Shown here piece after piece: positions 1-64,000 of a stretch of DNA of 64,000 nt. Each line of letters starts with the position of its first letter. The first letter of the stretch is position 1. A program made the translations under genes and the position numbers. Source of the stretch: Desulfobacca sp. (GTDB taxonomy: Bacteria > Desulfobacterota > Desulfobaccia > Desulfobaccales > Desulfobaccaceae); the NCBI GenBank assembly GCA_020725545.1, contig DYEV01000002.1:1-64000 (forward strand), in the 5' to 3' direction. The notes below the pieces were generated by a model. The model saw only the letters and a program-made list of their open reading frames with translations, was not told where the DNA came from and did not search any database.

Positions 1-64
1 CGGGACCGCGCCGGACTTCCACCGGCTTCCATCCTCAGCCCTTCTGGGCACCTGTAGTCTTGCT

Positions 65-802
65 ATGCCGAACGTTATCACCCCCAACGGTTCCTGTCAA
101 GCCCTACCCCAAGTCTATGACCAGGTTTATCGCCAGCGCTCCGGCTATTTTGCCGACGTCAAGTCATCCCCAGCCCGGCGCCGTCTGGTCCAAGGTGCCC
201 GGCACCTGTTTGACCCGGTGGGGCGCTGGCGCGGTCAGGCCGAGAGCAGCCATCTGAAAGTCTACCGGCTCCTGGAGCCTCTGTTGCGGGAGCAGTGCCA
301 GATCAACGAAGCTGATCCTGAACCGGCAACCCTCAAGGAACTTTAGGAGATACCCGCCGACTCCCGCCCAAGTCCGGCCGATCCCGATGCTGCCCAGGGC
401 CGCAAGGGGAAAGGCTATAAGGCCTCCATCGCTGAGACCTGGGCGCCGGAAAATCCTCTGGAAGTACGAGCTGCCAGACCTGGCAACGTCCAACGGCGAG
501 AGCAGCAGGAAACAACTCATTGCAAAGCGCGTTACAAAATCCGCTCCGGTATCGAGGCCACCATCTCCGCAGCAAATCGCCTCACTAGTTTGAAGCGTAT
601 CTGGAGCCGCGGGAAAAAACGCGTCAGCATGTTGGTCTTTTGCAAAGCCATGGCCATAAATAGCAAAAGATTTATCCAGTATGCCTTGGAAAAGACCAAA
701 GAGTCCCTGGCTCCGACGCCGGGATCACCTTCATCCGGTAATTTTGCTTCTAAGGTGATGCCTCTGTGGTGCCCAGCTAGGCTTTTGGGCTCCTGTGGCT
801 AG
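65..802 (+). pseudogene. Degraded transposase (DDE type), stop codon and internal deletion
   Basis: One frame is open across the region except for a TAG at 344-346. Before the stop it reads like the middle of a DDE transposase (FDPVGRW, LLREQCQ). After it come SDPDA-like PADPDAAQGRKGKGY and the C-terminal block KARYKIRSGIEAT followed by LKRIWSRGKKRVSM and AINSKRFIQYAL. The catalytic stretch normally lying between PENPLEVR and the KARYKIRSG block is missing, so an internal deletion is likely as well as the stop. The family is recognised from memory of ISNCY/IS1182-like transposases and is not certain. The start is lost or lies left of the window. Confidence 0.7.
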
Positions 803-869
803 GCTCTGGCTGCTTAACCCCAGCCTAAGTGTTGCGTCGGTAAATTGGGTTTTTCCGGGGCCATCAATA

Positions 870-937
870 TGATTATGTCATCCTCTCACTGCAATAGGAT
901 AATGTCATCCCCCGGGTGAAAACATAATATCACCCAC
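870..937. repeat. Three imperfect direct repeats, likely an IS end
   Basis: The motif ATAATGTCATCC occurs three times in degenerate form: ATTATGTCATCC near 872, ATAATGTCATCC near 899 and ATAATATCACCC near 924. The spacing is about 25-27 bases. Spaced subterminal repeats of this type are typical transposase binding sites at an insertion sequence end. A transposase-like N-terminus starts about 30 bases downstream. Confidence 0.5.
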
Positions 938-964
938 TGCCATGAATGTAAGAAGTGGAATGCG

Positions 965-1123
965 ATGACCAGAGAGGTGGCGTTTACCATGAAAGACATG
1001 ATCCGTCTGGGAGTCCTGATCAAGTTGGCGGTTGGTGCGAATACCACGGCGACGACAACCTGGAACCCCCAAAACACCAACACCTCCTGGGCTGGTCGGG
1101 CCAGCGGCGCGTCGGCAGAATAA
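965..1123 (+). pseudogene. Possible N-terminal fragment of a second transposase
   Basis: This short frame starts MTREVAFTMKDMIRLGVLIKL and then runs into low-complexity sequence and a stop after 52 residues. The opening resembles the beginning of ISNCY-type transposases, which start with an MTxEV...M.E.DRL-like segment before a helix-turn-helix. The resemblance is short and the rest of the protein is absent. It lies just downstream of the repeated ATAATGTCATCC units, which supports a truncated element. Confidence 0.35.
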
Positions 1124-1230
1124 ATATTTTTCTTTTTCTTGAAAAAAGCTTGACGGCAAGGAGAAAGAGCAGTATATATTAAGATTGCAATACTAAACTA
1201 TTTGTTTATTTTTATTAAACCGGATGGCAT

Positions 1231-1773
1231 GTGAAGATTGGCGAAAAACTGAAGCGGTTGCGGCAGGCAAATTCGTTAACCCAGGAGGAGTTGGCCAACC
1301 GGGCCTATCTGACCAAAGGTTTTATTTCGCAGTTGGAGCGGGATCAGACCTCCCCCTCCATTGCCACCTTGAAGGACATACTGGATGTCCTGGGCGTGTC
1401 TCTGGCCGATTTTTTCCAGGATCATTCTCCCACGAAGGTGGTCTATCCGGTGAGCGCTCGGATCACCACCTCCAATTCCACTTCCGCCTGCCGGGTGGAA
1501 GTGTTGGTCCCGGACGCCCAGAACCGGATGATGGATCCGGTGTTGGTGACCTTGGCCAGCGGCGCCGCCTTGCCGACTCAGGAACCCCATGAGGGCGAGG
1601 AATTCGGCATCGTTTTGAAGGGAGTCATCCACCTCAAGGTGGACAGCCGCACCTTTAAGGTGAAGCAACAGGAATGTTTTTATTTCCGGTCCAACACCCA
1701 GCATGCCGTGGTTAATGCCGGCAAGCAGGAGGCCCGGATTTTATGGGTCGTTACTCCGCCGATTTTCGGCTAA
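1231..1773 (+). CDS. XRE-family transcriptional regulator with C-terminal cupin domain
   Basis: A 180-residue DNA-binding regulator. Residues 3-60 form an XRE helix-turn-helix (IGEKLKRLRQANSLTQEELA, then GFISQLERDQTSPSIATL). A linker follows, and a small cupin fills about 105-175 (HEGEEFGIVLKG, FRSNTQHAVVNAG). This is the PuuR/SinR-plus-cupin architecture, where the cupin senses a small molecule. The start is GTG at 1231, and no clear Shine-Dalgarno precedes it. S-adenosylmethionine decarboxylase follows 75 bases downstream in the same direction, so control of polyamine synthesis is a reasonable inference. The ligand and target operator are not visible. Confidence 0.88.
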   Translation: MKIGEKLKRLRQANSLTQEELANRAYLTKGFISQLERDQTSPSIATLKDILDVLGVSLADFFQDHSPTKVVYPVSARITTSNSTSACRVEVLVPDAQNRMMDPVLVTLASGAALPTQEPHEGEEFGIVLKGVIHLKVDSRTFKVKQQECFYFRSNTQHAVVNAGKQEARILWVVTPPIFG

Positions 1774-1848
1774 GGAGGGTTATGCTGTTTCGTGACCCCA
1801 AACATTAGGTTCATGACAAAAGCTAGGCAGCGAAGGAGGTAGTGTGAG

Positions 1849-2286
1849 TTGGAAAAATTTGAAATGGGTTTTGGCCAGCACCTGATGCTGGACGGCTATG
1901 GCTGCCCGTACGACCGCCTGACGGATCTGGATCGGATCTACGAGTTTCTCAACCAGTGCCCGGATCTGATCCAGATGACCAAAATCATGCCGCCCTACGC
2001 CTTTAAATATTCCGGCAAAGTCCCCGAGGATTGGGGACTTTCAGGTTTTGTGCTGATTGCCGAGAGTCATATCAGCATCCATACGTTTCCGGAAAAAGGC
2101 TATCTGAGCATCGATGTTTTTTCCTGCAAAGACTTTGATGTTCAAACTGCGGTGGATTTTGCCACAACGGTCTTCGGCATCGCCAGCAAAGAGGTGAAGA
2201 TTGTGGATCGGGGTCTGGAATTCCCCCGGGATATGGGGGCAGTGACCCGATTCATCCGCAATGAACGGCAAGAGCTGAGGGTCTAA
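1849..2286 (+). CDS. speD: S-adenosylmethionine decarboxylase proenzyme
   Basis: Makes decarboxylated SAM, the aminopropyl donor for spermidine. The 145-residue proenzyme carries the self-cleavage motif AESHISIHTFPE. The Glu72-Ser73 bond would be cut to leave a pyruvoyl group at Ser73. His78 and Cys93 (FSCKDF) match the processing and proton-donor residues of the bacterial class. The start is TTG at 1849 because an in-frame TAG lies at 1840-1842 and a strong AAGGAGGT sits 8 bases upstream. It follows an XRE-cupin regulator, and its stop is 1 base before the next gene. No speE was found in the window. Confidence 0.95.
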   Translation: MEKFEMGFGQHLMLDGYGCPYDRLTDLDRIYEFLNQCPDLIQMTKIMPPYAFKYSGKVPEDWGLSGFVLIAESHISIHTFPEKGYLSIDVFSCKDFDVQTAVDFATTVFGIASKEVKIVDRGLEFPRDMGAVTRFIRNERQELRV

Positions 2287-2287
2287 T

Positions 2288-3160
2288 ATGGACGAAGCTG
2301 ACAGTAGCAGGCCTGACCTCTGGACGCGGATCTGGCGAATTTTCCGCCGGCGGGAGATTCAACACCCCGACGATGTGGAAAAAGAAATCCAGAGTATTCT
2401 GGAGGCAGGAGAGGAACGCGGCTTTATCTCGCGCCAAGAAGGCGAGATGATTGCCAGCATCTTTGAATTTAAAGATACCCTGGCCCGGGAGATCATGGTC
2501 CCCCGCGTCGATATCACCTGCGTTGCCATGGATAGCCCCATTGCGGACATCATCGCAGTGATTTTGGCGCGGGGCCACTCCCGGTTGCCAGTCTATAAAG
2601 ATAACATCGACAACATCAAAGGCATTCTGTTGGCCAAAGACCTCCTGGTCTTTTGGAATAAACCCGACGACGAGATTGACATCCGCACCGTCCTGCGGCC
2701 GGCCTTTTTCATCCCCGAGGCCAAGAAGATCAGTGATCTGCTGCGGGATTTCGTGGAAAAGAAGATACAAATCGCCATCGTCATCGATGAGTACGGCGGC
2801 ACCTCCGGCCTCATTACCATTGAGGATATTCTGGAAGAAATCGTCGGCGAGATTTACGACGAATACGACACCCAGGAACCCCGCCTGCACCCCCAGGAAG
2901 ACGGCTCCGTCATCGTCGACGCCCGTCTGGAGATCGAAAACCTGGCCGAGCATTTTGGCGTTGAGATACCCGAAGGCGAATTCGAGTCGGTGGGCGGCCT
3001 GCTCATCCATCATTTGGGCAAGGTCCCACAGGTGGGCGACACGGTGGTTGCTCAGAACCTGGAATTCACCGTAACGGCCGCCGACGAACGCCGGGTCAAG
3101 CAGATCCGGGTGCGTTCCCTGGCTGAGCCGGCTCAGACCTTTGCCGCCCAAACACCTTGA
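2288..3160 (+). CDS. corC: CBS-pair and CorC/HlyC domain protein
   Basis: A 290-residue soluble protein of the CorC/YbeX/TlyC family. After a basic N-terminus come the conserved lead-in REIMVPR (about 75) and two CBS domains to about residue 185 (SRLPVYKDNIDNIKGILLAKDLL, VIDEYGGTSGLITIEDILEEIVGEI). A CorC_HlyC domain spans about 205-285. There is no DUF21 membrane domain, so it is the cytosolic form linked to magnesium/cobalt efflux. It starts 1 base after speD, so translation is probably coupled. Its last 28 bases overlap the 3' end of the photolyase gene on the other strand, leaving no space for a terminator between them. Confidence 0.9.
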   Translation: MDEADSSRPDLWTRIWRIFRRREIQHPDDVEKEIQSILEAGEERGFISRQEGEMIASIFEFKDTLAREIMVPRVDITCVAMDSPIADIIAVILARGHSRLPVYKDNIDNIKGILLAKDLLVFWNKPDDEIDIRTVLRPAFFIPEAKKISDLLRDFVEKKIQIAIVIDEYGGTSGLITIEDILEEIVGEIYDEYDTQEPRLHPQEDGSVIVDARLEIENLAEHFGVEIPEGEFESVGGLLIHHLGKVPQVGDTVVAQNLEFTVTAADERRVKQIRVRSLAEPAQTFAAQTP

Positions 3161-4539
3161 TTATCCCTGGAGCCACCTCCCTCCGGTAATCCCCGCACCC
3201 AAGCAATATACTGATCCACCTTGAACTTGCGTTGACAGCCGGCCCGGCTCATGTAGCGGATTTTGCCAAAGACAGGCCGCTCCCCCCAGGGCCGGTCATG
3301 GACCCCGCCGATGGACCAGGCCACGCCTGTATAGCCGTTGGGATCACGGCCGTCCAATTGGTAGCGGTCATTGAGATAGATGGCGGTGGCCAAGGCTTCC
3401 TCCGGGGTGGCGCTCCACTCCAGGATTTTTTTGGCCCAATACATCCGCAGGTAGCCATGCATTTTGCCCCGCCGCACCATCTCCAGTTGGGCTGCGTTCC
3501 AAAGGTCATCGTGGGTGCGGGCTGCCTCCCACTCCGCCAAACTGTATATATACTCCCGCCGGTCCTGGCGGTGCTGGTCCAGAGTCTGCCGGGCCCAGTC
3601 GGGGAAACCGCTCACCCGGTCATAATCCGGGTTGTAATAACAGAAATTATCCGCCAGCTCCCGGCGGACGATGAGCTCTTCCAGAAAGGCCTGTTTGGCC
3701 TCAGCCGGCGCCTCGGCTTGCCGCACCTCCCAAGCCACCCGCTGCGCCCCGATCTGGCCGAAGTGCAGATAGGGCGACAGGTCCGAAAGGCCCCGGAGGG
3801 TGGGATCGTTGCGGTCCAGGTGGTAGCGGGCCAACCTCTGCTGGAGAAAGGTTTGCAAACACTCCCAGGCTGCGTGGGGCCCGGACCGGCACCAGGTGAC
3901 CGGTGCTACCCGGGGATCAGCTCCGCTTCCAGCCAACGCTTGTCCCCAGTCAATAACCGGCGGCGCGGTCGGCCAGGATACGGGATGCTCCTGCAGGGGC
4001 GGCAAGTCCGTTAAGAACTCGGGCAACTGGCGGTGCATCTTGGGCCGCAGGGTATAGGCGGCAAACTCCTGTTTCGGCGAAGCCAGCCAGCAGGGAATAA
4101 TGTTATGGGCATCCACCTGCCAGAACGGGATGGTGATCTTCTCTTTTACCTGTGCCTGCCATTGCCGCTTGAGACGCAGCGGATCAAAATCGCAGACCAG
4201 GGCGCCTGCCCCCTGCTCCGCCAGAAAGGCCGGCAGGACTTCCTGGGGGGCGCCCGGCAGTAGGAAAAAGGGGAGCCGGTGCTGTTCCAAAACCTGGGCA
4301 GTCTCCCGCAGGCCCTGCAGCATAAAATCATACTGCCGGAACGTTGCGCCCAGAAACTGGGGCACCAGGGTAAAGGCCACCGCCAGGGGGGCCTGCTGCT
4401 CCAGGGCTAACGCCTGGGCCCAGAGCAGAGCCCAATTGTCCTGGGCCCGCTGGTCCCGGCTCAGCCAATAGACCACCGGCCCACCTGGATAGGGATACTC
4501 GTTGAGCGGCCGGCTGCGTGTGAGGAGGTTGGCAGTCAT
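3133..4539 (-). CDS. phr: Class II CPD photolyase
   Basis: Repairs cyclobutane pyrimidine dimers using light and FADH. The 468 residues match the class II type: the N-terminal antenna domain begins PVVYWLSRDQRAQDNWAL. The C-terminal FAD domain contains FLEELIVRRELADNFCYYN, the WNAAQLEMVRRGKMHGYLRMYWAKK segment and LNDRYQLDGRDPNGYTGVAWSIGGVHDRPW. All family blocks appear present and the length is normal. The ATG at 4539 has no strong Shine-Dalgarno. It is the last gene after a SAM hydrolase (74-base gap). The tail overlaps corC convergently by 28 bases. Confidence 0.95.
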   Translation of the reverse strand: MTANLLTRSRPLNEYPYPGGPVVYWLSRDQRAQDNWALLWAQALALEQQAPLAVAFTLVPQFLGATFRQYDFMLQGLRETAQVLEQHRLPFFLLPGAPQEVLPAFLAEQGAGALVCDFDPLRLKRQWQAQVKEKITIPFWQVDAHNIIPCWLASPKQEFAAYTLRPKMHRQLPEFLTDLPPLQEHPVSWPTAPPVIDWGQALAGSGADPRVAPVTWCRSGPHAAWECLQTFLQQRLARYHLDRNDPTLRGLSDLSPYLHFGQIGAQRVAWEVRQAEAPAEAKQAFLEELIVRRELADNFCYYNPDYDRVSGFPDWARQTLDQHRQDRREYIYSLAEWEAARTHDDLWNAAQLEMVRRGKMHGYLRMYWAKKILEWSATPEEALATAIYLNDRYQLDGRDPNGYTGVAWSIGGVHDRPWGERPVFGKIRYMSRAGCQRKFKVDQYIAWVRGLPEGGGSRDNQGVWAAKV

Positions 4540-4613
4540 AACGGCAACATTGAGAGGGAATCGCTTATCCGAAGTTTCGAGTTCCTAATTCTGGTGTAAA
4601 GAGAACTGTGGCA

Positions 4614-5429
4614 TTAGCTTGCCTCTGCCAAAAGAATCCCCACCCGCGCTCCCGGGCCGGCTCCCAGAATCTTGGCGGCGCTGCCCTCCCGGCAGGCGAT
4701 TTCCAGGTAGCCGTGGCTGCCCTTTAGGGCTAGCAGTGCGCCCGCCGGCACCTGGCTGTAGGTAGAAACCCAATGTGAAATCTGCCGTTCTCCCACCCAG
4801 AGGCGAACTGATCGGCCTTGCCGCCAGGCCTCTATCTCCGGATAGGGCAGGTTGGTAATCAGATTGCCGAAATGGTCCACGGCGATGACCTGGCCGGTCG
4901 CGGCCGACGCCCCGAACTGCGGTGAGGGCAGGTCCAACGGCATCGATTCATGGAGCTCCGGCCCAAACTCAGTGAGGGGCACCCCCAAAGACAGGTGGGC
5001 CGCCACCGGCGCGAAGATATCCCGGCCATGAAAAGTGGCTGAGACGTCCGGCAAAAAATAGCGTTGGTTTTCCAGGCAGACCATCCTCTGGGCCGGCTGT
5101 TGGGCCAAAATCAGGGCAAAGAGGCCGTTGTCCGGGCCCACCAGGAAGTGCTCCCCCACGGCTGCGGCCAGGGCTCGCCGCCTAGAGCCCACACCCGGGT
5201 CCACCACGGCCAGGTGGATGGTGCCCGGCGGGAAATACCGCCAGGCTGACTGCAGCACCAGGGCTCCCATGGTGATGTCCTGGGGCGGCACGGCGTGGCT
5301 CAGGTCCACCAACTGCACCCAGGGATTGAGGCCCAGGATGACCCCCTTCATGATGCCGACATAGGCGTCCTGATGGCCGAAATCAGACAGCAGGGTAATG
5401 ATCGGCGGACGCATGGGGTTGGTGGTCAT
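4614..5429 (-). CDS. SAM hydrolase (SAM hydroxide adenosyltransferase, DUF62 family)
   Basis: A 271-residue member of the SAM_adeno_trans family, whose characterised members hydrolyse S-adenosylmethionine to adenosine and methionine. Family blocks are visible: ITLLSDFGHQDAYVGIMKGV, the DLSHAVPPQDI segment, VVDPGVGSRRRALAA, VGPDNGLF and IAVDHFGNLITNLP. The N-terminal domain holds the conserved aspartates and the C-terminal beta-barrel covers about 175-271. It starts 3 bases after the upstream His/Cys-rich gene and precedes the photolyase. Which chemistry it performs here, or what it protects against, is not shown by the sequence. Confidence 0.9.
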   Translation of the reverse strand: MTTNPMRPPIITLLSDFGHQDAYVGIMKGVILGLNPWVQLVDLSHAVPPQDITMGALVLQSAWRYFPPGTIHLAVVDPGVGSRRRALAAAVGEHFLVGPDNGLFALILAQQPAQRMVCLENQRYFLPDVSATFHGRDIFAPVAAHLSLGVPLTEFGPELHESMPLDLPSPQFGASAATGQVIAVDHFGNLITNLPYPEIEAWRQGRSVRLWVGERQISHWVSTYSQVPAGALLALKGSHGYLEIACREGSAAKILGAGPGARVGILLAEAS

Positions 5430-5432
5430 GGC

Positions 5433-5834
5433 CTAATGGGAGGTAAGGGCCAGCTGCCGGGAAACCTCCTCCCGGATGCGCTCCACCGGCAGGCCGCCGG
5501 CAAAGCGGCCCTGGCCGTTGATATACACCAAAGGCGGCGGATAGGTCAGGGAACACAGGAGCTTGGTCTGAGGCAGCTTGGGTCCCCGGGAGTCTTTCAG
5601 GACGTTGATATATTCCACTGACACCTTGCCGGGAAAATCCCGTTCCAGGGTCAGGGCCAACGCCCGGGTCTGCAACTCCAGACTGACCCGCTCCAGGGGG
5701 TCGCCATGATCATGGCCGGCATGATCATGACCATGGCTATGCCCGCCGCAACCGCAGCCACAGCCGGCATCGCTGCTGGTGGCCAACGTCGGGGCGTCAT
5801 AAATGATGATTTCGATCTTGCTGCTGGGAATCAT
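5433..5834 (-). CDS. Small His/Cys-rich, thioredoxin-fold-like protein
   Basis: 133 residues of uncertain function. After a beta-strand start (KIEIIIYDAPTL) comes a metal-ligand cluster, CGCGCGG followed by HSHGHDHAGHDHG at about 25-43. It then resembles a thioredoxin-like or DUF1462-like fold, with EYINVLKDSRG and YPPPLVYINGQGRFAGGLPVERI. The His-rich segment suggests binding of zinc, nickel or copper. The start is ATG at 5834 with GAGG 8 bases upstream. It is the first gene of an operon with the SAM hydrolase and the photolyase. I do not recognise a named family, and the function is open. Confidence 0.75.
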   Translation of the reverse strand: MIPSSKIEIIIYDAPTLATSSDAGCGCGCGGHSHGHDHAGHDHGDPLERVSLELQTRALALTLERDFPGKVSVEYINVLKDSRGPKLPQTKLLCSLTYPPPLVYINGQGRFAGGLPVERIREEVSRQLALTSH

Positions 5835-6048
5835 AAGAAAAACCTCGGTTAATCTTGAAACAGATTTATCGCTGCTCTTGGTGGCTTTCTTTCATAATAA
5901 GGCACCCTGGCCGTTTCGCCAAGAGGGGGCGGGCGATGTGCCAAGATTCACAAAATTTGCTTTCCCTCTTGTGTTTTGCCGATCCATGTGGTTAAAATGT
6001 TAATTCTGACAAGAATAGATTATTTTACTGAGGAACGGGGGGACCTGC

Positions 6049-8127
6049 ATGGCTGGAAAACTTGATCATCTCCGGAATGTGGCCCTGGTGGGCCACAGCG
6101 GCGCGGGCAAAACCTCGGTGGCAGAAGCCATGCTTTTTGCAGCCAAAGCCACCTCCAGGTTGGGCAAAGTGGATGACGGCAGTTCGGTATTGGATTTTGA
6201 AGCGGAAGAGATCAAACGCCACATTTCCATTGCGGCGGCCTGTCACCACTTTGATTGGAAGAAGCATGCCATCCATTTTGTGGATACGCCGGGTGATGAC
6301 AACTTTCTGGCCGAGACGCGGGCGGCCCTGCAGGTGGCTGATAGTGCCCTGGTCGTCGTCGACGCGGTGGACGGCGTCAAGGTAGGCACCGAAAAAGTTT
6401 GGGCAACTGCTGAGAAATACAAATTGCCCCGCCTGATCTTTATCAACAAAATGGAGCGGGAGCGGGCCGATTTCGACAAAGCGGTGCGAGAGGTCAGGGA
6501 TATTCTCAAGGCCAAGCCGGTGCTGTTGCAAATGCCCATCGGCCGGGAGGCGGATTTCAAAGGGATTGTGGACCTAGTGGCTTTCAAGGCCTATACCTTT
6601 GATGCCAGTGGCAAGGCCACCGAAATAGCAATACCGGCGGACCTGAAAGAGGAAGCCGAGGCCCAGCGCAGCGAGCTGCTGAATTTTGCGGCAGAATCAG
6701 ACGATGTCCTCATTGAAAAATATCTGGAAGAGGGCCAACTCTCTCCCGAAGAGGTCTTGCAGGGTCTGCGGCTCGGGACCCTGGCCGGCAACTTTGTGCC
6801 GGTCTTGTGCGGCGCCGCGCCGCAGATGGCCGGGATCTCCCTCCTCTTGGATGCCATTAATGCCTATCTGCCCTCGCCCACTGACCGGGGTCCGGTGACG
6901 GGGGTTAATCCCAAGACCAAGGCCGAGGTCAGTCTGCCCCCCGATCCGGACGGTCCCTTTTGTGCCTATGTCTTTAAGACCGTGGCCGATCCCTATGCCG
7001 GCCGGCTCACCATCTTCCGCATTTATTCCGGTATCCTGAAATCCGACTCATCCTTTTATAATGCCAACAAAGAGACCATGGAGCGGTTCGGGCAACTCTT
7101 CCTGCCCGAAGGTAAGGGTCAGAAATCCGTAGAATCTGCCGGTCCGGGGGTCTTTGCGGCCGTGGCCAAGCTGAAGGAAACGGTTACCGGTGATACCCTC
7201 TGTGAAGAAGCCAACCCCATCATCCTGCCGGCGCCGGAGCCTCCCAAGACCGTGGTCACCTTTGCGGTGGAGCCCAAGAGCCGGGGCGATGAGGATAAAG
7301 TGTACTCCTCCATTGCCCGCCTCATCGAAGAAGATCCATCCCTGAAGCTGTCCCGCAACGCCGAAACCAAAGAAATTCTGCTGTCCGGCATGGGCCAGGT
7401 GCATATTGAAGCGACGGTGGAGAAACTGAAGCGCAAATTCGGGGTGGAAGTCAACCTGAAGACCCCCAAGGTCCCCTATCGGGAAACCATCAAAGGCCGT
7501 ACCAAAGTCCAGGGGAAATACAAACGCCAGTCCGGCGGCCGGGGACAATTCGGCGACACCTGGCTGGAGATCGAACCTCTGCCCCGGGGCGGTGGTTTTG
7601 AATTCGTGGACAAGATCGTCGGCGGCGTCATCCCCAAACAATATATCCCGGCTGTGGAAAAGGGCATCGTTGAGGCCATGCAGGAAGGCGAGCTGGCCGG
7701 CTGCCCGGTGGTAGATGTCAAGGTCACCCTCTATGACGGCTCCTTCCATGAAGTGGACTCCTCGGAAATGGCCTTCAAGATTGCCGGTTCCATGGGCTTC
7801 AAGAAAGGCTATCTGGCCTGCCAGCCCACGCTGTTGGAGCCCATCATGCTCATGACCGTCACGGTCCCCGAAGAATTCATGGGCGACATCATCGGCGATC
7901 TGAACGGCCGACGGGGCCGGGTCCTCGGTGTGGACGCCGACGGCAATCTGCAGATCATTAAGGCCAATGTGCCCCTGGCAGAAGTGCTCCACTATCAGCC
8001 CGATCTGACCTCCAAGACCGGCGGCCGGGGCACCTTTGAAATGGAATTCTCCCATTATGAAGAAGTCCCACCGGCCATGGCAGAAAAGGTCATCGCCCAA
8101 CTCAAGGCGGAGAGGGAGAAAGAGTAG
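6049..8127 (+). CDS. Elongation factor G-like GTPase (EF-G2 group)
   Basis: A 692-residue translational GTPase with the five-domain EF-G layout. The P-loop is GHSGAGKTS (residues 15-23), unlike the GHIDAGKTT of canonical EF-G. Switch II is DTPGDDNF, so the catalytic His after DTPG is replaced by Asp83. The G4 motif is NKME. Domains III-V are intact, including GGRGQFGDTWLEIEP and the domain V motif YEPIMLM-like LLEPIMLMTVTVPEEFMGDIIGDLNGRRG. These traits fit the EF-G2/FusA2 group found beside a normal EF-G, whose role is unclear and which often lacks strong translocation activity. It is monocistronic or leads into the MOSC gene 41 bases on. Confidence 0.92.
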   Translation: MAGKLDHLRNVALVGHSGAGKTSVAEAMLFAAKATSRLGKVDDGSSVLDFEAEEIKRHISIAAACHHFDWKKHAIHFVDTPGDDNFLAETRAALQVADSALVVVDAVDGVKVGTEKVWATAEKYKLPRLIFINKMERERADFDKAVREVRDILKAKPVLLQMPIGREADFKGIVDLVAFKAYTFDASGKATEIAIPADLKEEAEAQRSELLNFAAESDDVLIEKYLEEGQLSPEEVLQGLRLGTLAGNFVPVLCGAAPQMAGISLLLDAINAYLPSPTDRGPVTGVNPKTKAEVSLPPDPDGPFCAYVFKTVADPYAGRLTIFRIYSGILKSDSSFYNANKETMERFGQLFLPEGKGQKSVESAGPGVFAAVAKLKETVTGDTLCEEANPIILPAPEPPKTVVTFAVEPKSRGDEDKVYSSIARLIEEDPSLKLSRNAETKEILLSGMGQVHIEATVEKLKRKFGVEVNLKTPKVPYRETIKGRTKVQGKYKRQSGGRGQFGDTWLEIEPLPRGGGFEFVDKIVGGVIPKQYIPAVEKGIVEAMQEGELAGCPVVDVKVTLYDGSFHEVDSSEMAFKIAGSMGFKKGYLACQPTLLEPIMLMTVTVPEEFMGDIIGDLNGRRGRVLGVDADGNLQIIKANVPLAEVLHYQPDLTSKTGGRGTFEMEFSHYEEVPPAMAEKVIAQLKAEREKE

Positions 8128-8168
8128 ACAGGGGGCCGGGATCCAGGTAAGCTCCCTGCAGATGAGAA

Positions 8169-8660
8169 ATGATGAACAGAGCTAAGGTCGGCGTATCCCG
8201 AGGACGGGTGGTGGCTGTGTCGGTGAGCGCCACCACCGGCGTCAAAAAAGAGAATGTTCCTCTGGCCATGGTGGTGCCCAATTACGGCCTGGAGGGCGAC
8301 GCCCACGCCGGTGACTGGCATCGCCAAGTCAGTCTGCTGGCCGTGGAGAGCATTGAAAAAATGCGGCGGCAGGGGCTTGATCTGCAGCCCGGTGATTTTG
8401 CCGAAAATATTACTACCGCAGGCCTGGACATCCCCCACCTGCCGGTGGGCACCCGGTTGCGCCTGGGGAGCGCCGTGGAGCTGGAGGTGACCCAGATCGG
8501 CAAGGCCTGCCATCATGGCTGCGCCATCAAACAGGCGGTGGGCGATTGCGTCATGCCTCGGGAGGGCATCTTTGCCCGGGTCCTGCGGGGCGGTATCGTC
8601 CGGCCGCACGACCTTATCGAGGTTTCTTATGTTCCGGGTAGGGATCCTGACCTGCAGTGA
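8169..8660 (+). CDS. MOSC domain protein
   Basis: A 163-residue stand-alone MOSC domain, a fold that binds or carries molybdenum-cofactor sulfur. Family features: VVPNYGLEGDAHAG near residue 40, GDFAENITTAGLD around 77-90, and the Cys-containing loop GKACHHGCAI with DCVMPREGIFARVL. The conserved cysteine in that loop is present. The downstream mogA start lies inside its 3' end, so the two genes are translationally coupled and act in molybdenum cofactor maturation. Small MOSC proteins fused to or beside MogA/MoaC are common in anaerobes. The exact sulfur acceptor is unknown. Confidence 0.9.
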   Translation: MMNRAKVGVSRGRVVAVSVSATTGVKKENVPLAMVVPNYGLEGDAHAGDWHRQVSLLAVESIEKMRRQGLDLQPGDFAENITTAGLDIPHLPVGTRLRLGSAVELEVTQIGKACHHGCAIKQAVGDCVMPREGIFARVLRGGIVRPHDLIEVSYVPGRDPDLQ

Positions 8661-9117
8661 CAAGGGGGCCGCGGGTGAGCGTGATGACACCAGCGCCGCG
8701 ACCCTGCGTCAGATGCTGCCGGAGGCTTTTCAGGTGGCCCGGTATCAGGTAGTGCCGGACGAGCGGGAAGCCATTGCCACCGCCTTGGTGGAATGGTGTG
8801 ACCGGCATGGTCTGGACCTCATCCTGACCACCGGCGGCACCGGTCTGAGCCCTCGGGACGTCACCCCGGAAGCTACGCTGGCCGTCGTCGAACGGCTGGT
8901 CCCCGGCATCGCCGAGGCCATGCGGGCCGCCGGTCTGGCCCAGACCCCGCATGCCATGCTCTCACGGGCTGTTGCCGGTATACGCCGCCAGACCCTGATT
9001 ATCAATCTCCCGGGGAGCCCGAAGGCGGTGCGGCAAAATTTGGCGGTCGTCCTGCCGGCCTTGCCTCACGCCCTGGAAAAGATCAAAGGTTCTGACCGGG
9101 AATGCGGTGCGCCCTAA
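8629..9117 (+). CDS. mogA: Molybdopterin adenylyltransferase (MogA/MoaB family)
   Basis: Activates molybdopterin by adenylation before molybdate insertion. The 162 residues show the MoCF_biosynth fold: start MFRVGILTCSDKG, LILTTGGTGLSPRDVTPEATL (about 65-85), PGIAEAMR and INLPGSPKAVRQNL. I chose ATG 8629 rather than the ORF-track start at 8515, because the family begins with VGILTCSDKG and the extra residues would only be shadow translation of the MOSC gene. It overlaps the MOSC gene by 32 bases. A dispersed hairpin repeat follows its stop and may end the transcript. Confidence 0.92.
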   Translation: MFRVGILTCSDKGAAGERDDTSAATLRQMLPEAFQVARYQVVPDEREAIATALVEWCDRHGLDLILTTGGTGLSPRDVTPEATLAVVERLVPGIAEAMRAAGLAQTPHAMLSRAVAGIRRQTLIINLPGSPKAVRQNLAVVLPALPHALEKIKGSDRECGAP

Positions 9118-9120
9118 AAA

Positions 9121-9202
9121 GTTGCTGAAAAAGTTCTTTTGGGTGAGGGGGCAGGAAATACAGCCGTCTCTCCCCTCCCCCAACCCCCCCTGCAATCCCA
9201 AC
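9121..9202 (+). repeat. Dispersed intergenic hairpin repeat, copy A
   Basis: Begins GTTGCTGAAAAAGTTCTTTT a few bases after the mogA stop. It continues with GGGTGAGGGGG, then a C-rich arm CCCCTCCCCCAACCC that can pair with it, and ends ATCCCAAC. Related copies with the same G-rich then C-rich order follow other genes, at about 15126, 40620 and 46665. Confidence 0.6.
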
Positions 9203-9278
9203 GCGGGAATTGGCTTTGCCAAGAGGCAGGCACTTGGCTAATCTTGAGATGTCGCAACGACGAACCTGGAGGCCCGGC

Positions 9279-10577
9279 ATGGTCCGGTGGTGGGCAGGAT
9301 TCCTGCTTTTAGCCAGCATTATTTTGTCTTCCTGTGGACCGGCTGCGGCCGAGGAGCCGAGAGAAGTCTACGTTCTCACCGCCAGCGGTTCCATCAATCC
9401 CGGGATGGCCGAATTCATCCTGGACGGCCTCCAGACCGCCGAGAAGGGGCGGGCCGAAGCGTTGATCATCGAGCTGGATACCCCCGGTGGTCTGGACACC
9501 TCCATGCGTGAGATCGCCCAAGGGATTATTAATGCCAAGATCCCCGTGGTGGTCTTTGTCTCCCCTAAAGGGGCCCGGGCGGCTTCGGCCGGTTTGATCA
9601 TCACCTTGGCCAGCCACGTAGCGGCCATGGCGCCGGGGACCAATATCGGCGCGGCCCATCCGGTGGCCATCGGCACCGGCCAGATGGACAAGGAAATGGC
9701 CGCCAAAGTAGTGAATGACATGGCGGCCTATGTCCGTTCCCTGGCCGCAGAACGACAGCGCAATGCGGATTGGGCCGAAAAGGCGGTGCGCCAGAGTGTG
9801 TCCATCACGGCAGGGGAGGCTCAAAAACTGCGAGTCGTGGAAATCCTGGCCGACGATCTGCCAGACCTGCTGAAAAAGCTCGATGGTCGGGTGGTGCGCC
9901 TGCCTCAGGAAAGCCGCACCCTGAAAACGGCCAAAGCGACGGTGGTCACTTTTGAGCCCGGCCTGCGCCACCGGGTCTTGAAACGCTTGGCCGACCCCAA
10001 TATCGCCATCATCCTCATGATGATCGGTTTGGCCGGACTGTATTTTGAATTGGCCCACCCCGGCGCCGTCCTCCCTGGGGTTTTGGGCGGCATCTGTTTA
10101 TTGTTGGCTTTTTATGCCTTTCAAACCTTGCCGGTGAACTTCATCGGCCTGATGCTGCTGGTGTTGGGCTTTATCTTTTTTCTGTTGGAGATTTATGTGA
10201 CCAGCTATGGTCTGTTGTCCATTGCCGGCATCATTTCGCTGGCCCTGGGCGGCCTCATGCTCTATCGCAGCCAGGGGCCAGGAATGGCCATCTCCTTGAG
10301 CGTTCTGCTGACGGTGATTGGCACCATATCCCTGTTCTTTCTGGTGGTGACCGGTTTGGCGGTGCGGGCTCAGATGCAGAAGCCCATATCCGGCATGGCT
10401 GGTCTGGTGGGGGAGCAGGGGGTGGCCCTAACCGACCTCGATCCCGCCGGCAAAGTGTTGGTCCAAGGCACCTATTGGGACGCCCACGCGGAGGAATTCA
10501 TTCCAAAGAATACGCCGGTGGAGGTCGTCCGGATGCACGGTTTGCGGTTGGTGGTGCGACGTTTAGCCGATTCCTGA
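9279..10577 (+). CDS. nfeD: NfeD-family membrane serine protease (long form)
   Basis: A membrane-bound ClpP-type protease partnered with a stomatin-like protein. With the start at ATG 9279 (GGAGG 6 bases upstream) it has 432 residues. It opens with a signal sequence whose LSSC could be a lipobox. A ClpP-like domain follows, with LIIELDTPGGL and the nucleophile loop GARAASAG. Four or five hydrophobic helices follow (IAIILMMIGLAGLYFELAHPG, VLGFIFFLLEIYV) and then a C-terminal OB-like NfeD domain (GLVGEQGVALTDLDPAGKVLVQG). The ORF track starts at 9210, but that extension has no ribosome site. The slipin gene follows 15 bases on, the usual pairing. Confidence 0.92.
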   Translation: MVRWWAGFLLLASIILSSCGPAAAEEPREVYVLTASGSINPGMAEFILDGLQTAEKGRAEALIIELDTPGGLDTSMREIAQGIINAKIPVVVFVSPKGARAASAGLIITLASHVAAMAPGTNIGAAHPVAIGTGQMDKEMAAKVVNDMAAYVRSLAAERQRNADWAEKAVRQSVSITAGEAQKLRVVEILADDLPDLLKKLDGRVVRLPQESRTLKTAKATVVTFEPGLRHRVLKRLADPNIAIILMMIGLAGLYFELAHPGAVLPGVLGGICLLLAFYAFQTLPVNFIGLMLLVLGFIFFLLEIYVTSYGLLSIAGIISLALGGLMLYRSQGPGMAISLSVLLTVIGTISLFFLVVTGLAVRAQMQKPISGMAGLVGEQGVALTDLDPAGKVLVQGTYWDAHAEEFIPKNTPVEVVRMHGLRLVVRRLADS

Positions 10578-10592
10578 AAAAGGAGAGAGAGT

Positions 10593-11357
10593 ATGGCCTT
10601 TTCCCCTATTATCATTCTGGTCCTGGTGGTTTTTTTCCTGTTCAGTGCCATCAAAATCCTCAATGAATTTGAACGCGGGGTTATCTTTCGATTGGGCCGG
10701 GCCTTGCATGAGGCGAAAGGTCCTGGCGTCATTATCCTCATCCCCATCATCGATCAGATGCGCAGGGTCAACCTGCAGATCGTCACCTATGATGTGCCGA
10801 CCCAGGATGTCATTACCCGGGATAACGTCAGCGTCAAGGTGAATGCCGTGGTCTATTTCAAGGTGATGGACCCCATCAAAGCGATTATCGAAGTGCAGGA
10901 CTACTTCCAGGCCACGGCCTTATTGGCCCAGACCACCCTGCGGAGTGTCTGCGGCCAGTCGGAGTTGGATGAACTGCTCTCAGCCCGGGAGAAAATCAAT
11001 CTGAAGCTGGCCGAAATCCTGGACCAGCACACCGACCCCTGGGGGGTCAAGGTGACTCTCGTGGAGGTCAAGGCCATTGACCTGCCCATCGAAATGCAGC
11101 GGGCTATGGCCCGCCAGGCGGAGGCCGAACGGGAACGCCGGGCCAAAGTCATTGCTGCAGAAGGGGAGTTCCAGGCAGCCGCCAAGTTGTCCGAGGCCGC
11201 CCACATCATGGCCAAGGAACCCATCACCCTGCAGTTGCGGTATCTCCAGACGCTGCGGGAAATTGCCGCGGAAAAAAATTCCACAACCCTGTTCCCCATT
11301 CCCATTGATCTGCTGACGCCCTTCATTAAACTTGCAGACAAACTCAAAAGTGAATAA
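10593..11357 (+). CDS. Slipin / stomatin-like SPFH protein
   Basis: A 254-residue membrane protein with one N-terminal helix ([15 protein letters not shown]) and a Band 7/SPFH domain: [39 protein letters not shown] and [26 protein letters not shown] coiled-coil Ala/Glu-rich stretch follows ([25 protein letters not shown]). It is the bacterial slipin usually encoded with NfeD, which can cleave its C-terminal region in studied archaeal pairs. It has a good GGAGAGAG ribosome site. The gene is followed by a MITE-like palindromic repeat. Confidence 0.93.
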
Positions 11358-11368
11358 GATAAGGAGGC

Positions 11369-11489
11369 TTTTGCAAAATTCCCTTGTTTTACTCTTTGTC
11401 ATTCTGAGCGAAAGGGAAGAATCTCATGTTTATCGGTTATCAAGATCCTTCACTTCGTTCAGGATGACAATCACACCCATTTTGCAAAA
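11369..11489. mobile_element. MITE-like palindromic repeat
   Basis: The outer ends are identical TTTTGCAAAA boxes (11369-11378 and 11480-11489). Inside, GTCATTCTGAGCGAA (from 11398) is nearly the reverse complement of TTCGTTCAGGATGAC (to 11468), so the core folds into a long hairpin. GTCATTCTGAGCGAA...GAATCTC sequences recur as REP-like elements in many bacterial genomes. No coding potential is present. Confidence 0.65.
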
Positions 11490-11522
11490 ATCTCTAAGTT
11501 TTCGATTTTACAGATAGGTAGG

Positions 11523-11864
11523 ATGCGTATGGGAAAAAAAGAGAAGAAGGAAAAGAAGGAAAAACCTCTGGACCGTATGACCGCCAAGGAACTCCGGGAG
11601 TATGCCCTTACCCTGGGGGAGATTGTCGGCGTCCATGGTATGAACAAAGAGGAGCTCATCGCCGCCATTAAAGAGATCAAAGGCATCAGCGATGAGGGTC
11701 CCAAGGCCGCCAAATCCCTGAATGTGCGGGAATTGAAAGAAAAAATCAAGGAGCTGCGGGCCCGCAAAGCAGAAGCCCGGACTGCCGCAGCAACACGGCA
11801 AACCATCGATATCTTCCGGAAGCGGATTAATCGGTTAAAGAAACGGACCCGCAAGGCCGCCTAA
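11523..11864 (+). CDS. Small basic Rho N-terminal-domain-like protein
   Basis: 113 residues. A Lys/Glu run (GKKEKKEKKEKP) is followed by a helical segment, MTAKELREYALTLGEIVGVHGMNKEELIAAIKE, with the pattern of the Rho_N/SAP-like helix-extended-loop-helix. A second, shorter copy follows (LNVRELKEKIKELRARKAEA), then a strongly basic tail (FRKRINRLKKRTRKAA). Both the fold and the charge suggest nucleic-acid binding. ATG 11529 is an alternative start. It lies between the MITE-like repeat and the cNMP fusion gene. The function is not known. Confidence 0.72.
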   Translation: MRMGKKEKKEKKEKPLDRMTAKELREYALTLGEIVGVHGMNKEELIAAIKEIKGISDEGPKAAKSLNVRELKEKIKELRARKAEARTAAATRQTIDIFRKRINRLKKRTRKAA

Positions 11865-11904
11865 AGGACTGAGTCACCATCGAGGTGGAAAGGGATCACC
11901 GGTT

Positions 11905-13380
11905 ATGGCTTCAGCAGAGAAGACACCCGATAGCAGCCCGGCGGAGCACGGAGGCACGCCTGCGCCTCTCAGCCCGATAACCCTCACCATCAGTGAGATC
12001 GGCGTCCAAAAGACCTTCGCCAAAGGCACCATTATCGTCCGCCAGGGCGATCTGCCGGATAATTTTTATGTCATCCGGCAGGGCCGGGTCAAAGTGTTTC
12101 GCCTCAGTCCTGAAGGCATCCGCACCGATCTCACGGAATTGGGCGCCGGAGCCTATTTCGGCGAGTTGGCCATTGTCACCGGGCAGCCCCGCACCGCTTC
12201 GGTAGAAGCCGCCGAAGATACGGTTCTCACAGAAATCAGCCGGGAAGAGTTTGATAAGCTGCTGGATGACAATCCGCCTTTGGCTCGGCAGATTATCAAG
12301 CAACTGACCGAATGGCTGGTGGGAGCGGATAAGCGCCTGGAAAAAGAGACTGTCCATCAGGTGAGGATTCGGGAAGTCTCCTGGTTTGATTTTGTCCTGA
12401 TCGGCGGTTTGAGCATTATCTTTGCCCTGATCTTCAATTTCTACAATGATAATCAGATACCGTTGATTCAAGGCTGGGGCCGGGCCGAGACCGTCAAAGA
12501 GATTGCCCTGCAGGAAGCCCTGGCGAAGTATAAGGCCGGGGAATTGATCGTCATTGACGCCCGCAAAGACAGTTTTTTCCAACAGAAGCATATTAAAGGG
12601 GCTGAAAATTTCCAGGTAGTCTTTTTCGACCTGATGGCGCCCATGTTCCAATTCCGGCTGGAGCAGAGGCAGGCCACCCCGGAGACCCCCATGCTGATCG
12701 TCGGCGGCACCCTGAGCCGACGCTTTGATCTGGACCTGGCCCACGCCCTGAAAGATTTGGGCTATGAAAATGTCATGGTCTTGGCCGGAGATTATACCGC
12801 CTGGGAGAAGGCCTTCCCGGTGGAGGAAAAGCCGCCCAAACCGCCCATGCCCATGCATTTTGGCATCGCCGGCCTGTTGGAGTGGATACCGGTCGCCATT
12901 TTTGTGCTGATTCTCATCCCCCCGGTGCGCCGCAGTCCGTATCTGGCCATATTCTGCCGGCTGCTCCTGGGCGTCATCTTTATCCAATTCGCCCTCAGCA
13001 AGATCATGCGGCCGGCGGTTTTTGCTTTAAACGTGGTGGAATATCAGATGATGCCGGCTTGGGGGGTCAATCTCTGGGCCCTCATCCTCCCCTGGGCCGA
13101 ATTAGTGGCCGGTCTCTTCCTCATCTTAGGCATCCGCACCCGCACCGCCGCCATCTTTATCGGCGGGATGAACGTCATCTTCATTGTGGGGTTGGTCAAT
13201 GCCATCCTGCATCAATATCCCATCAACTGCGGTTGCGTGGGTGAAGTGGGCGAGCCGGTGAACTGGTGGAAAGTCTTGAAGAATACCGGCATGCTGCTCA
13301 TGGCGGTGCAGATTTACTTCTATGATCGCCTCTTTGTCCTGGATCGGGGCGGGTTTATCTGGCGGGAGAGAAAAATATGA
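11905..13380 (+). CDS. Fusion of cNMP-binding, rhodanese-like and MauE/DoxX membrane domains
   Basis: 491 residues with an uncommon domain order. Residues 25-145 are a Crp-like cyclic-nucleotide-binding domain (GTIIVRQGDLPDNFYVI, YFGELAIVTGQPRTASVEA) with no DNA-binding helix-turn-helix after it. A membrane helix follows at about 165-182. Residues 190-305 are rhodanese-like (LIVIDARKDSFFQQKHIKGA, LGYENVMVLAGDYTAWEKA), but the active-site loop reads IVGGTLSRR with no cysteine, so sulfur transfer is unlikely. Residues 325-480 are a four-helix MauE/DoxX-type domain with a CGC motif (INCGCVGEVGEP). Its stop overlaps the ATG of the next lipoprotein. A redox or sulfur-sensing membrane role is inference. 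Confidence 0.85.
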   Translation: MASAEKTPDSSPAEHGGTPAPLSPITLTISEIGVQKTFAKGTIIVRQGDLPDNFYVIRQGRVKVFRLSPEGIRTDLTELGAGAYFGELAIVTGQPRTASVEAAEDTVLTEISREEFDKLLDDNPPLARQIIKQLTEWLVGADKRLEKETVHQVRIREVSWFDFVLIGGLSIIFALIFNFYNDNQIPLIQGWGRAETVKEIALQEALAKYKAGELIVIDARKDSFFQQKHIKGAENFQVVFFDLMAPMFQFRLEQRQATPETPMLIVGGTLSRRFDLDLAHALKDLGYENVMVLAGDYTAWEKAFPVEEKPPKPPMPMHFGIAGLLEWIPVAIFVLILIPPVRRSPYLAIFCRLLLGVIFIQFALSKIMRPAVFALNVVEYQMMPAWGVNLWALILPWAELVAGLFLILGIRTRTAAIFIGGMNVIFIVGLVNAILHQYPINCGCVGEVGEPVNWWKVLKNTGMLLMAVQIYFYDRLFVLDRGGFIWRERKI

Positions 13381-13751
13381 GTCGATCCGTATGGCAACGG
13401 TTGCCCCTGGGTCTGGTTCTCCTCGGTTGCCTGGGGTTTTGGGCCTGTGGTGAATCCCGGCTCCCCTTTGTGGGCACATACAAAACCGCTGAGCCCATTG
13501 CTAATAAGGGACATATCGAACTGGTGCTGAAGGACAATGGCGAGGCCGATTGGAATTGGGTGGACGAAAACCGTTCGGTAAAATTAAAATGGCGGGTTCA
13601 AGATGGCCGAGTTTGGCTCTATTTCAAAGAAGGCGTCATCCTCATCGGCACTCCTACGAATGGCAGCAAAATTTTAGCCCTCAACATCTCCGGCGAATGG
13701 CACGAGGGTTGCCCCGTGGAGAAATGTATTTATTTCACCCGCGTGAAGTGA
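13377..13751 (+). CDS. Small lipoprotein, function unknown
   Basis: 124 residues. A basic start and hydrophobic stretch (LPLGLVLLGCLGFWACG) end in a lipobox-like FWAC, so the mature protein probably begins at Cys25. The rest is beta-rich, with GTYKTAEPIANKGHIELVLKDNG, KLKWRVQDGRVWLYFK and a late pair of cysteines (GCPVEKC). The pattern looks like a small lipocalin or calycin-like beta-sandwich, but I do not recognise a family. The ATGA overlap with the upstream fusion gene indicates coupled translation, so the two products probably work together at the membrane. Confidence 0.75.
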   Translation: MSRSVWQRLPLGLVLLGCLGFWACGESRLPFVGTYKTAEPIANKGHIELVLKDNGEADWNWVDENRSVKLKWRVQDGRVWLYFKEGVILIGTPTNGSKILALNISGEWHEGCPVEKCIYFTRVK

Positions 13752-13905
13752 TCAGACTGAAATTCCTCTATTTCTGCAGAAACCGGCTTCCAGGCGCGCT
13801 GTTTGCACCAGTCAGCCAAGGGCTTCGGCTAGGGGGCGACCTCCCGGCTCTCTGCCGGCCGGAATGGCCAACCCGCGTCATATGCTCACAGGGAAAGGTT
13901 TCGGG

Positions 13906-15117
13906 GTGAAACCACTGCGACAATCTAGGTGGGGTATCCTTGCTTTAGCCATAAGTTGGTTGGTTTTAGTGCCCCTGACAGTTCTGGCCCAAAGCGATAA
14001 CTTGATCATCTCCCGATTAGGGCTCAGTCAGGTCCAGGGAACCACCTTTTTGACCATGATCCTCAGCCGACCGGAACAGCCCACGATTCAGCCGGTAGTG
14101 GACCCGCAGGCCCCACAGTTGATCATTGATTTCCCGCAGGCTCGCGTTTTTGACGTTCCCGTGGTCCAGGCCGGCGATGACCAGCTCATCAAACAAGTAA
14201 GGACCATGGCCATCCCCGGCGGCGATGGCGTCAGGATTGTGGCTGAACTTGTCCCCGGCCGGCCGTACACGTATTGGCGCAGCAGCCGGACCTCACCCCG
14301 GGGCGGCTATCAATTTGTGCTGGGGATCAGGCCTGATGCCGCCGCCCCACCGCCGGCCGCAACGGCGCGTCCAGCACTCCCCAAGATCGCGGAACCGGCT
14401 CCAGCGCCGCCCCCGTTGCCGACGCGTTCCTACGAACCGGGGCCGACGGCCGGTCCCCGGCCCTCTGGAGAACCACAAGGTGGCCCCCCCCGTACCCCCG
14501 AATACGATTATCGTCGTCCCACGTCCGGCACCATGGCCGAAATCTATAACCTCATGCCGGGTGCCGGGCCAGTATTGGAATTTTTGGAGCGTCAGGGTTG
14601 GAATGCCCAAAAAGACAACGCCGGCCGCAAAGGCAGCCCGGCCAGCCAACGCTTTGTCATGACCAATGCTTCGCACCCTGACCTCTCCATCGCCGCAGAG
14701 CACATCCCCACAAGGGCTGGCAGTGCCCCCAGCATTAATATCATCGCCGTGTCCACCGATAAACTGGCGGACCGCGACGCAGACAAATACCGGCAGATGG
14801 TGCGTTGGGATCTGTCTACCATCAAAAAACACTTTGAAGATATCGGGGATTATTATGACGACGGCTTGAAGCCCTTGCGCATCCGTTTGCGGGAACGGAC
14901 CAAGGCCGTTTTTTCGCGGGAATTCCAGTTCCTGCAGCAATTCATCGACGCAGCCGTACCCCAAAAACCGGAACTAGCCGCTCAGATCAAGAAACACCTC
15001 GACGAAAAGGTCAACAAACGCCTGGAGGGGGCGCAATACACCGAATCGGAAGATCCGCTGGTTATCTTCGATATGACGGACTTCTATACGCTGCGGGTTT
15101 ACTTCATCGGCCGGTAG
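13906..15117 (+). CDS. Secreted AMIN-domain protein with unknown C-terminal domain
   Basis: With GTG 13906 as start the protein has 403 residues and a standard signal peptide (KPLRQSRWGILALAISWLV...VLAQ). The ORF-track ATG at 13864 would add 14 residues before it. Mature residues resemble an AMIN domain, a periplasmic fold that binds peptidoglycan or envelope parts (FLTMILSRPEQPTI, LIIDFPQARVFDVPVV, VRIVAELVPGRPYTYW). A Pro/Ala-rich linker of roughly 75 residues follows. The C-terminal 200 residues (IYNLMPGAGPVLEFLERQGW, KYRQMVRWDLSTIKKHFEDI) are not recognised. An envelope role is likely but undefined. Confidence 0.8.
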   Translation: MKPLRQSRWGILALAISWLVLVPLTVLAQSDNLIISRLGLSQVQGTTFLTMILSRPEQPTIQPVVDPQAPQLIIDFPQARVFDVPVVQAGDDQLIKQVRTMAIPGGDGVRIVAELVPGRPYTYWRSSRTSPRGGYQFVLGIRPDAAAPPPAATARPALPKIAEPAPAPPPLPTRSYEPGPTAGPRPSGEPQGGPPRTPEYDYRRPTSGTMAEIYNLMPGAGPVLEFLERQGWNAQKDNAGRKGSPASQRFVMTNASHPDLSIAAEHIPTRAGSAPSINIIAVSTDKLADRDADKYRQMVRWDLSTIKKHFEDIGDYYDDGLKPLRIRLRERTKAVFSREFQFLQQFIDAAVPQKPELAAQIKKHLDEKVNKRLEGAQYTESEDPLVIFDMTDFYTLRVYFIGR

Positions 15118-15125
15118 GAGAGAAG

Positions 15126-15184
15126 GTTGTTGAAAAAGTGCTTTTAGGGGAAGAGGCCAAAGAAAAGAAACCTGCCCCTTTTCC
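15126..15184 (+). repeat. Dispersed intergenic hairpin repeat, copy B (diverged)
   Basis: GTTGTTGAAAAAGTGCTTTTAGGGG follows the AMIN gene stop and matches the start of copy A (GTTGCTGAAAAAGTTCTTTT). AGGGGAAGAGG can pair with CCTGCCCCTTTT, giving a hairpin ending in T's. The terminal TCCCAAC of the other copies is absent here. Confidence 0.45.
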
Positions 15185-15208
15185 TGAAAAGAGGGTGCCT
15201 AGAAATCT

Positions 15209-15934
15209 TCAGACCGCTTCTTTGGGGGTCAACTCAAAGAAGAGGATCTTTTTATCGCCCTCGGCTTGGCGTAGTTTCTTCTCCTGAAAGCGCACATTAT
15301 AGAGAGGCTTGGCCAGTTCAATAAAAGCCTGGGGGCCCCTGCTGCGGAGGCCTTGGGTCAGATAAATCTTGCCTCCCGGCCTGAGATATCTCCGAAAAAT
15401 CTGTAAGAGCTGGGCAAAAGAGGCGGGTTCATAGAGAATATCAGAGCCGACCAGCCAGGAAAACTGCCCCGCCAGTTGGGGGTCATGCCAGTCAAGATAT
15501 TCCACCCGGACATTTGCCAGGCGGTTCTGCCAGGCGCTCAGGCGAGCAAACGTTAAGGCATCGGGGATGGTATCCGTAATGGTCACCTGGTGCCCCCGGG
15601 CCGCGGCCGCCAAGCCGGCAAAACCCAGGCCGGCGCCCAGCTCCAGGATGGTTTGGTCTGACTGCGGCGGTTGTTTTACCAAAAAATCCGCCAAGACCAA
15701 AGCGCCGTCCCAGACCATGGCCCAATAGGGAAAATTTTCCAAGGAAAGGTGTTGGGCTTCCATATGGTGCACCAGATAGGATTCCAAATCAGCCATCTGG
15801 AGCAATTTCAGCTTAATGGGGCCCACCTGGATATCGGCCCACTCCAATTGATAGCGCTGGGCCAGGTCCTCGAAGAGGTGTTGCGCGGCATCGGCAGTCA
15901 ACATGTCATATCCGAAGTATGGTTTGCACAGCAT
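15209..15934 (-). CDS. Class I SAM-dependent methyltransferase
   Basis: 241 residues with a Rossmann-type methyltransferase core. Motif I is ILELGAGLGFAGLAAAARG, the acidic strand 2 end is ITDTIPDAL, and SDILYEP marks strand 4. A late LRPGGKIYLTQG forms strand 5. The NFPYWAMVWDGALVLADFL segment before motif I resembles the METTL21/nicotinamide N-methyltransferase-like family, which often modifies lysine or small amines. The start may instead be the internal ATG about 10 residues in (MLTADAAQ). It stands between the AMIN gene and the Lon-like protease, both separate units. The substrate is unknown. Confidence 0.82.
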   Translation of the reverse strand: MLCKPYFGYDMLTADAAQHLFEDLAQRYQLEWADIQVGPIKLKLLQMADLESYLVHHMEAQHLSLENFPYWAMVWDGALVLADFLVKQPPQSDQTILELGAGLGFAGLAAAARGHQVTITDTIPDALTFARLSAWQNRLANVRVEYLDWHDPQLAGQFSWLVGSDILYEPASFAQLLQIFRRYLRPGGKIYLTQGLRSRGPQAFIELAKPLYNVRFQEKKLRQAEGDKKILFFELTPKEAV

Positions 15935-16009
15935 GAATCGTCAAGGATGCCCAAGATATAGTATGCCATCCTCCTATTGCTTACTGGCCCCTGGTCCCTG
16001 ACCCCCTCT

Positions 16010-18424
16010 TTACTCCTCGCCTTTTTTCCCTTCTTCTTCTTTCATGAATTTTTTGACCAGCTCCATCATTTCCCGGAGTTTCTGGTCTACCCGGGCGTTG
16101 ATGCTGCCTTCTTCAAAGCCGCCTTCCGGCAAGGGCCGGCCAGCGGGCACGCCCGTCAGGATTTCCATGGCCTCGTCCACGTGCTGGGCGGCCCAAACGT
16201 GGAATTTGCCCTGGCGCACCGCCTCGACGATCTCCGGTTTCAGCATCAGCTGCTGGACGTTGGCTCTTGGGATGATGACGCCGTGACTGCCGTCCAAGCC
16301 CCGGGCTTTGCAGACTTTATAGAATCCTTCGATCTTCCAGTTAACGCCGCCGATGGGTTGAAATTCGCCCCGCTGGCTGACCGAGCCGGTCATGGCGATA
16401 TGCTGGGCAATGGGGACCTCGGCCAGGCAGGAGAGGATGGCGATGAGTTCCGCGGCCGAGGCACTGTCGCCCTCCACCATGCTATAGCTCTGTTCAAAAG
16501 TAAGATGGGCCGAGAGGGTCAGAGGTTTGTCCTGGGCAAAACGGCTGCGCAGAAAACTGGCTAGGATCATCACCCCTTTGGTGTGGATGTTCCCGGACAT
16601 CTTCGATTCCCGTTCGATGGCCACTACCCCTTCCCGACCCAGGGATACTGTCGCCGTGATGCGGCTGGGGCGGGCAAAGGCATAATCCCCCAACATATAT
16701 ACCGAGAGGCCGTTGACCTGCCCCACTACCGCGCCGCTGGTCTCGATGAAGAGCATCCCCTCCTGGATGTAATCCTGCATCTTTTCTTCGAACAAATCGG
16801 AGCGGAAGATCTTTTCGCTGATGGCCTTTTCCATATCTTCGCCCATGATCAAGTCATGGCCGCGGCGTCTGGCATAGAAATTGGCCTCCCGGATGATGTC
16901 CGTTAATTCTCCCACCTGCAGGCTCATTTTGTTCTTATGGTCGGCCAACTCACTGGCATACTCCAAGAACCGGCTGACGGCCGTCTTATGGAGGGGGGCC
17001 AGATGTTCCTTTTCAGTAAAACCTTGCACGAAGGCTAGGAGCTGGGTCTGATGATCCGGCGTGCGCTTCATCTCCCAGTCAAAATCGGCCTTGATTTTAA
17101 AAAACTTGTGGAAATCCTCATCATAGGAATACAGTAGCTGATAGAGCCAGGGGTTGCCGATGAGGATCACCTTGAGCCGCAGCGGGATGGGTTCAGGCCG
17201 CAGGGTCTTAGTGGTAATCAACCCCAACTGCTCGCCTAAATCTTCAATCTTGATCTCCCGCTCTTTGAGGGTCCGCTTCAGGGCCTCATAGGAATAGAAC
17301 CATTTCAGCAGGTCCATGACGTTGATGATCAAGTAGCCGCCGTTGGCCCGGTGCACCGACCCGGGATGGATGAGGGTGAAGTCGGTCAGCAGGGTGCCGA
17401 ACTGGGCCTTGCGTTCGATGCTGCCGAAGAGATTGGGATAGGTAGGGTTGCCTTCCACTACCACTGGCGCCCCCTTACAGGCGGAATTGTCTACAAAGAC
17501 GTTCACCTGATACTGCACGAAGCTGGGCTCGGGAGTGGGAAAGGGAAATGGTGTGGGCTGCCCCGGCCGCCGCTTTAAATCGTCAATATTTTTTAGAATA
17601 TCGTCTTGAACTTCTTTGAGGTAAGTGGTGACCTCGGGCTGCCCCTGGTATTTTTCCACCAGCTCTTCGATGAGGTGGCCTACCACGAAGAGGGCCACAT
17701 CCTGATCCAGCTTCTTTTCGGCCTGCTGGAATTCTTTTTCCATGCGGCGGATCTTGCGGAGGGCCTCGTTCATTTCATTGTGAAGGGCATTGGACTTTTG
17801 CCGCAATTCTTCCCGTTCAGCATCCGTCAGGGCCTTGAGTTCCTCTTCAGTCAAGGGCTTGCCGTCGCGGCCTGGAAAGATCATCATGCCGGCCTGGGAG
17901 ATGTTCAGGATAAAGCCCTCTTCCGTGGCCCGTTGATCCAGCTCTTTAAGGATGTTGTTGCGCTCCTGAGTAAACTGATGCACCAGGGCTTCCCGGCGGT
18001 TGCTGTAATCTTCGCTCTCAAAGATTTCGGGAATCTGGATCTTTAAGGTGTTGATCAGTTCGTCCATGTCATCCCGCAAGACCTTGCCCTGGCCAGTGGG
18101 CAGTTGCAAAGCCCGGGGTTTCTCCGGTTCTTTGAAGTTGTAGACATAGACAAAGTCCGGCGGGGTTTTTTCTGTGGCCGCCAGCTTCTCGACGTAATTG
18201 CGGATCATGGCGGTGCGGCCGGAGCGGGGTTGACCAGAGACATAGATGTTGAAATCGTGGTCTTTCATCCCCAGACCCAGTTCCAGGGCATGCAAAGCCC
18301 GGTTCTGGGCGATCACCTGTTCCGACAGGGAGGCCAGTTCGGCAGTGGTCTCAAAACCCAACTCATCAGGCGTATAGACAGCTCGCAACTCTTCGGGCTT
18401 CAATTCCCAATCATCTCTTGGCAT
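16010..18424 (-). CDS. LonB-like ATP-dependent protease
   Basis: An 804-residue AAA+ protease of the LonB/YcbZ-like group. The N-terminal ATPase part has a degenerate P-loop, GQPRSGRT near residue 64. A long coiled-coil insertion follows at about 150-270 (Glu/Lys-rich). The Walker B-like segment is ANGGYLIINVMDLL. The C-terminal Lon protease domain (about 570-770) carries the Ser-Lys dyad at Ser654 in EGDSASAAE and Lys697 in GGVNWKIEG. It is cytosolic and lacks the Lon N-terminal substrate domain. It is transcribed alone, with short gaps to its neighbours. Such enzymes act in protein quality control. Confidence 0.92.
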   Translation of the reverse strand: MPRDDWELKPEELRAVYTPDELGFETTAELASLSEQVIAQNRALHALELGLGMKDHDFNIYVSGQPRSGRTAMIRNYVEKLAATEKTPPDFVYVYNFKEPEKPRALQLPTGQGKVLRDDMDELINTLKIQIPEIFESEDYSNRREALVHQFTQERNNILKELDQRATEEGFILNISQAGMMIFPGRDGKPLTEEELKALTDAEREELRQKSNALHNEMNEALRKIRRMEKEFQQAEKKLDQDVALFVVGHLIEELVEKYQGQPEVTTYLKEVQDDILKNIDDLKRRPGQPTPFPFPTPEPSFVQYQVNVFVDNSACKGAPVVVEGNPTYPNLFGSIERKAQFGTLLTDFTLIHPGSVHRANGGYLIINVMDLLKWFYSYEALKRTLKEREIKIEDLGEQLGLITTKTLRPEPIPLRLKVILIGNPWLYQLLYSYDEDFHKFFKIKADFDWEMKRTPDHQTQLLAFVQGFTEKEHLAPLHKTAVSRFLEYASELADHKNKMSLQVGELTDIIREANFYARRRGHDLIMGEDMEKAISEKIFRSDLFEEKMQDYIQEGMLFIETSGAVVGQVNGLSVYMLGDYAFARPSRITATVSLGREGVVAIERESKMSGNIHTKGVMILASFLRSRFAQDKPLTLSAHLTFEQSYSMVEGDSASAAELIAILSCLAEVPIAQHIAMTGSVSQRGEFQPIGGVNWKIEGFYKVCKARGLDGSHGVIIPRANVQQLMLKPEIVEAVRQGKFHVWAAQHVDEAMEILTGVPAGRPLPEGGFEEGSINARVDQKLREMMELVKKFMKEEEGKKGEE

Positions 18425-18475
18425 GTTGCCTCCTCGGAATCCTACAAAAATTTGCTTTCCCGCAAGGGGAGTGCC

Positions 18476-19384
18476 TTACTCCGGTGATCGTGGTTGCCAC
18501 AGGCAGAAATCGCCGCAGGCCGTCGCCTCTTCTTCAATCTGGATGGTAGAATGCTCTAAACCGAACTGTTCCCGGAGAAGCGCCGCCATTTCACAGCGGA
18601 CGTCGTCCTGCTTGCGGCTGCCGTTGACGACGGCATGGACGCTTAAGGCGTACAAACCTGAGCTTATGGTCCAAATATGGAGATCGTGAATATTTTTGAC
18701 CGCCGGCACATTTTCCAGGCTTTGGGCCACCGCCTGGATATTCAGGTGACGAGGGGTGGCTTCCATCAGGATCTCGGTGGCCTCCTGGATCAGCCGCCAG
18801 CTGCCGGAAATGATCAAGAGACCGATAAGAAAGCTGGCTAAAGGGTCGAACCAATACCAGCCCCGCCAGAGCATGGCCACTGAGGCCGTAATAGCCACCA
18901 CCGATCCCAAGCCGTCAGCCACCACATGCAAAAAGGCGGAACGCAGGTTGATGGATCGGTGTTGAGAGGGGTAGAGCAGCCAGGCCGAGATGATATTGAC
19001 TGCCAGACCTGCCGAGGCAATGATCAGCATGGGGCCGCTTTTGACCAACGGCGGCTCCCAGAAGCGGTGGTAGGCTTCGTAAAAAATAATGCCGGTAATG
19101 CCCCAAAGGACCAGGCCATTAATCAGGGCGGCCAGGATTTCCAGGCGATGGTACCCATAGGTTTTGGCCGGGGTTGGCGCTTTGGCCGCCCAGTTGATAG
19201 CCACCAGACTGAAGAGCAGGGCGCCCATATCGCTGAACATGTGGCCGGCATCGCTGATCAGGGCCAGGCTGTTGGTCCACAGGCCGCCCAGCAATTCCAC
19301 CAGAAAGAAACCACAGACCAGGACGAGACTGAGGAGCAGGGCGCGGCGGTCTTGGGAACGATGGTGATCATGACTGGCTCCCAT
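18476..19384 (-). CDS. Cation diffusion facilitator (zinc-type exporter)
   Basis: A 302-residue CDF transporter that exchanges divalent metal for protons. Six membrane helices fill residues 15-205. The transport-site pairs are visible in ISDAGHMFSD (helix 2) and HVVADGLGS (helix 5), the HxxxD/DxxxD-type pattern of CzcD/ZitB zinc exporters. There is a His-containing N-terminus (SHDHHRSQD), and a C-terminal cytosolic domain covers about 210-302 (VKNIHDLHIWTISSG). The ATG overlaps the TGA of the upstream Gre-like gene, giving tight translational coupling. Late residues ACGDFC may add a metal site. Confidence 0.92.
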   Translation of the reverse strand: MGASHDHHRSQDRRALLLSLVLVCGFFLVELLGGLWTNSLALISDAGHMFSDMGALLFSLVAINWAAKAPTPAKTYGYHRLEILAALINGLVLWGITGIIFYEAYHRFWEPPLVKSGPMLIIASAGLAVNIISAWLLYPSQHRSINLRSAFLHVVADGLGSVVAITASVAMLWRGWYWFDPLASFLIGLLIISGSWRLIQEATEILMEATPRHLNIQAVAQSLENVPAVKNIHDLHIWTISSGLYALSVHAVVNGSRKQDDVRCEMAALLREQFGLEHSTIQIEEEATACGDFCLWQPRSPE

Positions 19385-19863
19385 CAGTCACCTGCCATGT
19401 GGATTTCCAGGACCTGATAGGACCGGTGGCCGCCAGGCGGATGAAAACCGATGCGTTCGCCAACCTTGCGGCCCAACAAAGCCCGCCCCATGGGCGAGTC
19501 AATGGACAGATACCCCTGGCGCACATCCGCCTCCACGCTGCTCACCAAGTGGAATTCCAGAATTTCCCCGGTGGCCAGATTGCAGACCTTGACCCGGGAA
19601 TTAAACCGCACCTGGGAAGGCTTCAGGTTGTTGCCCACCAGGACTTCCGATTGGGAAATAATCTCCTGGAGCTTGTGGATACGCCGATCCACTTGGGCCT
19701 GACGGCTGCGGGCCTCCCAATAGGATTCATTTTTCTCCAAACGTCCGTCAGCGGCCGCCTCCATGACCTCGGCCAGAATCAGCGGGCGCACAAACCGCCG
19801 CAGCTGCCGCAACTCCTGCAGAAGCTTCCAATACCCCTCTTGGGTTAACAGTGATTTCCTCAT
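19384..19863 (-). CDS. GreA/GreB-like RNA polymerase secondary-channel factor with altered tip
   Basis: 159 residues with the Gre layout: an N-terminal antiparallel coiled coil (about 1-75) and a C-terminal FKBP-like domain (VKVCNLATGEILEFHLVSSVEAD, SPMGRALLGRKVGERIGF). Gre factors rescue backtracked RNA polymerase using two acidic residues at the coiled-coil tip, as in GDxxEN. Here the tip reads DGRLEKNESY, so the two positions hold Arg and Lys. Shifted acids (Asp, Glu) lie next to them. The protein may therefore bind the channel without stimulating cleavage, like Gfh-type inhibitors. It is the first gene of a two-gene unit with the cation exporter. That assignment is inference. Confidence 0.85.
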   Translation of the reverse strand: MRKSLLTQEGYWKLLQELRQLRRFVRPLILAEVMEAAADGRLEKNESYWEARSRQAQVDRRIHKLQEIISQSEVLVGNNLKPSQVRFNSRVKVCNLATGEILEFHLVSSVEADVRQGYLSIDSPMGRALLGRKVGERIGFHPPGGHRSYQVLEIHMAGD

Positions 19864-20082
19864 ACCTTTGGCCTATCTGAAACCGGTTCGCCCGCCCAGC
19901 CCTCGTGGGCCGCCTTCATTACTCTATATCCAAAAAGCAGCAACGGGTCAAGAAAACTTCCTGCGTGACTCTTGTGTCTTTGCCAATTGAGGATGCACTC
20001 CGGACGTGGCCAAGAATCTCTCTTGCCTCCCCGACGGTCTCCAGGTATATATTCAAAAAGACTCTGTTCGGGAGGTTGTCTT

Positions 20083-20865
20083 ATGCCCTTAGACGAAATC
20101 AAAATTACCCGGGCCATCATCGAACGCTATACCGCAAAGCTGTTGGACTGCCTCGATCTGGAGGTGGCCATTGTCGGGGGCGGCGTCTCCGGTCTGGTGG
20201 CTGGCTGGCGCCTGGCCCAAAAAGGCCGCAAAGTGGCCATTTTTGAGCGGAAACTGTCCATCGGCGGCGGCATGTGGGGCGGTGGCATGATGTTTAACGA
20301 AATCGTCGTGCAAAGCGACGCCAAACCCATTCTGGATGAATTGGGTATTGCCTCGCGTCCCTACGACGGTGAATATCATACCGCTGATGCCATCGAAGCC
20401 ACCACCACCTTGGCCTCCCAGGCCGTCAAGGCCGGGGCCAAAATCTTCAACCTGATCACCGTGGAAGATGTCATGGTGCGAGAAAACCGGGTCACCGGCC
20501 TGGTCATCATCTGGACCGCCGTGGAAATGGCCGGATTGCATGTGGACCCCATGACCATCAGGGCTCAACACGTTATCGACTGCACCGGCCATGATGTTGA
20601 GGTGGTCAAAGTGTTTTTGCGGAAAAATCAGCCGGCCTCCCTAAAAACCGCCACCGGCGGTATCGACGGCGAACGCTCCATGTGGGCTGATGTGGGGGAA
20701 CGTCAGACAGTGGAATACACCTCTGAGGTCTACCCCGGCCTCTGGGTGGCCGGTATGACGGCCACCGCGACTTTGGGCACCTTCCGCATGGGCCCCGTCT
20801 TCGGCGGCATGATGCTCTCCGGCGACAAGGTGGCTCAAATGATCAACGACCGGCTGGCCGGTTGA
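20083..20865 (+). CDS. thi4: Thi4-type thiazole synthase, sulfide-using form
   Basis: A 260-residue FAD/NAD-type enzyme that builds adenosine-diphosphate thiazole for thiamine. The dinucleotide fold is [19 protein letters not shown] near residue 28. [17 protein letters not shown] and the C-terminal [27 protein letters not shown] are family signatures. At the position of the sacrificed cysteine of yeast Thi4 the sequence has His ([10 protein letters not shown]), as in methanogen enzymes that use free sulfide catalytically. The start is ATG 20083 with GGAGG 7 bases upstream, so the longer ORF-track start is rejected. No TPP riboswitch was seen in the 219-base leader. GatB follows. Confidence 0.93.
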
Positions 20866-21012
20866 AAAGAGGAAAAGGGAAGGGGGCAGAGTGGTTGGGA
20901 GTCAGTGACAGATGAAAGTAATGGACAACCATAAGATATAATCTCTTTGCCCCCGGAACTTTGACTGTTGACCGCCTCACACCACACCGCTCCCGTTCTC
21001 AGGTACTGAATT

Positions 21013-22443
21013 ATGGATTTTGAAGTCGTTATCGGTCTGGAAGTACACGCCCAGCTTCTCACGCAGAGCAAGATTTTCTGCGGCTGTCCGACCCGGTTCG
21101 GCGCGCCGCCTAATACCCAGGTCTGTCCTGTCTGTCTGGGGATGCCCGGTGTCTTACCGGTTCTCAATCAAAAAGTGGTGGAGTATGGGATAAAGCTGGC
21201 TTTGGCCACCCATTGCCAGATCGCCCCGTACAGCCGCTTCGCCCGGAAAAACTATTTCTACCCTGACCTCCCCAAAGGCTATCAGATCTCCCAATACGAG
21301 CTGCCCTTGGCGGAACACGGCTATGTGGACATCGAAGTGGACGGCGCCCAAAAGCGCATCGGCCTGACCCGGATTCACATGGAAGAGGATGCCGGCAAAC
21401 TCATCCATGACGAACAGTTGCCGGTGAGTTATGTGGATTTAAACCGCACCGGCGTACCCCTCCTGGAAATCGTCAGCGAACCGGATCTGCGCACTCCCGA
21501 AGAGGCGGCGGCGTATCTCAAGGTGCTGCGCAATATCTTGCTCTATCTGGAGATCTGCGACGGCAATATGGAAGAAGGGTCCCTGCGCTGTGACGCCAAT
21601 ATTTCCCTCAGGCCAGTGGGCAGCACCACCTTGGGCGTCAAGACCGAGTTGAAGAATATGAACTCTTTCCGGAATGTGCAGCGGGCCTTGGAATATGAAA
21701 TCCGGCGGCAGCGCAGCCTGCTGGAGGCCGGTGAGGACATCATCCAGGAGACCCGCCTGTGGGACGCCAACCGGGGCAAGACCTTCTCCATGCGGGGCAA
21801 AGAAGAGGCTCACGACTACCGCTATTTCCCTGACCCGGATCTGGTGCCGCTGGTCATCTCGCCGGAGTGGATCGAAGCCGTCAGGGCGACGCTCCCGGAA
21901 CTGCCCGATGCCAAAAAAGCCCGATTTATGAGCCAGTATGACCTCCCTGACTACGATGCCGGCGTCCTCACCGCCGAGAAGGCCTTGGCTGATTACTTTG
22001 AAGACTGTGTCCGGTCATTCCCCCAGGCCAAGAAGGTGAGCAACTGGATCATGTCGGAGCTCATGCGGGAGTTGAAGAAAGAGGACCAGGGCATTGAAAC
22101 CTGTGGGGTGACGCCCCAGGACCTGGCCCGCCTCCTGGCTCTGGTGGAAGAGGGCGCCATCAGCGGCAAGATCGCCAAGAGCGTCTTCATGGACATGATC
22201 GCCACCGGCCAGGAGCCGGATGCCATTGTCAAGGCCAAGGGCCTGAGTCAGATCAGCGACGCCGGTTCCTTGGAGGCCCTGGCCCGGGAGATCCTGGCTG
22301 CCAACCCCAAAGAAGTAGCTGATTACCGGGCTGGCAAGACCAAGGTGATGGGCTTCTTTGTGGGCGAAATCATGAAGAAAACCAAAGGGCAGGCCAACCC
22401 CAAGCTGGTGAATCAGTTGCTGGGGCGCTTGTTGCAGGAATAA
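21013..22443 (+). CDS. gatB: Asp/Glu-tRNA amidotransferase subunit B
   Basis: The 476-residue GatB subunit converts Glu-tRNA(Gln) or Asp-tRNA(Asn) to the amide form. It begins [24 protein letters not shown]. The zinc-ligand cysteines lie in [24 protein letters not shown]. The cradle domain runs to about 290, and [18 protein letters not shown] is a family block. The C-terminal YqeY-like tail domain (about 330-476) binds tRNA. Full length, with an AGG-only ribosome site. gatA and gatC are not in the window, so the complex is encoded at split loci. The spacing from thi4 is 147 bases. Confidence 0.96.
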
Positions 22444-22504
22444 AGAGCAGAGCACGCCAGAGGTAAGAGGATTGATTCGGTCCGGAGGTTTTTTTGAGGC
22501 AGGA

Positions 22505-22924
22505 CTAAGACCTTGAAAAATTCCTAGTCGTCAAAGCCAGCCAACCCGCGGTGGCCAACCCCCAGACGGCGTTGAAAAAGAGCACCAGCGCCGGAGTCAA
22601 CATGCCCAGCTCCCAACCCAACAGGCCTTTTTGCAAGCGGTAGGGGAAGATGTAAAACAACTGCACAAGGGTGGGCAGGAGGCTATAAACCAGACCCTGG
22701 CGCCAGCGGCTGCCGCGGCCCCAGGGGAGGAGAAAGAGCCAGCCCCAGATGCCGCCCCACACCAGACGGGGATAGAGGAAGGCCGGTGCGAGGGCTGGGG
22801 CCAACTGCACCCCCAGCCATTGGTTAATGCCTTGGAGGCCAAAGTACCAGACCACCAGACTGTTCAAGAGGCCGCCAACCGCACCGGCGGCAAAGGTGAG
22901 GGAGAAGTTGGTCAGAAAGGCCAT
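22505..22924 (-). CDS. Small integral membrane protein, unknown
   Basis: 139 residues, four predicted membrane helices: FAAGAVGGLLNSLVVWYFGL, LAPAFLYPRLVWGGIWGWLFLL, VYSLLPTLVQLFYIF and LVLFFNAVWGLATAGWLAL. The loops carry basic patches (GRGSRWRQG). The first helix has a GxVGGLxNS pattern seen in several small bacterial membrane families. I cannot name one. It ends facing gatB convergently and starts about 77 bases after the NifU-like gene, so the two may be co-transcribed. No catalytic residue is apparent. Confidence 0.7.
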   Translation of the reverse strand: MAFLTNFSLTFAAGAVGGLLNSLVVWYFGLQGINQWLGVQLAPALAPAFLYPRLVWGGIWGWLFLLPWGRGSRWRQGLVYSLLPTLVQLFYIFPYRLQKGLLGWELGMLTPALVLFFNAVWGLATAGWLALTTRNFSRS

Positions 22925-23000
22925 GAAGTTTGCTTGCGCCAGCTCATAGGGGTAAAGAGGCTCAGGGGCTACTCAGGCAAGCCTTTTCGCCCCGAACTTG

Positions 23001-23225
23001 TTAGACGGCTTCGACGGCGGTCAGCCCCGGGACTTCCTGTTTCAGGAGGCGTTCAATACCATTTTTCAGGGTCATCTGGGACATGGGGCAACCTTTGCAA
23101 GCCCCCGTCAACCGAACTTTCACCACACCCTGTTCTACTGCCACTAATTCCACATCACCACCGTCCCGCTGCAGCATGGGACGGATTTTGCCTAAAGCTT
23201 TTTCAACGGCTTCTTTCAAAAACAT
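23001..23225 (-). CDS. NifU C-terminal domain (Nfu-type) iron-sulfur carrier
   Basis: A 74-residue stand-alone Nfu domain that carries a [4Fe-4S] cluster to apo-proteins, usually as a dimer. Residues 5-70 cover the fold, with the paired cysteines in GACKGCPMSQMTLKNGIE (CxxC at about 43-46). The typical lead is IRPMLQRDGGDVELVAVE. The ribosome site is GGAGG just ahead of the ATG. The Fe-S-rich Hdr and Nuo proteins in this window would need such carriers, but there is no local Fe-S assembly operon. Confidence 0.93.
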   Translation of the reverse strand: MFLKEAVEKALGKIRPMLQRDGGDVELVAVEQGVVKVRLTGACKGCPMSQMTLKNGIERLLKQEVPGLTAVEAV

Positions 23226-23344
23226 ATCCTCCTGTTGACATATTCAACCCGATTAAAATTATACATAACCATGCCCCGAGGAGATGTAAAGTCCCCCTCG
23301 GGAAGAAAGTGCTGGCAGAACCCTCGCCAAACGCCGGAATGCGC

Positions 23345-24076
23345 CTACTCCAGCTCAAATACGGCCTCCACGGCCGCGCGAATTTCCTGTTCACCCACCT
23401 CAATGGGCGTGGCAACTTTATCCACTCCGGCTGCCGGCGCCAGCATGCGGGCCTCTTCCCGGGGTATGGGGAAGAAGCGGCCACGGGTGGAAACTTTCTG
23501 GAGGCGTTTTATCTTCAGCCCCTGGGATTTGGCCAACGCTTCGGTCAGCTCTTTAGCCTTTTGCAAAGCCTGCACGCTGGCCTCCTGGATGAGGGCCTCG
23601 AGGCGGGAGTGTTCCCAGAAGGGGCCATGAATCTCGTTGACGCCATGCCGGACCGCCAGATCGATGAGGTCACCCAGGCGAGACGGGTCTTTGATGGTCA
23701 CCTGAAAGTTGTTACTGGCCCGATAGCCGGTGATGGCCGGTTTCTTTCCCTGGCCCCCATAGGTTTGCAGGGGCATGATCCGATAGCCCATACTCTTCAG
23801 GGTATCGCCGGCTTGCAGGAATTTTTTTGCGGCTGCCACAAAGGCTTCGGCCTTTTTGGCATTTTCTGCGGCTGCCACCTGGGCCTGGGGAGCTTCGGTG
23901 AGGATAGTCACCTGGAGTTGGGCGATATCCGGCACCGCCAGTACTTTGCCTTCACCGCTCACCAACGCCAGGGGTGGTCCGGGTTTGGCAGCCTCGTCGG
24001 CCGCCAGCACCTTGGTTCCCGGAACCAGAACCAGCAGGCCGATCAGCAGGAAAATCTTGGGGAGAAATGCGACCAT
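23345..24076 (-). CDS. SIMPL-domain (DUF541) secreted protein
   Basis: 243 residues with a signal peptide (FLPKIFLLIGLLVLVPGTKVLA) and a SIMPL/DUF541 domain from about 35 to the end. Family pattern: ALVSGEGKVLAVPDIAQLQVTILTEAP near the start of the mature protein, then the GYRASNNFQVTIKDPSRLGDLIDLAVRHG block. The last segment, MLAPAAGVDKVATPIEVGEQEIRAAVEAVFEL, is the characteristic final strand. Members are periplasmic or outer-membrane proteins with poorly known roles, including oxidative stress in some bacteria. It lies 83 bases after pdxA. Confidence 0.9.
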   Translation of the reverse strand: MVAFLPKIFLLIGLLVLVPGTKVLAADEAAKPGPPLALVSGEGKVLAVPDIAQLQVTILTEAPQAQVAAAENAKKAEAFVAAAKKFLQAGDTLKSMGYRIMPLQTYGGQGKKPAITGYRASNNFQVTIKDPSRLGDLIDLAVRHGVNEIHGPFWEHSRLEALIQEASVQALQKAKELTEALAKSQGLKIKRLQKVSTRGRFFPIPREEARMLAPAAGVDKVATPIEVGEQEIRAAVEAVFELE

Positions 24077-24159
24077 CTAATCGTCCTTTCTTTTTTGTTC
24101 TTGTCAGGAGGTTTTTTGCGTCCAACCCCAAAAGGCTGGGTTCTCCCACCAGGCTGCCG

Positions 24160-25209
24160 TCATTTTTCCTTTGCCCCGGCAGTCCTGCTTTGGGCCCGGG
24201 TCTGAGCCATCTGAGCTGCCAGACGCAGCGCCGCCTTGAGGCTGCCAGGGTCAGCCTGGCCGGTGCCGGCCAGATCGTAGGCGGTGCCATGATCCACCGA
24301 GGTGCGGATAATGGGGAGGCCTAAGGTGACGTTGACCGCGTCACCAAAATGCAACAGTTTTAAGGGGATTAACCCCTGGTCATGATACATGACCACGACC
24401 GCGGCGAATTCCCCCCGCTGATGCCGGACAAAGATAGTGTCGGCCGGCAGCGGCCCGACGACGTCCAGTCCCTGTTGCCGGGCCGCGGCCACCGCCGGTG
24501 CAATAATCCGGGCCTCTTCATCGCCGAACAGCCCTCCCTCCCCGGCGTGGGGATTCAGAGCCGCCACTCCCAAGCAGGGCCGCTCCAAGCCAAAATCCCT
24601 CTCCAGGGTCCGGGCGGTCAGGGTAAACAACCGGAGCAACTCGGCTTGGGAGAGCCGGTCGGGGACTTGCCGCAGCGGGCAATGGATGGTGGCCAGAACC
24701 ACCCGAAACTCCCCGCCAGCCAACATCATGGCGAAATCGGTGGTCTGGCAGCGTTCGGCCAGCAATTCCGTATGACCGGGGTAATGATAGCCCCCCAGAT
24801 GCATGGCCGCCTTGCTGATGGGGGCCGTGACCACCGCCGCAACCCGGCCGCTTTGGGCCAGATCCACGGCGGTGAGGATATATTCCACCATGGCGGCGCC
24901 GCTCGCCGGCGTGGGACGGCCATAGACCACGGTTTCCGGCGCCAGACGGGAGATCACCAGAATATCAATCGTCCCAGGTCGGAAAGAGCCCTCGGCGGGA
25001 GAGGTCACTGGGTGCAGATCGACCTTGACGCCGCAGATCTTCCGGGCCCGGACCAAAGCCGGCAGATCCCCCACCACCAGGGGCCGGCAGAAATCGTAAA
25101 GGTTAGCCTCTGTCAGGGCCTTGATAATGATCTCGGGGCCGATGCCGGTGATATCTCCCATGGTCACGGCCAGCAGCGGCCGTGCGTCAGGCGCCGGGGT
25201 CATGCTCAA
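24160..25209 (-). CDS. pdxA: 4-hydroxythreonine-4-phosphate dehydrogenase
   Basis: A 349-residue metal- and NAD-dependent enzyme of pyridoxal phosphate synthesis. Motifs: RPLLAVTMGDITGIGPEII at the start, the metal-His segment HYPGHTELLAERC, and a second His in VVMYHDQGLIPLKLLHF. The C-terminal HGTAYDLAGTGQADPGSLKAALRLA is diagnostic. One departure is GDIT where most members have GDPA or GDPS. The start overlaps the end of the glutaredoxin-like gene by 23 bases. PLP synthesis through PdxA implies the DXP-dependent route. pdxJ is not in the window. Confidence 0.95.
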   Translation of the reverse strand: MSMTPAPDARPLLAVTMGDITGIGPEIIIKALTEANLYDFCRPLVVGDLPALVRARKICGVKVDLHPVTSPAEGSFRPGTIDILVISRLAPETVVYGRPTPASGAAMVEYILTAVDLAQSGRVAAVVTAPISKAAMHLGGYHYPGHTELLAERCQTTDFAMMLAGGEFRVVLATIHCPLRQVPDRLSQAELLRLFTLTARTLERDFGLERPCLGVAALNPHAGEGGLFGDEEARIIAPAVAAARQQGLDVVGPLPADTIFVRHQRGEFAAVVVMYHDQGLIPLKLLHFGDAVNVTLGLPIIRTSVDHGTAYDLAGTGQADPGSLKAALRLAAQMAQTRAQSRTAGAKEK

Positions 25210-25444
25210 GCTCCTTTTTTGCCAATAAGGCGGTCAGGGCTGCGGGGTCATAGCCTACCACCACGTCTTCGGCCAGAACCGTTACCGGTACCCGGCGACC
25301 ATCTGTGAGGCGACGCATCTGCCGGAGGTTGCCAAAATTGCCGGCTACATCCAACTCTGTAAAATCCACCCCTTGTTGCCGGAGGAAATCTTTGACTGCC
25401 TGACATTCGCCACAGTTTGGAATGGTAAAGACTTTTAGGACCAT
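25187..25444 (-). CDS. Glutaredoxin-like protein
   Basis: 85 residues from ATG 25444: VLKVFTIPNCGECQAVKDFLRQQGVDFTELDV is a typical glutaredoxin/NrdH strand-helix with a CGEC active site. A cis-proline loop, VPVTVLAEDVVVGYDP, follows. The ORF-track start at 25789 is rejected: the extra 115 residues are low-complexity shadow translation of the opposite strand and the gene upstream. The gene overlaps pdxA at its 3' end. It probably reduces small disulfides or glutathione-like mixed disulfides, but the partner is unknown. Confidence 0.88.
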   Translation of the reverse strand: MVLKVFTIPNCGECQAVKDFLRQQGVDFTELDVAGNFGNLRQMRRLTDGRRVPVTVLAEDVVVGYDPAALTALLAKKELEHDPGA

Positions 25445-25565
25445 GGGTTTTAATTTTGAGCTCCCCGGGGTCGTTGCCAGAGATAATGCCTCTGCCGCCA
25501 ACAGCTGGACAGCGCCCCTCAGCCACAACTCTGCTGCCTTTTTGTTCTTTGCTTCAGACAATCTT

Positions 25566-26114
25566 CTAGTCCACCCGGAACTCCAGACTTTTTTCATCCT
25601 GGCCATAACCGGTGCTGATGAGGGCTTTGAGAGTGTAGGTGCCTGGTTTGCTATCCGGCGGCAGGGTAAATTCCACGATCTGTTCAAAAGTGCCGTTGGG
25701 GGTACGCAGATTGCGGGATGAAGTCTTGCCCAGGGAAGCTCCCTGATAAAAAATCTCCCGACTGATGGTGACTGGAACGCCGATGTCATCAGCCGTCAAG
25801 ATGGTATAGGTCAGACTGAGGCGGGCCGGTTGGCCTCTCAGGACCCGCCGGGGCGTCAGCGTCAGTTGGTCCAAACGGATGACGCAGCCACTGGTAGGGC
25901 AATAGTTGGCTCGCGCTGCGGCCGCCTCCCGCTCCTGCCGCCGGATGTTGTTGTAAGTCCCCCAGCGCGGTTCTGTCGGATTCCGGGTAGGGCTGGCAAA
26001 AAACTCCCAATTCCCCGGTCCGCCGGCCTGGCCCCAGGCTTCCAGGCCACTGATGAGGAGGAATACTGCCAGGGCCGCCATGGATATGGTCAGTTTGTTG
26101 CCTCTTGCTCCCAT
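25566..26114 (-). CDS. Secreted beta-sandwich protein, unknown
   Basis: 182 residues with a signal peptide (LTISMAALAVFLLISGLEAWG, cut near AWGQA). The mature N-terminus is Gly/Asn/Arg-rich, with NPTEPRWGTYNNIRRQEREA. A Cys pair (YCPTSGC) then precedes an Ig-like or CARDB-like sandwich (QPARLSLTYTILTADDIGVPVTISREIFY, FTLPPDSKPGTYTLKALISTGYG). The last part is similar to bacterial Ig-like domains of adhesins or chaperone-like proteins. It is the first gene of the minus-strand run to glutaredoxin and pdxA. Function unknown. Confidence 0.75.
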   Translation of the reverse strand: MGARGNKLTISMAALAVFLLISGLEAWGQAGGPGNWEFFASPTRNPTEPRWGTYNNIRRQEREAAAARANYCPTSGCVIRLDQLTLTPRRVLRGQPARLSLTYTILTADDIGVPVTISREIFYQGASLGKTSSRNLRTPNGTFEQIVEFTLPPDSKPGTYTLKALISTGYGQDEKSLEFRVD

Positions 26115-26414
26115 CGCCTCCCCCCATGGATCAGTGAGACATTTTTTCAGACGTCGATCCGTTGATAATATTGCTTATCTAACATGGTTTACTATAACCC
26201 TGCAAGCAGGAGATTGCCAACGCTTTGTTTAGCCTGACAGAATCTGGGCGACAAAAAGGAACCCCGTCTTGAGCAACCGAAAACCACAGCGGTTTGGTTT
26301 AAGCTAACCACCCCTTTGGCCGATGAATAATCTGAGCGAAGCAATCTCCGGTAAAGACATCCTGGCTTTGCCCTCTTCACAGTCATCCCCCAGCCGGGTA
26401 TTGAGGCATTCAGC
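26115..26414. other. Intergenic stretch with diverged inverted repeat
   Basis: No gene seen in these 300 bases. GGAGATTGC (26209-26217) and GCAATCTCC (26341-26349) are exact inverse copies 123 bases apart. The flanks (CTGAGCGAAGCAATCTCC) look like decayed units of the common GAGCGAAGCAATCTC REP-like element. It is AT-richer than the neighbouring genes. Divergent promoters for the secreted protein and the ThiF-like gene should lie here, but none is clear. Confidence 0.4.
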
Positions 26415-27200
26415 GTGGATATCCTAAAAAATCTGCCTCTGGCGTTATTTGGCAACCTGAGTCCGGCAGAACTGGCCCGCTATGAAAAACAGCTCCTCCT
26501 GCCGGAGTGGGGCCAGGCTGCCCAGGAACGGGTCAAGCAGACCCGCGTCTTTGTGGCCGGCGGCGGCAATTTGGTGGCTGCCGCAGCAGTTAATCTGGTC
26601 ACCGCCGGAGTTGGCCATCTGCGGGTGGTCGATCTGGAGCGGGTCTCCCTGACGGACTTGGGCGACCAGGTCCTGTACCGGGAGCGGGACCTCAGCAGGC
26701 CCAAGGCTCTCATCCTGCAGAAGCGCCTGCAGGAAGTCAATCCCTTTGTCGAAGTCGAAGGTCTGGAACGGCGGCTCAGTGAACATAATGTCCTGAAACT
26801 TACCCAGAAATATGACCTGCTTCTGGCCGATCTGCACGAACCGCACCACGCCTTGGCTTTAAACCGGGCCGCCTTGAAGTTCAAAATTCCCTTGCTCGTG
26901 GGCTGGACCCAGGAATGGCAGGGTTTTTTGGCAACCCTGCGTCCTGGTACCGGCCTTTGTCTGGCCTGTACCTTCCTGTTGGACCGGATCCGGCGCGCCA
27001 ATGGCCTCGTGGCCCCCGTGAACGCCATCATTGGGGGGGTCATGGCTTTGGAAGCCTTACGAATCTTGAGCGGTGGCGAACCCGCCCTGTTGGAACGCCT
27101 CTTCAGTTTTCACGGCGATCTCTGTCGCTGCCTGGATGAACCGCTCGCCAAGAAGCCGACCTGTTCTGTCTGCGGCCAGCCTCGTGGCCCGATGACTTAA
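26415..27200 (+). CDS. Degenerate ThiF/MoeB (E1-like) family protein
   Basis: 261 residues with the E1-like fold, as in proteins that adenylate ubiquitin-like sulfur carriers. LSPAELARYEKQLLLPEWG is a typical entry. The nucleotide loop is VAGGGNLVAAAAVNL rather than GxGGLG, the SNLQRQ-type segment is TDLGDQ (active Arg lost), and the CTDN-type Asp is replaced in ADLHEPHH. RPKA with its Lys is kept. Two Cys pairs, CLAC and CSVC, match the zinc site. It may bind a partner without adenylation. The start is GTG. Convergent with comEC. Confidence 0.82.
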   Translation: MDILKNLPLALFGNLSPAELARYEKQLLLPEWGQAAQERVKQTRVFVAGGGNLVAAAAVNLVTAGVGHLRVVDLERVSLTDLGDQVLYRERDLSRPKALILQKRLQEVNPFVEVEGLERRLSEHNVLKLTQKYDLLLADLHEPHHALALNRAALKFKIPLLVGWTQEWQGFLATLRPGTGLCLACTFLLDRIRRANGLVAPVNAIIGGVMALEALRILSGGEPALLERLFSFHGDLCRCLDEPLAKKPTCSVCGQPRGPMT

Positions 27201-27243
27201 GGGTACCCCGCAGCCGCAGCCCCATTCCCTGGCCCGGCCATGA

Positions 27244-29643
27244 TCATGGGTGAATTTCCAAGATGTCATCCCCAAGCGTAACGGTCACCTCTCCTTGGCC
27301 GGTATGATAAAAGGTCTTCGGCCAGGCCTCTGTTAACGCCGCCCAGGCATTGGCCGAAGGTGAGCCGGTGATAATGAGAACCTGCGGAGCGACCTGGCTG
27401 AGACAACCCGCCAAAAAGTCTCGCTGGAGATTTGACTCCGGCAAGATCAAGACCTCGCTTTTTGACAGGCCCACCGTCAGACAATGCTCCCGCCACGCCT
27501 CCGCCCCCGGCGGCAGAACCAGCAGACGCCGTCCTCCATAAGTAAACCGCAGAATGACCGGACCGCTGGTCCGCCCGTCCAGGGATGCGCGCAGCTGATG
27601 ACTTTCTACCCGGACGCCGCCGATATTCTGTTGGCTGGGGCTTAGAGACAAATTTCTCACCACCTGCCGGTTGTCTCCCAGATGGTTCCGTAATTCCCAA
27701 AAGCTTGGCAGCGGTGGTCGATCCCCGCCATACCAGAACTCCTGCACCTCAAACTCTCGGACCAGCGCCAGTAAGGTCGCGGCATTCTGGGCAGTAATGG
27801 TCAGGGCCGCCAGATAGTCGAGCCGGAGATGTTGCCTGGCCTGCAGCAAGCGCAACAGTGGTTGTTCTATGGGTGCTGGCTGCGCCACCGGACGGCTTTT
27901 TCCGGCATTGATGACCATGACCGGGCCCCCTGGAAACCGGGCTACCAGGGATAAGGCCCGGCTGCCGGCCACCGCCGTGACCTGAAAATGGTTTTGCGTC
28001 CAAACTTGGAGGCCCGACCAGACCACCGAGCCACTTAAGACAATGATACCGCCAATAATACCAAGCCATCGCCAGCTTCGTCTGCTGGCTATGAACAACC
28101 CGGCCAGGATAGCTAAATAGGCCAACGTTTGGCTGATGGTGAGGGTTGGCACACGGACCACGACGCCCGGAAGGGCCGCAGCCCAGTTGATCAGTGCCAA
28201 GCTGACCTCCAAGGTCCAGCGGCTTAGGGTCACCAGGGCCAGGGCCAGCGGCGCAGAAAACCAGGAAAAGAGGACGGCCAGAAAGGCAAGGGGCAGAATA
28301 ACCAGCCCGAATAAGGGTACGGCCAACAAATTAATCACGAGGCCATAGGTCGGGACCTGATGAAAGGCGTTGATGATGACCGGCAGGGTGGCCAGGGTGG
28401 CGGCCAGTGTGGTGGTCAGGCCGCGGCCGAGCCAGGCGACTGCTTGCCGCAGCCAAGACGGCCGGTCCTCTCCCAGGGAAAGCCAGTGGCGCCAGGTCTG
28501 CTGCATGACCGGCGCCAGGACTATCAGTCCCCAGACCGACAAGAAAGAAAGCTGGAACGACAGGCCATAGAGCTGCAGGGGCGACAGCACCAAAATGATC
28601 AGGGCTGCCAGGGACAAGAGGCTCAAGGGGTCTTTGGGGCGGTCCAGGAGGAGGAGCAGCAGGCCGGCCAGAATCATCAGCGCGGCCCGTTGGGTCGCCG
28701 GAGACCCGCCTGCCAGCCAGGCATAGGTCAACATGGGCCAAACCGCCAACAAAAAGGCTAGTTTCAGGGCATTGGCGCGCAGCAAGAGCCAGGTCCAGCG
28801 CCGCAGGAGCCAGAAAATCACGACAAAGGCGGCTGCTGCTATCATGCCCAGGTGCAGGCCGGAGATGGCCAACAGATGGCTAGTGCCAGTCCGTTGAAAA
28901 CTTCCGCGCAACTCCGGAGTGATGTCGCTCTGGTCGCCCAGCAGTAAGGCCAGAAAAATGGCCCGGGCTGGCTGCGGTTGGGACTCCAGAAAACGGTACC
29001 AGGACTGCCGGATGGCCCCCCGCCAAGCCGGCGGTCCGGATATAGGCGGCTCGGCAACGAGTTTCACCGGGGGCCAGTATGGCCAGAGTTGGCCGGTGAC
29101 AAAAATCTGCTGGCGGGCTAAGGCCAGCTGACGGCTCCGAGAATCCGGGGTGCTGCCAGCCTCCACCGGTCTGAGGCGGACGCGGGCAACAATCAACTCA
29201 CCCGGCCGGAAAGCGGCTGTTTCCGGAAGGCCAGACAACCGCACGCATCCCGCGGCCGGCCGCCAGGCGCGGCCGTCGGACCAGGCCAGGGCGGTTAGAT
29301 CTGCAGTATACGCAGCTCCCCTGAAAGTGGGCCGGTTTTCGATTTGACCCATGAGACTGACGGGTGTCTGGGTCGGCAGAAAACGGACGTGCTCGGTGCT
29401 CAGCCGGGGGTTGACGGCTTGCTTATAAAGCCCTTGGCCCAGGCAGAAAAAAAGCAGGCAGGCGGCCCCGGCCACCGGCCAACGCCGCCAGATCAGGAGG
29501 GCCAGCAGGATGATGAGGCCAGGGATCAGGAAGAAGAGCCAAGAAAGGGGGAGCGCTCCGACCAAAGACGGGGCAGCGATCCCGGCCGCCAGGGCCGTCG
29601 TCAGGGGCACCAGAGGCCGGGACCAGACCGGGGTTGAAGTCAT
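27244..29643 (-). CDS. comEC: ComEC/Rec2-type DNA uptake channel with degenerate C-terminal domain
   Basis: 799 residues with about ten membrane helices. After a short N-terminal membrane part comes an OB-like domain (about 90-215). The Competence core (230-500) shows RGSFQRTGTSHLLAISGLHLGMIAAAAF and GSPATQRAALMILAGLLLLLLDRPKDPLSL, the channel signatures. The C-terminal metallo-beta-lactamase-like domain (560-799) has lost its metal motif: where HxHxDH should follow LDYLA the sequence reads LTITAQNAATLLALV. It imports single-stranded DNA across the inner membrane. It overlaps the merR-type gene by 4 bases. Confidence 0.9.
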   Translation of the reverse strand: MTSTPVWSRPLVPLTTALAAGIAAPSLVGALPLSWLFFLIPGLIILLALLIWRRWPVAGAACLLFFCLGQGLYKQAVNPRLSTEHVRFLPTQTPVSLMGQIENRPTFRGAAYTADLTALAWSDGRAWRPAAGCVRLSGLPETAAFRPGELIVARVRLRPVEAGSTPDSRSRQLALARQQIFVTGQLWPYWPPVKLVAEPPISGPPAWRGAIRQSWYRFLESQPQPARAIFLALLLGDQSDITPELRGSFQRTGTSHLLAISGLHLGMIAAAAFVVIFWLLRRWTWLLLRANALKLAFLLAVWPMLTYAWLAGGSPATQRAALMILAGLLLLLLDRPKDPLSLLSLAALIILVLSPLQLYGLSFQLSFLSVWGLIVLAPVMQQTWRHWLSLGEDRPSWLRQAVAWLGRGLTTTLAATLATLPVIINAFHQVPTYGLVINLLAVPLFGLVILPLAFLAVLFSWFSAPLALALVTLSRWTLEVSLALINWAAALPGVVVRVPTLTISQTLAYLAILAGLFIASRRSWRWLGIIGGIIVLSGSVVWSGLQVWTQNHFQVTAVAGSRALSLVARFPGGPVMVINAGKSRPVAQPAPIEQPLLRLLQARQHLRLDYLAALTITAQNAATLLALVREFEVQEFWYGGDRPPLPSFWELRNHLGDNRQVVRNLSLSPSQQNIGGVRVESHQLRASLDGRTSGPVILRFTYGGRRLLVLPPGAEAWREHCLTVGLSKSEVLILPESNLQRDFLAGCLSQVAPQVLIITGSPSANAWAALTEAWPKTFYHTGQGEVTVTLGDDILEIHP

Positions 29644-29960
29644 GAATCGTCACGAATAGGGATGGTGACGTGCCCAGGCTCGGTTTCCGGCACAGCCGGC
29701 AACGCCGCTTGCCGGGATAATTCCTGCAATCGCTCCCGCATGTGCAGAATCACTTCGATGCCGGCCAGGTTTATGCCCAGCTCCTGGCGGAGTTGCACAA
29801 TCACCCGCAGACGTTCGATCTGAGAAACGGCATAATAGCGTTCGGCGCCACATTGGATGGACGAGACCAGACCCTCCCGTTCGTACAGCCGGATGGCCTG
29901 GGGATGAACACCCAAAGTTTGGGCGACGACTTTCAGGGAATAATACCTTTGTGTAGTCAT
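29640..29960 (-). CDS. MerR-family regulator (HspR-like) or chaperone modulator
   Basis: 106 residues. A MerR winged helix fills about 5-75: YYSLKVVAQTLGVHPQAIRLYEREGLV, then YAVSQIERLRVIVQLRQELGINLAGIEVIL. A short coiled coil follows (HMRERLQELSRQ). This size and position beside dnaJ match HspR, the repressor of dnaK/dnaJ operons, and also CbpM-like modulators of DnaJ-type proteins. It lies 34 bases after dnaJ and overlaps comEC by ATGA. If HspR-like, it would repress the dnaJ promoter. The classical HAIR inverted repeat (CTTGAGT-N7-ACTCAAG) was not found upstream. Confidence 0.82.
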   Translation of the reverse strand: MTTQRYYSLKVVAQTLGVHPQAIRLYEREGLVSSIQCGAERYYAVSQIERLRVIVQLRQELGINLAGIEVILHMRERLQELSRQAALPAVPETEPGHVTIPIRDDS

Positions 29961-29994
29961 GCGTAGCTCCCACCAAGGCCAACTCGGGCCACGG

Positions 29995-31059
29995 TTAGGC
30001 AGATCCAGGACCTGACGCGGTCACCATATCCTTCAGGGAGGCAAACAGCTCCCGGGCTTGGGGAGGCAGTTCCTTGGGAATGGCCACCGTTACCTCCACA
30101 TACTGATCACCCACCCGGTTGGGCCCCGTTTTGATGCCTTTGCCTTTGAGGCGAAATCGTTGGCCGTTCTGGGTTCCCGGCGGAATCTTGAGAGACACGG
30201 GCTTATCCAAAGTAGGCACGGTGATCTTGCCGCCCAAGACCGCGTCAAAGAGGGAGATAGTTGTCTTGTAATAAATATCATTGCCTTGCCGGGTGAACTG
30301 AGGATGCGGCCGGACGGTGATGATCAGGAAGAGATCGCCCGGCGGCCCGCCGTTGAGGCCAGGATTGCCCTTGCCGGTCATGCGCAAGCGGGTGCCAGTG
30401 TCTACGCCGGGAGGTATCTTTACTTCCAGGGTTTCGGTTCCTAAAACCACGCCCCGGCCACCGCAGCGGCGACAGCTCTGCTGGCCCACCCGACCGGTGC
30501 CGTGGCAGGTGGAACAGTTGATGAGCATGCGGACATTGTCCACCTTTTTTTCCATGACGCCCCGGCCGCCGCAATCCTGGCAATTCTGGCCGGCATATTC
30601 ATAGCCGGAACCGTGACAGGCCGGACAGGTAATTTCCTTTTCCAGGGAGATGGTGGTCCGCCCGCCCTTGACCGCCTCCAGGAAGTCGACTTCCAAAGAA
30701 TAGGCCAGATCATCGCCCCGCACCGGCCCGCCATAGGCCTGGCCGCCCCGCCCCGCGAACAGGTCCCGGAAGAGATCAGCAAAACCTCGGGAAGCAAAGA
30801 CCTCTTCGAAATCATGGGCTGCTTCGGGGGTGGCATAATAAGCCGACGCTCCCAAGCGATCATATTCGGCGCGCTTCTCCGGATTGGACAAAATATCATA
30901 CGCCGCCGAGATTTCTTTAAATTTCTTTTCGGCTTCCTTGTCGTTGGGGTTGACGTCAGGGTGATACTTGCGGGCCAGCTTGCGGTAGGCCTTTTTCAAG
31001 TCGGCATCAGTGGCGTCCCGGGAGACCCCGAGAATCTCATACGCATCCCTTTCCAGCAC
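29995..31059 (-). CDS. dnaJ: DnaJ-type chaperone (Hsp40, type A)
   Basis: A 354-residue DnaK co-chaperone. The J domain (res 5-70) has [19 protein letters not shown] with the HPD triad. A short spacer rather than a long Gly/Phe run follows ([23 protein letters not shown]). The zinc domain carries four CxxCxGxG repeats: [24 protein letters not shown] and CRRCGGRG. The C-terminal substrate domains end near [17 protein letters not shown]. It is likely a second DnaJ (CbpA-like in context) because no dnaK lies nearby. It is the first gene of a unit with the MerR-like gene and comEC. Confidence 0.95.
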
Positions 31060-31112
31060 GGGACTCTCCGATGGGCAAAGGTGACAAGAATGCAGCGAAA
31101 AAATATCTTTCC

Positions 31113-31145
31113 CACTAACTTAGTGAAATCGGCCGGAATTGTCAA
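31113..31145 (-). promoter_or_regulatory. Sigma-70-type promoter and palindrome before dnaJ
   Basis: On the minus strand TTGACA (31140-31145) is followed by 17 bases and TAAGTT (31117-31122), a good -35/-10 pair. The -10 lies inside CACTAACTTAGTG (31113-31125), a perfect 6-base-arm palindrome with one central base. A repressor bound there would block the promoter. The adjacent MerR-like protein is the obvious candidate, though this is inference. Confidence 0.55.
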
Positions 31146-31291
31146 GGGCGGGATGGCATGCCAACGGTTGACCTCTGGGAATGCTAAAATACCAAGACAA
31201 TATAGGTGGAATAGAAATTGCATAAATCTCAAAGAAAATTGTCTATATTTCCTTCACAGTTCGATAGATTTTCACATCCAAGGGAATGAGC

Positions 31292-31501
31292 ATGGCACAC
31301 ATTGACGGCGGCAGCCCCAAAGATCAGGGATTCCCCGATGAATTCGGGATGGATATGTTTGCGGACCCAGGTGCCCGGATTTCTGGCCAGAACAGCGGCC
31401 AGACAGCGGACCCACCCCCCTTTTGGGGGTATGTCACGCCGACTTGGTTCGGTCCTTTTCTGTTATCGCCCCGGCGCCGCAAGGAGTGGGGGTGGTGTTA
31501 G
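31292..31501 (+). CDS. Possible small protein
   Basis: 69 residues from ATG 31292, which has AGGGA 6 bases ahead (ATG 31286 is too close to it). The sequence AHIDGGSPKDQGFPDEFGMDMFADPG is followed by a Pro-rich middle and a basic end (LSPRRRKEWGWC). Codon use of the first half looks like the neighbouring genes. No family is recognised and no helix or domain is clear. It may be a real small protein or chance, and it lies divergently from dnaJ. The rest of 31060-31593 holds only the dnaJ promoter and a possible hairpin (CCGCGTCCTGCGGTGCGGTTTT). Confidence 0.35.
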   Translation: MAHIDGGSPKDQGFPDEFGMDMFADPGARISGQNSGQTADPPPFWGYVTPTWFGPFLLSPRRRKEWGWC

Positions 31502-31593
31502 GGAAAAGTCTAGGGAAAAAAAGGCAAGCTTGGGGGCAGAGGGCCAACGTCTAAGAAGCAAAAGAATGCTGAGCCGCGTCCTGCGGTGCGGTT

Positions 31594-33000
31594 TTACCAG
31601 CTAAAGCCTTTGGGCAGGTAAAAGAGTTTGAGGCGGCGGTATTGACCTTCCCGTTCCCAGGTAACCAGTCCGGACAGGAGGCGGAAGCTGCTGCCGGTGG
31701 CCGTGCTTTCCCGGCTGGCCAGGAAGCTCAGCTCCCAGAGACGGTAATCCTGATCGGCCTGCCACCGGTAAAGCCCCCAAAAGGCCTTGCCCTGCTGGAA
31801 GGTACCCCGGCGATTCTGGTTCCACAGATAAACATACGGGCCGAAAAGACGGTCAAATCCCGGTGATTGTATAAAAAGGATTTCCGGTGCATGGAAATGA
31901 CTCCAGCCCGGCTGTGAGGCTGAAAAGGCCAGGGGCCAGATGCGATGTCGTTCTTTCCAGGTACCGGCTTTGTCGATCTCCACGACGTAGCTGCTGAGGA
32001 AGAGGTAGCGGGTGTTCTGTTCCCAAAGATCATCCCAGGTCTGGGTGCGTTGATCAAAGAGCCACCAGAAAATGGCCAGACGCGTTTGGTCAGGACCCTG
32101 GCGGGAGTAATAGAAAGGGAAGTAGTTGCGCAGCCGGAAGTTGTCGCCGTCGCCCCGGACGATGAAGGGCCAGGGGGTATCCCATTGGGTATAGTTGCCC
32201 TGGTCCTGATGGTAATAAGTGAAAAACGGAAAGAGGATGGTTTTTTTGGTGCTGCTGGGCGTGGTTTCTTTGGCGTAAAATGGCAAAACCGCCTTGACGG
32301 TCCGGGGCTTGTCAGTATCCAGACCGAGGCGTTGGGAGTGGATCAGGGGCCAAAGGGCGTAGTACTTTTCTGCTTGGCCGGGGGTGATCATCTTGCCGCC
32401 CAAAGGCCAGAAGGCGAAGGATTGTTCGCTGCCGGTGGCATAGTAAAAAAAGGGCCACAGTATGCCGTAGCGGTAGGCCTCGCCGGTAACGGAGCTGGAA
32501 TACAGGGGCCAGAGGAAAAAGTTGCCCCGATCCCGGCCGAAGCGTTCTTGATAGGTGCCGTACAAAGGGAAGACGCCGCCATAGCGGGCGCCGGTGCTGC
32601 TGCGGCCCCCATAAAACGGAAAAAACTGCCAGGATGACGCCCCCGCGGGCAGGGTGTCACGGCGGAAGGAGCTGAGGGGGATCAGGTTAAAACGGCTGTG
32701 GCCCCCCCCGGTCTTATATTGACCGAAGGGATAGAGAAACTCCGCCTCAACGTCATAGCCCTGGGTAAGGTAGTAAAAAAAGGGGGCCAGGGTCGTGAGC
32801 GTAGCCTCCCCGGCCCGTTCGCGGGAAAACAGCGGCCCCAGGACCTCCAACTGACCCTCGTCAGTTTCCGGGTTGTTGCTGTAAAACAGGAGCGGCGACA
32901 GATTCAGGCGCCGCTCCCCCCGGGAGGTGGTGGTGCAGCCCGCCAGGACCACGCCGGTCAGCAGGGCCAAACAGATAATGGTGAGAAGACGGCGACCCAT
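31594..33000 (-). CDS. Large lipoprotein with repeated aromatic-Pro motifs
   Basis: 468 residues. A signal sequence with lipobox VVLAGC is followed by a tandem array of short units containing [FLW]-P-[FL]: LAPFFYYL, FFPFYGG, VFPLYGTY, LWPLYSS, LWPFFYY, FWPLGGK, LWPLIHS, VLPFYAK, LFPFFTYY, PWPFIVR, YFPFYYSR and IWPLAFS, roughly every 20-30 residues. This regular spacing fits a beta-rich repeat or propeller-like fold. I know no named family. It is the last gene after an MCE-domain protein and the Liv importer with a 23-base gap, so it probably belongs to the same envelope transport unit. Confidence 0.85.
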   Translation of the reverse strand: MGRRLLTIICLALLTGVVLAGCTTTSRGERRLNLSPLLFYSNNPETDEGQLEVLGPLFSRERAGEATLTTLAPFFYYLTQGYDVEAEFLYPFGQYKTGGGHSRFNLIPLSSFRRDTLPAGASSWQFFPFYGGRSSTGARYGGVFPLYGTYQERFGRDRGNFFLWPLYSSSVTGEAYRYGILWPFFYYATGSEQSFAFWPLGGKMITPGQAEKYYALWPLIHSQRLGLDTDKPRTVKAVLPFYAKETTPSSTKKTILFPFFTYYHQDQGNYTQWDTPWPFIVRGDGDNFRLRNYFPFYYSRQGPDQTRLAIFWWLFDQRTQTWDDLWEQNTRYLFLSSYVVEIDKAGTWKERHRIWPLAFSASQPGWSHFHAPEILFIQSPGFDRLFGPYVYLWNQNRRGTFQQGKAFWGLYRWQADQDYRLWELSFLASRESTATGSSFRLLSGLVTWEREGQYRRLKLFYLPKGFSW

Positions 33001-33023
33001 CGGCAGTCAGCACCCTCTGGGGC

Positions 33024-34010
33024 TTAGCGGACCAAGGCCGAGCCGACTACGCCAATCATCGTCACCGGGGATTGTTCTTTGATGCCCTCCATGGCCTGAT
33101 TGACGTTCCGGAGGGCTTTTTTGGCGTCGTCGTAGAGCGTTTTATCGTTCACCAATTTCCCCAGGGTGCCTTCAGCCTCATCAATCTTGGCGGCCACCCG
33201 GTTCAGACGGGTAATGGCCTGTTGGGCCTGTTCATAGAGGCCTTTATCGTTGGCCAATTTGGCAATGGTCCCCTCCCCCTTGGTGAGCTTCTCGGAGAAG
33301 GTGGAGAGGTTATTGACCGCGGTGCGGACCTCACGGACGACCCCCTGCACCTCCCGGTAGAGGCCGTCATCTTTGAGGAGTTTCCCCAAGGTACCTTCGC
33401 CTTTTTCCAGGCCTTTGGCAACCCGGTTCAGGGTCTGGCTGGCCGCGGTGAAGTTGGCGATCATCTCTTTGAGATTGTTTTCGCCTTCCTGGGTGCCGAT
33501 CACTTTTTGCAGGGTGCCGGTGACCGAGCGCATGTCTTCGAGGATGGGGCGGAAGTCATCCAACAGGGCCGGCACCTTGGCCAGGAGTTGGTCAAATTCT
33601 ACGGGTGATTCGGTCTTGGTGATCATGCCGCCGGCTGGCAGTTGCGCCGCGCTGACGCTGCCCAATTCCAGTTCGATATATTTCTCCCCCAACATGCCTT
33701 TGGTCCGGACCCGAGCTACGGCATCCTCCCGCAGATGCAGATCAGGACGAAGCATTAAGGTGATCAAAGCCTGGCCGTCGGCGAGCTGAATGGTACTGAT
33801 CCGCCCCACTTCCACCCCGGCAATCTCCACCCGGCCGTTTTCCGCCAGACCAGACACCGAAGTAAATTTGGCCTTGACCGGGAAAGTATTGGGTGAGGCC
33901 AGGAAAGTGAATTTGCCAACCCGTAGACTCATATAGCCCAGCAGCATGAGGGCCGCCAGGACAAACAAGCCGACTTTTGCTTCGGTACCCCAACCTTTTT
34001 TGCCATTCAT
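33024..34010 (-). CDS. MCE-family (MlaD-like) substrate-binding protein
   Basis: 328 residues. One N-terminal helix (KVGLFVLAALMLLGYMSL) anchors an MCE domain (about 40-115: VKAKFTSVSGLAENGRVEIAGVEVGRI, LGEKYIELELG). After a helical region come three related units: GEGTLGKLLKDDGLYREVQ, GEGTIAKLANDKGLYEQAQ and AEGTLGKLVNDKTLYDDAK. MCE proteins carry lipids or hydrophobic molecules between membranes. Here there is no mlaE or mlaF beside it. Instead the gene follows livF by 3 bases, so it shares a transcript with a branched-chain-type importer. That pairing is unusual. Confidence 0.9.
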   Translation of the reverse strand: MNGKKGWGTEAKVGLFVLAALMLLGYMSLRVGKFTFLASPNTFPVKAKFTSVSGLAENGRVEIAGVEVGRISTIQLADGQALITLMLRPDLHLREDAVARVRTKGMLGEKYIELELGSVSAAQLPAGGMITKTESPVEFDQLLAKVPALLDDFRPILEDMRSVTGTLQKVIGTQEGENNLKEMIANFTAASQTLNRVAKGLEKGEGTLGKLLKDDGLYREVQGVVREVRTAVNNLSTFSEKLTKGEGTIAKLANDKGLYEQAQQAITRLNRVAAKIDEAEGTLGKLVNDKTLYDDAKKALRNVNQAMEGIKEQSPVTMIGVVGSALVR

Positions 34011-34013
34011 TGC

Positions 34014-34823
34014 TTATTTCTCCATCTGCAGGGCTTCGCCCATCTCACAGGTTGCCTCAATGCCGAAAAGAGTTTTCTGAAGGTGATGATTGTGCAAGAG
34101 TTCCGGTCCGGTGCCGGTCAGGGTGATCTTGCCGCCTTCCAGAAGAAAGGCCCGATCCGCGACATTTAATATCCGGCGCACATGTTGGCCGGAGATTAAC
34201 AAGGTCATGCCCTGCCGACGCAGCGTCCGGAAGACATCGCAAAAGATCTTAACATATTTCGGACTCAAACCCAAGAACGGATCGTCCAACAGGAGCATTT
34301 TGGCTCCGGCCATCAGCCCTCGGGCCAGGACCACCATCCGCTGTTGGCCGCCGCTGAGGTTGCCGGCCAGGGTTTGTTGTTTTCTCTGCAGCTCGGGAAA
34401 GATCTGGTAGACGAAATCCAGACGGGCCGGGATGGCGGCCCGATGCAGGTAGCCGCCGATTTCCAGATTTTCCAAGACGCTCATTTCTGGAAAGACGTTG
34501 GTGCCCTCGGGGACGTAGACGATGCCCCGACGCACCACCTCCCAGACCGGCAGGCCGGCAATATCTTCGCCCTCCACTAAAATGGCGCCGCGCACCGGCC
34601 GCAGGAGCCCGCCCACGGCCTTGAGGATGGTGGTTTTGCCGGCCCCGTTGGGCCCGACAATGGCCACTACTTGCTGCCGCCAGACCTGCAGGCTGACGTT
34701 GGCGAGGATCTGCAGGTGATTATAGGCGGCCGAAAGGTTTTGAATAACCAGGTAGGGACCACCGACTTCCGGCTGTTGGCCGCTGCTTTGGGAACTCTGA
34801 TGATTGCCAAACCACGTGGTCAT
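34014..34823 (-). CDS. livF: ABC transporter ATP-binding protein (LivF type)
   Basis: An ATPase subunit of a HAAT-family importer. Walker A is GPNGAGKTT, the signature LSGGQQRM, Walker B LLLDDPFLGLSP (Asp then Asp rather than Glu at the base) and the H-loop GQHVRRI. Walker B thus has DD where most ATPases have DE, a possible activity change. From ATG 34823 it has 269 residues. The ORF-track start adds 19 residues (MPTCGMIKESPSN) that look non-native. It lies in the order livK-livH-livM-livG-livF and is followed after 3 bases by an MCE gene. Confidence 0.9.
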   Translation of the reverse strand: MTTWFGNHQSSQSSGQQPEVGGPYLVIQNLSAAYNHLQILANVSLQVWRQQVVAIVGPNGAGKTTILKAVGGLLRPVRGAILVEGEDIAGLPVWEVVRRGIVYVPEGTNVFPEMSVLENLEIGGYLHRAAIPARLDFVYQIFPELQRKQQTLAGNLSGGQQRMVVLARGLMAGAKMLLLDDPFLGLSPKYVKIFCDVFRTLRRQGMTLLISGQHVRRILNVADRAFLLEGGKITLTGTGPELLHNHHLQKTLFGIEATCEMGEALQMEK

Positions 34824-34942
34824 GGGAATTGTTCGCCACCTGTTGCTTGGAGATTCTTTGATCATACCACAAGTTGGCAAAAGAAGGTTGTTTTTTCGGC
34901 AGCGAAGATATTTTCACCTCGAGGCGGTGGCGCGGGGAGGCG

Positions 34943-35737
34943 TTAGGGCCGCTCGGCCGATGCGGGTGAGTCTCCTGCTGTTGGCGGCCCTTTGGCGGGA
35001 CGGCGGGTACCCAAATAAGCCCCGACGACCTCGGGATGGCGGATGATTTCCTGGGGTGGACCTTCCATGATCTTTTCCCCCCGATCCAAGACCACCAAAC
35101 GATCGGCGACCTCCAGGGTCAGGTTGAGAAAATGGTCAATAATCAGAAGGGTCAATCCCTGTTGCCGGAGTTTCTCCACCAGGGCGGCCACGTGCCGGAC
35201 CATCTTGGGGCTGAGGCCGGCGGCCACTTCATCCAACAGCACTAATTGGGGTTCGGTGGCCAAGGCCCGGGCCACTTCCAAGCGCCGTTGTTCCGACAGG
35301 GTCAGATCTTTCCCCAAAGTATCGGCCTTGTGGGTCAACCCCACCAGTTCCAAATAGGGCAAGGCCTGGTCCCGGAGAAAACCCGCGGACTGGCGGCGCC
35401 GGCCAAAGCGGATGCCGATGGCGACATTCTCCCAAGCAGTCATATCGGCAAAAGGCCGGGGAATCTGAAAGGTCCGGGCAATGCCCGCCCGGCAGCGCCG
35501 ATGGGGCGGCCACGCCGTGATATCCTGCCCCTGATAGAAAACCTTGCCGCTGGTCGGGGACACCTGGCCGCTGATGACACTCATGAGGGTGGTTTTGCCG
35601 GCACCGTTGGGGCCGATAATGCCGATGATCTCCTGGGGGGACACTTGCAGGGAAATATTCCGCAGCAGGCGTTGTGGTCCCCAGATTACCTCAATGGCGC
35701 GAAGCTCTAAGAGGTTTTGCTCTGTGGCCGGAACCAT
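34943..35737 (-). CDS. livG: ABC transporter ATP-binding protein (LivG type)
   Basis: The second ATPase of the importer, 264 residues. Walker A is GPNGAGKTT, the Q-loop region ARTFQIPRPFADMTAWENV is typical of LivG, and Walker B is LVLLDEVAAGLSP. The H-loop is IIDHFLNL. The signature reads LTLSEQRRLEVARAL instead of LSGGQ, as in part of the LivG group. The C-terminal GPPQEIIRHPEVVGAYLG is typical. Its start overlaps the livM 3' end by 31 bases. The nucleotide-binding domains form a heterodimer with livF. Confidence 0.93.
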   Translation of the reverse strand: MVPATEQNLLELRAIEVIWGPQRLLRNISLQVSPQEIIGIIGPNGAGKTTLMSVISGQVSPTSGKVFYQGQDITAWPPHRRCRAGIARTFQIPRPFADMTAWENVAIGIRFGRRRQSAGFLRDQALPYLELVGLTHKADTLGKDLTLSEQRRLEVARALATEPQLVLLDEVAAGLSPKMVRHVAALVEKLRQQGLTLLIIDHFLNLTLEVADRLVVLDRGEKIMEGPPQEIIRHPEVVGAYLGTRRPAKGPPTAGDSPASAERP

Positions 35738-36738
35738 GTGGCTAAGCCCTGTGGGAAAAAGAAAATGGTCAGAATGATCACTAAGCCATAGACCGCGGCG
35801 TGTCCCTGGGGCAGCAGGGGTTGCAGCACCAACTGGTCCAGAGGATAGAGCAGCAAAGCGCCGATCAGGGGGCCGAAGACGGCAAAGCGGCCGCCGAAAA
35901 AGCTCAAGATCAGGGGGAAAGCCGCCAATTGCAGGCTGAAGACCATGGCCGGTTCGATCAGACCCATGAGATGGGCATACAAACCGCCGCAGACGCCGGT
36001 GAGAAAGGCGCTCAACCCCAATGCTGCCAGGCGGCAGCCATAGATATTGACGCCCAGAACTTCTGCGGCCACCTCATTTTCCCGGATAGCTCGCAGGGCC
36101 CATCCCCACCGGGATCTCAGGGCCTGGCGGTGCAGCACCGTCACGAACGCCATCCAACCGAATAAAAAGTAGTATTGACTCCGGAGACCGGCGCCCACTG
36201 GCAGAGTCAAGATCCCCAAGTCCAAAGCTGGTAAGCGGCCGATGCCGACGATCCCCATGGAGCCGGAAGTGAGGGACTCCCAGTTATCCACAATAACCCG
36301 GGGTATCTCCAAAGAAGCCAGTGTCGCCAGGGCGAAATAAGCCCCCCGCAGTTTCTTAAAGACCAGACCCCAAAGGAGGCCGTAGAGGGCGCCAACCATC
36401 CCGCCGGCTACGACCGCCGGATAAACCGGCATCAGCAATTTCTGCTGCAACAAGACGGCGGCATAGGCCCCCAGCCCGAAAAAGGCTCCATGCCCCAGAG
36501 ATAAGAGCCCACTCAACGCCAGGATATTCCAGGCCATGGCCAGGGCCGCATAGAAGCAGGCCAGACCAAAGACCAGGAGATAGACCTCGGCCTCAGGAAA
36601 GAGCAGCGGCCCAACTATCAGAAGCAAGGCTGCCAGCCAGGAAAAGACTTTTCTCACAGTATCCGGTTCCATCAGCACAATTTTTTGCCTGGCCTGGCGC
36701 TGGCCATCGTCACCAACTGTGTCGGGTGTACGCCTCAC
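35707..36738 (-). CDS. livM: ABC transporter permease (LivM type)
   Basis: 343 residues with about eight to ten helices. After a basic leader, helices run from LAALLLIVGPLLFPEAEVYL. The LivM signature LSLGHGAFFGLGAYAAVLL lies near residue 80. A cytosolic loop SRWGWALRAIRENEVAAEVLGVN (about 215-238) couples to the ATPases. The last helix ends YGLVIILTIFFFPQGLATWF. The start could be the internal Met at MEPDTVRKVFSW, because the first 22 residues are polar and not conserved. The gene overlaps livH by 4 bases at its start and livG at its end. Confidence 0.93.
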   Translation of the reverse strand: MRRTPDTVGDDGQRQARQKIVLMEPDTVRKVFSWLAALLLIVGPLLFPEAEVYLLVFGLACFYAALAMAWNILALSGLLSLGHGAFFGLGAYAAVLLQQKLLMPVYPAVVAGGMVGALYGLLWGLVFKKLRGAYFALATLASLEIPRVIVDNWESLTSGSMGIVGIGRLPALDLGILTLPVGAGLRSQYYFLFGWMAFVTVLHRQALRSRWGWALRAIRENEVAAEVLGVNIYGCRLAALGLSAFLTGVCGGLYAHLMGLIEPAMVFSLQLAAFPLILSFFGGRFAVFGPLIGALLLYPLDQLVLQPLLPQGHAAVYGLVIILTIFFFPQGLATWFRPQSKTS

Positions 36739-37604
36739 GAGGCGATATCATGCTTAGCGCCGGCCTGAGGCCGACCAACCAAAATCAGCAGGAGGACCAG
36801 GGCACTGACCAACTCCCGCCAACTACTGCCGACGGCCAGGGCTGTGAGAGACTCGGCCGCACCCAGGAGCCAGCCAACCCATAATAAGCTGCCAGTCCGG
36901 CCGACACCGGCAGCAATGGTCAGAATGATGGCAATGAGAGTAGGTTCCAAGCCGCCGGCCGGGTGGAGGTACATATTGACCGCCATCAACGGACCGGCCA
37001 AACCGATCAGGACGCCGCCCAGGCCAAAAGCCAGGAGCTGCATCTGGTCCACTCTGATCCCGGCTAAAGCTGCGCCCTCCCGGTTCTGAATGGTGGCCCG
37101 CAAGGCCTTGCCGGCAAAGGTCCGATACAGAAACAGATAGACCGCTGCCGTGGCAGCCAGCGAACCCAGTAACAGCATTGCCTGATTGGCCGTCATCATA
37201 AGGGAACAGGCCGGCAGGTCTAAAACCACGGTAGTCGGTAGTAAAAGCAAACGATAATCCGCGGAAAAAAGCCCTAAAAAAAGGTTTTGCAGGACGATGG
37301 CCAACCCGAAGGTGACCACCAGGGAATTTAATTCGAAAGGCTCGGGCAGACGGTGCAGGAGCTCACGCAGCGCCAACATGGCCACCGGCAGAGACACCAT
37401 GCATAAGATCAGGATCCATGAAAAGGGCAGGTGCCAGAAATGCCAGAGGGCAAAGGCCAGGTACCCGGCTAACAGGATAAAATCACCATGGGCCAGGTTA
37501 AAGGCCCGGGTGACGCCAAAAATGAGAGAAAACCCGAGACCGAGGAGGGTATAGAAGGATCCCAGAGATAAACCGGAAAGAATGGCCTGTTGCCAGATAC
37601 CCAT
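36735..37604 (-). CDS. livH: ABC transporter permease (LivH type)
   Basis: 289 residues with about eight helices. It starts QQAILSGLSLGSFYTLLGLGFSLIFGVTRAFNLAHGDFILLAGYLAF, the classical LivH opening with the NLAHGD motif. The cytosolic coupling loop is FAGKALRATIQNREGAALAGIRVDQ. The last helix region ends in LVSALVLLLILVGRPQ. It forms the channel with LivM. It overlaps livM by 4 bases (ATGA) and starts 143 bases after livK, so all belong to one operon. The natural substrate class is branched-chain amino acids, amides, urea or aromatic acids in different members. Confidence 0.94.
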   Translation of the reverse strand: MGIWQQAILSGLSLGSFYTLLGLGFSLIFGVTRAFNLAHGDFILLAGYLAFALWHFWHLPFSWILILCMVSLPVAMLALRELLHRLPEPFELNSLVVTFGLAIVLQNLFLGLFSADYRLLLLPTTVVLDLPACSLMMTANQAMLLLGSLAATAAVYLFLYRTFAGKALRATIQNREGAALAGIRVDQMQLLAFGLGGVLIGLAGPLMAVNMYLHPAGGLEPTLIAIILTIAAGVGRTGSLLWVGWLLGAAESLTALAVGSSWRELVSALVLLLILVGRPQAGAKHDIAS

Positions 37605-37747
37605 GATGAATGCGAGGTTAGCGAAATTGAGTTATTTGGTCCCCAAAAGGCAGACACTGGTCTGTGACTTGGTGGTTGTCCAGAAAATCCACCCTCATCG
37701 GGCCTAGGCCCGTCCGGAGCTGCGTTTGCCCAGGGAAATACGCCTGG

Positions 37748-39052
37748 TTATTCCTGGCCGGAATGCGGCAGAGGGTAGATTAATCTGCCAGTAGCCTGCT
37801 CCGGCGGGTAAACCACCTGCAAGACACCGTTCTGGATCTGCACGATGACCTGTTGATACTCCAAGGGATCGCCGTACTCGGAAAAACGTAGCCGCCCCAT
37901 GGGTAGGAGGAGGTCGATCCGACGCAACTCCTGAGCAATGGCTGGGCCGGAGAGAGGTTGTCCTTGCTCCACAACCGCGCTGATGGCGGCAAGCATCGCC
38001 TTGGCCGCCGCATAACCGTGCATGGTGGTACTGTTGGGCAGGTGGCCATACCTGGCCTGAAAGGCTTGGACAAAGGCCTCCGAGGCGGCTTCGGTGCCGG
38101 GATAGGTAATGCCGGGATTCCAGGCACACATGCCCAGCAGCCCCTCACTGTTCTGCCGTAGTTCCCGCAGGAATTTTTCATAGGCGACGCCCCAGGGAGC
38201 GACGAAAGCCTGCAGGGGCACTTGTTGTTCCCGCAGTTGCCGGACCAACAGGAGATTGTCCGGGAAAAAGCCACCGGAAATAAGGACTTCGGCCTTGGCT
38301 TCCCGAACTTTCAGGAGCAGCATGGAAAAATCCGGGGTCCCCGGCCGGAACTTTTCAAACACCAAAACCCGGATACCCTGTTGGATCAAGAGGTCTCGCA
38401 CAGAGGCGGCAAATTCCGTGGAACCTGGCGTGGCCGTATACAGGATGGCCACCGTCTGAGGTTTAACCACGTCGCTGAGGAAACGGCTCAGAGGCTGGAC
38501 AATGCCGGCCATAGAGGAAACCCGGAAAAAGAACGGATTTTTTTGGGCTGTCAGAGATTGTTGGAGACTGGCCGCAGCCACATAGGGCGTCTGCTGGCGG
38601 GCGGCCAACGAACTAATGGGCCCCACCAGCGAATCCACATAGCCCCCCAAGAGACCCACCACCTTCTCCCGGTAGAGCAGGTCTTGGGTCTGGTTCAGGG
38701 CTACATCGGGGCGGCTTTGATCGTCTCGGCTGAGCAAGACGAGGGGGCGCCCCCCGATGCCCCCCTGGGCATTGGCTTCCGCCACCGCCGCTTCGATCCC
38801 TTGATGAATCTCCAGACCATGCAGGGCCAGATTGCCGGTCAGGGGGTTGACTTCCCCCAAACGGATGGCTTCACCCGCAGCAAAGGCCAGACCTGTCCAG
38901 ACACAGACCAGGATAAGGGCCAAGAAAAGGGGAACGGAAAAAAAAGCAGAGGGCAAAGAAAAAAAACGCCGCCCGTGGGCCAGGCCGGCACCCTCCCGCT
39001 TATAGGTCGGAAAAATCCGGATTATTAACTCTCTTAGAGGATGCATGCTCAA
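37748..39052 (-). CDS. Periplasmic substrate-binding protein (LivK/LivJ type)
   Basis: 434 residues. A long N-terminus precedes a signal peptide (FFSVPLFLALILVCVWTGLAFA), so the true start may be an internal Met or Val. The mature protein is a Peripla_BP_6 Venus-flytrap: IRLGEVNPLTGNLALHGLEIHQGIEAAVAEANAQGGIGG, VVGLLGGYVDSLVGPISSLAARQQTPYVAA, then MHGYAAAKAMLAAISAVVEQG. It captures substrate for LivHMGF, and the ligand cannot be read from the sequence. It heads the operon that ends with the MCE protein and the WPF lipoprotein. Confidence 0.92.
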   Translation of the reverse strand: MSMHPLRELIIRIFPTYKREGAGLAHGRRFFSLPSAFFSVPLFLALILVCVWTGLAFAAGEAIRLGEVNPLTGNLALHGLEIHQGIEAAVAEANAQGGIGGRPLVLLSRDDQSRPDVALNQTQDLLYREKVVGLLGGYVDSLVGPISSLAARQQTPYVAAASLQQSLTAQKNPFFFRVSSMAGIVQPLSRFLSDVVKPQTVAILYTATPGSTEFAASVRDLLIQQGIRVLVFEKFRPGTPDFSMLLLKVREAKAEVLISGGFFPDNLLLVRQLREQQVPLQAFVAPWGVAYEKFLRELRQNSEGLLGMCAWNPGITYPGTEAASEAFVQAFQARYGHLPNSTTMHGYAAAKAMLAAISAVVEQGQPLSGPAIAQELRRIDLLLPMGRLRFSEYGDPLEYQQVIVQIQNGVLQVVYPPEQATGRLIYPLPHSGQE

Positions 39053-39359
39053 ACCCTAAAAAGGCCAGCCCACAGCCCACTCCTCGAGAGCGGCCAACTG
39101 ACTGATCTTGATCTTGGGCCAGAGATAATTGTGGTTATTGGTGCAAAAGAGCCTATCCGGCAATGATCATAAACCTTGCGATCAGGCTTAGCAACCCTAT
39201 TTGCGCCCCCGAGCAAGGTTTTTGAGAATTTTTTCTCATTTTCTGCGGCTGTGATCCAGGCGGGACGTCGGCTGGCAGGAGAAATTAGGTCAGGAAATCA
39301 CGAAACTTTATTGTGAGAAGATTCTTGAGATTTCATGTTTTTTATGATAGGCCAAGAGC
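39053..39359. other. Divergent intergenic region with hairpins
   Basis: Between livK and murA. AAACCTTGC (39171-39179) and GCAAGGTTT (39213-39221) are exact inverse copies with a 33-base loop. Right after comes GAGAATTTTTTCTC (39224-39237), a short hairpin with a T loop. These lie in the expected leader or promoter zone. No riboswitch class was recognised and no gene is seen. Confidence 0.4.
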
Positions 39360-40613
39360 ATGGATAAGATCGTTATTGCCGGTGGCAAACCTTTAAAAGG
39401 CGAGGTCATGATCAGCGGCGCCAAGAATGCCGCCCTGCCCATCTTAGCGGCGACGCTGCTGACGCCGGGTCTCCATGTCCTGACCAATGTGCCCAACCTG
39501 GCCGATATCCGCACTGCCAAAAAACTCCTGGCCAATCTGGGAGTGCAATTTACCGACCTGGCCGACGGCCTACAGGTGGACAGCACCGGGCTGGTCTCCT
39601 GGGAAGCGCCCTATGACCTGGTGAAAACCATGCGGGCGGCGGTGTTGGTGCTTGGCCCCCTGGTGGCCCGTTTAGGCAAGGCCCGAGTGTCATTGCCTGG
39701 CGGCTGTGCCATCGGCGCCCGCCCCATTAACCTCCATCTGAAAGGTTTGGAGGAGATGGGGGTCAGGGTGGCCTTGGCACACGGCTATGTGGAGGCCAGC
39801 GTCAAGCGTCTGGAGGGTGCGGAAATTATCCTTGATTTCCCCACGGTGACCGGCACCGAAAACCTGCTCATGGCGGCGACCTTGGCTCGGGGCCGGACCA
39901 TCATCAGAAATGCGGCCCAGGAACCGGAAGTTTCTGATCTGGCCAAATTTCTCCGGGCCATGGGGGCCCGCATCGAAGGCATCGGCACTGACGTCCTGAT
40001 TATCGACGGCGTCAGAGAGCTGCAGCCGGCCTCCCACCGGATTATGCCAGACCGGATTGAGGCCGGGACATATTTAGCCGCGGCCGCCATCACCAGAGGG
40101 GAGGTCACCATCCGGCAGGCCCCCGTGGAACATCTGACGGCGGTCATTGACAAGTTCCTGGAGACCGGACTGAAGCTGAAAGTAGAAAAGGATACCATCC
40201 ACGTCCGTCCGGGTGGGGCGCTGGTTGGCGTGGATATCAAAACCATGCCGTACCCCGGCTTCCCCACCGATATGCAGGCGCAATTTATGGCGACCATGTC
40301 CCTGGCCCGGGGCGTGAGCATCATCACCGAGACGATCTTTGAAAAGCGCTTCATGCACGTCAGTGAGCTCCGCCGTTTGGGGGCCGATATTGTGGTGTCC
40401 GGCAATCAGGCAGTGGTGCGGGGCACCAAAACCTTGCAGGGCGCGCCGGTCATGGCCACTGATCTGCGGGCCAGCGCCTCCCTGGTCCTGGCCGGCCTGG
40501 GAGCCCAGGGCCAGACAGAAGTACACCGGGTCTATCATCTGGACCGGGGCTATGAGCGCCTGGAGCAGAAACTGTCAGCCTTGGGGGCCAACATCTGGCG
40601 GGAAAAGGCTTAG
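39360..40613 (+). CDS. murA: UDP-N-acetylglucosamine 1-carboxyvinyltransferase
   Basis: First committed step of peptidoglycan: transfers enolpyruvate from PEP to UDP-GlcNAc. 417 residues, full length. It starts [30 protein letters not shown] with the Lys-Asn pair, and the active-site Cys116 sits in [16 protein letters not shown], the fosfomycin target. The two inside-out alpha/beta domains are complete ([22 protein letters not shown] near the end). Its divergent partner is the livK operon, so it is transcribed alone. A dispersed hairpin repeat follows its stop. Confidence 0.97.
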
Positions 40614-40619
40614 CCCCTG

Positions 40620-40688
40620 GTTGCAAAGATTCTTTTCAGGAAAGGGTCCAGGGGGCAGACCCCTCGGCACCCTCCCCGCAGTCCCAAC
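40620..40688 (+). repeat. Dispersed intergenic hairpin repeat, copy C
   Basis: GTTGCAAAGATTCTTTTCAGG then AGGGTCCAGGGGGCAG, a C-rich stretch ACCCCTCGGCACCCTCCCC, and a final TCCCAAC. The order and the ending match copies A and D. It begins 7 bases after the murA stop. Confidence 0.55.
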
Positions 40689-40726
40689 TATTTTCCCCAC
40701 CTGCAGAAAATCAGGAGTAAGGCGGC

Positions 40727-41434
40727 TCAGATTTCGGCCAGCACATCCTCTGCAGTCCGCCCCGGCCCGGCTTGGGCCTCGGCCGGCATTAATTCCGTGA
40801 AATAATGGAGGACAGGGAAGCGGCGGGAGGTCTCGGCCGGGGCTTGTGAGCTGGAAATGCCTTTGAAAAAGAGATAGCGGATACCGTAGTCCCGGGCAGC
40901 CTGCAGAACCTCCCGATTATCGTCGACCAACAAAGTCCGCTGCGGCGCAAAACCGAGGCGCGCCTCCAGCGCCTCCCAAAACTGCCGGTGCTCCTTGGGA
41001 GCGCCCAGATCAAAAGAGGAGATCACCTGATCGAAATAGCCTAACAGGCCGACTTGATTCATCTTCAGGTCCAGGGTCTTGTAGTGCGCATTCGTCACCA
41101 GGATGACCTTTTTCCGCAGGCCACGAACATACCGCAAGAACAGCTCACTGTCCGGGTGGACCTCGATGAGGTGGCGAATCCCTTCTTTTAGAGCCGGGAT
41201 GTCCAGATCTAATTCCCGGGACCAGAAGTCAATATCCGTCCAGTTTAAGGTGCCCTCCTCCCGTTGGTAGCGGGCAAACACCTCTTGTCGGGCCGCCTCC
41301 AGTTCCAAGTTATGTCGGCGGGCATATTCCTGGGGGACCAGGGTTTCCCAGAAATAATCATCAAAATGTTTATCCAACAGGGTGCCATCCATATCCAGCA
41401 TCACCCAATCGATTTCGTCCCAAGGAAAAAACAT
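40727..41434 (-). CDS. HAD-superfamily hydrolase (YrfG-like nucleotidase)
   Basis: 235 residues from ATG 41434, which has GGAGG 10 bases upstream. The ORF-track start at 41563 adds 43 unlikely residues. HAD motif I is LDMDGTLLD (both Asp), motif II is VILVTNAHYKT, motif III is around GAPKEHRQFW and motif IV is TLLVDDNREVLQAA. Family resemblance is to GMP/IMP nucleotidases of the YrfG kind (IDWVMLDMDGTLLDKHFDDYFW...VPQEYA). It hydrolyses phosphate esters, probably of nucleotides. It follows brkB on the same strand with a long gap. Confidence 0.88.
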   Translation of the reverse strand: MFFPWDEIDWVMLDMDGTLLDKHFDDYFWETLVPQEYARRHNLELEAARQEVFARYQREEGTLNWTDIDFWSRELDLDIPALKEGIRHLIEVHPDSELFLRYVRGLRKKVILVTNAHYKTLDLKMNQVGLLGYFDQVISSFDLGAPKEHRQFWEALEARLGFAPQRTLLVDDNREVLQAARDYGIRYLFFKGISSSQAPAETSRRFPVLHYFTELMPAEAQAGPGRTAEDVLAEI

Positions 41435-41619
41435 CGACTTGATACCTCCAAAGCTTGCCCCCACCAGGGGGCCATCTCTACGGCAACAGTGTAGCAGAGC
41501 TGACCGGCCGGCGCCAGACATATTCCGCAGCAGCAGAAAAAGGGTTTTCGGGGACGGACCCAAAAGGGTTGGGGAGGCGGAGCAGACCGGCCCGTTGGGG
41601 CCTAAGCGGCCGGAGAAAA

Positions 41620-42513
41620 TTATTCAGCCGAGGGCGATGGGGAACCAGGCACAGCAATCTCCAGTCCCTGCCGACGGGCATAGACTTGAGTGAATTCCGC
41701 GCCCACGAAGATAATCTGAGCCGAATAAAACACCCATAAGAGGATGACCACCAAGGACCCGGCCGCGCCGTAGGCCGAGGCCAGGGTCTGGCGGTTTAAA
41801 TACAGTCCTAGAAAGAGGTTGCCGATGCTGAAAAGCAGGGCGCTGACCAAACCGCCCCGGGCGGCGAAACCCCAAGGGACCGGGGCCGACGGCAGGACTT
41901 TATAAAAGGCGGTAAAGAGCGCAGTAAGGAAGGCCAGGTTAAAAAGGTGCTCAATGAGACTGATCACCAGACTGGGCATGACCCAAAAATTGTCAACGCG
42001 CGTATAAAAAGCGGCCAGGAGGGATCTCAGGATGATGGAGACTAAAATGAGCAGCCCGACCAGGAGGACCGCCAGAAGGGATTTACCCCGGTCACGGACC
42101 AGGCCCCACACCCCTGTGGCCCCGCTGTGAATACCCCACATCTGATCCAGGGCGTTGCGCAGCATCAGGAAGACGGTGGTGGAACCGAAGAGGATCAACC
42201 CGATGGCGATAATGGTGGCCAACACCCCGGAGCCCGGTTTGTAGGTGTTTTGAATGACGGTCATCAGGTTCTGGGCATGCTCCATCCCGACGTATTCGCC
42301 CAGACGGAGCACGATATCGGCTTGTACGGTCTCCCGACCCAGGAAATAACCGACCACCACGGTTATGAGGATCAAGAGGGGGGCCATAGAAAAGAGGGTA
42401 TAAAAAGCCAGGGCCGCGCCCAGAACCGGGACGTTGTCTGAACTCCAGGCCGTCGCGGTATCCCGGAGCAACTGCCAGATCAAACGACCGGCGGCGAAAA
42501 GTTTGGTAAACAC
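41620..42513 (-). CDS. YihY/BrkB-family inner membrane protein
   Basis: 297 residues with about six helices. Family blocks: VPVLGAALAFYTLFSMAPLLILITVVVGYFLG near the start, the middle LILFGSTTVFLMLRNALDQMWGI, and GAAGSLVVILLWVFYSAQIIFVGAEFTQVYARRQG at the end. These are the diagnostic YihY/UPF0761 segments. The proteins were once called ribonuclease BN by mistake. Their role is unknown, with links to membrane transport. It sits 113 bases after cysS on the same strand. Confidence 0.93.
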   Translation of the reverse strand: MFTKLFAAGRLIWQLLRDTATAWSSDNVPVLGAALAFYTLFSMAPLLILITVVVGYFLGRETVQADIVLRLGEYVGMEHAQNLMTVIQNTYKPGSGVLATIIAIGLILFGSTTVFLMLRNALDQMWGIHSGATGVWGLVRDRGKSLLAVLLVGLLILVSIILRSLLAAFYTRVDNFWVMPSLVISLIEHLFNLAFLTALFTAFYKVLPSAPVPWGFAARGGLVSALLFSIGNLFLGLYLNRQTLASAYGAAGSLVVILLWVFYSAQIIFVGAEFTQVYARRQGLEIAVPGSPSPSAE

Positions 42514-42626
42514 ATTTTTTTGCTGAACTTGAAGTATACCTTATCCTTCGGTATCGATGTCATTGCAGGTAAAGGGTATATCTCTGCCCTGGTAACGGTA
42601 GGGAGATGGCAGGAGATTGAGTCCCA

Positions 42627-44099
42627 TCAGGCTTTCACCCGCCAAGTGGTGCCTTGGGGGGTGTCTTCCAGGAGAATACCGGCCTCGGCCAACTGCTGGC
42701 GGATGGCGTCGGCTTTGGCGAAATCCTTGGCTTGGCGGGCCACACGGCGTTCCTCAATCAATTTTTCGATATCGTCCGGCGCCAGGGGCAAGGCCTCGCT
42801 CTTTTGCCGCAGCCGCCGCAGCATATCCTCGGGGTCTTGCTGCAGCAGATTGAGAATGCTGCCCAAGCCGGTCAGCTCGCGGCGCAGCCAGGCTAAAAAT
42901 GCCTTGGCCGCCGCATCCGCAGGGTTGTTTTCCAGCGAGCGGTTGATCAACCGCACCGCCTCGAAGATGTGACCCAAAGCCAGGGCGGTATTAAAATCAT
43001 CGTCCATGGCCTCCTGGAAGCGCAGCCGCAGGGTGCGCAGACGTTCGTGTGCATCACGGTTCAGCCCCGGCAGGGGATCATTAGGAGGAGCTGCCGCGGG
43101 AGGAGAGGCGTCAGCCACGGCCTGATCTAGGCGGGCCAGAGAGGCATACAGCCGTTCCACGGCATTTTGGGCTTCGGCCAGGGCCTGGTCGGAAAAATCC
43201 AGGGGACTGCGATAGTGGTTCTGGATAAGGAAAAAGCGCACCACCTCAGGCTGAAATTTGGCCAGGACCTCCTGAATCGTGAAAAAATTGCCCAAAGACT
43301 TGGACATCTTTTCCTGATTGATGGTGACCATGCCGTTGTGCAGCCAGTAGCGGGCCAGGGGTTGGCCGTTGGCTGCCTCGGATTGGGCAATCTCATTTTC
43401 GTGATGCGGAAAGATAAGATCGGCACCGCCGCCGTGAATATCAAAGGTCGCACCCAAAAAGTGTTGGCTCATGGCCGAACACTCGATGTGCCAACCCGGC
43501 CGGCCCGGCCCCCAGGGACTATCCCATGAGGGTTCCCCCGGCTTGCTGGCCTTCCAGAGGACAAAGTCGAAGGGGTTGTCTTTTTGGATATTGATATCGA
43601 CGCGGGCACCGGCCAACATATCGTCCAGGCTGCGGCCGGATAGCTTGCCATAGCCGGGGAACTTGGCCACCGCAAAATAGACATCGCCGTCCCGGTGATA
43701 GGCGAAGCCTTTCTCTTCTAATATCTTGATCATATTGATGATATCGGCGATATGTTCCGTGGCCCGTGGTTCGATATCCGCAGGACCGACCCCCAACGCT
43801 GCCATATCCCGCTGAAACGCTGAAATGTAGGTTTCGGCTATGGTCTGCCAGGAGAGATTCTCCTGCTGGGCCCGCCGGATAATTTTGTCGTCGATATCGG
43901 TGAAATTCCGCACCCAGGTGACCTGATACCCTTGAAACCGCAGATACCGGACCATGACGTCGAAGACCACGGCAGATCGGGCATGGCCGATGTGACAATC
44001 ATCGTAAACGGTGACGCCGCAGGCATAAATCGTCACGACCCCGGGTTTCAAAGGGATAAATTCTTCTTTGCGTTTCGTTAAGGTGTTGTAGACCAACAC
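42627..44099 (-). CDS. cysS: Cysteinyl-tRNA synthetase
   Basis: A 490-residue class I synthetase. The zinc-site Cys is in YACGVTVYDDCHIGHARS, which also holds the HIGH-type HIGHAR motif. The zinc ligand set continues with WHIECSAMSQHFLG and HGGGADLIFPHHENEIAQSE. KMSKS is exact (INQEKMSKSLGNFFT, about 270). The anticodon and stem-contact domain fills the end. The start is GTG 44099 with GGGAG 9 bases ahead. An intrinsic-terminator-like hairpin lies just 26-48 bases upstream, so its own promoter or attenuation is open. Confidence 0.96.
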   Translation of the reverse strand: MLVYNTLTKRKEEFIPLKPGVVTIYACGVTVYDDCHIGHARSAVVFDVMVRYLRFQGYQVTWVRNFTDIDDKIIRRAQQENLSWQTIAETYISAFQRDMAALGVGPADIEPRATEHIADIINMIKILEEKGFAYHRDGDVYFAVAKFPGYGKLSGRSLDDMLAGARVDINIQKDNPFDFVLWKASKPGEPSWDSPWGPGRPGWHIECSAMSQHFLGATFDIHGGGADLIFPHHENEIAQSEAANGQPLARYWLHNGMVTINQEKMSKSLGNFFTIQEVLAKFQPEVVRFFLIQNHYRSPLDFSDQALAEAQNAVERLYASLARLDQAVADASPPAAAPPNDPLPGLNRDAHERLRTLRLRFQEAMDDDFNTALALGHIFEAVRLINRSLENNPADAAAKAFLAWLRRELTGLGSILNLLQQDPEDMLRRLRQKSEALPLAPDDIEKLIEERRVARQAKDFAKADAIRQQLAEAGILLEDTPQGTTWRVKA

Positions 44100-44124
44100 A
44101 AATAGTTACTCCCAGGTGCTGAGC

Positions 44125-44147
44125 AAAAAAGAGGCGGCAACGCCGCC
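44125..44147 (-). terminator. Intrinsic terminator hairpin between zinc-ribbon gene and cysS
   Basis: Read on the minus strand: GGCGGC-GTT-GCCGCC followed by TC and TTTTTT. It would stop transcripts coming from the zinc-ribbon gene 68 bases upstream. Because it lies so close to the cysS start, readthrough control of cysS is also possible. Confidence 0.7.
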
Positions 44148-44214
44148 CCTGAGGCGACCGGTTGCCCGAGCCGCAATTGGGGTTAGGTTTGGTTCTTGCT
44201 AAAGCACAGCGGCT

Positions 44215-44700
44215 TTACTTCTTTTTCTTAGTGGTGGTTTTGCTTTTTTTGGCTTTTTTGGGCTCAGCTTTACTTGCCGCCGTGTCCTTGCTCCGCGTGG
44301 TCGGGTGGGTGAGGGCCACGGGTTCACCGGCATACCGGCGGATATACGGCCGCCGCACCCGCCCGGTGGGAGCTGCTCCTTCGGCGGGGGCTGCCTTCGT
44401 CAGGGTGGGGGGATGGGTGGCCGACACCGGTTGGCCGGCATAGCGGCGAATATAGGGGCGGCGGACCCGACCTGAGGGTATTGATACCGCCTCCGCCGGC
44501 ACGGCTTCCGGCACGCCGGCAGATTCCAGAACCGGGATCGCCGCGATGGTGGGCTGGGCCACCGGTGGTCCTGGCTGCCCGATGCTATACAGGCGCTGGT
44601 CTTTGGGCAAATGACGAAGATCAGCTTGACAATATTGGCATTTTTGGGCACTTAGATCTACCTTTGCCTGACATTGCGGACAGACCAATACCAGCCCCAT
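44215..44700 (-). CDS. Zinc-ribbon protein with tandem RVRRPYIRRYAG repeat
   Basis: 161 residues. An N-terminal zinc ribbon (LVLVCPQCQAKVDLSAQKCQYCQADL, two CxxC pairs) is followed by a linker. Two copies of about 35 residues then carry GRVRRPYIRRYAGQPVSATH and GRVRRPYIRRYAGEPVALTH, with 12 identical residues at the core. The tail is Lys-rich (KKAKKSKTTTKKKK). The basic repeats and tail suggest RNA, DNA or ribosome contact. I know no named family. A terminator follows it. The function is unknown. Confidence 0.8.
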   Translation of the reverse strand: MGLVLVCPQCQAKVDLSAQKCQYCQADLRHLPKDQRLYSIGQPGPPVAQPTIAAIPVLESAGVPEAVPAEAVSIPSGRVRRPYIRRYAGQPVSATHPPTLTKAAPAEGAAPTGRVRRPYIRRYAGEPVALTHPTTRSKDTAASKAEPKKAKKSKTTTKKKK

Positions 44701-45278
44701 GAGAATTCTCCTTTAAATCAGTTTCGTTAAATCTAGTTGTATAACAAAGAAAACGGCATTGTTCAAGTCTTTTTTGGGAATAATTTCACTATCACTAGCC
44801 TCGTTCCAGCACACTGCGCCTGCGACTCCCACGCCGCCATTTTCTGGACCGGCCCTGAGGCCGGCGCATCCCCTGGTTGGCAGCAGTGGCTCCGGATAAG
44901 GTCTTTGGGAAGGAGATCAAAAGGAGGTCAATCGGTCTGCGGGCTGGTCCAATGAGCTTGGGCCAACGCTTTGGCAGCCAGGCCATGACAGGTCCACCCT
45001 TGCGCCGAGTCCGTACGCCAGTTTTTCTCAAAATGACAGAAGACCCCGAGGCTCATCTGTGGTCTTCTCAAATTGAGAAGATATGGCTGGCGCATGCTGC
45101 CCGATGGAGTTGGCGCCTTTTATAGTATGAGGTATATCAATTAGTTAGAAGCGCAGCGGTCTGATCGGCCTTGGCAAGGGTCTTGCATTCTTGGAGAAGC
45201 GACCCGATGGCTTCGTGTGTCTGGTTGGCGGGTCGCCAGATAAATTTTTCGTCAAACAAGGGAGGTCATCTAACTGCC
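44701..45278. other. Intergenic region with palindromes, no gene seen
   Basis: Short ORFs here (44737-44955 and others) lack ribosome sites and sensible sequence. AGAAGACC (45038-45045) and GGTCTTCT (45061-45068) are exact inverse copies. TTCTCAAATTGAGAA (45065-45079) is a perfect 7-base-arm palindrome overlapping the second. Both lie about 200 bases before the glycosyltransferase start and may be an operator or a stop hairpin for a transcript from the left. No riboswitch was recognised. Confidence 0.4.
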
Positions 45279-46661
45279 ATGCGAACCGCTACTTCAACCC
45301 TGTTCCTGCGCCCCATGGGCTCTGCCCAGGCCAAACCGCAGGGTGTAGCTCTCAAAAAGATGCAATGGGTGGATTTAATCCTCAAAATTCTGGTACCGGC
45401 GCTCCTGCTGGTCTTTTTTGTGGTTTCCCTGAAATGGGGGTCCCTGGACGGCTACCTGCAATTGCTGAGCAGCCAGAGTTATGTCTCCTTAATTCCGGCC
45501 GTGGGCGCCATCTATACGCTTTTGTTATTGGTCTTTCAAATAGTGCGCACCATTCTGTGGTGTCGCTACAAACCTTATCCTTTGGCAGCCGGGGAGCTCC
45601 CCACGGTCACCGTCATTATTCCAGCCTATAATGAAGGGGCCATGGTGGAAAAGGCCATTTATGCGGTCGCGGCCTCGGATTACCCCCGGGAAAAGTTGGA
45701 AATTATCTGCATCGACGATGGTTCCAAGGATGACACCTGGACCTATATCAGCCGGGCGCAACGACGCTATCCGGATCTGATCCGGGCTGTGCAATTTCCT
45801 CAGAATCGGGGGAAAAAGGCCGGTCTCTACGCCGGGTTCACCCAAGGCCGGGGTGAAATCTTTGTCACCATCGATTCCGATTCGGTTATCAGCAAGGATA
45901 CCCTGCGGCAGATCGTGGCCCCCATGCTGCATGACCCCAAAATCGGCGCGGTGGCCGGCAACGTCAAGGTTTACAACCGCCACCAGAGCCTCCTGGGCAA
46001 AATGTTGGCAGTCCGTTTTGTGCTCTCCTTTGACTTTCTGCGGGCCTCCCAATCCCTGTATGGTGCGGTGACCTGCACCCCCGGGGCTTTGTCTGCCTAC
46101 CGGCGGGAGGCGGTCCTGCCCCATGTGGATGCCTGGCTCAATCAGACCTTTCTGGGTTCTCCCTGCCATCATTCCGAGGACCGGGCTTTGACCAACTTCG
46201 TCTTGCGCAGCGGCTACTACAGCGTCTATCAACGCAGCGCCGTTGTCCATACCCTGGTGCCGGAGACCTATAAAGGCCTGTGCAAAATGTACCTCCGTTG
46301 GGAGCGGGGCAATGTCCGGGAATCTTTCGTGCAATTGGGTTACCTCTTTACCAACTACCGGGAGAAACATCGGCTGCTGCCCATCGTCGATTTCTTCATG
46401 ACTCAGATCGAATTTCCGCTGACCTACCTCTTCCTGGGGCTGCTGCTGAGTTCCATTATTGTCTACCCCGTGGTCTTTATCAAGTTCATGGCGGCCTTGG
46501 GGGTTATCTCAGCCATTTACATGACATATTATGTGGTCTTGGAGCGAGATCTGGACTTTATCTATGGGGTCATCTACAGCTACTACGCCTTCTTCCTGCT
46601 CCAGTGGATTTATCCTTACGCCTTCCTGACGGTGCGCAACCGCCACTGGCTGACCCGGTAA
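45279..46661 (+). CDS. Membrane-bound family 2 glycosyltransferase (HasA/NodC/IcaA-like)
   Basis: 460 residues from ATG 45279 with GGGAGG upstream; the ORF-track start at 45171 is unlikely. There are two N-terminal helices, then the GT2 domain (about 105-330): VTVIIPAYNEG, the UDP-binding IICIDDGSKDDTW, the metal motif TIDSDS, SEDRALTNFVLR (ED acid) and the YLRWERGN form of the Q/RxxRW motif. Three to five C-terminal helices follow. It is processive-type, as in hyaluronan, chitin-oligomer or poly-N-acetylglucosamine synthases. The polymer is unknown. It is transcribed alone, and a hairpin repeat follows. Confidence 0.9.
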   Translation: MRTATSTLFLRPMGSAQAKPQGVALKKMQWVDLILKILVPALLLVFFVVSLKWGSLDGYLQLLSSQSYVSLIPAVGAIYTLLLLVFQIVRTILWCRYKPYPLAAGELPTVTVIIPAYNEGAMVEKAIYAVAASDYPREKLEIICIDDGSKDDTWTYISRAQRRYPDLIRAVQFPQNRGKKAGLYAGFTQGRGEIFVTIDSDSVISKDTLRQIVAPMLHDPKIGAVAGNVKVYNRHQSLLGKMLAVRFVLSFDFLRASQSLYGAVTCTPGALSAYRREAVLPHVDAWLNQTFLGSPCHHSEDRALTNFVLRSGYYSVYQRSAVVHTLVPETYKGLCKMYLRWERGNVRESFVQLGYLFTNYREKHRLLPIVDFFMTQIEFPLTYLFLGLLLSSIIVYPVVFIKFMAALGVISAIYMTYYVVLERDLDFIYGVIYSYYAFFLLQWIYPYAFLTVRNRHWLTR

Positions 46662-46664
46662 CAG

Positions 46665-46741
46665 CTTGTTGAAGAAAGTTCTGATACGGGAGGGGGCCAG
46701 GGAACAACGGCCCCTGCCCCTGCCGATCCCCCCATCCCAAC
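46665..46741 (+). repeat. Dispersed intergenic hairpin repeat, copy D
   Basis: CTTGTTGAAGAAAGTTCTGATACGGG then AGGGGGCCAGGG, the hairpin GGGGCC...GGCCCC, and the C-rich end CCCCCCATCCCAAC. It resembles copies A and C in order and ending. It begins 3 bases after the glycosyltransferase stop. Confidence 0.55.
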
Positions 46742-46928
46742 CAGCCCTTGGCCTTCTGCCTGCGTCACCAGGTTAGAAAAACCGATTTCCTTCTGCAGAG
46801 CATCAGATTTTCTTCATATTGCCCCACCCGGGACAGAGGACCCCTCCTGCTCAGGTGGGGTTTGGAGTTATTTCCTCCTGAAACACGGTCTCGGGGGGAT
46901 AGGACGGCGATGATTGCGGACCAAGGCC

Positions 46929-49900
46929 TTAGATGGCTTGCAACATCCCTTGGAACTGCCGATCCCGGCTGTGTTTGATGTCGATAGCCAAGGCCGGGCA
47001 GGTGGCGCAGCAGATACCGCAACCCTGGCAGGCGGCCGGATCGATGGCCACCCGGGCCACCTCTTGATCAAATTGGGGGGCGCCGTACGGACAGACCCGC
47101 AGGCAGTTGAGGCAGCGGACACAGTCGCCGGTATTGACGTAGGCCACTGCACCGCTGACCTCCATGGTCTCCTGGGCCAGAATCCCCAGGGCCCTGGCCG
47201 CGGCGCCCCGACCTTGGGCAATGACTTCTTCGGTGAACTTGGGGGCATGGGCCAGGCCGGCCAGGAAAAAGCCGCTGCTGGAAAAATCCAGGGGCCGCAG
47301 CTTGACATGGGCTTCCAAAAAGAAGCCATCCATATCCACGGGAAGTTTATAGACCCGGCCCACCTCGGCCAACCCGGGGCTGGGCCGGAAGGCCGCGGCC
47401 AGGATGAGGTAATCGGCCGGGATGACCACCGGTAGACGCAGATTCTGATCAAGCACCTTTACCTGCAGTTTTGGCCCGACAGCCGTCACCTCGGGTTTGG
47501 CCAGCCGTTCGAAACGGATAAATCGTACCCCCAGATTGCGGGCTTTTTGGTAAGCCAGCTCGTTGAAGCCGAAGGTGCGGAGGTCCCGGTAGAGGATGAT
47601 GACCTTGACGGTGGGATCCTGGTCATGCAGGCGCATGGCGTCATTGACCGAGTTCGTGCAGCAGACCCGGGAGCAATAGGGAAATTCCGGCTCCCGGGAG
47701 CCGACGCATTGGATCATGACCACCGTGCTGCCGGTGGGCAGAGGTTGACTGCTGGCCAGCCGTTCTGCCAGTTCCAAATGAGTCAGGACGCGCTCTGATT
47801 GGCCATAGAGGTATTCCACCGGCCGATATTCCACGGCACCGGGGGCTAAGATGGTGGCACCGTGGGAGACCTCCAGGCGTTGGCCAGCATTGGTCTGGAC
47901 GATGCTGATAAACTTCCCCAAATGTCCACGGAAATCGAGCACCTGGGCACCGGTCAAGACCTGAATCTTGGGGTGTTGCTGGACCTTGGGCAGAATCTCA
48001 GCCAGATAAGCGGAGACCGAGCGGCCATCCCGGGTAAGGTGTGGCCGGCGGGCCAAACCACCCAACTCCGCTTCTTTCTCCACCACCGTGCTCTCATACC
48101 CGGCCTCGGCCAGGGTCAGGGCCGCAGTGAGGCCCGCCAGACCGCCGCCCACCACCAGCCCCCGGGGCACCACCTGGAACCGGGTTTCCTGGAAAGGCTC
48201 CAGATTCAGGGCTCGGCCCACAGCCATGCGGATGAGGTCTTTGGCCAAGGCCGTGGCCCGATTCGGTTCGGCCTGGTGCACCCAGGAATCCTGATCCCGG
48301 ATATTGGCCATTTCGAAAAGATACTTATTCAGCCCCACCTGTCGCAGGTTTTCCTGAAAGAGGGGTTCATGGGTGCGGGGGCTGCAAGCCGCCACCACCA
48401 CTCGGTTGAGCTGGTGCTCCTGCACCACCTGCCTGATCTTTTCCAAAGAATCGGTGGCACAGGTAAAGGTGAGATGATCAGCATAAACCACCCGGGGCAG
48501 GGTTTTGACGTACTCAGTGACTGCTGGCACATCCACCACCCCGGCGATGTTGATGCCGCAATGGCAGACAAAGACGCCCACCCGAGGTTCTTCCTGGGAG
48601 ACGTCCCGTTCCGGCGGATAGGTCTTGGAAGTCAACAAGGTGCCGCGGGAGTCGGCCAACAAGGCCGAAGCCGAGGCCGCCGCAGCCAGGGCTTGGGCCA
48701 CGGTTTCGGGGATATCTTTGGGGGCCTGATAAACGCCGCAGGTGAAGACCCCGGGCCGGGAGGAAGCCACTTCTTCAAAAGGTTGGCTGGCCGCATAATT
48801 CCAGGGATTGGTCTCTAAGCCCAGGCGGCGGCTCAGGGCCACGGCCTCGGGATGGGCATCCAGACCCACCGACAGCACCACCAGATCGAATTCCTCCAGT
48901 TGAATTTTGCCGTCGGCAGCCACATAGGAAATTTCCAGATTCTTGCTTTGGGGTTTTTCCGCTACCCGAGAAACCATGGAGCGCACATAGCGCACGCCGC
49001 TTTCCTGGGCCCGCTCATAGTAGCGGTCAAAGCCTTTGCCATGGGCCCGCATATCAATGAAAAAGATGGACGGTTCGACTTCCGCATCATGTTCCCGGGC
49101 GATGATGGCCTGCTTGGTGGCATACATGCAACAGACCGAGGAGCAGTAATCCCGCCCGGCGGCCTTATCCCGGGAGCCGACGCACTGGATCCAGGCGATC
49201 TTTTTGGGCTTCCGGCCGTCTGCGGGCCGCTGCACATGGCCTTGGGTCGGACCGGTGGCCGAGAGCAGGCGTTCAAATTCCAAGGCCGTGACCACATTGG
49301 CATACCGGCCATAGCCGTATTCCGCTTTGCGGCGGGCGTCGAAGGGCCGGTAACCGGGGGCCAGGATGATGGCACCCACCTGGAGTTCCAGCTTTTTGGC
49401 CTGTTGGTTGTGATCCACCGCGCCGGGTTTACAGGCCTGGACACACTGCATACATTCGGAGCAGATGGCGCAGTTGAGGCAGCGATCCGCCTCCCGCCGA
49501 GCCTGTTCTTCATTGTAGCCCTGCCTTACTTCCGCAAAAGTGGCGAGGCATTGGTCCACCGGCAAGAGGGGCATAGGCTCCCGGGCTTGTTTTTCCTCGG
49601 TTAAAGGGATATCCACCCACCCCTGCATGGCCTGGGCCGCGGTGCTCAGCCCCCGACCGGCGGCCAGATCCCGTCCCTGGAGATAGCGGTCGATGGATTC
49701 CGCCGCTTCCCGCCCGCCGGCCACGGCGCCGATGGCGATCCAGGGGCCCACCTGGACGTCCCCGGCCGCGAAGACGCCCGGCCGCGAGGTCATATAGGTG
49801 ATGGGATCGGCGTCGATGGTACCCCAGCGGCTGAGCTGAATTCCTGTTCCTGCCAGGCAGTCCAGAGCTGGCCGCTGGCCGACCGCGGCCACGACCATAT

Positions 49901-51350
49901 CGCCGGTTAGGGTAAATTCGGAACCGGGGATGGGGATGGGACGCCGACGGCCAGAAGCGTCTGGTTCGCCCAAGGCCATGCGCAGGCAGCGCAATCCGGC
50001 GACGGCGCCGTCTTTGACCACCACTTCCTGAGGGGCCACCAAAAATTCAATCCGGATGCCCTCCCGTTCGGCATCGGCTATCTCCTCGGGATTGGCCGGC
50101 ATCTCTTCCCGGGAGCGGCGATAGAGGATGGTGGCTTCGGCTCCCAGGCGTCTGACGCTCCGGGCCACGTCGAAGGCAACGTTGCCGCCGCCCACGACCA
50201 GGACCTTTTTACCGAGACGCACGGTTTGGCCCAGGGCCAGGCGGCGCAACAACTCCACCCCTTCCAAGACGCCATCGGCCTCTTCGCCGGGAATCCCCAT
50301 CGGGGTGCCCATATGGCAGCCCAGTCCCAAAAAAATGGCTTTATAGCCGTCTTGCAAGAGGCTGTCCAACGTCAGGTCCCGGCCCAAGGCCATATTGGTC
50401 TTGATCTGCACCCCCCAACGCTGGATGTAGGCAATCTCTTTTTCCAGGATATCCTTGGGCAGCCGATGGTCGGGAATGCCCACCCGCAGCATGCCGCCTG
50501 CCACGGGCAGAGCTTCAAAGATCGTGCAGGGATAGCCCCGCCGGGCCAGATGATAGGCACAGGCGAGGCCGGCTGGACCCGAACCGATGATGGCGACTTT
50601 TTTCCGTTTCTTGGGAACCTTGGGGATGGGCAGTTGGGCCAGATCCACCTGATCCGCGGCGAAGCGCTTCAGATCGCAGATGGCGACGGCTTCGTCCATC
50701 TCCTGGCGGCGGCAGGCGCTCTCGCAGGGGTGGGGACAGACCCTGCCGATGACCCCGGGCAGGGGGAGCTCCTCCAGGATGAGTTTGATGGCTTCTTCAT
50801 ACTTGCCCACTTTGATCAGCTGCACATACCCCTGGACTTTGAGGGTGGCCGGACAGGTGGTCACACAGGGAGCCCGGTCCAACTTTTTGATGGCAAACTG
50901 TGCCGGAATGGTCTGGGGAAAATGGCGGTAGGCAGCCCGACGCGTGCCCAAACCTTCATCAAAGGTCGATGGCATTTCTACCGGACAGACCTTGGCACAA
51001 TCGCCGCAGGCCGTGCACTTGGCCAGATCAATATAGCGGGGCTCCTGGGTCAGGGTAACGGTGAAGTTTCCCGGCTCTCCGGCCAGGCTCGCCACATCGG
51101 CCTGGGTGATAACCTCGATATCCGGATGCATGCCCACTTCGATGAGCTTAGGAGAAATCATACAGGTGGAGCAGTCGTTGGTAGGGAAGGTCTTGTCCAG
51201 TTTGGCCATGATGCCGCCCAGGGAGATGTCTTTCTCCACCAGATAGACTTTAAAGCCGGCGTTGGCCGTGTCCAGAGCCGCCTGCAGGCCGGCAATGCCG
51301 CCGCCCACCACCATGACCGCACCGATGCTACGTTTTTCCTTAGTCGCCAT
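46929..51350 (-). CDS. hdrA: Giant HdrA-type flavo-iron-sulfur protein with GltD-like insertion and second HdrA
   Basis: 1473 residues. Residues 10-100: HdrA/QmoA-type FAD fold (VVGGGIAGLQAAL, NDCSTCMISPKLIEVG). 110-125: ferredoxin CTACGDCAKVC. 160-560: a GltD/NfnB-like unit with the Fe-S lead (CVTTCPATLKVQGY, CPHPCESACRR), FAD site IIGSGPAGLACAYH and NAD(P)H site VVGGGNVAFDVARS. 632-643: a Cys cluster (CLNCAICSECMQC). 725-745: CVGSRD...CSSVCCM. 923-1473: a complete second HdrA (VGVFVCHCGINIAGVVDVP, VVGGGLAGLTAAL, CVGSREPEFPYCSRVCC) ending in two 4Fe-4S sites. Probably electron bifurcation or confurcation between NAD(P)H, ferredoxin and thiols. Follows hdrC and hdrB. Confidence 0.93.
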   Translation of the reverse strand: MATKEKRSIGAVMVVGGGIAGLQAALDTANAGFKVYLVEKDISLGGIMAKLDKTFPTNDCSTCMISPKLIEVGMHPDIEVITQADVASLAGEPGNFTVTLTQEPRYIDLAKCTACGDCAKVCPVEMPSTFDEGLGTRRAAYRHFPQTIPAQFAIKKLDRAPCVTTCPATLKVQGYVQLIKVGKYEEAIKLILEELPLPGVIGRVCPHPCESACRRQEMDEAVAICDLKRFAADQVDLAQLPIPKVPKKRKKVAIIGSGPAGLACAYHLARRGYPCTIFEALPVAGGMLRVGIPDHRLPKDILEKEIAYIQRWGVQIKTNMALGRDLTLDSLLQDGYKAIFLGLGCHMGTPMGIPGEEADGVLEGVELLRRLALGQTVRLGKKVLVVGGGNVAFDVARSVRRLGAEATILYRRSREEMPANPEEIADAEREGIRIEFLVAPQEVVVKDGAVAGLRCLRMALGEPDASGRRRPIPIPGSEFTLTGDMVVAAVGQRPALDCLAGTGIQLSRWGTIDADPITYMTSRPGVFAAGDVQVGPWIAIGAVAGGREAAESIDRYLQGRDLAAGRGLSTAAQAMQGWVDIPLTEEKQAREPMPLLPVDQCLATFAEVRQGYNEEQARREADRCLNCAICSECMQCVQACKPGAVDHNQQAKKLELQVGAIILAPGYRPFDARRKAEYGYGRYANVVTALEFERLLSATGPTQGHVQRPADGRKPKKIAWIQCVGSRDKAAGRDYCSSVCCMYATKQAIIAREHDAEVEPSIFFIDMRAHGKGFDRYYERAQESGVRYVRSMVSRVAEKPQSKNLEISYVAADGKIQLEEFDLVVLSVGLDAHPEAVALSRRLGLETNPWNYAASQPFEEVASSRPGVFTCGVYQAPKDIPETVAQALAAAASASALLADSRGTLLTSKTYPPERDVSQEEPRVGVFVCHCGINIAGVVDVPAVTEYVKTLPRVVYADHLTFTCATDSLEKIRQVVQEHQLNRVVVAACSPRTHEPLFQENLRQVGLNKYLFEMANIRDQDSWVHQAEPNRATALAKDLIRMAVGRALNLEPFQETRFQVVPRGLVVGGGLAGLTAALTLAEAGYESTVVEKEAELGGLARRPHLTRDGRSVSAYLAEILPKVQQHPKIQVLTGAQVLDFRGHLGKFISIVQTNAGQRLEVSHGATILAPGAVEYRPVEYLYGQSERVLTHLELAERLASSQPLPTGSTVVMIQCVGSREPEFPYCSRVCCTNSVNDAMRLHDQDPTVKVIILYRDLRTFGFNELAYQKARNLGVRFIRFERLAKPEVTAVGPKLQVKVLDQNLRLPVVIPADYLILAAAFRPSPGLAEVGRVYKLPVDMDGFFLEAHVKLRPLDFSSSGFFLAGLAHAPKFTEEVIAQGRGAAARALGILAQETMEVSGAVAYVNTGDCVRCLNCLRVCPYGAPQFDQEVARVAIDPAACQGCGICCATCPALAIDIKHSRDRQFQGMLQAI

Positions 51351-51403
51351 AAGAAATCCTGTTTTTCACTGGATTGCCATAAGCGGTCTTGATGCCGCAC
51401 GCC

Positions 51404-52255
51404 CTAAAGCAGACCTCGCCGCTGCAGCAGGGGCAGGGGGTTGACAAAATGGCGGCTCAGCCAAGTCGTAACCTCAGGGTGGCCCAGGGCCAGGCCGATC
51501 AATTCGGTAAAATACAAGATGGGCAGATAATAGGACTTGCCGGTCTTTTGGGAGATACGCTCCTGGGGGATGTCTAAGTTGGCCTGACACATCTGGCAGG
51601 AGACGACGATGCACTCCGCCTCCGCCTCGAGGGCCCGATCATAGAGCTTTTGCACCAGGGTATCGATGATGTCCGGTCGAGAGATGGTAAAACCGGCGCC
51701 ACAGCAGTCGGTTTTATAGGACCAGGGATAGGGGTTACCCCCCAACCGTTTGACCAGCGTATCCATATTCGTTGGATTTTCATAGTCCGGCCGTTGGGTA
51801 ATTTTGGGTGGACGCGCCACCACACAGCCATAGTAGCACACCGTGCGCAGGCCCCGGAGGGGTCGGACAATTTTGGCCTGTATCTGGTCCAGCAGAGGCG
51901 GCTGCGTCAGATAATCCAGGAGATCCCAAATCTTAATGGCGCCCTGATAGGCCATTTCGGGTAAAGCGGCCGGCCGCTGCACGAGGGTGTGCTCTGCCAC
52001 CTTAAGACGATTAAAACACAGCGCACAGGGGACCACGACGTCCTGTCCCAGCGTCTCGGCCTGGATGAGGTTTCGAGCCGCCAAGGTCAGGGCCAAGTGT
52101 TCATCAATGCTATGCGCTGCGGTGGCGCCGCAACAGTTCCAATCTGGGATCTCTTCCAGAGCAAGATTGAGCAGGGCGACCACGGCACTGATGGATTCCT
52201 GATAATCCCTGGCACTATGCTCCAAAGAACAGCCCGGGTAATATGAGACCTTCAT
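51404..52255 (-). CDS. hdrB: Heterodisulfide reductase subunit B-type protein
   Basis: 283 residues with two CCG domains. The first starts VSYYPGCSLEHSA, then WNCCGATAAHS and later VPCALCFNRL. The second has CYYGCVVARP, DCCGAGFTIS and SCQMCQANLD. These hold the noncubane iron-sulfur clusters that reduce disulfides in HdrB. There is no membrane segment, so it is the soluble form. It begins 9 bases after hdrC and ends 53 bases before hdrA. The disulfide substrate in a bacterium is unknown, perhaps DsrC or a thiol. Confidence 0.94.
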   Translation of the reverse strand: MKVSYYPGCSLEHSARDYQESISAVVALLNLALEEIPDWNCCGATAAHSIDEHLALTLAARNLIQAETLGQDVVVPCALCFNRLKVAEHTLVQRPAALPEMAYQGAIKIWDLLDYLTQPPLLDQIQAKIVRPLRGLRTVCYYGCVVARPPKITQRPDYENPTNMDTLVKRLGGNPYPWSYKTDCCGAGFTISRPDIIDTLVQKLYDRALEAEAECIVVSCQMCQANLDIPQERISQKTGKSYYLPILYFTELIGLALGHPEVTTWLSRHFVNPLPLLQRRGLL

Positions 52256-52264
52256 GCCGCCATC

Positions 52265-52852
52265 CTATGATTTGGGTTGGTGCCACAGTTTAACCAGGGC
52301 CTCGAGCTGCAGCAACCGCCGGGGTGGTTTCAGGCCCAGTCGCCCCTTTTGGAACATCTTGAGACCTAAGCGCAGGTCTGCCTTTATCTCGCCGGTCTGC
52401 AGTCTCCTAAGCCCCTGGCCGCTTTTCAGCATATATAACCCCAGTAAAAGAGGCTCGTGGAGACGCCCCCCGGCCAGGCGGATATTTTCCAAGAAAGCCC
52501 GGTGGAAGGCCAAGACTTGGGGCTGCGGCACCGGCCGCCCTGAGCGGACGGCCCGTTCTTTGAGGTAATCCATCACCCCGGCGATGTCGATGTCATTGGG
52601 ACAGCGGGTCGTGCAGGTCTCGCAGGCGGAGCAGACCCAGATGGTGCTGCTGCCCAGGACCAGGTCCGTTTGCCCCAAGCCGGCCAGACGGATGATCTCG
52701 TGGGGCAACCGATCCATCGCAAAGGTGAGGGGACAGCCGGCCGAACACTTGGCACACTGATAACAATCAGTGACACAAATCTGGCGATCCCGCAAGATCT
52801 CCTCACTCAAGGTAAATTGGGGCTCCAAGCCATACCTTCCGGCAGCTGCCAT
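52265..52852 (-). CDS. hdrC: Heterodisulfide reductase subunit C-type protein
   Basis: 195 residues from ATG 52852, which has GAGGAGG 5 bases ahead; the ORF-track Met nine residues earlier is less good. Two ferredoxin-type 4Fe-4S sites: CVTDCYQCAKCSAGC and WVCSACETCTTRC. The helical C-terminus (res 100-195) mediates docking in the Hdr complex. It carries electrons from HdrA to HdrB. First gene of the unit. Upstream, TCCGGATCAATCCGGA (52959-52974) is a palindrome that could be an operator. It lies at the boundary of a decayed region. Confidence 0.94.
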   Translation of the reverse strand: MAAAGRYGLEPQFTLSEEILRDRQICVTDCYQCAKCSAGCPLTFAMDRLPHEIIRLAGLGQTDLVLGSSTIWVCSACETCTTRCPNDIDIAGVMDYLKERAVRSGRPVPQPQVLAFHRAFLENIRLAGGRLHEPLLLGLYMLKSGQGLRRLQTGEIKADLRLGLKMFQKGRLGLKPPRRLLQLEALVKLWHQPKS

Positions 52853-53335
52853 GGGCCCTCCTCTGTTTAAAGTTGGCATTGGCCAGTTGTCAGTTGGTGG
52901 GGCAAACCTTCAGTGCCCGTCCAAGCCAGTCTTTGGACTTACCTGTGTACTTTCCGAATCCGGATCAATCCGGAAATTTGCCCTGACCCCATTATGAGTA
53001 TTAAGGATAAACGAATATTTCTCGGATGGAGAAGCGGTGTGCGAACCGCCCCTACAGGTTAATTCGCGGCATCCTTATATGAGTCATGGCAATCAGCCTG
53101 CCCAGCCTCTTGGCCTGGACGTGGCTATGTTAGAATCCTGTTACCGTAGATGTGAAGTCTCGCGGCCAGACCCAGGGGACCGGTGGTCCCTAAAAGTATA
53201 CCACACCCTGCTGGTCACCGCCAAACTTCTAAGGCAATATTTGTTAGATATTCACTACTTTTGACGCTACACCGAGAGAGTGCGCCCTGTCAAGCCTAAA
53301 TCGGGGGCTTTCGTCCCGAGAGTGCCGTTGAGGAA
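52853..53335. other. Intergenic, no intact gene
   Basis: The hdr leader is followed by sequence with no credible gene. Two items stand out: TCCGGATCAATCCGGA (52959-52974), two self-complementary TCCGGA units 4 bases apart, and GTGTGCGAACCGCCCCTACAG near 53038, a common REP-like unit. The ORF 53037-53264 has no sensible protein pattern. Confidence 0.4.
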
Positions 53336-53551
53336 CTACCGGAGGTGGTATAGATCAGCATCGGGCGGCCAAGAAGTGATTTCGGTTGCGTCCACCTTTT
53401 TCAGCTCCCGCCGGAGATGGCACCGACAGGTCTGGCGGTCGGTACAGACCACGGCATTGTCGGCGCTCCAGATAGCGGTGCTCAGGATGCCGGCAAAAGC
53501 CTCTTTAAAGAAATCCGACAAGATGGAGGATCGCCGTGATTGGTCAATCAT
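53336..53551 (-). pseudogene. IS66-type transposase remnant
   Basis: On the minus strand the frame reads FKEAFAGILSTAIWSADNAVVCTDRQTCRCHLRRELKKVD, which follows the IS66 core pattern G-x-L-x-(S/T)-D-x-W-x-A-Y-N-A-V-x-C-x-D-R-Q-T-C-x-x-H-L-x-R-x-L. The catalytic Asp is Ala and the Tyr is Asp, and the rest of the gene is missing. It is a dead fragment. Family recalled from knowledge of IS66, not searched. Confidence 0.65.
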
Positions 53552-53654
53552 ATATTAAAGTTGAGGGCTAGGCAGCCGGGCCTCATGCTGGCTTACAGCA
53601 GCGCCAACCCGGGAGACCTGGCCACCGGCCGCGGTCGGGCCGACCTGTGGCTCG

Positions 53655-54122
53655 GTGGGATATACTCTGAACCTCTACGACCTGAAGCGTTCGGTGGCTT
53701 TGGGGGCCAGCCCGCGGACCGCCGGGAGCTCCTGCACCGGCCATCAGCTCAATATGGCCTGGGAGAGCGGTTATGATCTCAAGTTGGTTGGCTTCAAGAT
53801 CACCCCGGCTGCCAACCTGTTTTACTCCAGGGTCTGGCTACCGGCCCATACTGAAACCGGCGCTGGTTCCCTGACTTTATAGGTAATGCGCCAGACCGCG
53901 GCTTCGCTGCAGACCGGCTTGGGCGCCCGCTTGGCGTTTCACTGGCACAGCGGCCAGTCGCGCCTGGCAATGCAGATGCGGGGCTCTGTAGCCATTACCA
54001 ACGACAAAGGAGAACGCCTCTATATCCGGCAGACCACCGACCCGGAACCCTTCCACCTGGAAATCTACCGGGCCCGAAACTTGCCGCCCAAACCGCTAAA
54101 AACCAAACGATTCAGAGTTTAG
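53655..54122 (+). pseudogene. Autotransporter beta-barrel remnant with internal stop
   Basis: One frame reads LNMAWESGYDLKLVGFKITP, then AANLFYSRVWLPAHTETGAG, then SLTL, a TAG at 53880-53882, and VMRQTAASLQTGLGARLAFHW. This matches autotransporter barrel strands (GGYDF..G.W.LTP.ASL.Y.......TESGAGALNL, then DSLRTGLGARL). The passenger and most of the barrel are gone. The last 40 residues (ERLYIRQTTDPEPFHLEIYRA) look like another, transposase-like tail, which is less sure. Confidence 0.65.
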
Positions 54123-54237
54123 CAAGATGTAGTGACCATAAAACCGCCCAAAATGACCTATTGCATGGATATAACTATTTTATTTTGTTAGCCGTGGTAA
54201 ACTTGGGCTAGGTGGGGGCGTTGTGTAGGGCGCACCA

Positions 54238-54261
54238 ATAAAAAAGGGGCCAGCAGGCCCC
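54238..54261 (-). terminator. Intrinsic terminator after nuoN
   Basis: On the minus strand GGGGCC-TGCT-GGCCCC followed by TTTTTT and ATT, 28 bases past the nuoN stop. It ends the nuo operon. The same stem ends in TTCTTT on the plus strand, so it may work both ways. Confidence 0.88.
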
Positions 54262-54288
54262 TTCTTTATCCGCCGGTTTCACATCTTT

Positions 54289-55743
54289 TCAGCTGCCGAA
54301 GATTTTGACGGAGTTCATGGCCAGCTGGAAGATGCTGCCCGGGAAGATGCCAATGAGCAACACGGCCAGGGCACTGATAATCAAGGTAGCATTGACCACC
54401 GGGGTCATGGCCACTGGGCCCAGATCGGCTTCGGCGGGCTGCATGTACATGATCACGGTGATGCGCAGATAGTAATACACGGAAATGAGACTGTTAATGA
54501 CGGCGATGATGACCAACCAGATGTAGCCCGCTTCCACTGCCGCGGAGAAGAGGTAGAATTTCCCCAGGAAGCCGGCGGTTGGCGGCATACCCACCAGACT
54601 GAAGAGAAAAACACTCATGACCGCAGCCAAGCCAGGGTATTGGAAGCCCAAGCCGGCGTAATCATAGATATTGAGGTAGTTGTCCTTCTTGCGGGCCACG
54701 GCTATCACCACGCCAAAGGCGCCGAGATTCATGATGGTATAGGCCAGCAGGTAATAAAGAATCCCCGTGGCTCCCAACTGATTGCCGGCGATGAGACCCA
54801 CCAAAATATAGCCGGCGTGGGCGATGGAGGAGTAGGCCAGCATCCGTTTGATATTGGTCTGCGCCAGGGCCGTTACATTGCCCACCGTCATGGTCGCCAC
54901 GGCGGCCACCCATAACAGCAGATCCCATTCCATCCGGACTGTGGGGAAGACTTCCAGGAAAACCCGCAGGAAGGCGGCGAAGGCAGCGGCTTTGGTGCCC
55001 ACCGACATAAAGGCGGTGATGGACGTAGGGGCCCCTTCATACACGTCCGGGGTCCACATGTGGAAGGGGGCCATGGACACCTTGAAGCCGAAGCCGACGA
55101 TCAGGAGCCCCATACCCACATAAGTAAAGCCGTTCATACCGCTCTTTTTGATAAAGGCAGCCAGATCGGCCAGATAGAACGTGCCGGTGCCGCCGTATAG
55201 CATGGCGATACCAAAGAGCAAGAAAGCCGAAGAGAAAGCCCCCAAAAGCAGGTATTTCAAGGCGGCTTCGTTGGATTTCAAATCCTCTCGAAAGAGCCCG
55301 GAAAGGATATAAATGGGGATGGAGAGGATTTCCACGCCCAGGAAGATGATGACCAGGTTGCCGCCTGCGGCCATGAGAATCATGCCGACTGCGGCAAACA
55401 ACATCAGGGCATAGTATTCGCCGTAATTTTTCCGGTAATTTTCCAGATAATGCACCGATAAGATGATACTGATGCCTGTGCCCAGCAGGAAGATGACGTT
55501 GAAGAAGAAGGAAAAGTTGTCCACATAAATCATGCGGCTGAAATCAGTGGTCTGCCGGTTCCATAACCAGACGGTCTGGAGGAGAGCAATGACTACGGCC
55601 ACCAGGGAAAATTGATGGAAGTGTGCCTTCTTCATGGCCTTGCCGGAAAAGGCATCAAAGAGCAATAGCAAAAGCCCTGCCACGCTTAAAGTGATCAGCG
55701 GACCGATGTTGGTCAGACAGATCGTCGGAATATCAATGCTCAT
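54289..55743 (-). CDS. nuoN: NADH-quinone oxidoreductase subunit N
   Basis: 484-residue antiporter-like membrane subunit of complex I, about 14 helices, proton pumping. The family core shows NLVIIFLGVEILSIPIYILSGL (transport Glu), the LLLGAFSSAFLLFGIAMLYG segment, MAPFHMWTPDVYEGAPTSITAFMSVGTKAAAFAAFLR with its Lys residues, and LAYSSIAHAGYILVG. It is the last gene of the nuo run. Its start overlaps the nuoM stop by 4 bases. Confidence 0.96.
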   Translation of the reverse strand: MSIDIPTICLTNIGPLITLSVAGLLLLLFDAFSGKAMKKAHFHQFSLVAVVIALLQTVWLWNRQTTDFSRMIYVDNFSFFFNVIFLLGTGISIILSVHYLENYRKNYGEYYALMLFAAVGMILMAAGGNLVIIFLGVEILSIPIYILSGLFREDLKSNEAALKYLLLGAFSSAFLLFGIAMLYGGTGTFYLADLAAFIKKSGMNGFTYVGMGLLIVGFGFKVSMAPFHMWTPDVYEGAPTSITAFMSVGTKAAAFAAFLRVFLEVFPTVRMEWDLLLWVAAVATMTVGNVTALAQTNIKRMLAYSSIAHAGYILVGLIAGNQLGATGILYYLLAYTIMNLGAFGVVIAVARKKDNYLNIYDYAGLGFQYPGLAAVMSVFLFSLVGMPPTAGFLGKFYLFSAAVEAGYIWLVIIAVINSLISVYYYLRITVIMYMQPAEADLGPVAMTPVVNATLIISALAVLLIGIFPGSIFQLAMNSVKIFGS

Positions 55744-57278
55744 CTCTGATCCCCCTTCATAATCACATCAGCCGCCGCCACTTTGGTGGCTTTGGATTTC
55801 TCCATCATCGCCACAAAGTTGGCAGTGGAGGCTTTGGTTTTTTCCAGGAAAGTATTAGGGTAGACCCCGATCCAGACTATGAACAACAAAACGGGCAAGA
55901 GAACCACCACTTCCCGCATGGAGAGGTCTTTTAAGTTTTTATTCTTTTCGTTGGTCACGACCCCGAACATGACCCGCTGGAACATCCACAACATATAGGC
56001 CGCGGCAAAGATAACCCCGGTAGCGGCCATGATGGCGTAGGCCTTATTGGCCTTGAAGGCGCCCAGGAGAATGAGGAATTCACCCACAAAGCCGTTCAGG
56101 CCCGGCAGGCCGATGGATGACAAGGTAACAATCATAAAAATGGTGGCAAACACTGGCATTACCTTGGAAATGCCGCCAAAGTCAGCGATCATACGGGTAT
56201 GGCGGCGTTCATAGATCATGCCGACGATCAAAAACAAGGCTCCGGTAGAGAGGCCGTGGTTGATCATTTGGATGATGCCGCCCTGCACCCCAGCCATGGT
56301 ATAGCTGAACAAACCCAGCATGACGAAGCCCAGGTGGCTGACCGAAGAGAAGGCCACCAGGCGTTTCAGATCCACCTGCACCAGGGAAACCAGGGCGCCA
56401 TAAATAATGCCGATAACGGCCAGGATGCTGAAGAGCGGCACAAAATACCAGGCCGCCTCCGGAAACAAGGGCATATTGAAGCGCAGGAAACCGTACGTGC
56501 CCATCTTCAGCAAGACGGCGGCCAGGATCACGCTGCCCACCGTGGGCGCTTCGGTATGGGCGTCCGGCAACCAGGTATGCACCGGGAACATGGGGACTTT
56601 GATGGCAAAGGCCAACCCGAAGGCCAGGAACATCCAGAACTGCATTTCGAAGGGGATTTTCAGGCCATACATCTTCAGCAGATCGAAGGTATAAACGCCG
56701 GTGACCTTGGCATGGTAGAAATAAAGCACCAAGATGGCCACTAACATGAGCAGGGAGCCCACCATGGTATATATGAAGAACTTGACCGCCGCATAGATCC
56801 GCCGGGCTGGATTTCCCCAGACGCCGATGAGCAGATACATGGGGATCAACATCACTTCCCAGAAGACGTAGAATAGGAAGAGGTCCAGGGCCACAAAAAC
56901 GCCGATCATGCCCGTCTGCAGAAAGAGCAGACAGATCATGAACTCTTTGACCTTATCCTGGACGTCTTCCCAGCAGGCCAGGACACAGATGGGCGTGATG
57001 AAGGTGGTCAACAGCACCAGCAACAGGGAGATGCCGTCAATGCCCACATAATAACTGATGCCATAGGAAGGCACCCAGGGATACAGCTCCACAAACTGCA
57101 TATCGGCGGTATTGCTGTTGAACCAGAACCATAAGGGCAGGGAGACGGCAAACTCCAGCAACGCCACCGCCATGGCCGTGCCTTTGATCACCCACTGGTT
57201 TTCTCGATTCAGCATCATGATCAATGCTACCCCGACCATGGGAAGCAGGATCAATATTGATAATATCGGGAAATTCAT
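55740..57278 (-). CDS. nuoM: NADH-quinone oxidoreductase subunit M
   Basis: 512-residue antiporter-like membrane subunit of complex I, about 14 helices. Signatures: FLFYVFWEVMLIPMYLLIGVWG with the conserved Glu, KVPMFPVHTWLPDAHTEAPTVGSVILAAVLLKMGTYGFLRF, and KRLVAFSSVSHLGFVMLGLF. All conserved Lys/His/Glu of the proton path appear present. It lies 24 bases after nuoL and overlaps nuoN by 4. Normal length, no oddity. Confidence 0.96.
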   Translation of the reverse strand: MNFPILSILILLPMVGVALIMMLNRENQWVIKGTAMAVALLEFAVSLPLWFWFNSNTADMQFVELYPWVPSYGISYYVGIDGISLLLVLLTTFITPICVLACWEDVQDKVKEFMICLLFLQTGMIGVFVALDLFLFYVFWEVMLIPMYLLIGVWGNPARRIYAAVKFFIYTMVGSLLMLVAILVLYFYHAKVTGVYTFDLLKMYGLKIPFEMQFWMFLAFGLAFAIKVPMFPVHTWLPDAHTEAPTVGSVILAAVLLKMGTYGFLRFNMPLFPEAAWYFVPLFSILAVIGIIYGALVSLVQVDLKRLVAFSSVSHLGFVMLGLFSYTMAGVQGGIIQMINHGLSTGALFLIVGMIYERRHTRMIADFGGISKVMPVFATIFMIVTLSSIGLPGLNGFVGEFLILLGAFKANKAYAIMAATGVIFAAAYMLWMFQRVMFGVVTNEKNKNLKDLSMREVVVLLPVLLFIVWIGVYPNTFLEKTKASTANFVAMMEKSKATKVAAADVIMKGDQR

Positions 57279-57302
57279 TGAATTAACTCCTTATCCATCC
57301 TA

Positions 57303-59204
57303 CTAACGGCCAAGATAGTATCCGGTGATAACTGCCACACCAATCAAGATCCCCAGGGCATAATTTTGCACGTAGCCGGTCTCCAGCTTGCGGATCACCA
57401 GGCTCAAACGGTCCACAACGCTGGCCGTGCCATTCACCGCCCCGTCGATGACCTTGGAATCGGCCTCTTGCCAGAGGAAGACGGAACCATTTTTGATGGG
57501 TTCCACCACTGTGGCATCGTAAATTTCATCCACATAGTATTTGTTGTAGATCAGATCGTAGAGGCCGGGGACCTTTGCCGTCACCTGGGCCGGCAGTTCC
57601 GGCTGTTTGATGTACATCTTGTAGGCAATGAAGATACCGATACCGGCGACACCCATGCTGACCAGCATCATCATGACTTCAAAAGTCATGGAGTGGTGCA
57701 CTTCATGACCGGCCGCCACGTGGGCAATGGACGGTGCCAAGAATTCATGGAAGACATTCCAGCCCTGGATTAAGGGGATGCCCACAAAACCACCCACCGT
57801 GGACAGGATCGCCAGAATGATTAGGGGAATCGTCATGACCGGGGGGGATTCATGGGGATGCACATGGTGATCCCAGCGTTTTTCGCCATAGAAGGTCATG
57901 AAGATCAGCCGGAACATATAAAAGGCGGTCATCATGGCGCCCAGCGAAGCGATGGCCCAGTAGCCCACATGGCCATCGGTCAGAGCCTTGAAGAGAATCT
58001 CGTCTTTACTGAAGAAGCCGGCGAAGGGGAAGATGCCGGCGATGGCCAGGGTGCCGACTAACATGACCGCATAAGTGATGGGCATCTTGTTTTTCAGGGC
58101 GCCCATTTTGCGCATATCCTGTTCGCCGTGCATACCATGGATCACACTGCCCGAACCCAAAAAGAGGAGGGCTTTGAAGAAGGCATGGGTCATGAGGTGG
58201 AAGATGGCGGCGACAAAGGCGCCGACGCCGCAGGCCAGGAACATATACCCCAACTGACTGACCGTTGAGTAGGCCAACACCCGTTTAATGTCATTCTGAG
58301 CCAAGCCAATGGAGGCGGCCATGAAAGCGGTGGCCAAACCGATAACCGCCACCACCGTCATGGAGATGGGGGCCATGACATAGAGGGCGCTGCAGCGGGC
58401 CACCATGTAAACGCCGGCCGTCACCATGGTGGCGGCATGGATCAAGGCGCTGACGGGGGTGGGACCTTCCATGGCATCGGGCAACCAGGTATACAGCGGT
58501 ATCTGGGCCGACTTACCGGTGGCGCCGACAAACAGACAAAGAGTAATTATGGTCAGAATGGCGCTGCCCACCGGGAAATTATGGGCTTGGGCAAAGACTT
58601 CCCGGAAATTGACGGTCCCGAAGGTGTAGAAAATCAGGAAAATGCCGAGCAGGAAGCCGAAGTCACCGATCCGGTTCACCACAAAAGCCTTTTTGCCGGC
58701 GTCACTGGCCGATTGCTTCTCATACCAGTAACCGATGAGCAGGTAAGAGCACAACCCCACGCCTTCCCAGCCCACGAACATGAGCAGGAAGTTGTTGGCC
58801 ATGACCAGGATGAGCATGTTGACCACAAAGAGGTTGAGGTAGGAGAAGTATCTAGCATAGCCCGGGTCATCATGCATGTAGCCCACGGAGTAGATATGGA
58901 TGAGGAACCCGACCCCGGAGACCACCAGCAGCATGACCAGGGACAAGGGGTCCACCAAAAACGCGGCTTGGGCATTGAAGGTACCGGAGGTGATCCAGTT
59001 AAAAACGAAGACCTCCACGGGTTTGGCCTTGGCCGGCAGATGCAGATATTCCCAGAAACAACCAAGCACCCACGCAAATGACAAACCGACCGAACCGGGT
59101 CCCACCAGGCTGACGGTGTTTTTAGATATTTTCTTGCCCAATAGGCCGTTGATTAAAAAACCTATTAGGGGAAAAACAGGCACCAACCAGACATATTGAA
59201 TCAT
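57303..59204 (-). CDS. nuoL: NADH-quinone oxidoreductase subunit L
   Basis: 633-residue largest membrane subunit of complex I, about 16 helices with a C-terminal extension that forms the long lateral helix. Signatures: FVGWEGVGLCSYLLIGYW with the conserved Glu, KSAQIPLYTWLPDAMEGPTPVSALIHAATMVTAGVYMVARC, and KRVLAYSTVSQLGYMFLACG. The C-terminus VQNYALGILIGVAVITGYYL ends in a helix, typical of the final transverse segment. It follows nuoK by 10 bases and precedes nuoM by 24. Confidence 0.97.
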   Translation of the reverse strand: MIQYVWLVPVFPLIGFLINGLLGKKISKNTVSLVGPGSVGLSFAWVLGCFWEYLHLPAKAKPVEVFVFNWITSGTFNAQAAFLVDPLSLVMLLVVSGVGFLIHIYSVGYMHDDPGYARYFSYLNLFVVNMLILVMANNFLLMFVGWEGVGLCSYLLIGYWYEKQSASDAGKKAFVVNRIGDFGFLLGIFLIFYTFGTVNFREVFAQAHNFPVGSAILTIITLCLFVGATGKSAQIPLYTWLPDAMEGPTPVSALIHAATMVTAGVYMVARCSALYVMAPISMTVVAVIGLATAFMAASIGLAQNDIKRVLAYSTVSQLGYMFLACGVGAFVAAIFHLMTHAFFKALLFLGSGSVIHGMHGEQDMRKMGALKNKMPITYAVMLVGTLAIAGIFPFAGFFSKDEILFKALTDGHVGYWAIASLGAMMTAFYMFRLIFMTFYGEKRWDHHVHPHESPPVMTIPLIILAILSTVGGFVGIPLIQGWNVFHEFLAPSIAHVAAGHEVHHSMTFEVMMMLVSMGVAGIGIFIAYKMYIKQPELPAQVTAKVPGLYDLIYNKYYVDEIYDATVVEPIKNGSVFLWQEADSKVIDGAVNGTASVVDRLSLVIRKLETGYVQNYALGILIGVAVITGYYLGR

Positions 59205-59214
59205 GGCCTGCTCC

Positions 59215-59520
59215 TTACCACTTCATGATATTCAATTCATCAACATAGACGTTGCCTTTGTTGCGGAAGATCACGTAGATCAGGGCCAGGCCCACTGCAA
59301 CTTCGGCTGCCGCTACCACCATGACAAAAAAGACGAGCATCTGTCCGTCAATGGACCGGTGCAAGTCTGAAAAGGCGACGAGGGAGAGATTCACGGCGTT
59401 CAGCATCATTTCAATAGACATGAAAATTATGATGGCATTCCGTCTTATCAGCACCCCAACTGTCCCGATAGCAAAGAGAGCGCTACTAAGAATCAGATAA
59501 TACGAAATTGGGATCTCCAT
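59215..59520 (-). CDS. nuoK: NADH-quinone oxidoreductase subunit K
   Basis: 101 residues, three helices. Membrane-arm subunit with the two conserved Glu: [17 protein letters not shown] (about 36-52) and [19 protein letters not shown]. Those Glu lie on the proton path. The start at 59520 is followed by [29 protein letters not shown]. It follows nuoJ by 28 bases and precedes nuoL by 10. Normal size. Confidence 0.96.
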
Positions 59521-59548
59521 AAAACCGTCTCCTGAAAACGCGTCGGCG

Positions 59549-60046
59549 TTATTCCACTTTCGATCTTGCCAGAATCACCGCCCCCACCACGGCGACCAAT
59601 AGGAGGATGGACGTCATTTCAAAGGGCAAGAGATAATCGGTGAAGAGGGATTTGGCCACCATTTCCGTGCTGCCGAAATCCGGGGTAAGGGGTTTTCCTG
59701 GCGGCACGATCATCCGGAAGACTTTATAGATGACCAGGGCAATGACGGCAGTGGCCAAGGACGAGCCAAAAATTTTCTGTCCCAGATGCCGATGCGCGCC
59801 GCCTTCTTCCGGTTGTCGGAGGTTCAGGAGCATGATGACAAACAGGAAGAGCACCATGATGGCCCCGGCATAGACTATGATCTGGATCGCCGCAATAAAT
59901 TGTGCGTTGGCCAGAAGATAGATGGCAGCCAGGGCAAAGAAGTTCAGAACCAGAAACAGGGCGCTGCGCACCGGATTTACCTGGATGACCACCATGATCC
60001 CGGAGATCAAAGCTGTTGCGGCTAATAGAAAGAATATTATTTGCAT
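59549..60046 (-). CDS. nuoJ: NADH-quinone oxidoreductase subunit J
   Basis: 165 residues, five helices. Family start: [74 protein letters not shown], the diagnostic NuoJ block. It ends with helix [21 protein letters not shown]. Membrane arm of complex I, near the quinone and K-subunit interface. Gaps to nuoI and nuoK are 21 and 28 bases. Normal size. Confidence 0.96.
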
Positions 60047-60067
60047 CCTTTAATCTCCTTGCCTCGA

Positions 60068-60472
60068 TTACCCTTTGGGCTTTAACATGTCGATGTTATA
60101 AATGAGCAATTTTTTGTCATATTGCGCCAGCTCGTACTCTTTATTCAGGGAGATGGCCGCCTTGGGACAGGCCTCCTGGCAGAAGCCGCAGAAAATACAC
60201 CGGGTGAGATCAATGATAAATTCCACCGGATATTTTTCTCCGTAGCTCCCCTCTGCCGGCTCAATAACCCGAATCGCCTGGGATGGGCAGACCGTTTTAC
60301 AGAGGGTGCAGGCCACGCATTTGACCTTGCCGTTGTCATACAACTGTAATTCCGGCCGCCCCCGAAACCGGTCATAGACCGGTCTTTTCTGTTCAGGGTA
60401 GAGAATGGTTACCGGCTTGGAAAAGATGGCCTTAAACGTCGTCCCCAGCCCTTTTAGCAATGGAAGGATCAT
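60068..60472 (-). CDS. nuoI: NADH-quinone oxidoreductase subunit I
   Basis: 134 residues holding two 4Fe-4S clusters (N6a and N6b): CVACTLCKTVCPSQAI near 52-67 and CIFCGFCQEACPKAAI near 91-106. Both have the CxxCxxCxxxC set. The N-terminus has GLGTTFKAIFSKPVTILYPEQKRPVYDRFRGRPEL, the usual amphipathic anchor and loop. It passes electrons from the hydrophilic arm toward NuoB and quinone. Between nuoH (4-base gap) and nuoJ. Confidence 0.96.
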   Translation of the reverse strand: MILPLLKGLGTTFKAIFSKPVTILYPEQKRPVYDRFRGRPELQLYDNGKVKCVACTLCKTVCPSQAIRVIEPAEGSYGEKYPVEFIIDLTRCIFCGFCQEACPKAAISLNKEYELAQYDKKLLIYNIDMLKPKG

Positions 60473-60476
60473 GACA

Positions 60477-61508
60477 CTACCTCGGCATATAGAGCATGAT
60501 GATGCCGGTCAGAAGGATGTTGACCAGAGAAAGGGGCAACAAGACTTTCCAACCGAAATACATCAGTTGATCGAAACGGAAACGGGGGAAGGTGCCCCGC
60601 ACCCAGATGAAGAAGAAGATGAGAATGAAGGTCTTGAGAAGGAACCAGACCACCGGCGGCAGGAAGGGTCCCTGCCAGCCGCCCAAAAAGAGGGTGGTCG
60701 TCAGGGCGCTGGCAATAACCACATGGCCATATTCCCCCATCATTAACAGACCCCATTTCATGGAGCTGTATTCGGTCTGGTACCCGGCCACCAACTCATT
60801 CTCGCATTCAATCAGGTCAAAGGGCGTCCGGGCGCATTCCGCAAAGGCCGCAGTCAGGAAGAGAATGAACCCCAACGGTTGGTAGACAATAAACCACATA
60901 TGCTGTTGGGCTTCCACGATCTTCACCAGACTCAGGGTGCCGGCGATCATCAGAACGCCGATGACCGACAACCCCAAGGCCAGTTCATAACTGATCATCT
61001 GGGCCGACAGACGCAGAGCGCCCAACAGGGAGTATTTATTATTGGAGGACCACCCACCGATGACCGCGCCATACACGGCCATGCTGGCCACGGCGAAAAT
61101 GTAGAGCAAGCCGATATTGACATCGGCAATGACCCCCCGGTTCAGGGAAGCCACCGTCAGATCCAGTTTTTGACCATAAATTGTCAAGGTATCCGGCAGA
61201 ATCTTGTCAGCAAAGGGGATGACCGCCAGCGGCAGGAACGCTGTGAGGCCGACGATTACTGGCGCCAGGACAAAGAGGAATCTATTCGCCCCCGGAGGCG
61301 TAAAATCCTCTTTAAAAATGAGTTTGAGGGCATCTGCCAGGGGTTGCAGCAAGCCCCAAGGACCGACCCGGTTGGGCCCGTAACGGAATTGGATAAATCC
61401 CAAAACCTTCCGTTCCATCAGGACTACGTAAGCTATGGTAGTGAGAAACACCACAAAAACCACCAGGATCTTCACTACCATAACTCCAATCAATAACGGC
61501 AGGTTCAT
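60477..61508 (-). CDS. nuoH: NADH-quinone oxidoreductase subunit H
   Basis: 343 residues, eight helices, forming part of the quinone chamber. Signatures: MERKVLGFIQFRYGPNRVGPWGLLQPLADALKLIFKEDFTP, the FAECARTPFDLIECENELVAGYQTEYSSMKWGLLMMGEY block with its Glu-rich loop, and WVRGTFPRFRFDQLMYFGWKVLLPLSL. It links the quinone site to the membrane arm. Gap 4 bases to nuoG, 4 bases to nuoI, so translation is coupled. Confidence 0.97.
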   Translation of the reverse strand: MNLPLLIGVMVVKILVVFVVFLTTIAYVVLMERKVLGFIQFRYGPNRVGPWGLLQPLADALKLIFKEDFTPPGANRFLFVLAPVIVGLTAFLPLAVIPFADKILPDTLTIYGQKLDLTVASLNRGVIADVNIGLLYIFAVASMAVYGAVIGGWSSNNKYSLLGALRLSAQMISYELALGLSVIGVLMIAGTLSLVKIVEAQQHMWFIVYQPLGFILFLTAAFAECARTPFDLIECENELVAGYQTEYSSMKWGLLMMGEYGHVVIASALTTTLFLGGWQGPFLPPVVWFLLKTFILIFFFIWVRGTFPRFRFDQLMYFGWKVLLPLSLVNILLTGIIMLYMPR

Positions 61509-61512
61509 AGCA

Positions 61513-64000
61513 TTAACCCTTCTGAATGTTTACACGGCAAAGATTAGAGTTAGAAGTTAAACTATTGGCCAGCGGTTCGGCAAAATGATCGGCCAGGAAG
61601 ACCACTCCGGCGGGCAGGTCATCATTTACGGCCACCGGCACCGCAATCCGACCCTGGGCCGAACTGACGGTGACGGTATCGCCGGCGGCGACGCCCAGTT
61701 TGCCGGCATCCTCGGCATTGATCTGCAAGGTCTGGGTTCCGTTGACGATCATGGGGCCTGCCGCAAAGGTAGTAAAACTCCCGGAGTGGCCCATGGTCTT
61801 GCCGACGATGAGGGTAAAATCACCCTCACCCAGGGCTTCTGGTTCCACACTAAATGGGACAAACGTCCCTTTGATATCCGCCTTGAGATCGGGACAGGGC
61901 CAACGATAACCGGGTTGGAGGCCCACATAGATGGGCATGAGGGACACCATCTCCTTAAAGATGTCCTCGGCGCTGGCATATTCCAACGGCTGATCCAGCT
62001 TCTGGCTCAGTGCCGTGATAATCTGCCAGCCGGGTCGGACGCCGTTGGCGCTGACCGCGGCCCGGGTCTGACCCAGTCTGCCATCCGTATTGGTGTAGGT
62101 GCCGTTGACCTCGGCATGCACACCCACCGGCAGGATGACGTCCGCCAATTTGGCCACCTCGGTCATGAAAGCACCCTGATAGACGATGAATCTGGCCTTC
62201 TGGAGAATGCTCCGGATCCGTTGGCTGTTGGGCAGCTGCCGGATCATATCACCCCCCAGGATATAGAAAGCCTGGGGTGCGTTGACGGCATTGTTTTCCA
62301 GACGGGTCAGGGCTTCGTCCAAGGTTAGGCCGGGGATGGTGGAAGGCACTTTATTCCAAATTTTTCCGAACTTTTCGCCCGCTGCCAGCGGTTGATAGCC
62401 AGGCAGCAGGTTCGGCACCACCCCCACATCGCAGACCCCATGGGTATTATTTTTCTCGGCGATGGGGTAGAGGCCGCTGCCGGCATTTGCCGGCTGCCCG
62501 ATGAGCAGGAACAGGTTGGCCACGGCCACGACATTCTCTTTGCCGTTCGCCTGGGCCAAGAGATCGTTGCCGAAAATGATGGCCGGGGCCTGGGCCTGCA
62601 GCAGGGTCGCGGCAGCAGCCTGGAGGTCGGCCACGGCGACGCCCGTTTGTTTGGCGATATCATCCAAAGAAACACCTTGGAGGATTTCTTTACATGCGGC
62701 CCAACCCTCGGCCGGCAGCTGCGGTGCCAGGTCCGGGTTGGCAGCCACCATGGCAGCCATCAAGCCCAACACCAGGGCCCGCTCCGTCCCCGGGCGGTAA
62801 CGCAGCTTCTTGTGGGCATACCGGTCATACTTAGTCTTGCGAGGGTTGGCGACGATGAGTCTGAAGTCCTCTTTCTGCAGGGCTTCCATGAGAGCCCAAC
62901 CATAGGGCGGCATCTCCGGGGTGACATCGGCGCCGATGACCAGCACGGCATCCGCTTCTTTCAGCTTGGCCGTCTGCCCCATGACAAAGGGGAAGCCCTT
63001 GCCTTTGGCCTCTTCACTGAGGGTCAAGGTGCTATGGAAAGGTTTGGCATATTTCAGCACTTCGGGGTTGAGACCGTCGATTTCCGGCCAGCCGAAGACC
63101 TGGGCCATACCCTCCACGGCCCGCCAATAGTTATAACGTCCCGGATTATCGATCTGGTTGGTCCCCAGGACGACCCGGAAAAACTTCTGGAACACATAAT
63201 TGGATTCATTGGTGGCCCGGGGTGAGCCGATGCCATAGATGGCGCTGGGACCGCCCTTGGCCATGACCTGCATGAGCCCTTGGGCGGCAAAGTCCAGCGC
63301 CTCATCCCAACTGACCTCGACCAACTGCCCGCCTTTCTTGATGAGCGGTGCTTTCAGCCGTTGGTCAGAGGAGATGACGCCAAAGCCGAAGCGCCCCCGG
63401 ACGCAGAGAAGGGGATTGCCTTCATCCCGGCGGACCCGCTTGACCTGGCCGTCTTTGACGTGGACCTCGTAGTCGCAGCCGCCGCCGCAGAACTGACAGA
63501 TAGCGGGAGTGGCCGTCATTTCCCAGGCCCGGGCGCCGTACTTGAAGAGTTTATTGATGAGGGCCCCCACCGGGCAGACCTCGATACAGGTGCCGCAGAA
63601 TTCACAGTTCAGGGGCACCTGACCGCTGCCCAAATCGGTGAAATAAGCCCGGTTTTCAAAGTTGATGGCGCTGGCCCCCACCCGCTCTTTGCAGACCCGG
63701 ACGCAGCGGCCGCAGGTGACGCAGCGGGTGTTGTAGCGCTCGATCAACTTGGAGTCAAAATCATTGTTAATGGGTTTGCGGACCGCCTCGTAGTCGACTT
63801 CGGCTATGCCCAATTCGTGGGTCAGATTCTGCAGCTCACACTCACCGCCCTTATCGCACCAGGGACAGTCCAGGGGGTGGTTGATAAGCATGAATTTGAC
63901 CAACTCCCGGCGGATATCCTGGAGCTTCTCGGAATTGGTGACCACCTCCATACCTTCTGCCACTTTGGTGGTACACGCCGGTTGTGGTCTGGGCGGGCCA
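61513..64000 (-). CDS. nuoG: NADH-quinone oxidoreductase subunit G (5' end outside window)
   Basis: Partial: the frame stays open to the window edge. 829 residues are visible, and the N-terminal 2Fe-2S part is mostly missing. The visible start, PPRPQPACTTKVAEGMEV, is inside the ferredoxin domain. Then HPLDCPWCDKGGECELQ (N5), CVTCGRCVRVC, CEFCGTCIEVCPVGAL, the extra cluster CQFCGGGCDYEV...CVRGRFG (N7-like), and the molybdopterin-oxidoreductase-like body to the end (SAQGRIAVPVAVNDDLPAGVV). No molybdenum is expected there. The ORF-track GTG start at 63963 is only the first start-like codon. Confidence 0.95.
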   Translation of the reverse strand, partial: GPPRPQPACTTKVAEGMEVVTNSEKLQDIRRELVKFMLINHPLDCPWCDKGGECELQNLTHELGIAEVDYEAVRKPINNDFDSKLIERYNTRCVTCGRCVRVCKERVGASAINFENRAYFTDLGSGQVPLNCEFCGTCIEVCPVGALINKLFKYGARAWEMTATPAICQFCGGGCDYEVHVKDGQVKRVRRDEGNPLLCVRGRFGFGVISSDQRLKAPLIKKGGQLVEVSWDEALDFAAQGLMQVMAKGGPSAIYGIGSPRATNESNYVFQKFFRVVLGTNQIDNPGRYNYWRAVEGMAQVFGWPEIDGLNPEVLKYAKPFHSTLTLSEEAKGKGFPFVMGQTAKLKEADAVLVIGADVTPEMPPYGWALMEALQKEDFRLIVANPRKTKYDRYAHKKLRYRPGTERALVLGLMAAMVAANPDLAPQLPAEGWAACKEILQGVSLDDIAKQTGVAVADLQAAAATLLQAQAPAIIFGNDLLAQANGKENVVAVANLFLLIGQPANAGSGLYPIAEKNNTHGVCDVGVVPNLLPGYQPLAAGEKFGKIWNKVPSTIPGLTLDEALTRLENNAVNAPQAFYILGGDMIRQLPNSQRIRSILQKARFIVYQGAFMTEVAKLADVILPVGVHAEVNGTYTNTDGRLGQTRAAVSANGVRPGWQIITALSQKLDQPLEYASAEDIFKEMVSLMPIYVGLQPGYRWPCPDLKADIKGTFVPFSVEPEALGEGDFTLIVGKTMGHSGSFTTFAAGPMIVNGTQTLQINAEDAGKLGVAAGDTVTVSSAQGRIAVPVAVNDDLPAGVVFLADHFAEPLANSLTSNSNLCRVNIQKG

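Follow-up and report, generated by a model that had tools for sequence, protein, structure and literature searches.

We examined a stretch of 64,000 nucleotides from Desulfobacca sp. (the window), in which a single open reading frame with an ATG start and zero internal stops on the minus strand (46929-51350) encodes a 1473-residue protein, as an earlier sequence-only reading had claimed. Pfam/NCBIfam searches and alignment to solved chains identify the product of this gene, hdrL, as an HdrA-GltD-HdrA fusion, wherein HdrA pieces flank a GltD module (Table 1). The genes hdrB and hdrC, which the same reading had placed in one unit with it, are found immediately upstream, 53 bp separating hdrL from hdrB and 9 bp hdrB from hdrC. 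The window unit consists of hdrC-hdrB-hdrL only, and it has the makings of an HdrABC set: an HdrB with two CCG motifs and an HdrC with two 4Fe-4S motifs beside hdrL.

Table 1. Features of the hdrC-hdrB-hdrL unit (window positions; residue numbers in brackets are those of HdrL)
Feature	Position	Strand	Basis
hdrL, 1473-aa HdrA-GltD-HdrA fusion	46929..51350	-	Single ORF; Pfam/NCBIfam; full-length orthologues
N half, TrxR-like FAD domain, first part (8-104)	51039..51329	-	Alignment to 5odc_A 146-240; model
Cys63 codon = Cys197 of M. thermolithotrophicus HdrA	51162..51164	-	Alignment; TGA in 40/83 homologues
Inserted ferredoxin, piece 1 (105-156; C112, C115, C118, C122)	50883..51038	-	Cysteines in 83/83
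GltD module (~157-623): Fer4_20 Fe-S region, FAD motif GSGPAG, NAD(P)H motif GGGNVA	49482..50882	-	PRK12771; StnC/NfnB/GltD structures
Lys228 codon = StnC Lys170 (NfnB: Glu)	50667..50669	-	Alignment, conservation; role from PMC10482914
NAD(P)H motif VVGGGNVA...YRRSR (385-414), NADPH type	50109..50198	-	Sequence and structure alignments
Inserted ferredoxin, piece 2 (624-648; C624-C640)	49407..49481	-	HdrA alignment, conservation
N half, remaining FAD domain (649-905): Fe-S motif C723/C736/C740/C741; pair E693, K746 (= E356, K409)	48636..49406	-	E and K in 83/83
C half, HdrA N-terminal Fe-S domain (920-1060; C929, C931, C964, C989)	48171..48593	-	83/83
C half, FAD domain (1061-1400), without inserted ferredoxin or Cys197 equivalent; N1236 at bifurcation-Lys site	47151..48170	-	Alignment, conservation
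C-terminal ferredoxin domain (1401-1473) and stop codon	46929..47150	-	Pfam; HdrA alignment; conservation
hdrB, 283 aa, two complete CCG (CX31CCX35CX2C-like) motifs	51404..52255	-	Pfam/NCBIfam; motif check
hdrC, 204 aa, two 4Fe-4S motifs	52265..52879	-	Pfam/NCBIfam; motif check

Three segments of HdrL (residues 12-156, 628-846 and 914-1473) match solved HdrA chains (5odc, 8rvu): the first two jointly cover the FAD domain with the inserted ferredoxin in its two parts, and the sequence from residue 914 onward comprises the HdrA N-terminal domain and the C-terminal ferredoxin, the latter retaining all eight ligands. Structure alignment places a GltD/NfnB/StnC-type module at about residues 155-636, and the GltD-like, NAD(P)-binding profile PRK12771 is matched over residues 155-659 with 554.7 bits against a cut-off of 516. 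With one cluster of the inserted ferredoxin domain on either side, this module takes the same position as in archaeal type III HdrA (PMC12054007), so that the window protein displays the defining trait of the type III HdrA/HdrL class, a GltD within the inserted-ferredoxin domain. An AlphaFold model of residues 1-915 (mean pLDDT 88.8) superposes on the HdrA chain 8rwn_A with a target-normalised TM-score of 0.94, spanning the GltD insert, which itself also superposes on StnC/NfnB chains; in this model the HdrA and GltD folds are both intact. Thus, the domain order put forward earlier (an HdrA start, a GltD-type insertion, a resumed ferredoxin and a second HdrA) is borne out by domain searches and structure alignments alike, and both dinucleotide motifs, the resumed ferredoxin and the CVGSRD...CSSVCC stretch are all in place.

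The fusion of separate genes by a frameshift or an assembly join, which the sequence-only reading had named as what could undo its proposal, left no sign and can practically be dismissed. The same domain order recurs in at least 108 of the 296 sampled genomes of the phylum, a lower bound counted among the matches listed, including one (G003) that is a single contig; 80 loci in named genomes code for full-length relatives of this architecture. We rejected the artefact on account of the full-length orthologues in the same genus, which share 88, 77 and 75% identity with the window protein, and of the even composition of hdrL, whose third-position GC (GC3) is uniform along the gene.

The two HdrA halves are complementary, since the N half is without the HdrA N-terminal domain and the C-terminal ferredoxin, and the C half, which has the N-terminal domain, is without the inserted ferredoxin and a Cys at the Cys197 site. 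The claim of a "whole second HdrA" hence holds for its beginning, at about residue 920, but not for its completeness. An HdrA subunit relies on Cys197 of its partner to complete its N-terminal cluster, and fused HdrAs have been proposed to serve as their own heterodimer partners, as seen in the Moorella protein (PMC9012536). Both halves of the window protein may likewise fold as one internal HdrA pair, with the N-half Cys63 completing the C-half N-terminal cluster. In 40 of 83 full-length homologues this very codon is an in-frame TGA, the only place where one recurs consistently, which fits the selenocysteine form of HdrA that is already known (PMC1794560, PMC2702500); the window hdrL has a Cys codon here and is therefore not a selenoprotein form. 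A further locus of the same genome (L103; C29:213587-214039 and 211019-213565) codes for a double HdrA without the GltD insert, with a TGA at the Cys197 position.

Conservation across the 83 full-length homologues points to which of the flavins bifurcates. The Glu/Lys pair of flavin-bifurcating HdrA, E693/K746 in the N half (E356 and K409 of M. thermolithotrophicus HdrA), is kept in all 83, the window protein included. In the C half the pair is absent from the window protein: the bifurcation Lys, found in 67 of the 83, is an Asn (N1236) here and in the same-genus orthologues. Next to the GltD FAD, the Glu of NfnB is replaced by Lys228, which aligns with Lys170 of StnC; across the homologues this position is a Lys in 59, a His in 23 and a Glu in one. 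Given that the GltD flavin of StnC, with its Lys170, is non-bifurcating (PMC10482914), we read the GltD flavin of HdrL in the same manner: most likely, electrons enter at this flavin and bifurcate at the N-half FAD. Two bifurcation sites, by way of an NfnB-like GltD flavin as proposed for ANME-1, are disfavoured by Lys228. No gene for an NfnA partner subunit was found in the hdrL unit.

The GltD module further bears on the choice of pyridine nucleotide. As a rule of the family, acidic residues after the second beta strand are typical of NADH binders, and a basic YRRxR there marks the NADPH type. The window protein displays this predicted NADPH signature: its GGGNVA motif is followed by YRRSR (410-414), matching the StnC, NfnB and GltD chains with which we aligned it and which bind NADPH. 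The corresponding residues of its paralogues in the same genome are CLENR (C25) and ALETR (C6). Accordingly, the window GltD is predicted to be of the NADPH type and the two paralogues, both linked to genes for methylene-THF reductase (MTHFR), of the NADH type. Among loci with enough downstream sequence, metVF linkage is seen in 19/19 copies of the acidic type and 29/42 of the RR type (Fisher p = 0.006, uncorrected for relatedness). One clade of the family mixes C/A-L-E and YRR types (e.g., L024, L022, L101), and the cofactor type seems, from these sequences, to have switched several times within the family.

The window locus stands apart in its gene neighborhood. Among the 62 scorable loci (those with at least 2.5 kb of sequence downstream of hdrL), mvhD adjoins hdrL in 59, and metV or metF is present in 48; the window copy is one of only three without mvhD. 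No FlpD/MvhD gene was found within 8 kb of the window hdrL, nor were metV, metF or mvhD found in its unit, so that the MetVF-HdrABC-MvhD layout is absent; we take mvhD adjacency as a feature of the locus and not of the protein family. Two same-genus orthologues likewise show hdrC-hdrB-hdrL with no mvhD/metV match in the downstream sequence of about 0.4 kb (G001) and more than 7 kb (G003); as far as the flanks are readable (about 1 kb in the remaining G002), the partner genes are missing in all three. The sister-genus orthologues (G004-G006), in contrast, have the order hdrC-hdrB-hdrL-mvhD-metV, and in the tree the window copy, together with L021, is nested in a clade of mvhD/metF-linked copies. 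From both observations we conclude that the mvhD/metV partners were most likely lost in the Desulfobacca-like lineage, with K1236 probably changing along the way. The genome retains two further HdrL paralogues, one with metV/metF and mvhD (C6) and one with mvhD/metF (C25). The latter, the closest paralogue (L101), is encoded in the order hdrC-hdrB-hdrL-mvhD-metF followed by QmoA/QmoB-like genes, as also in G008, an arrangement that may tie a Qmo-like module to methylene-THF.

On the other side of the unit, no convincing gene was found on either strand in the ~1.4 kb between hdrC and nuoN (52880-54288). A functional unit with the upstream nuo genes is unsupported, given this gap without a conserved gene and the absence of nuo genes among the matches around the Desulfobacca acetoxidans orthologue. 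Part of the neighboring complex I cluster is a fused NuoE-NuoF of 610 aa, encoded beyond the window (L109:2877-4709, on C7).

Eight FlpD/MvhD-like regions are found in the genome, three of which carry one in-frame TGA (C6:8600-8968, C25:180679-181047 and C29:210372-210740). With selB also present (C25:153604-155496), selenocysteine is probably incorporated into MvhD proteins of this organism. Such genes are missed or shortened by standard ORF prediction, and the TGA-interrupted mvhD on C6 was located by tblastn.

Taken together, the domain content and gene order suggest that this HdrL-type (type III) HdrA works in a soluble, NADPH-linked, flavin-based bifurcating or confurcating Hdr complex, a proposition that we regard as evenly balanced. 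Both the direct entry of NAD(P)H through the GltD module, as envisaged from the sequence earlier, and the HdrA bifurcation site find support in sequence, residue conservation and fold, and for the former there is the precedent of the Moorella homologue, which belongs to an NADH-oxidising enzyme (PMC9430772). In the proposed mechanism, NADPH would reduce the non-bifurcating GltD FAD, and electrons would reach the N-half FAD, with its E693/K746 pair, through the clusters of the GltD module and of the split inserted ferredoxin. A high-potential branch would then lead by way of HdrC/HdrB to a disulfide (in a sulfate reducer, most likely the DsrC trisulfide), and ferredoxin would be engaged by a low-potential branch, possibly through the C-terminal ferredoxin domain normally taken by MvhD; the complex could run in either direction. 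NADPH as the substrate, and ferredoxin and a disulfide as the partners, are what we infer from the sequence, with DsrC a candidate for HdrB by virtue of gene presence: dsrA and dsrC are in the genome, and HdrB has two complete CCG motifs. Counting against the NADPH-linked bifurcating reading, the eight MvhD-like regions of the genome could serve in trans, and RR-type copies also occur in metVF-linked loci.

One alternative is that the window protein is still the HdrA of a methylene-THF reductase, recruiting MvhD and MetVF in trans from C6 and C25 into a Moorella-type complex. The mvhD-metV genes downstream in its close sister-genus relatives, the metVF linkage in 48 of the 62 loci and the metV/metF and mvhD genes that this genome carries on C6 and C25 would all fit; yet both MetVF-linked loci have HdrL copies of their own with NADH-type motifs, the partner genes are gone in the three same-genus orthologues as far as their flanks are readable, and K1236 has become N in the window lineage, which together make such a role rather unlikely. 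A plain NADPH:disulfide oxidoreductase, in which the GltD insert displaces ferredoxin at its docking site and electrons go straight to HdrBC, is unlikely too. A published structural argument, by which the GltD insert keeps ferredoxin from reaching the inserted ferredoxin domain (PMC12054007), speaks for such a non-bifurcating version, as do K1236N in the C half and the lack of MvhD, but the N-half bifurcation pair is invariant (83/83) and the eight C-terminal ferredoxin ligands are kept as a possible ferredoxin port. The enzyme might also run anabolically, confurcating reduced ferredoxin and a dithiol (e.g., reduced DsrC or an HdrBC-linked donor) to form NADPH for biosynthesis; HdrA systems are reversible in principle, and the NADPH-type motif sets this copy apart from its NADH-type, MTHFR-linked paralogues. 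However, the sequence gives no direction, and an NfnB/GltD-like protein (C6:16803-18038) may already supply NADPH, leaving this an improbable option.

As an extension of the NADPH-linked bifurcating reading, we tentatively propose, with more doubt than confidence, that HdrL of the Desulfobacca lineage was freed from MvhD and MTHFR and now acts by itself as a bifurcating NADPH:ferredoxin:disulfide (DsrC) enzyme on which ferredoxin docks at the former MvhD site. If this were true, NADPH would drive sulfite reduction and ferredoxin reduction together. For tracing how complete-oxidising sulfate reducers exchange electrons among NAD(P)H, ferredoxin and the pathway of sulfite, the three HdrL paralogues (two NADH-type and MTHFR-linked, one NADPH-type and stand-alone) offer a natural comparison in one genome, with Desulfobacca acetoxidans as a cultured relative.

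The type of fusion itself is already known, in HdrL, the Moorella MTHFR HdrA, ANME-1 HdrA9-11 and type III HdrA. The novelty implied by the sequence-only reading, which held that the NAD(P)H unit is usually a separate subunit, thus does not stand: the architecture has been on record since 2009, is common in the phylum by the above count and is already characterised (PMC2702500, PMC9430772, PMC9012536, PMC12054007). What is peculiar to the window copy is modest, namely its NADPH-type residues and its want of MvhD/MetVF partners. HdrL1-HdrL3 of Desulfobacterium autotrophicum HRM2, described in 2009 as HdrA/glutamate-synthase fusions with an NADH-binding site and proposed to pass NADH electrons to sulfite reduction (PMC2702500), are similarly large fusion proteins of a sulfate reducer; unlike the Cys-containing window copy without mvhD, each has mvhD right behind it, and two of the three are selenoproteins. 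The Moorella thermoacetica HdrA (1487 aa, 162.8 kDa) belongs to a methylene-THF reductase composed of MetVF-HdrABC-MvhD (PMC9430772, citing Mock et al. 2014), for which NADH:benzyl viologen activity is reported (PMC9430772). By the description in PMC9430772, it resembles the window protein in a ferredoxin and TrxR domain split by GltD, a second HdrA that runs from residue 922 and has no inserted ferredoxin, and the accompanying hdrB and hdrC; by the same description, its unit includes mvhD and metVF, the enzyme uses NADH and the E/K pair is present in both halves, whereas the window copy has neither mvhD nor metVF and carries N where the C half would have the Lys. ANME-1 HdrA9/10/11 (PMC9012536) and archaeal type III HdrA (PMC12054007) share the GltD-fusion arrangement; these proteins are archaeal, with nine sequences in the type III set bearing a GXGXXG (NAD) motif, in contrast to the GGGNVA (GXGXXA) and YRRSR of the window protein. 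Finally, StnC of the Sporomusa Stn transhydrogenase (8oh5; PMC10482914) parallels it in that a GltD-like NADPH module is joined to an Fe-S protein, a Lys occupies the K170 site and a FAD that does not bifurcate feeds a separate bifurcating flavin (a prediction for the window protein), but the fusion of StnC is to NuoG instead of HdrA, and bifurcation there is carried out by the StnAB FMN.
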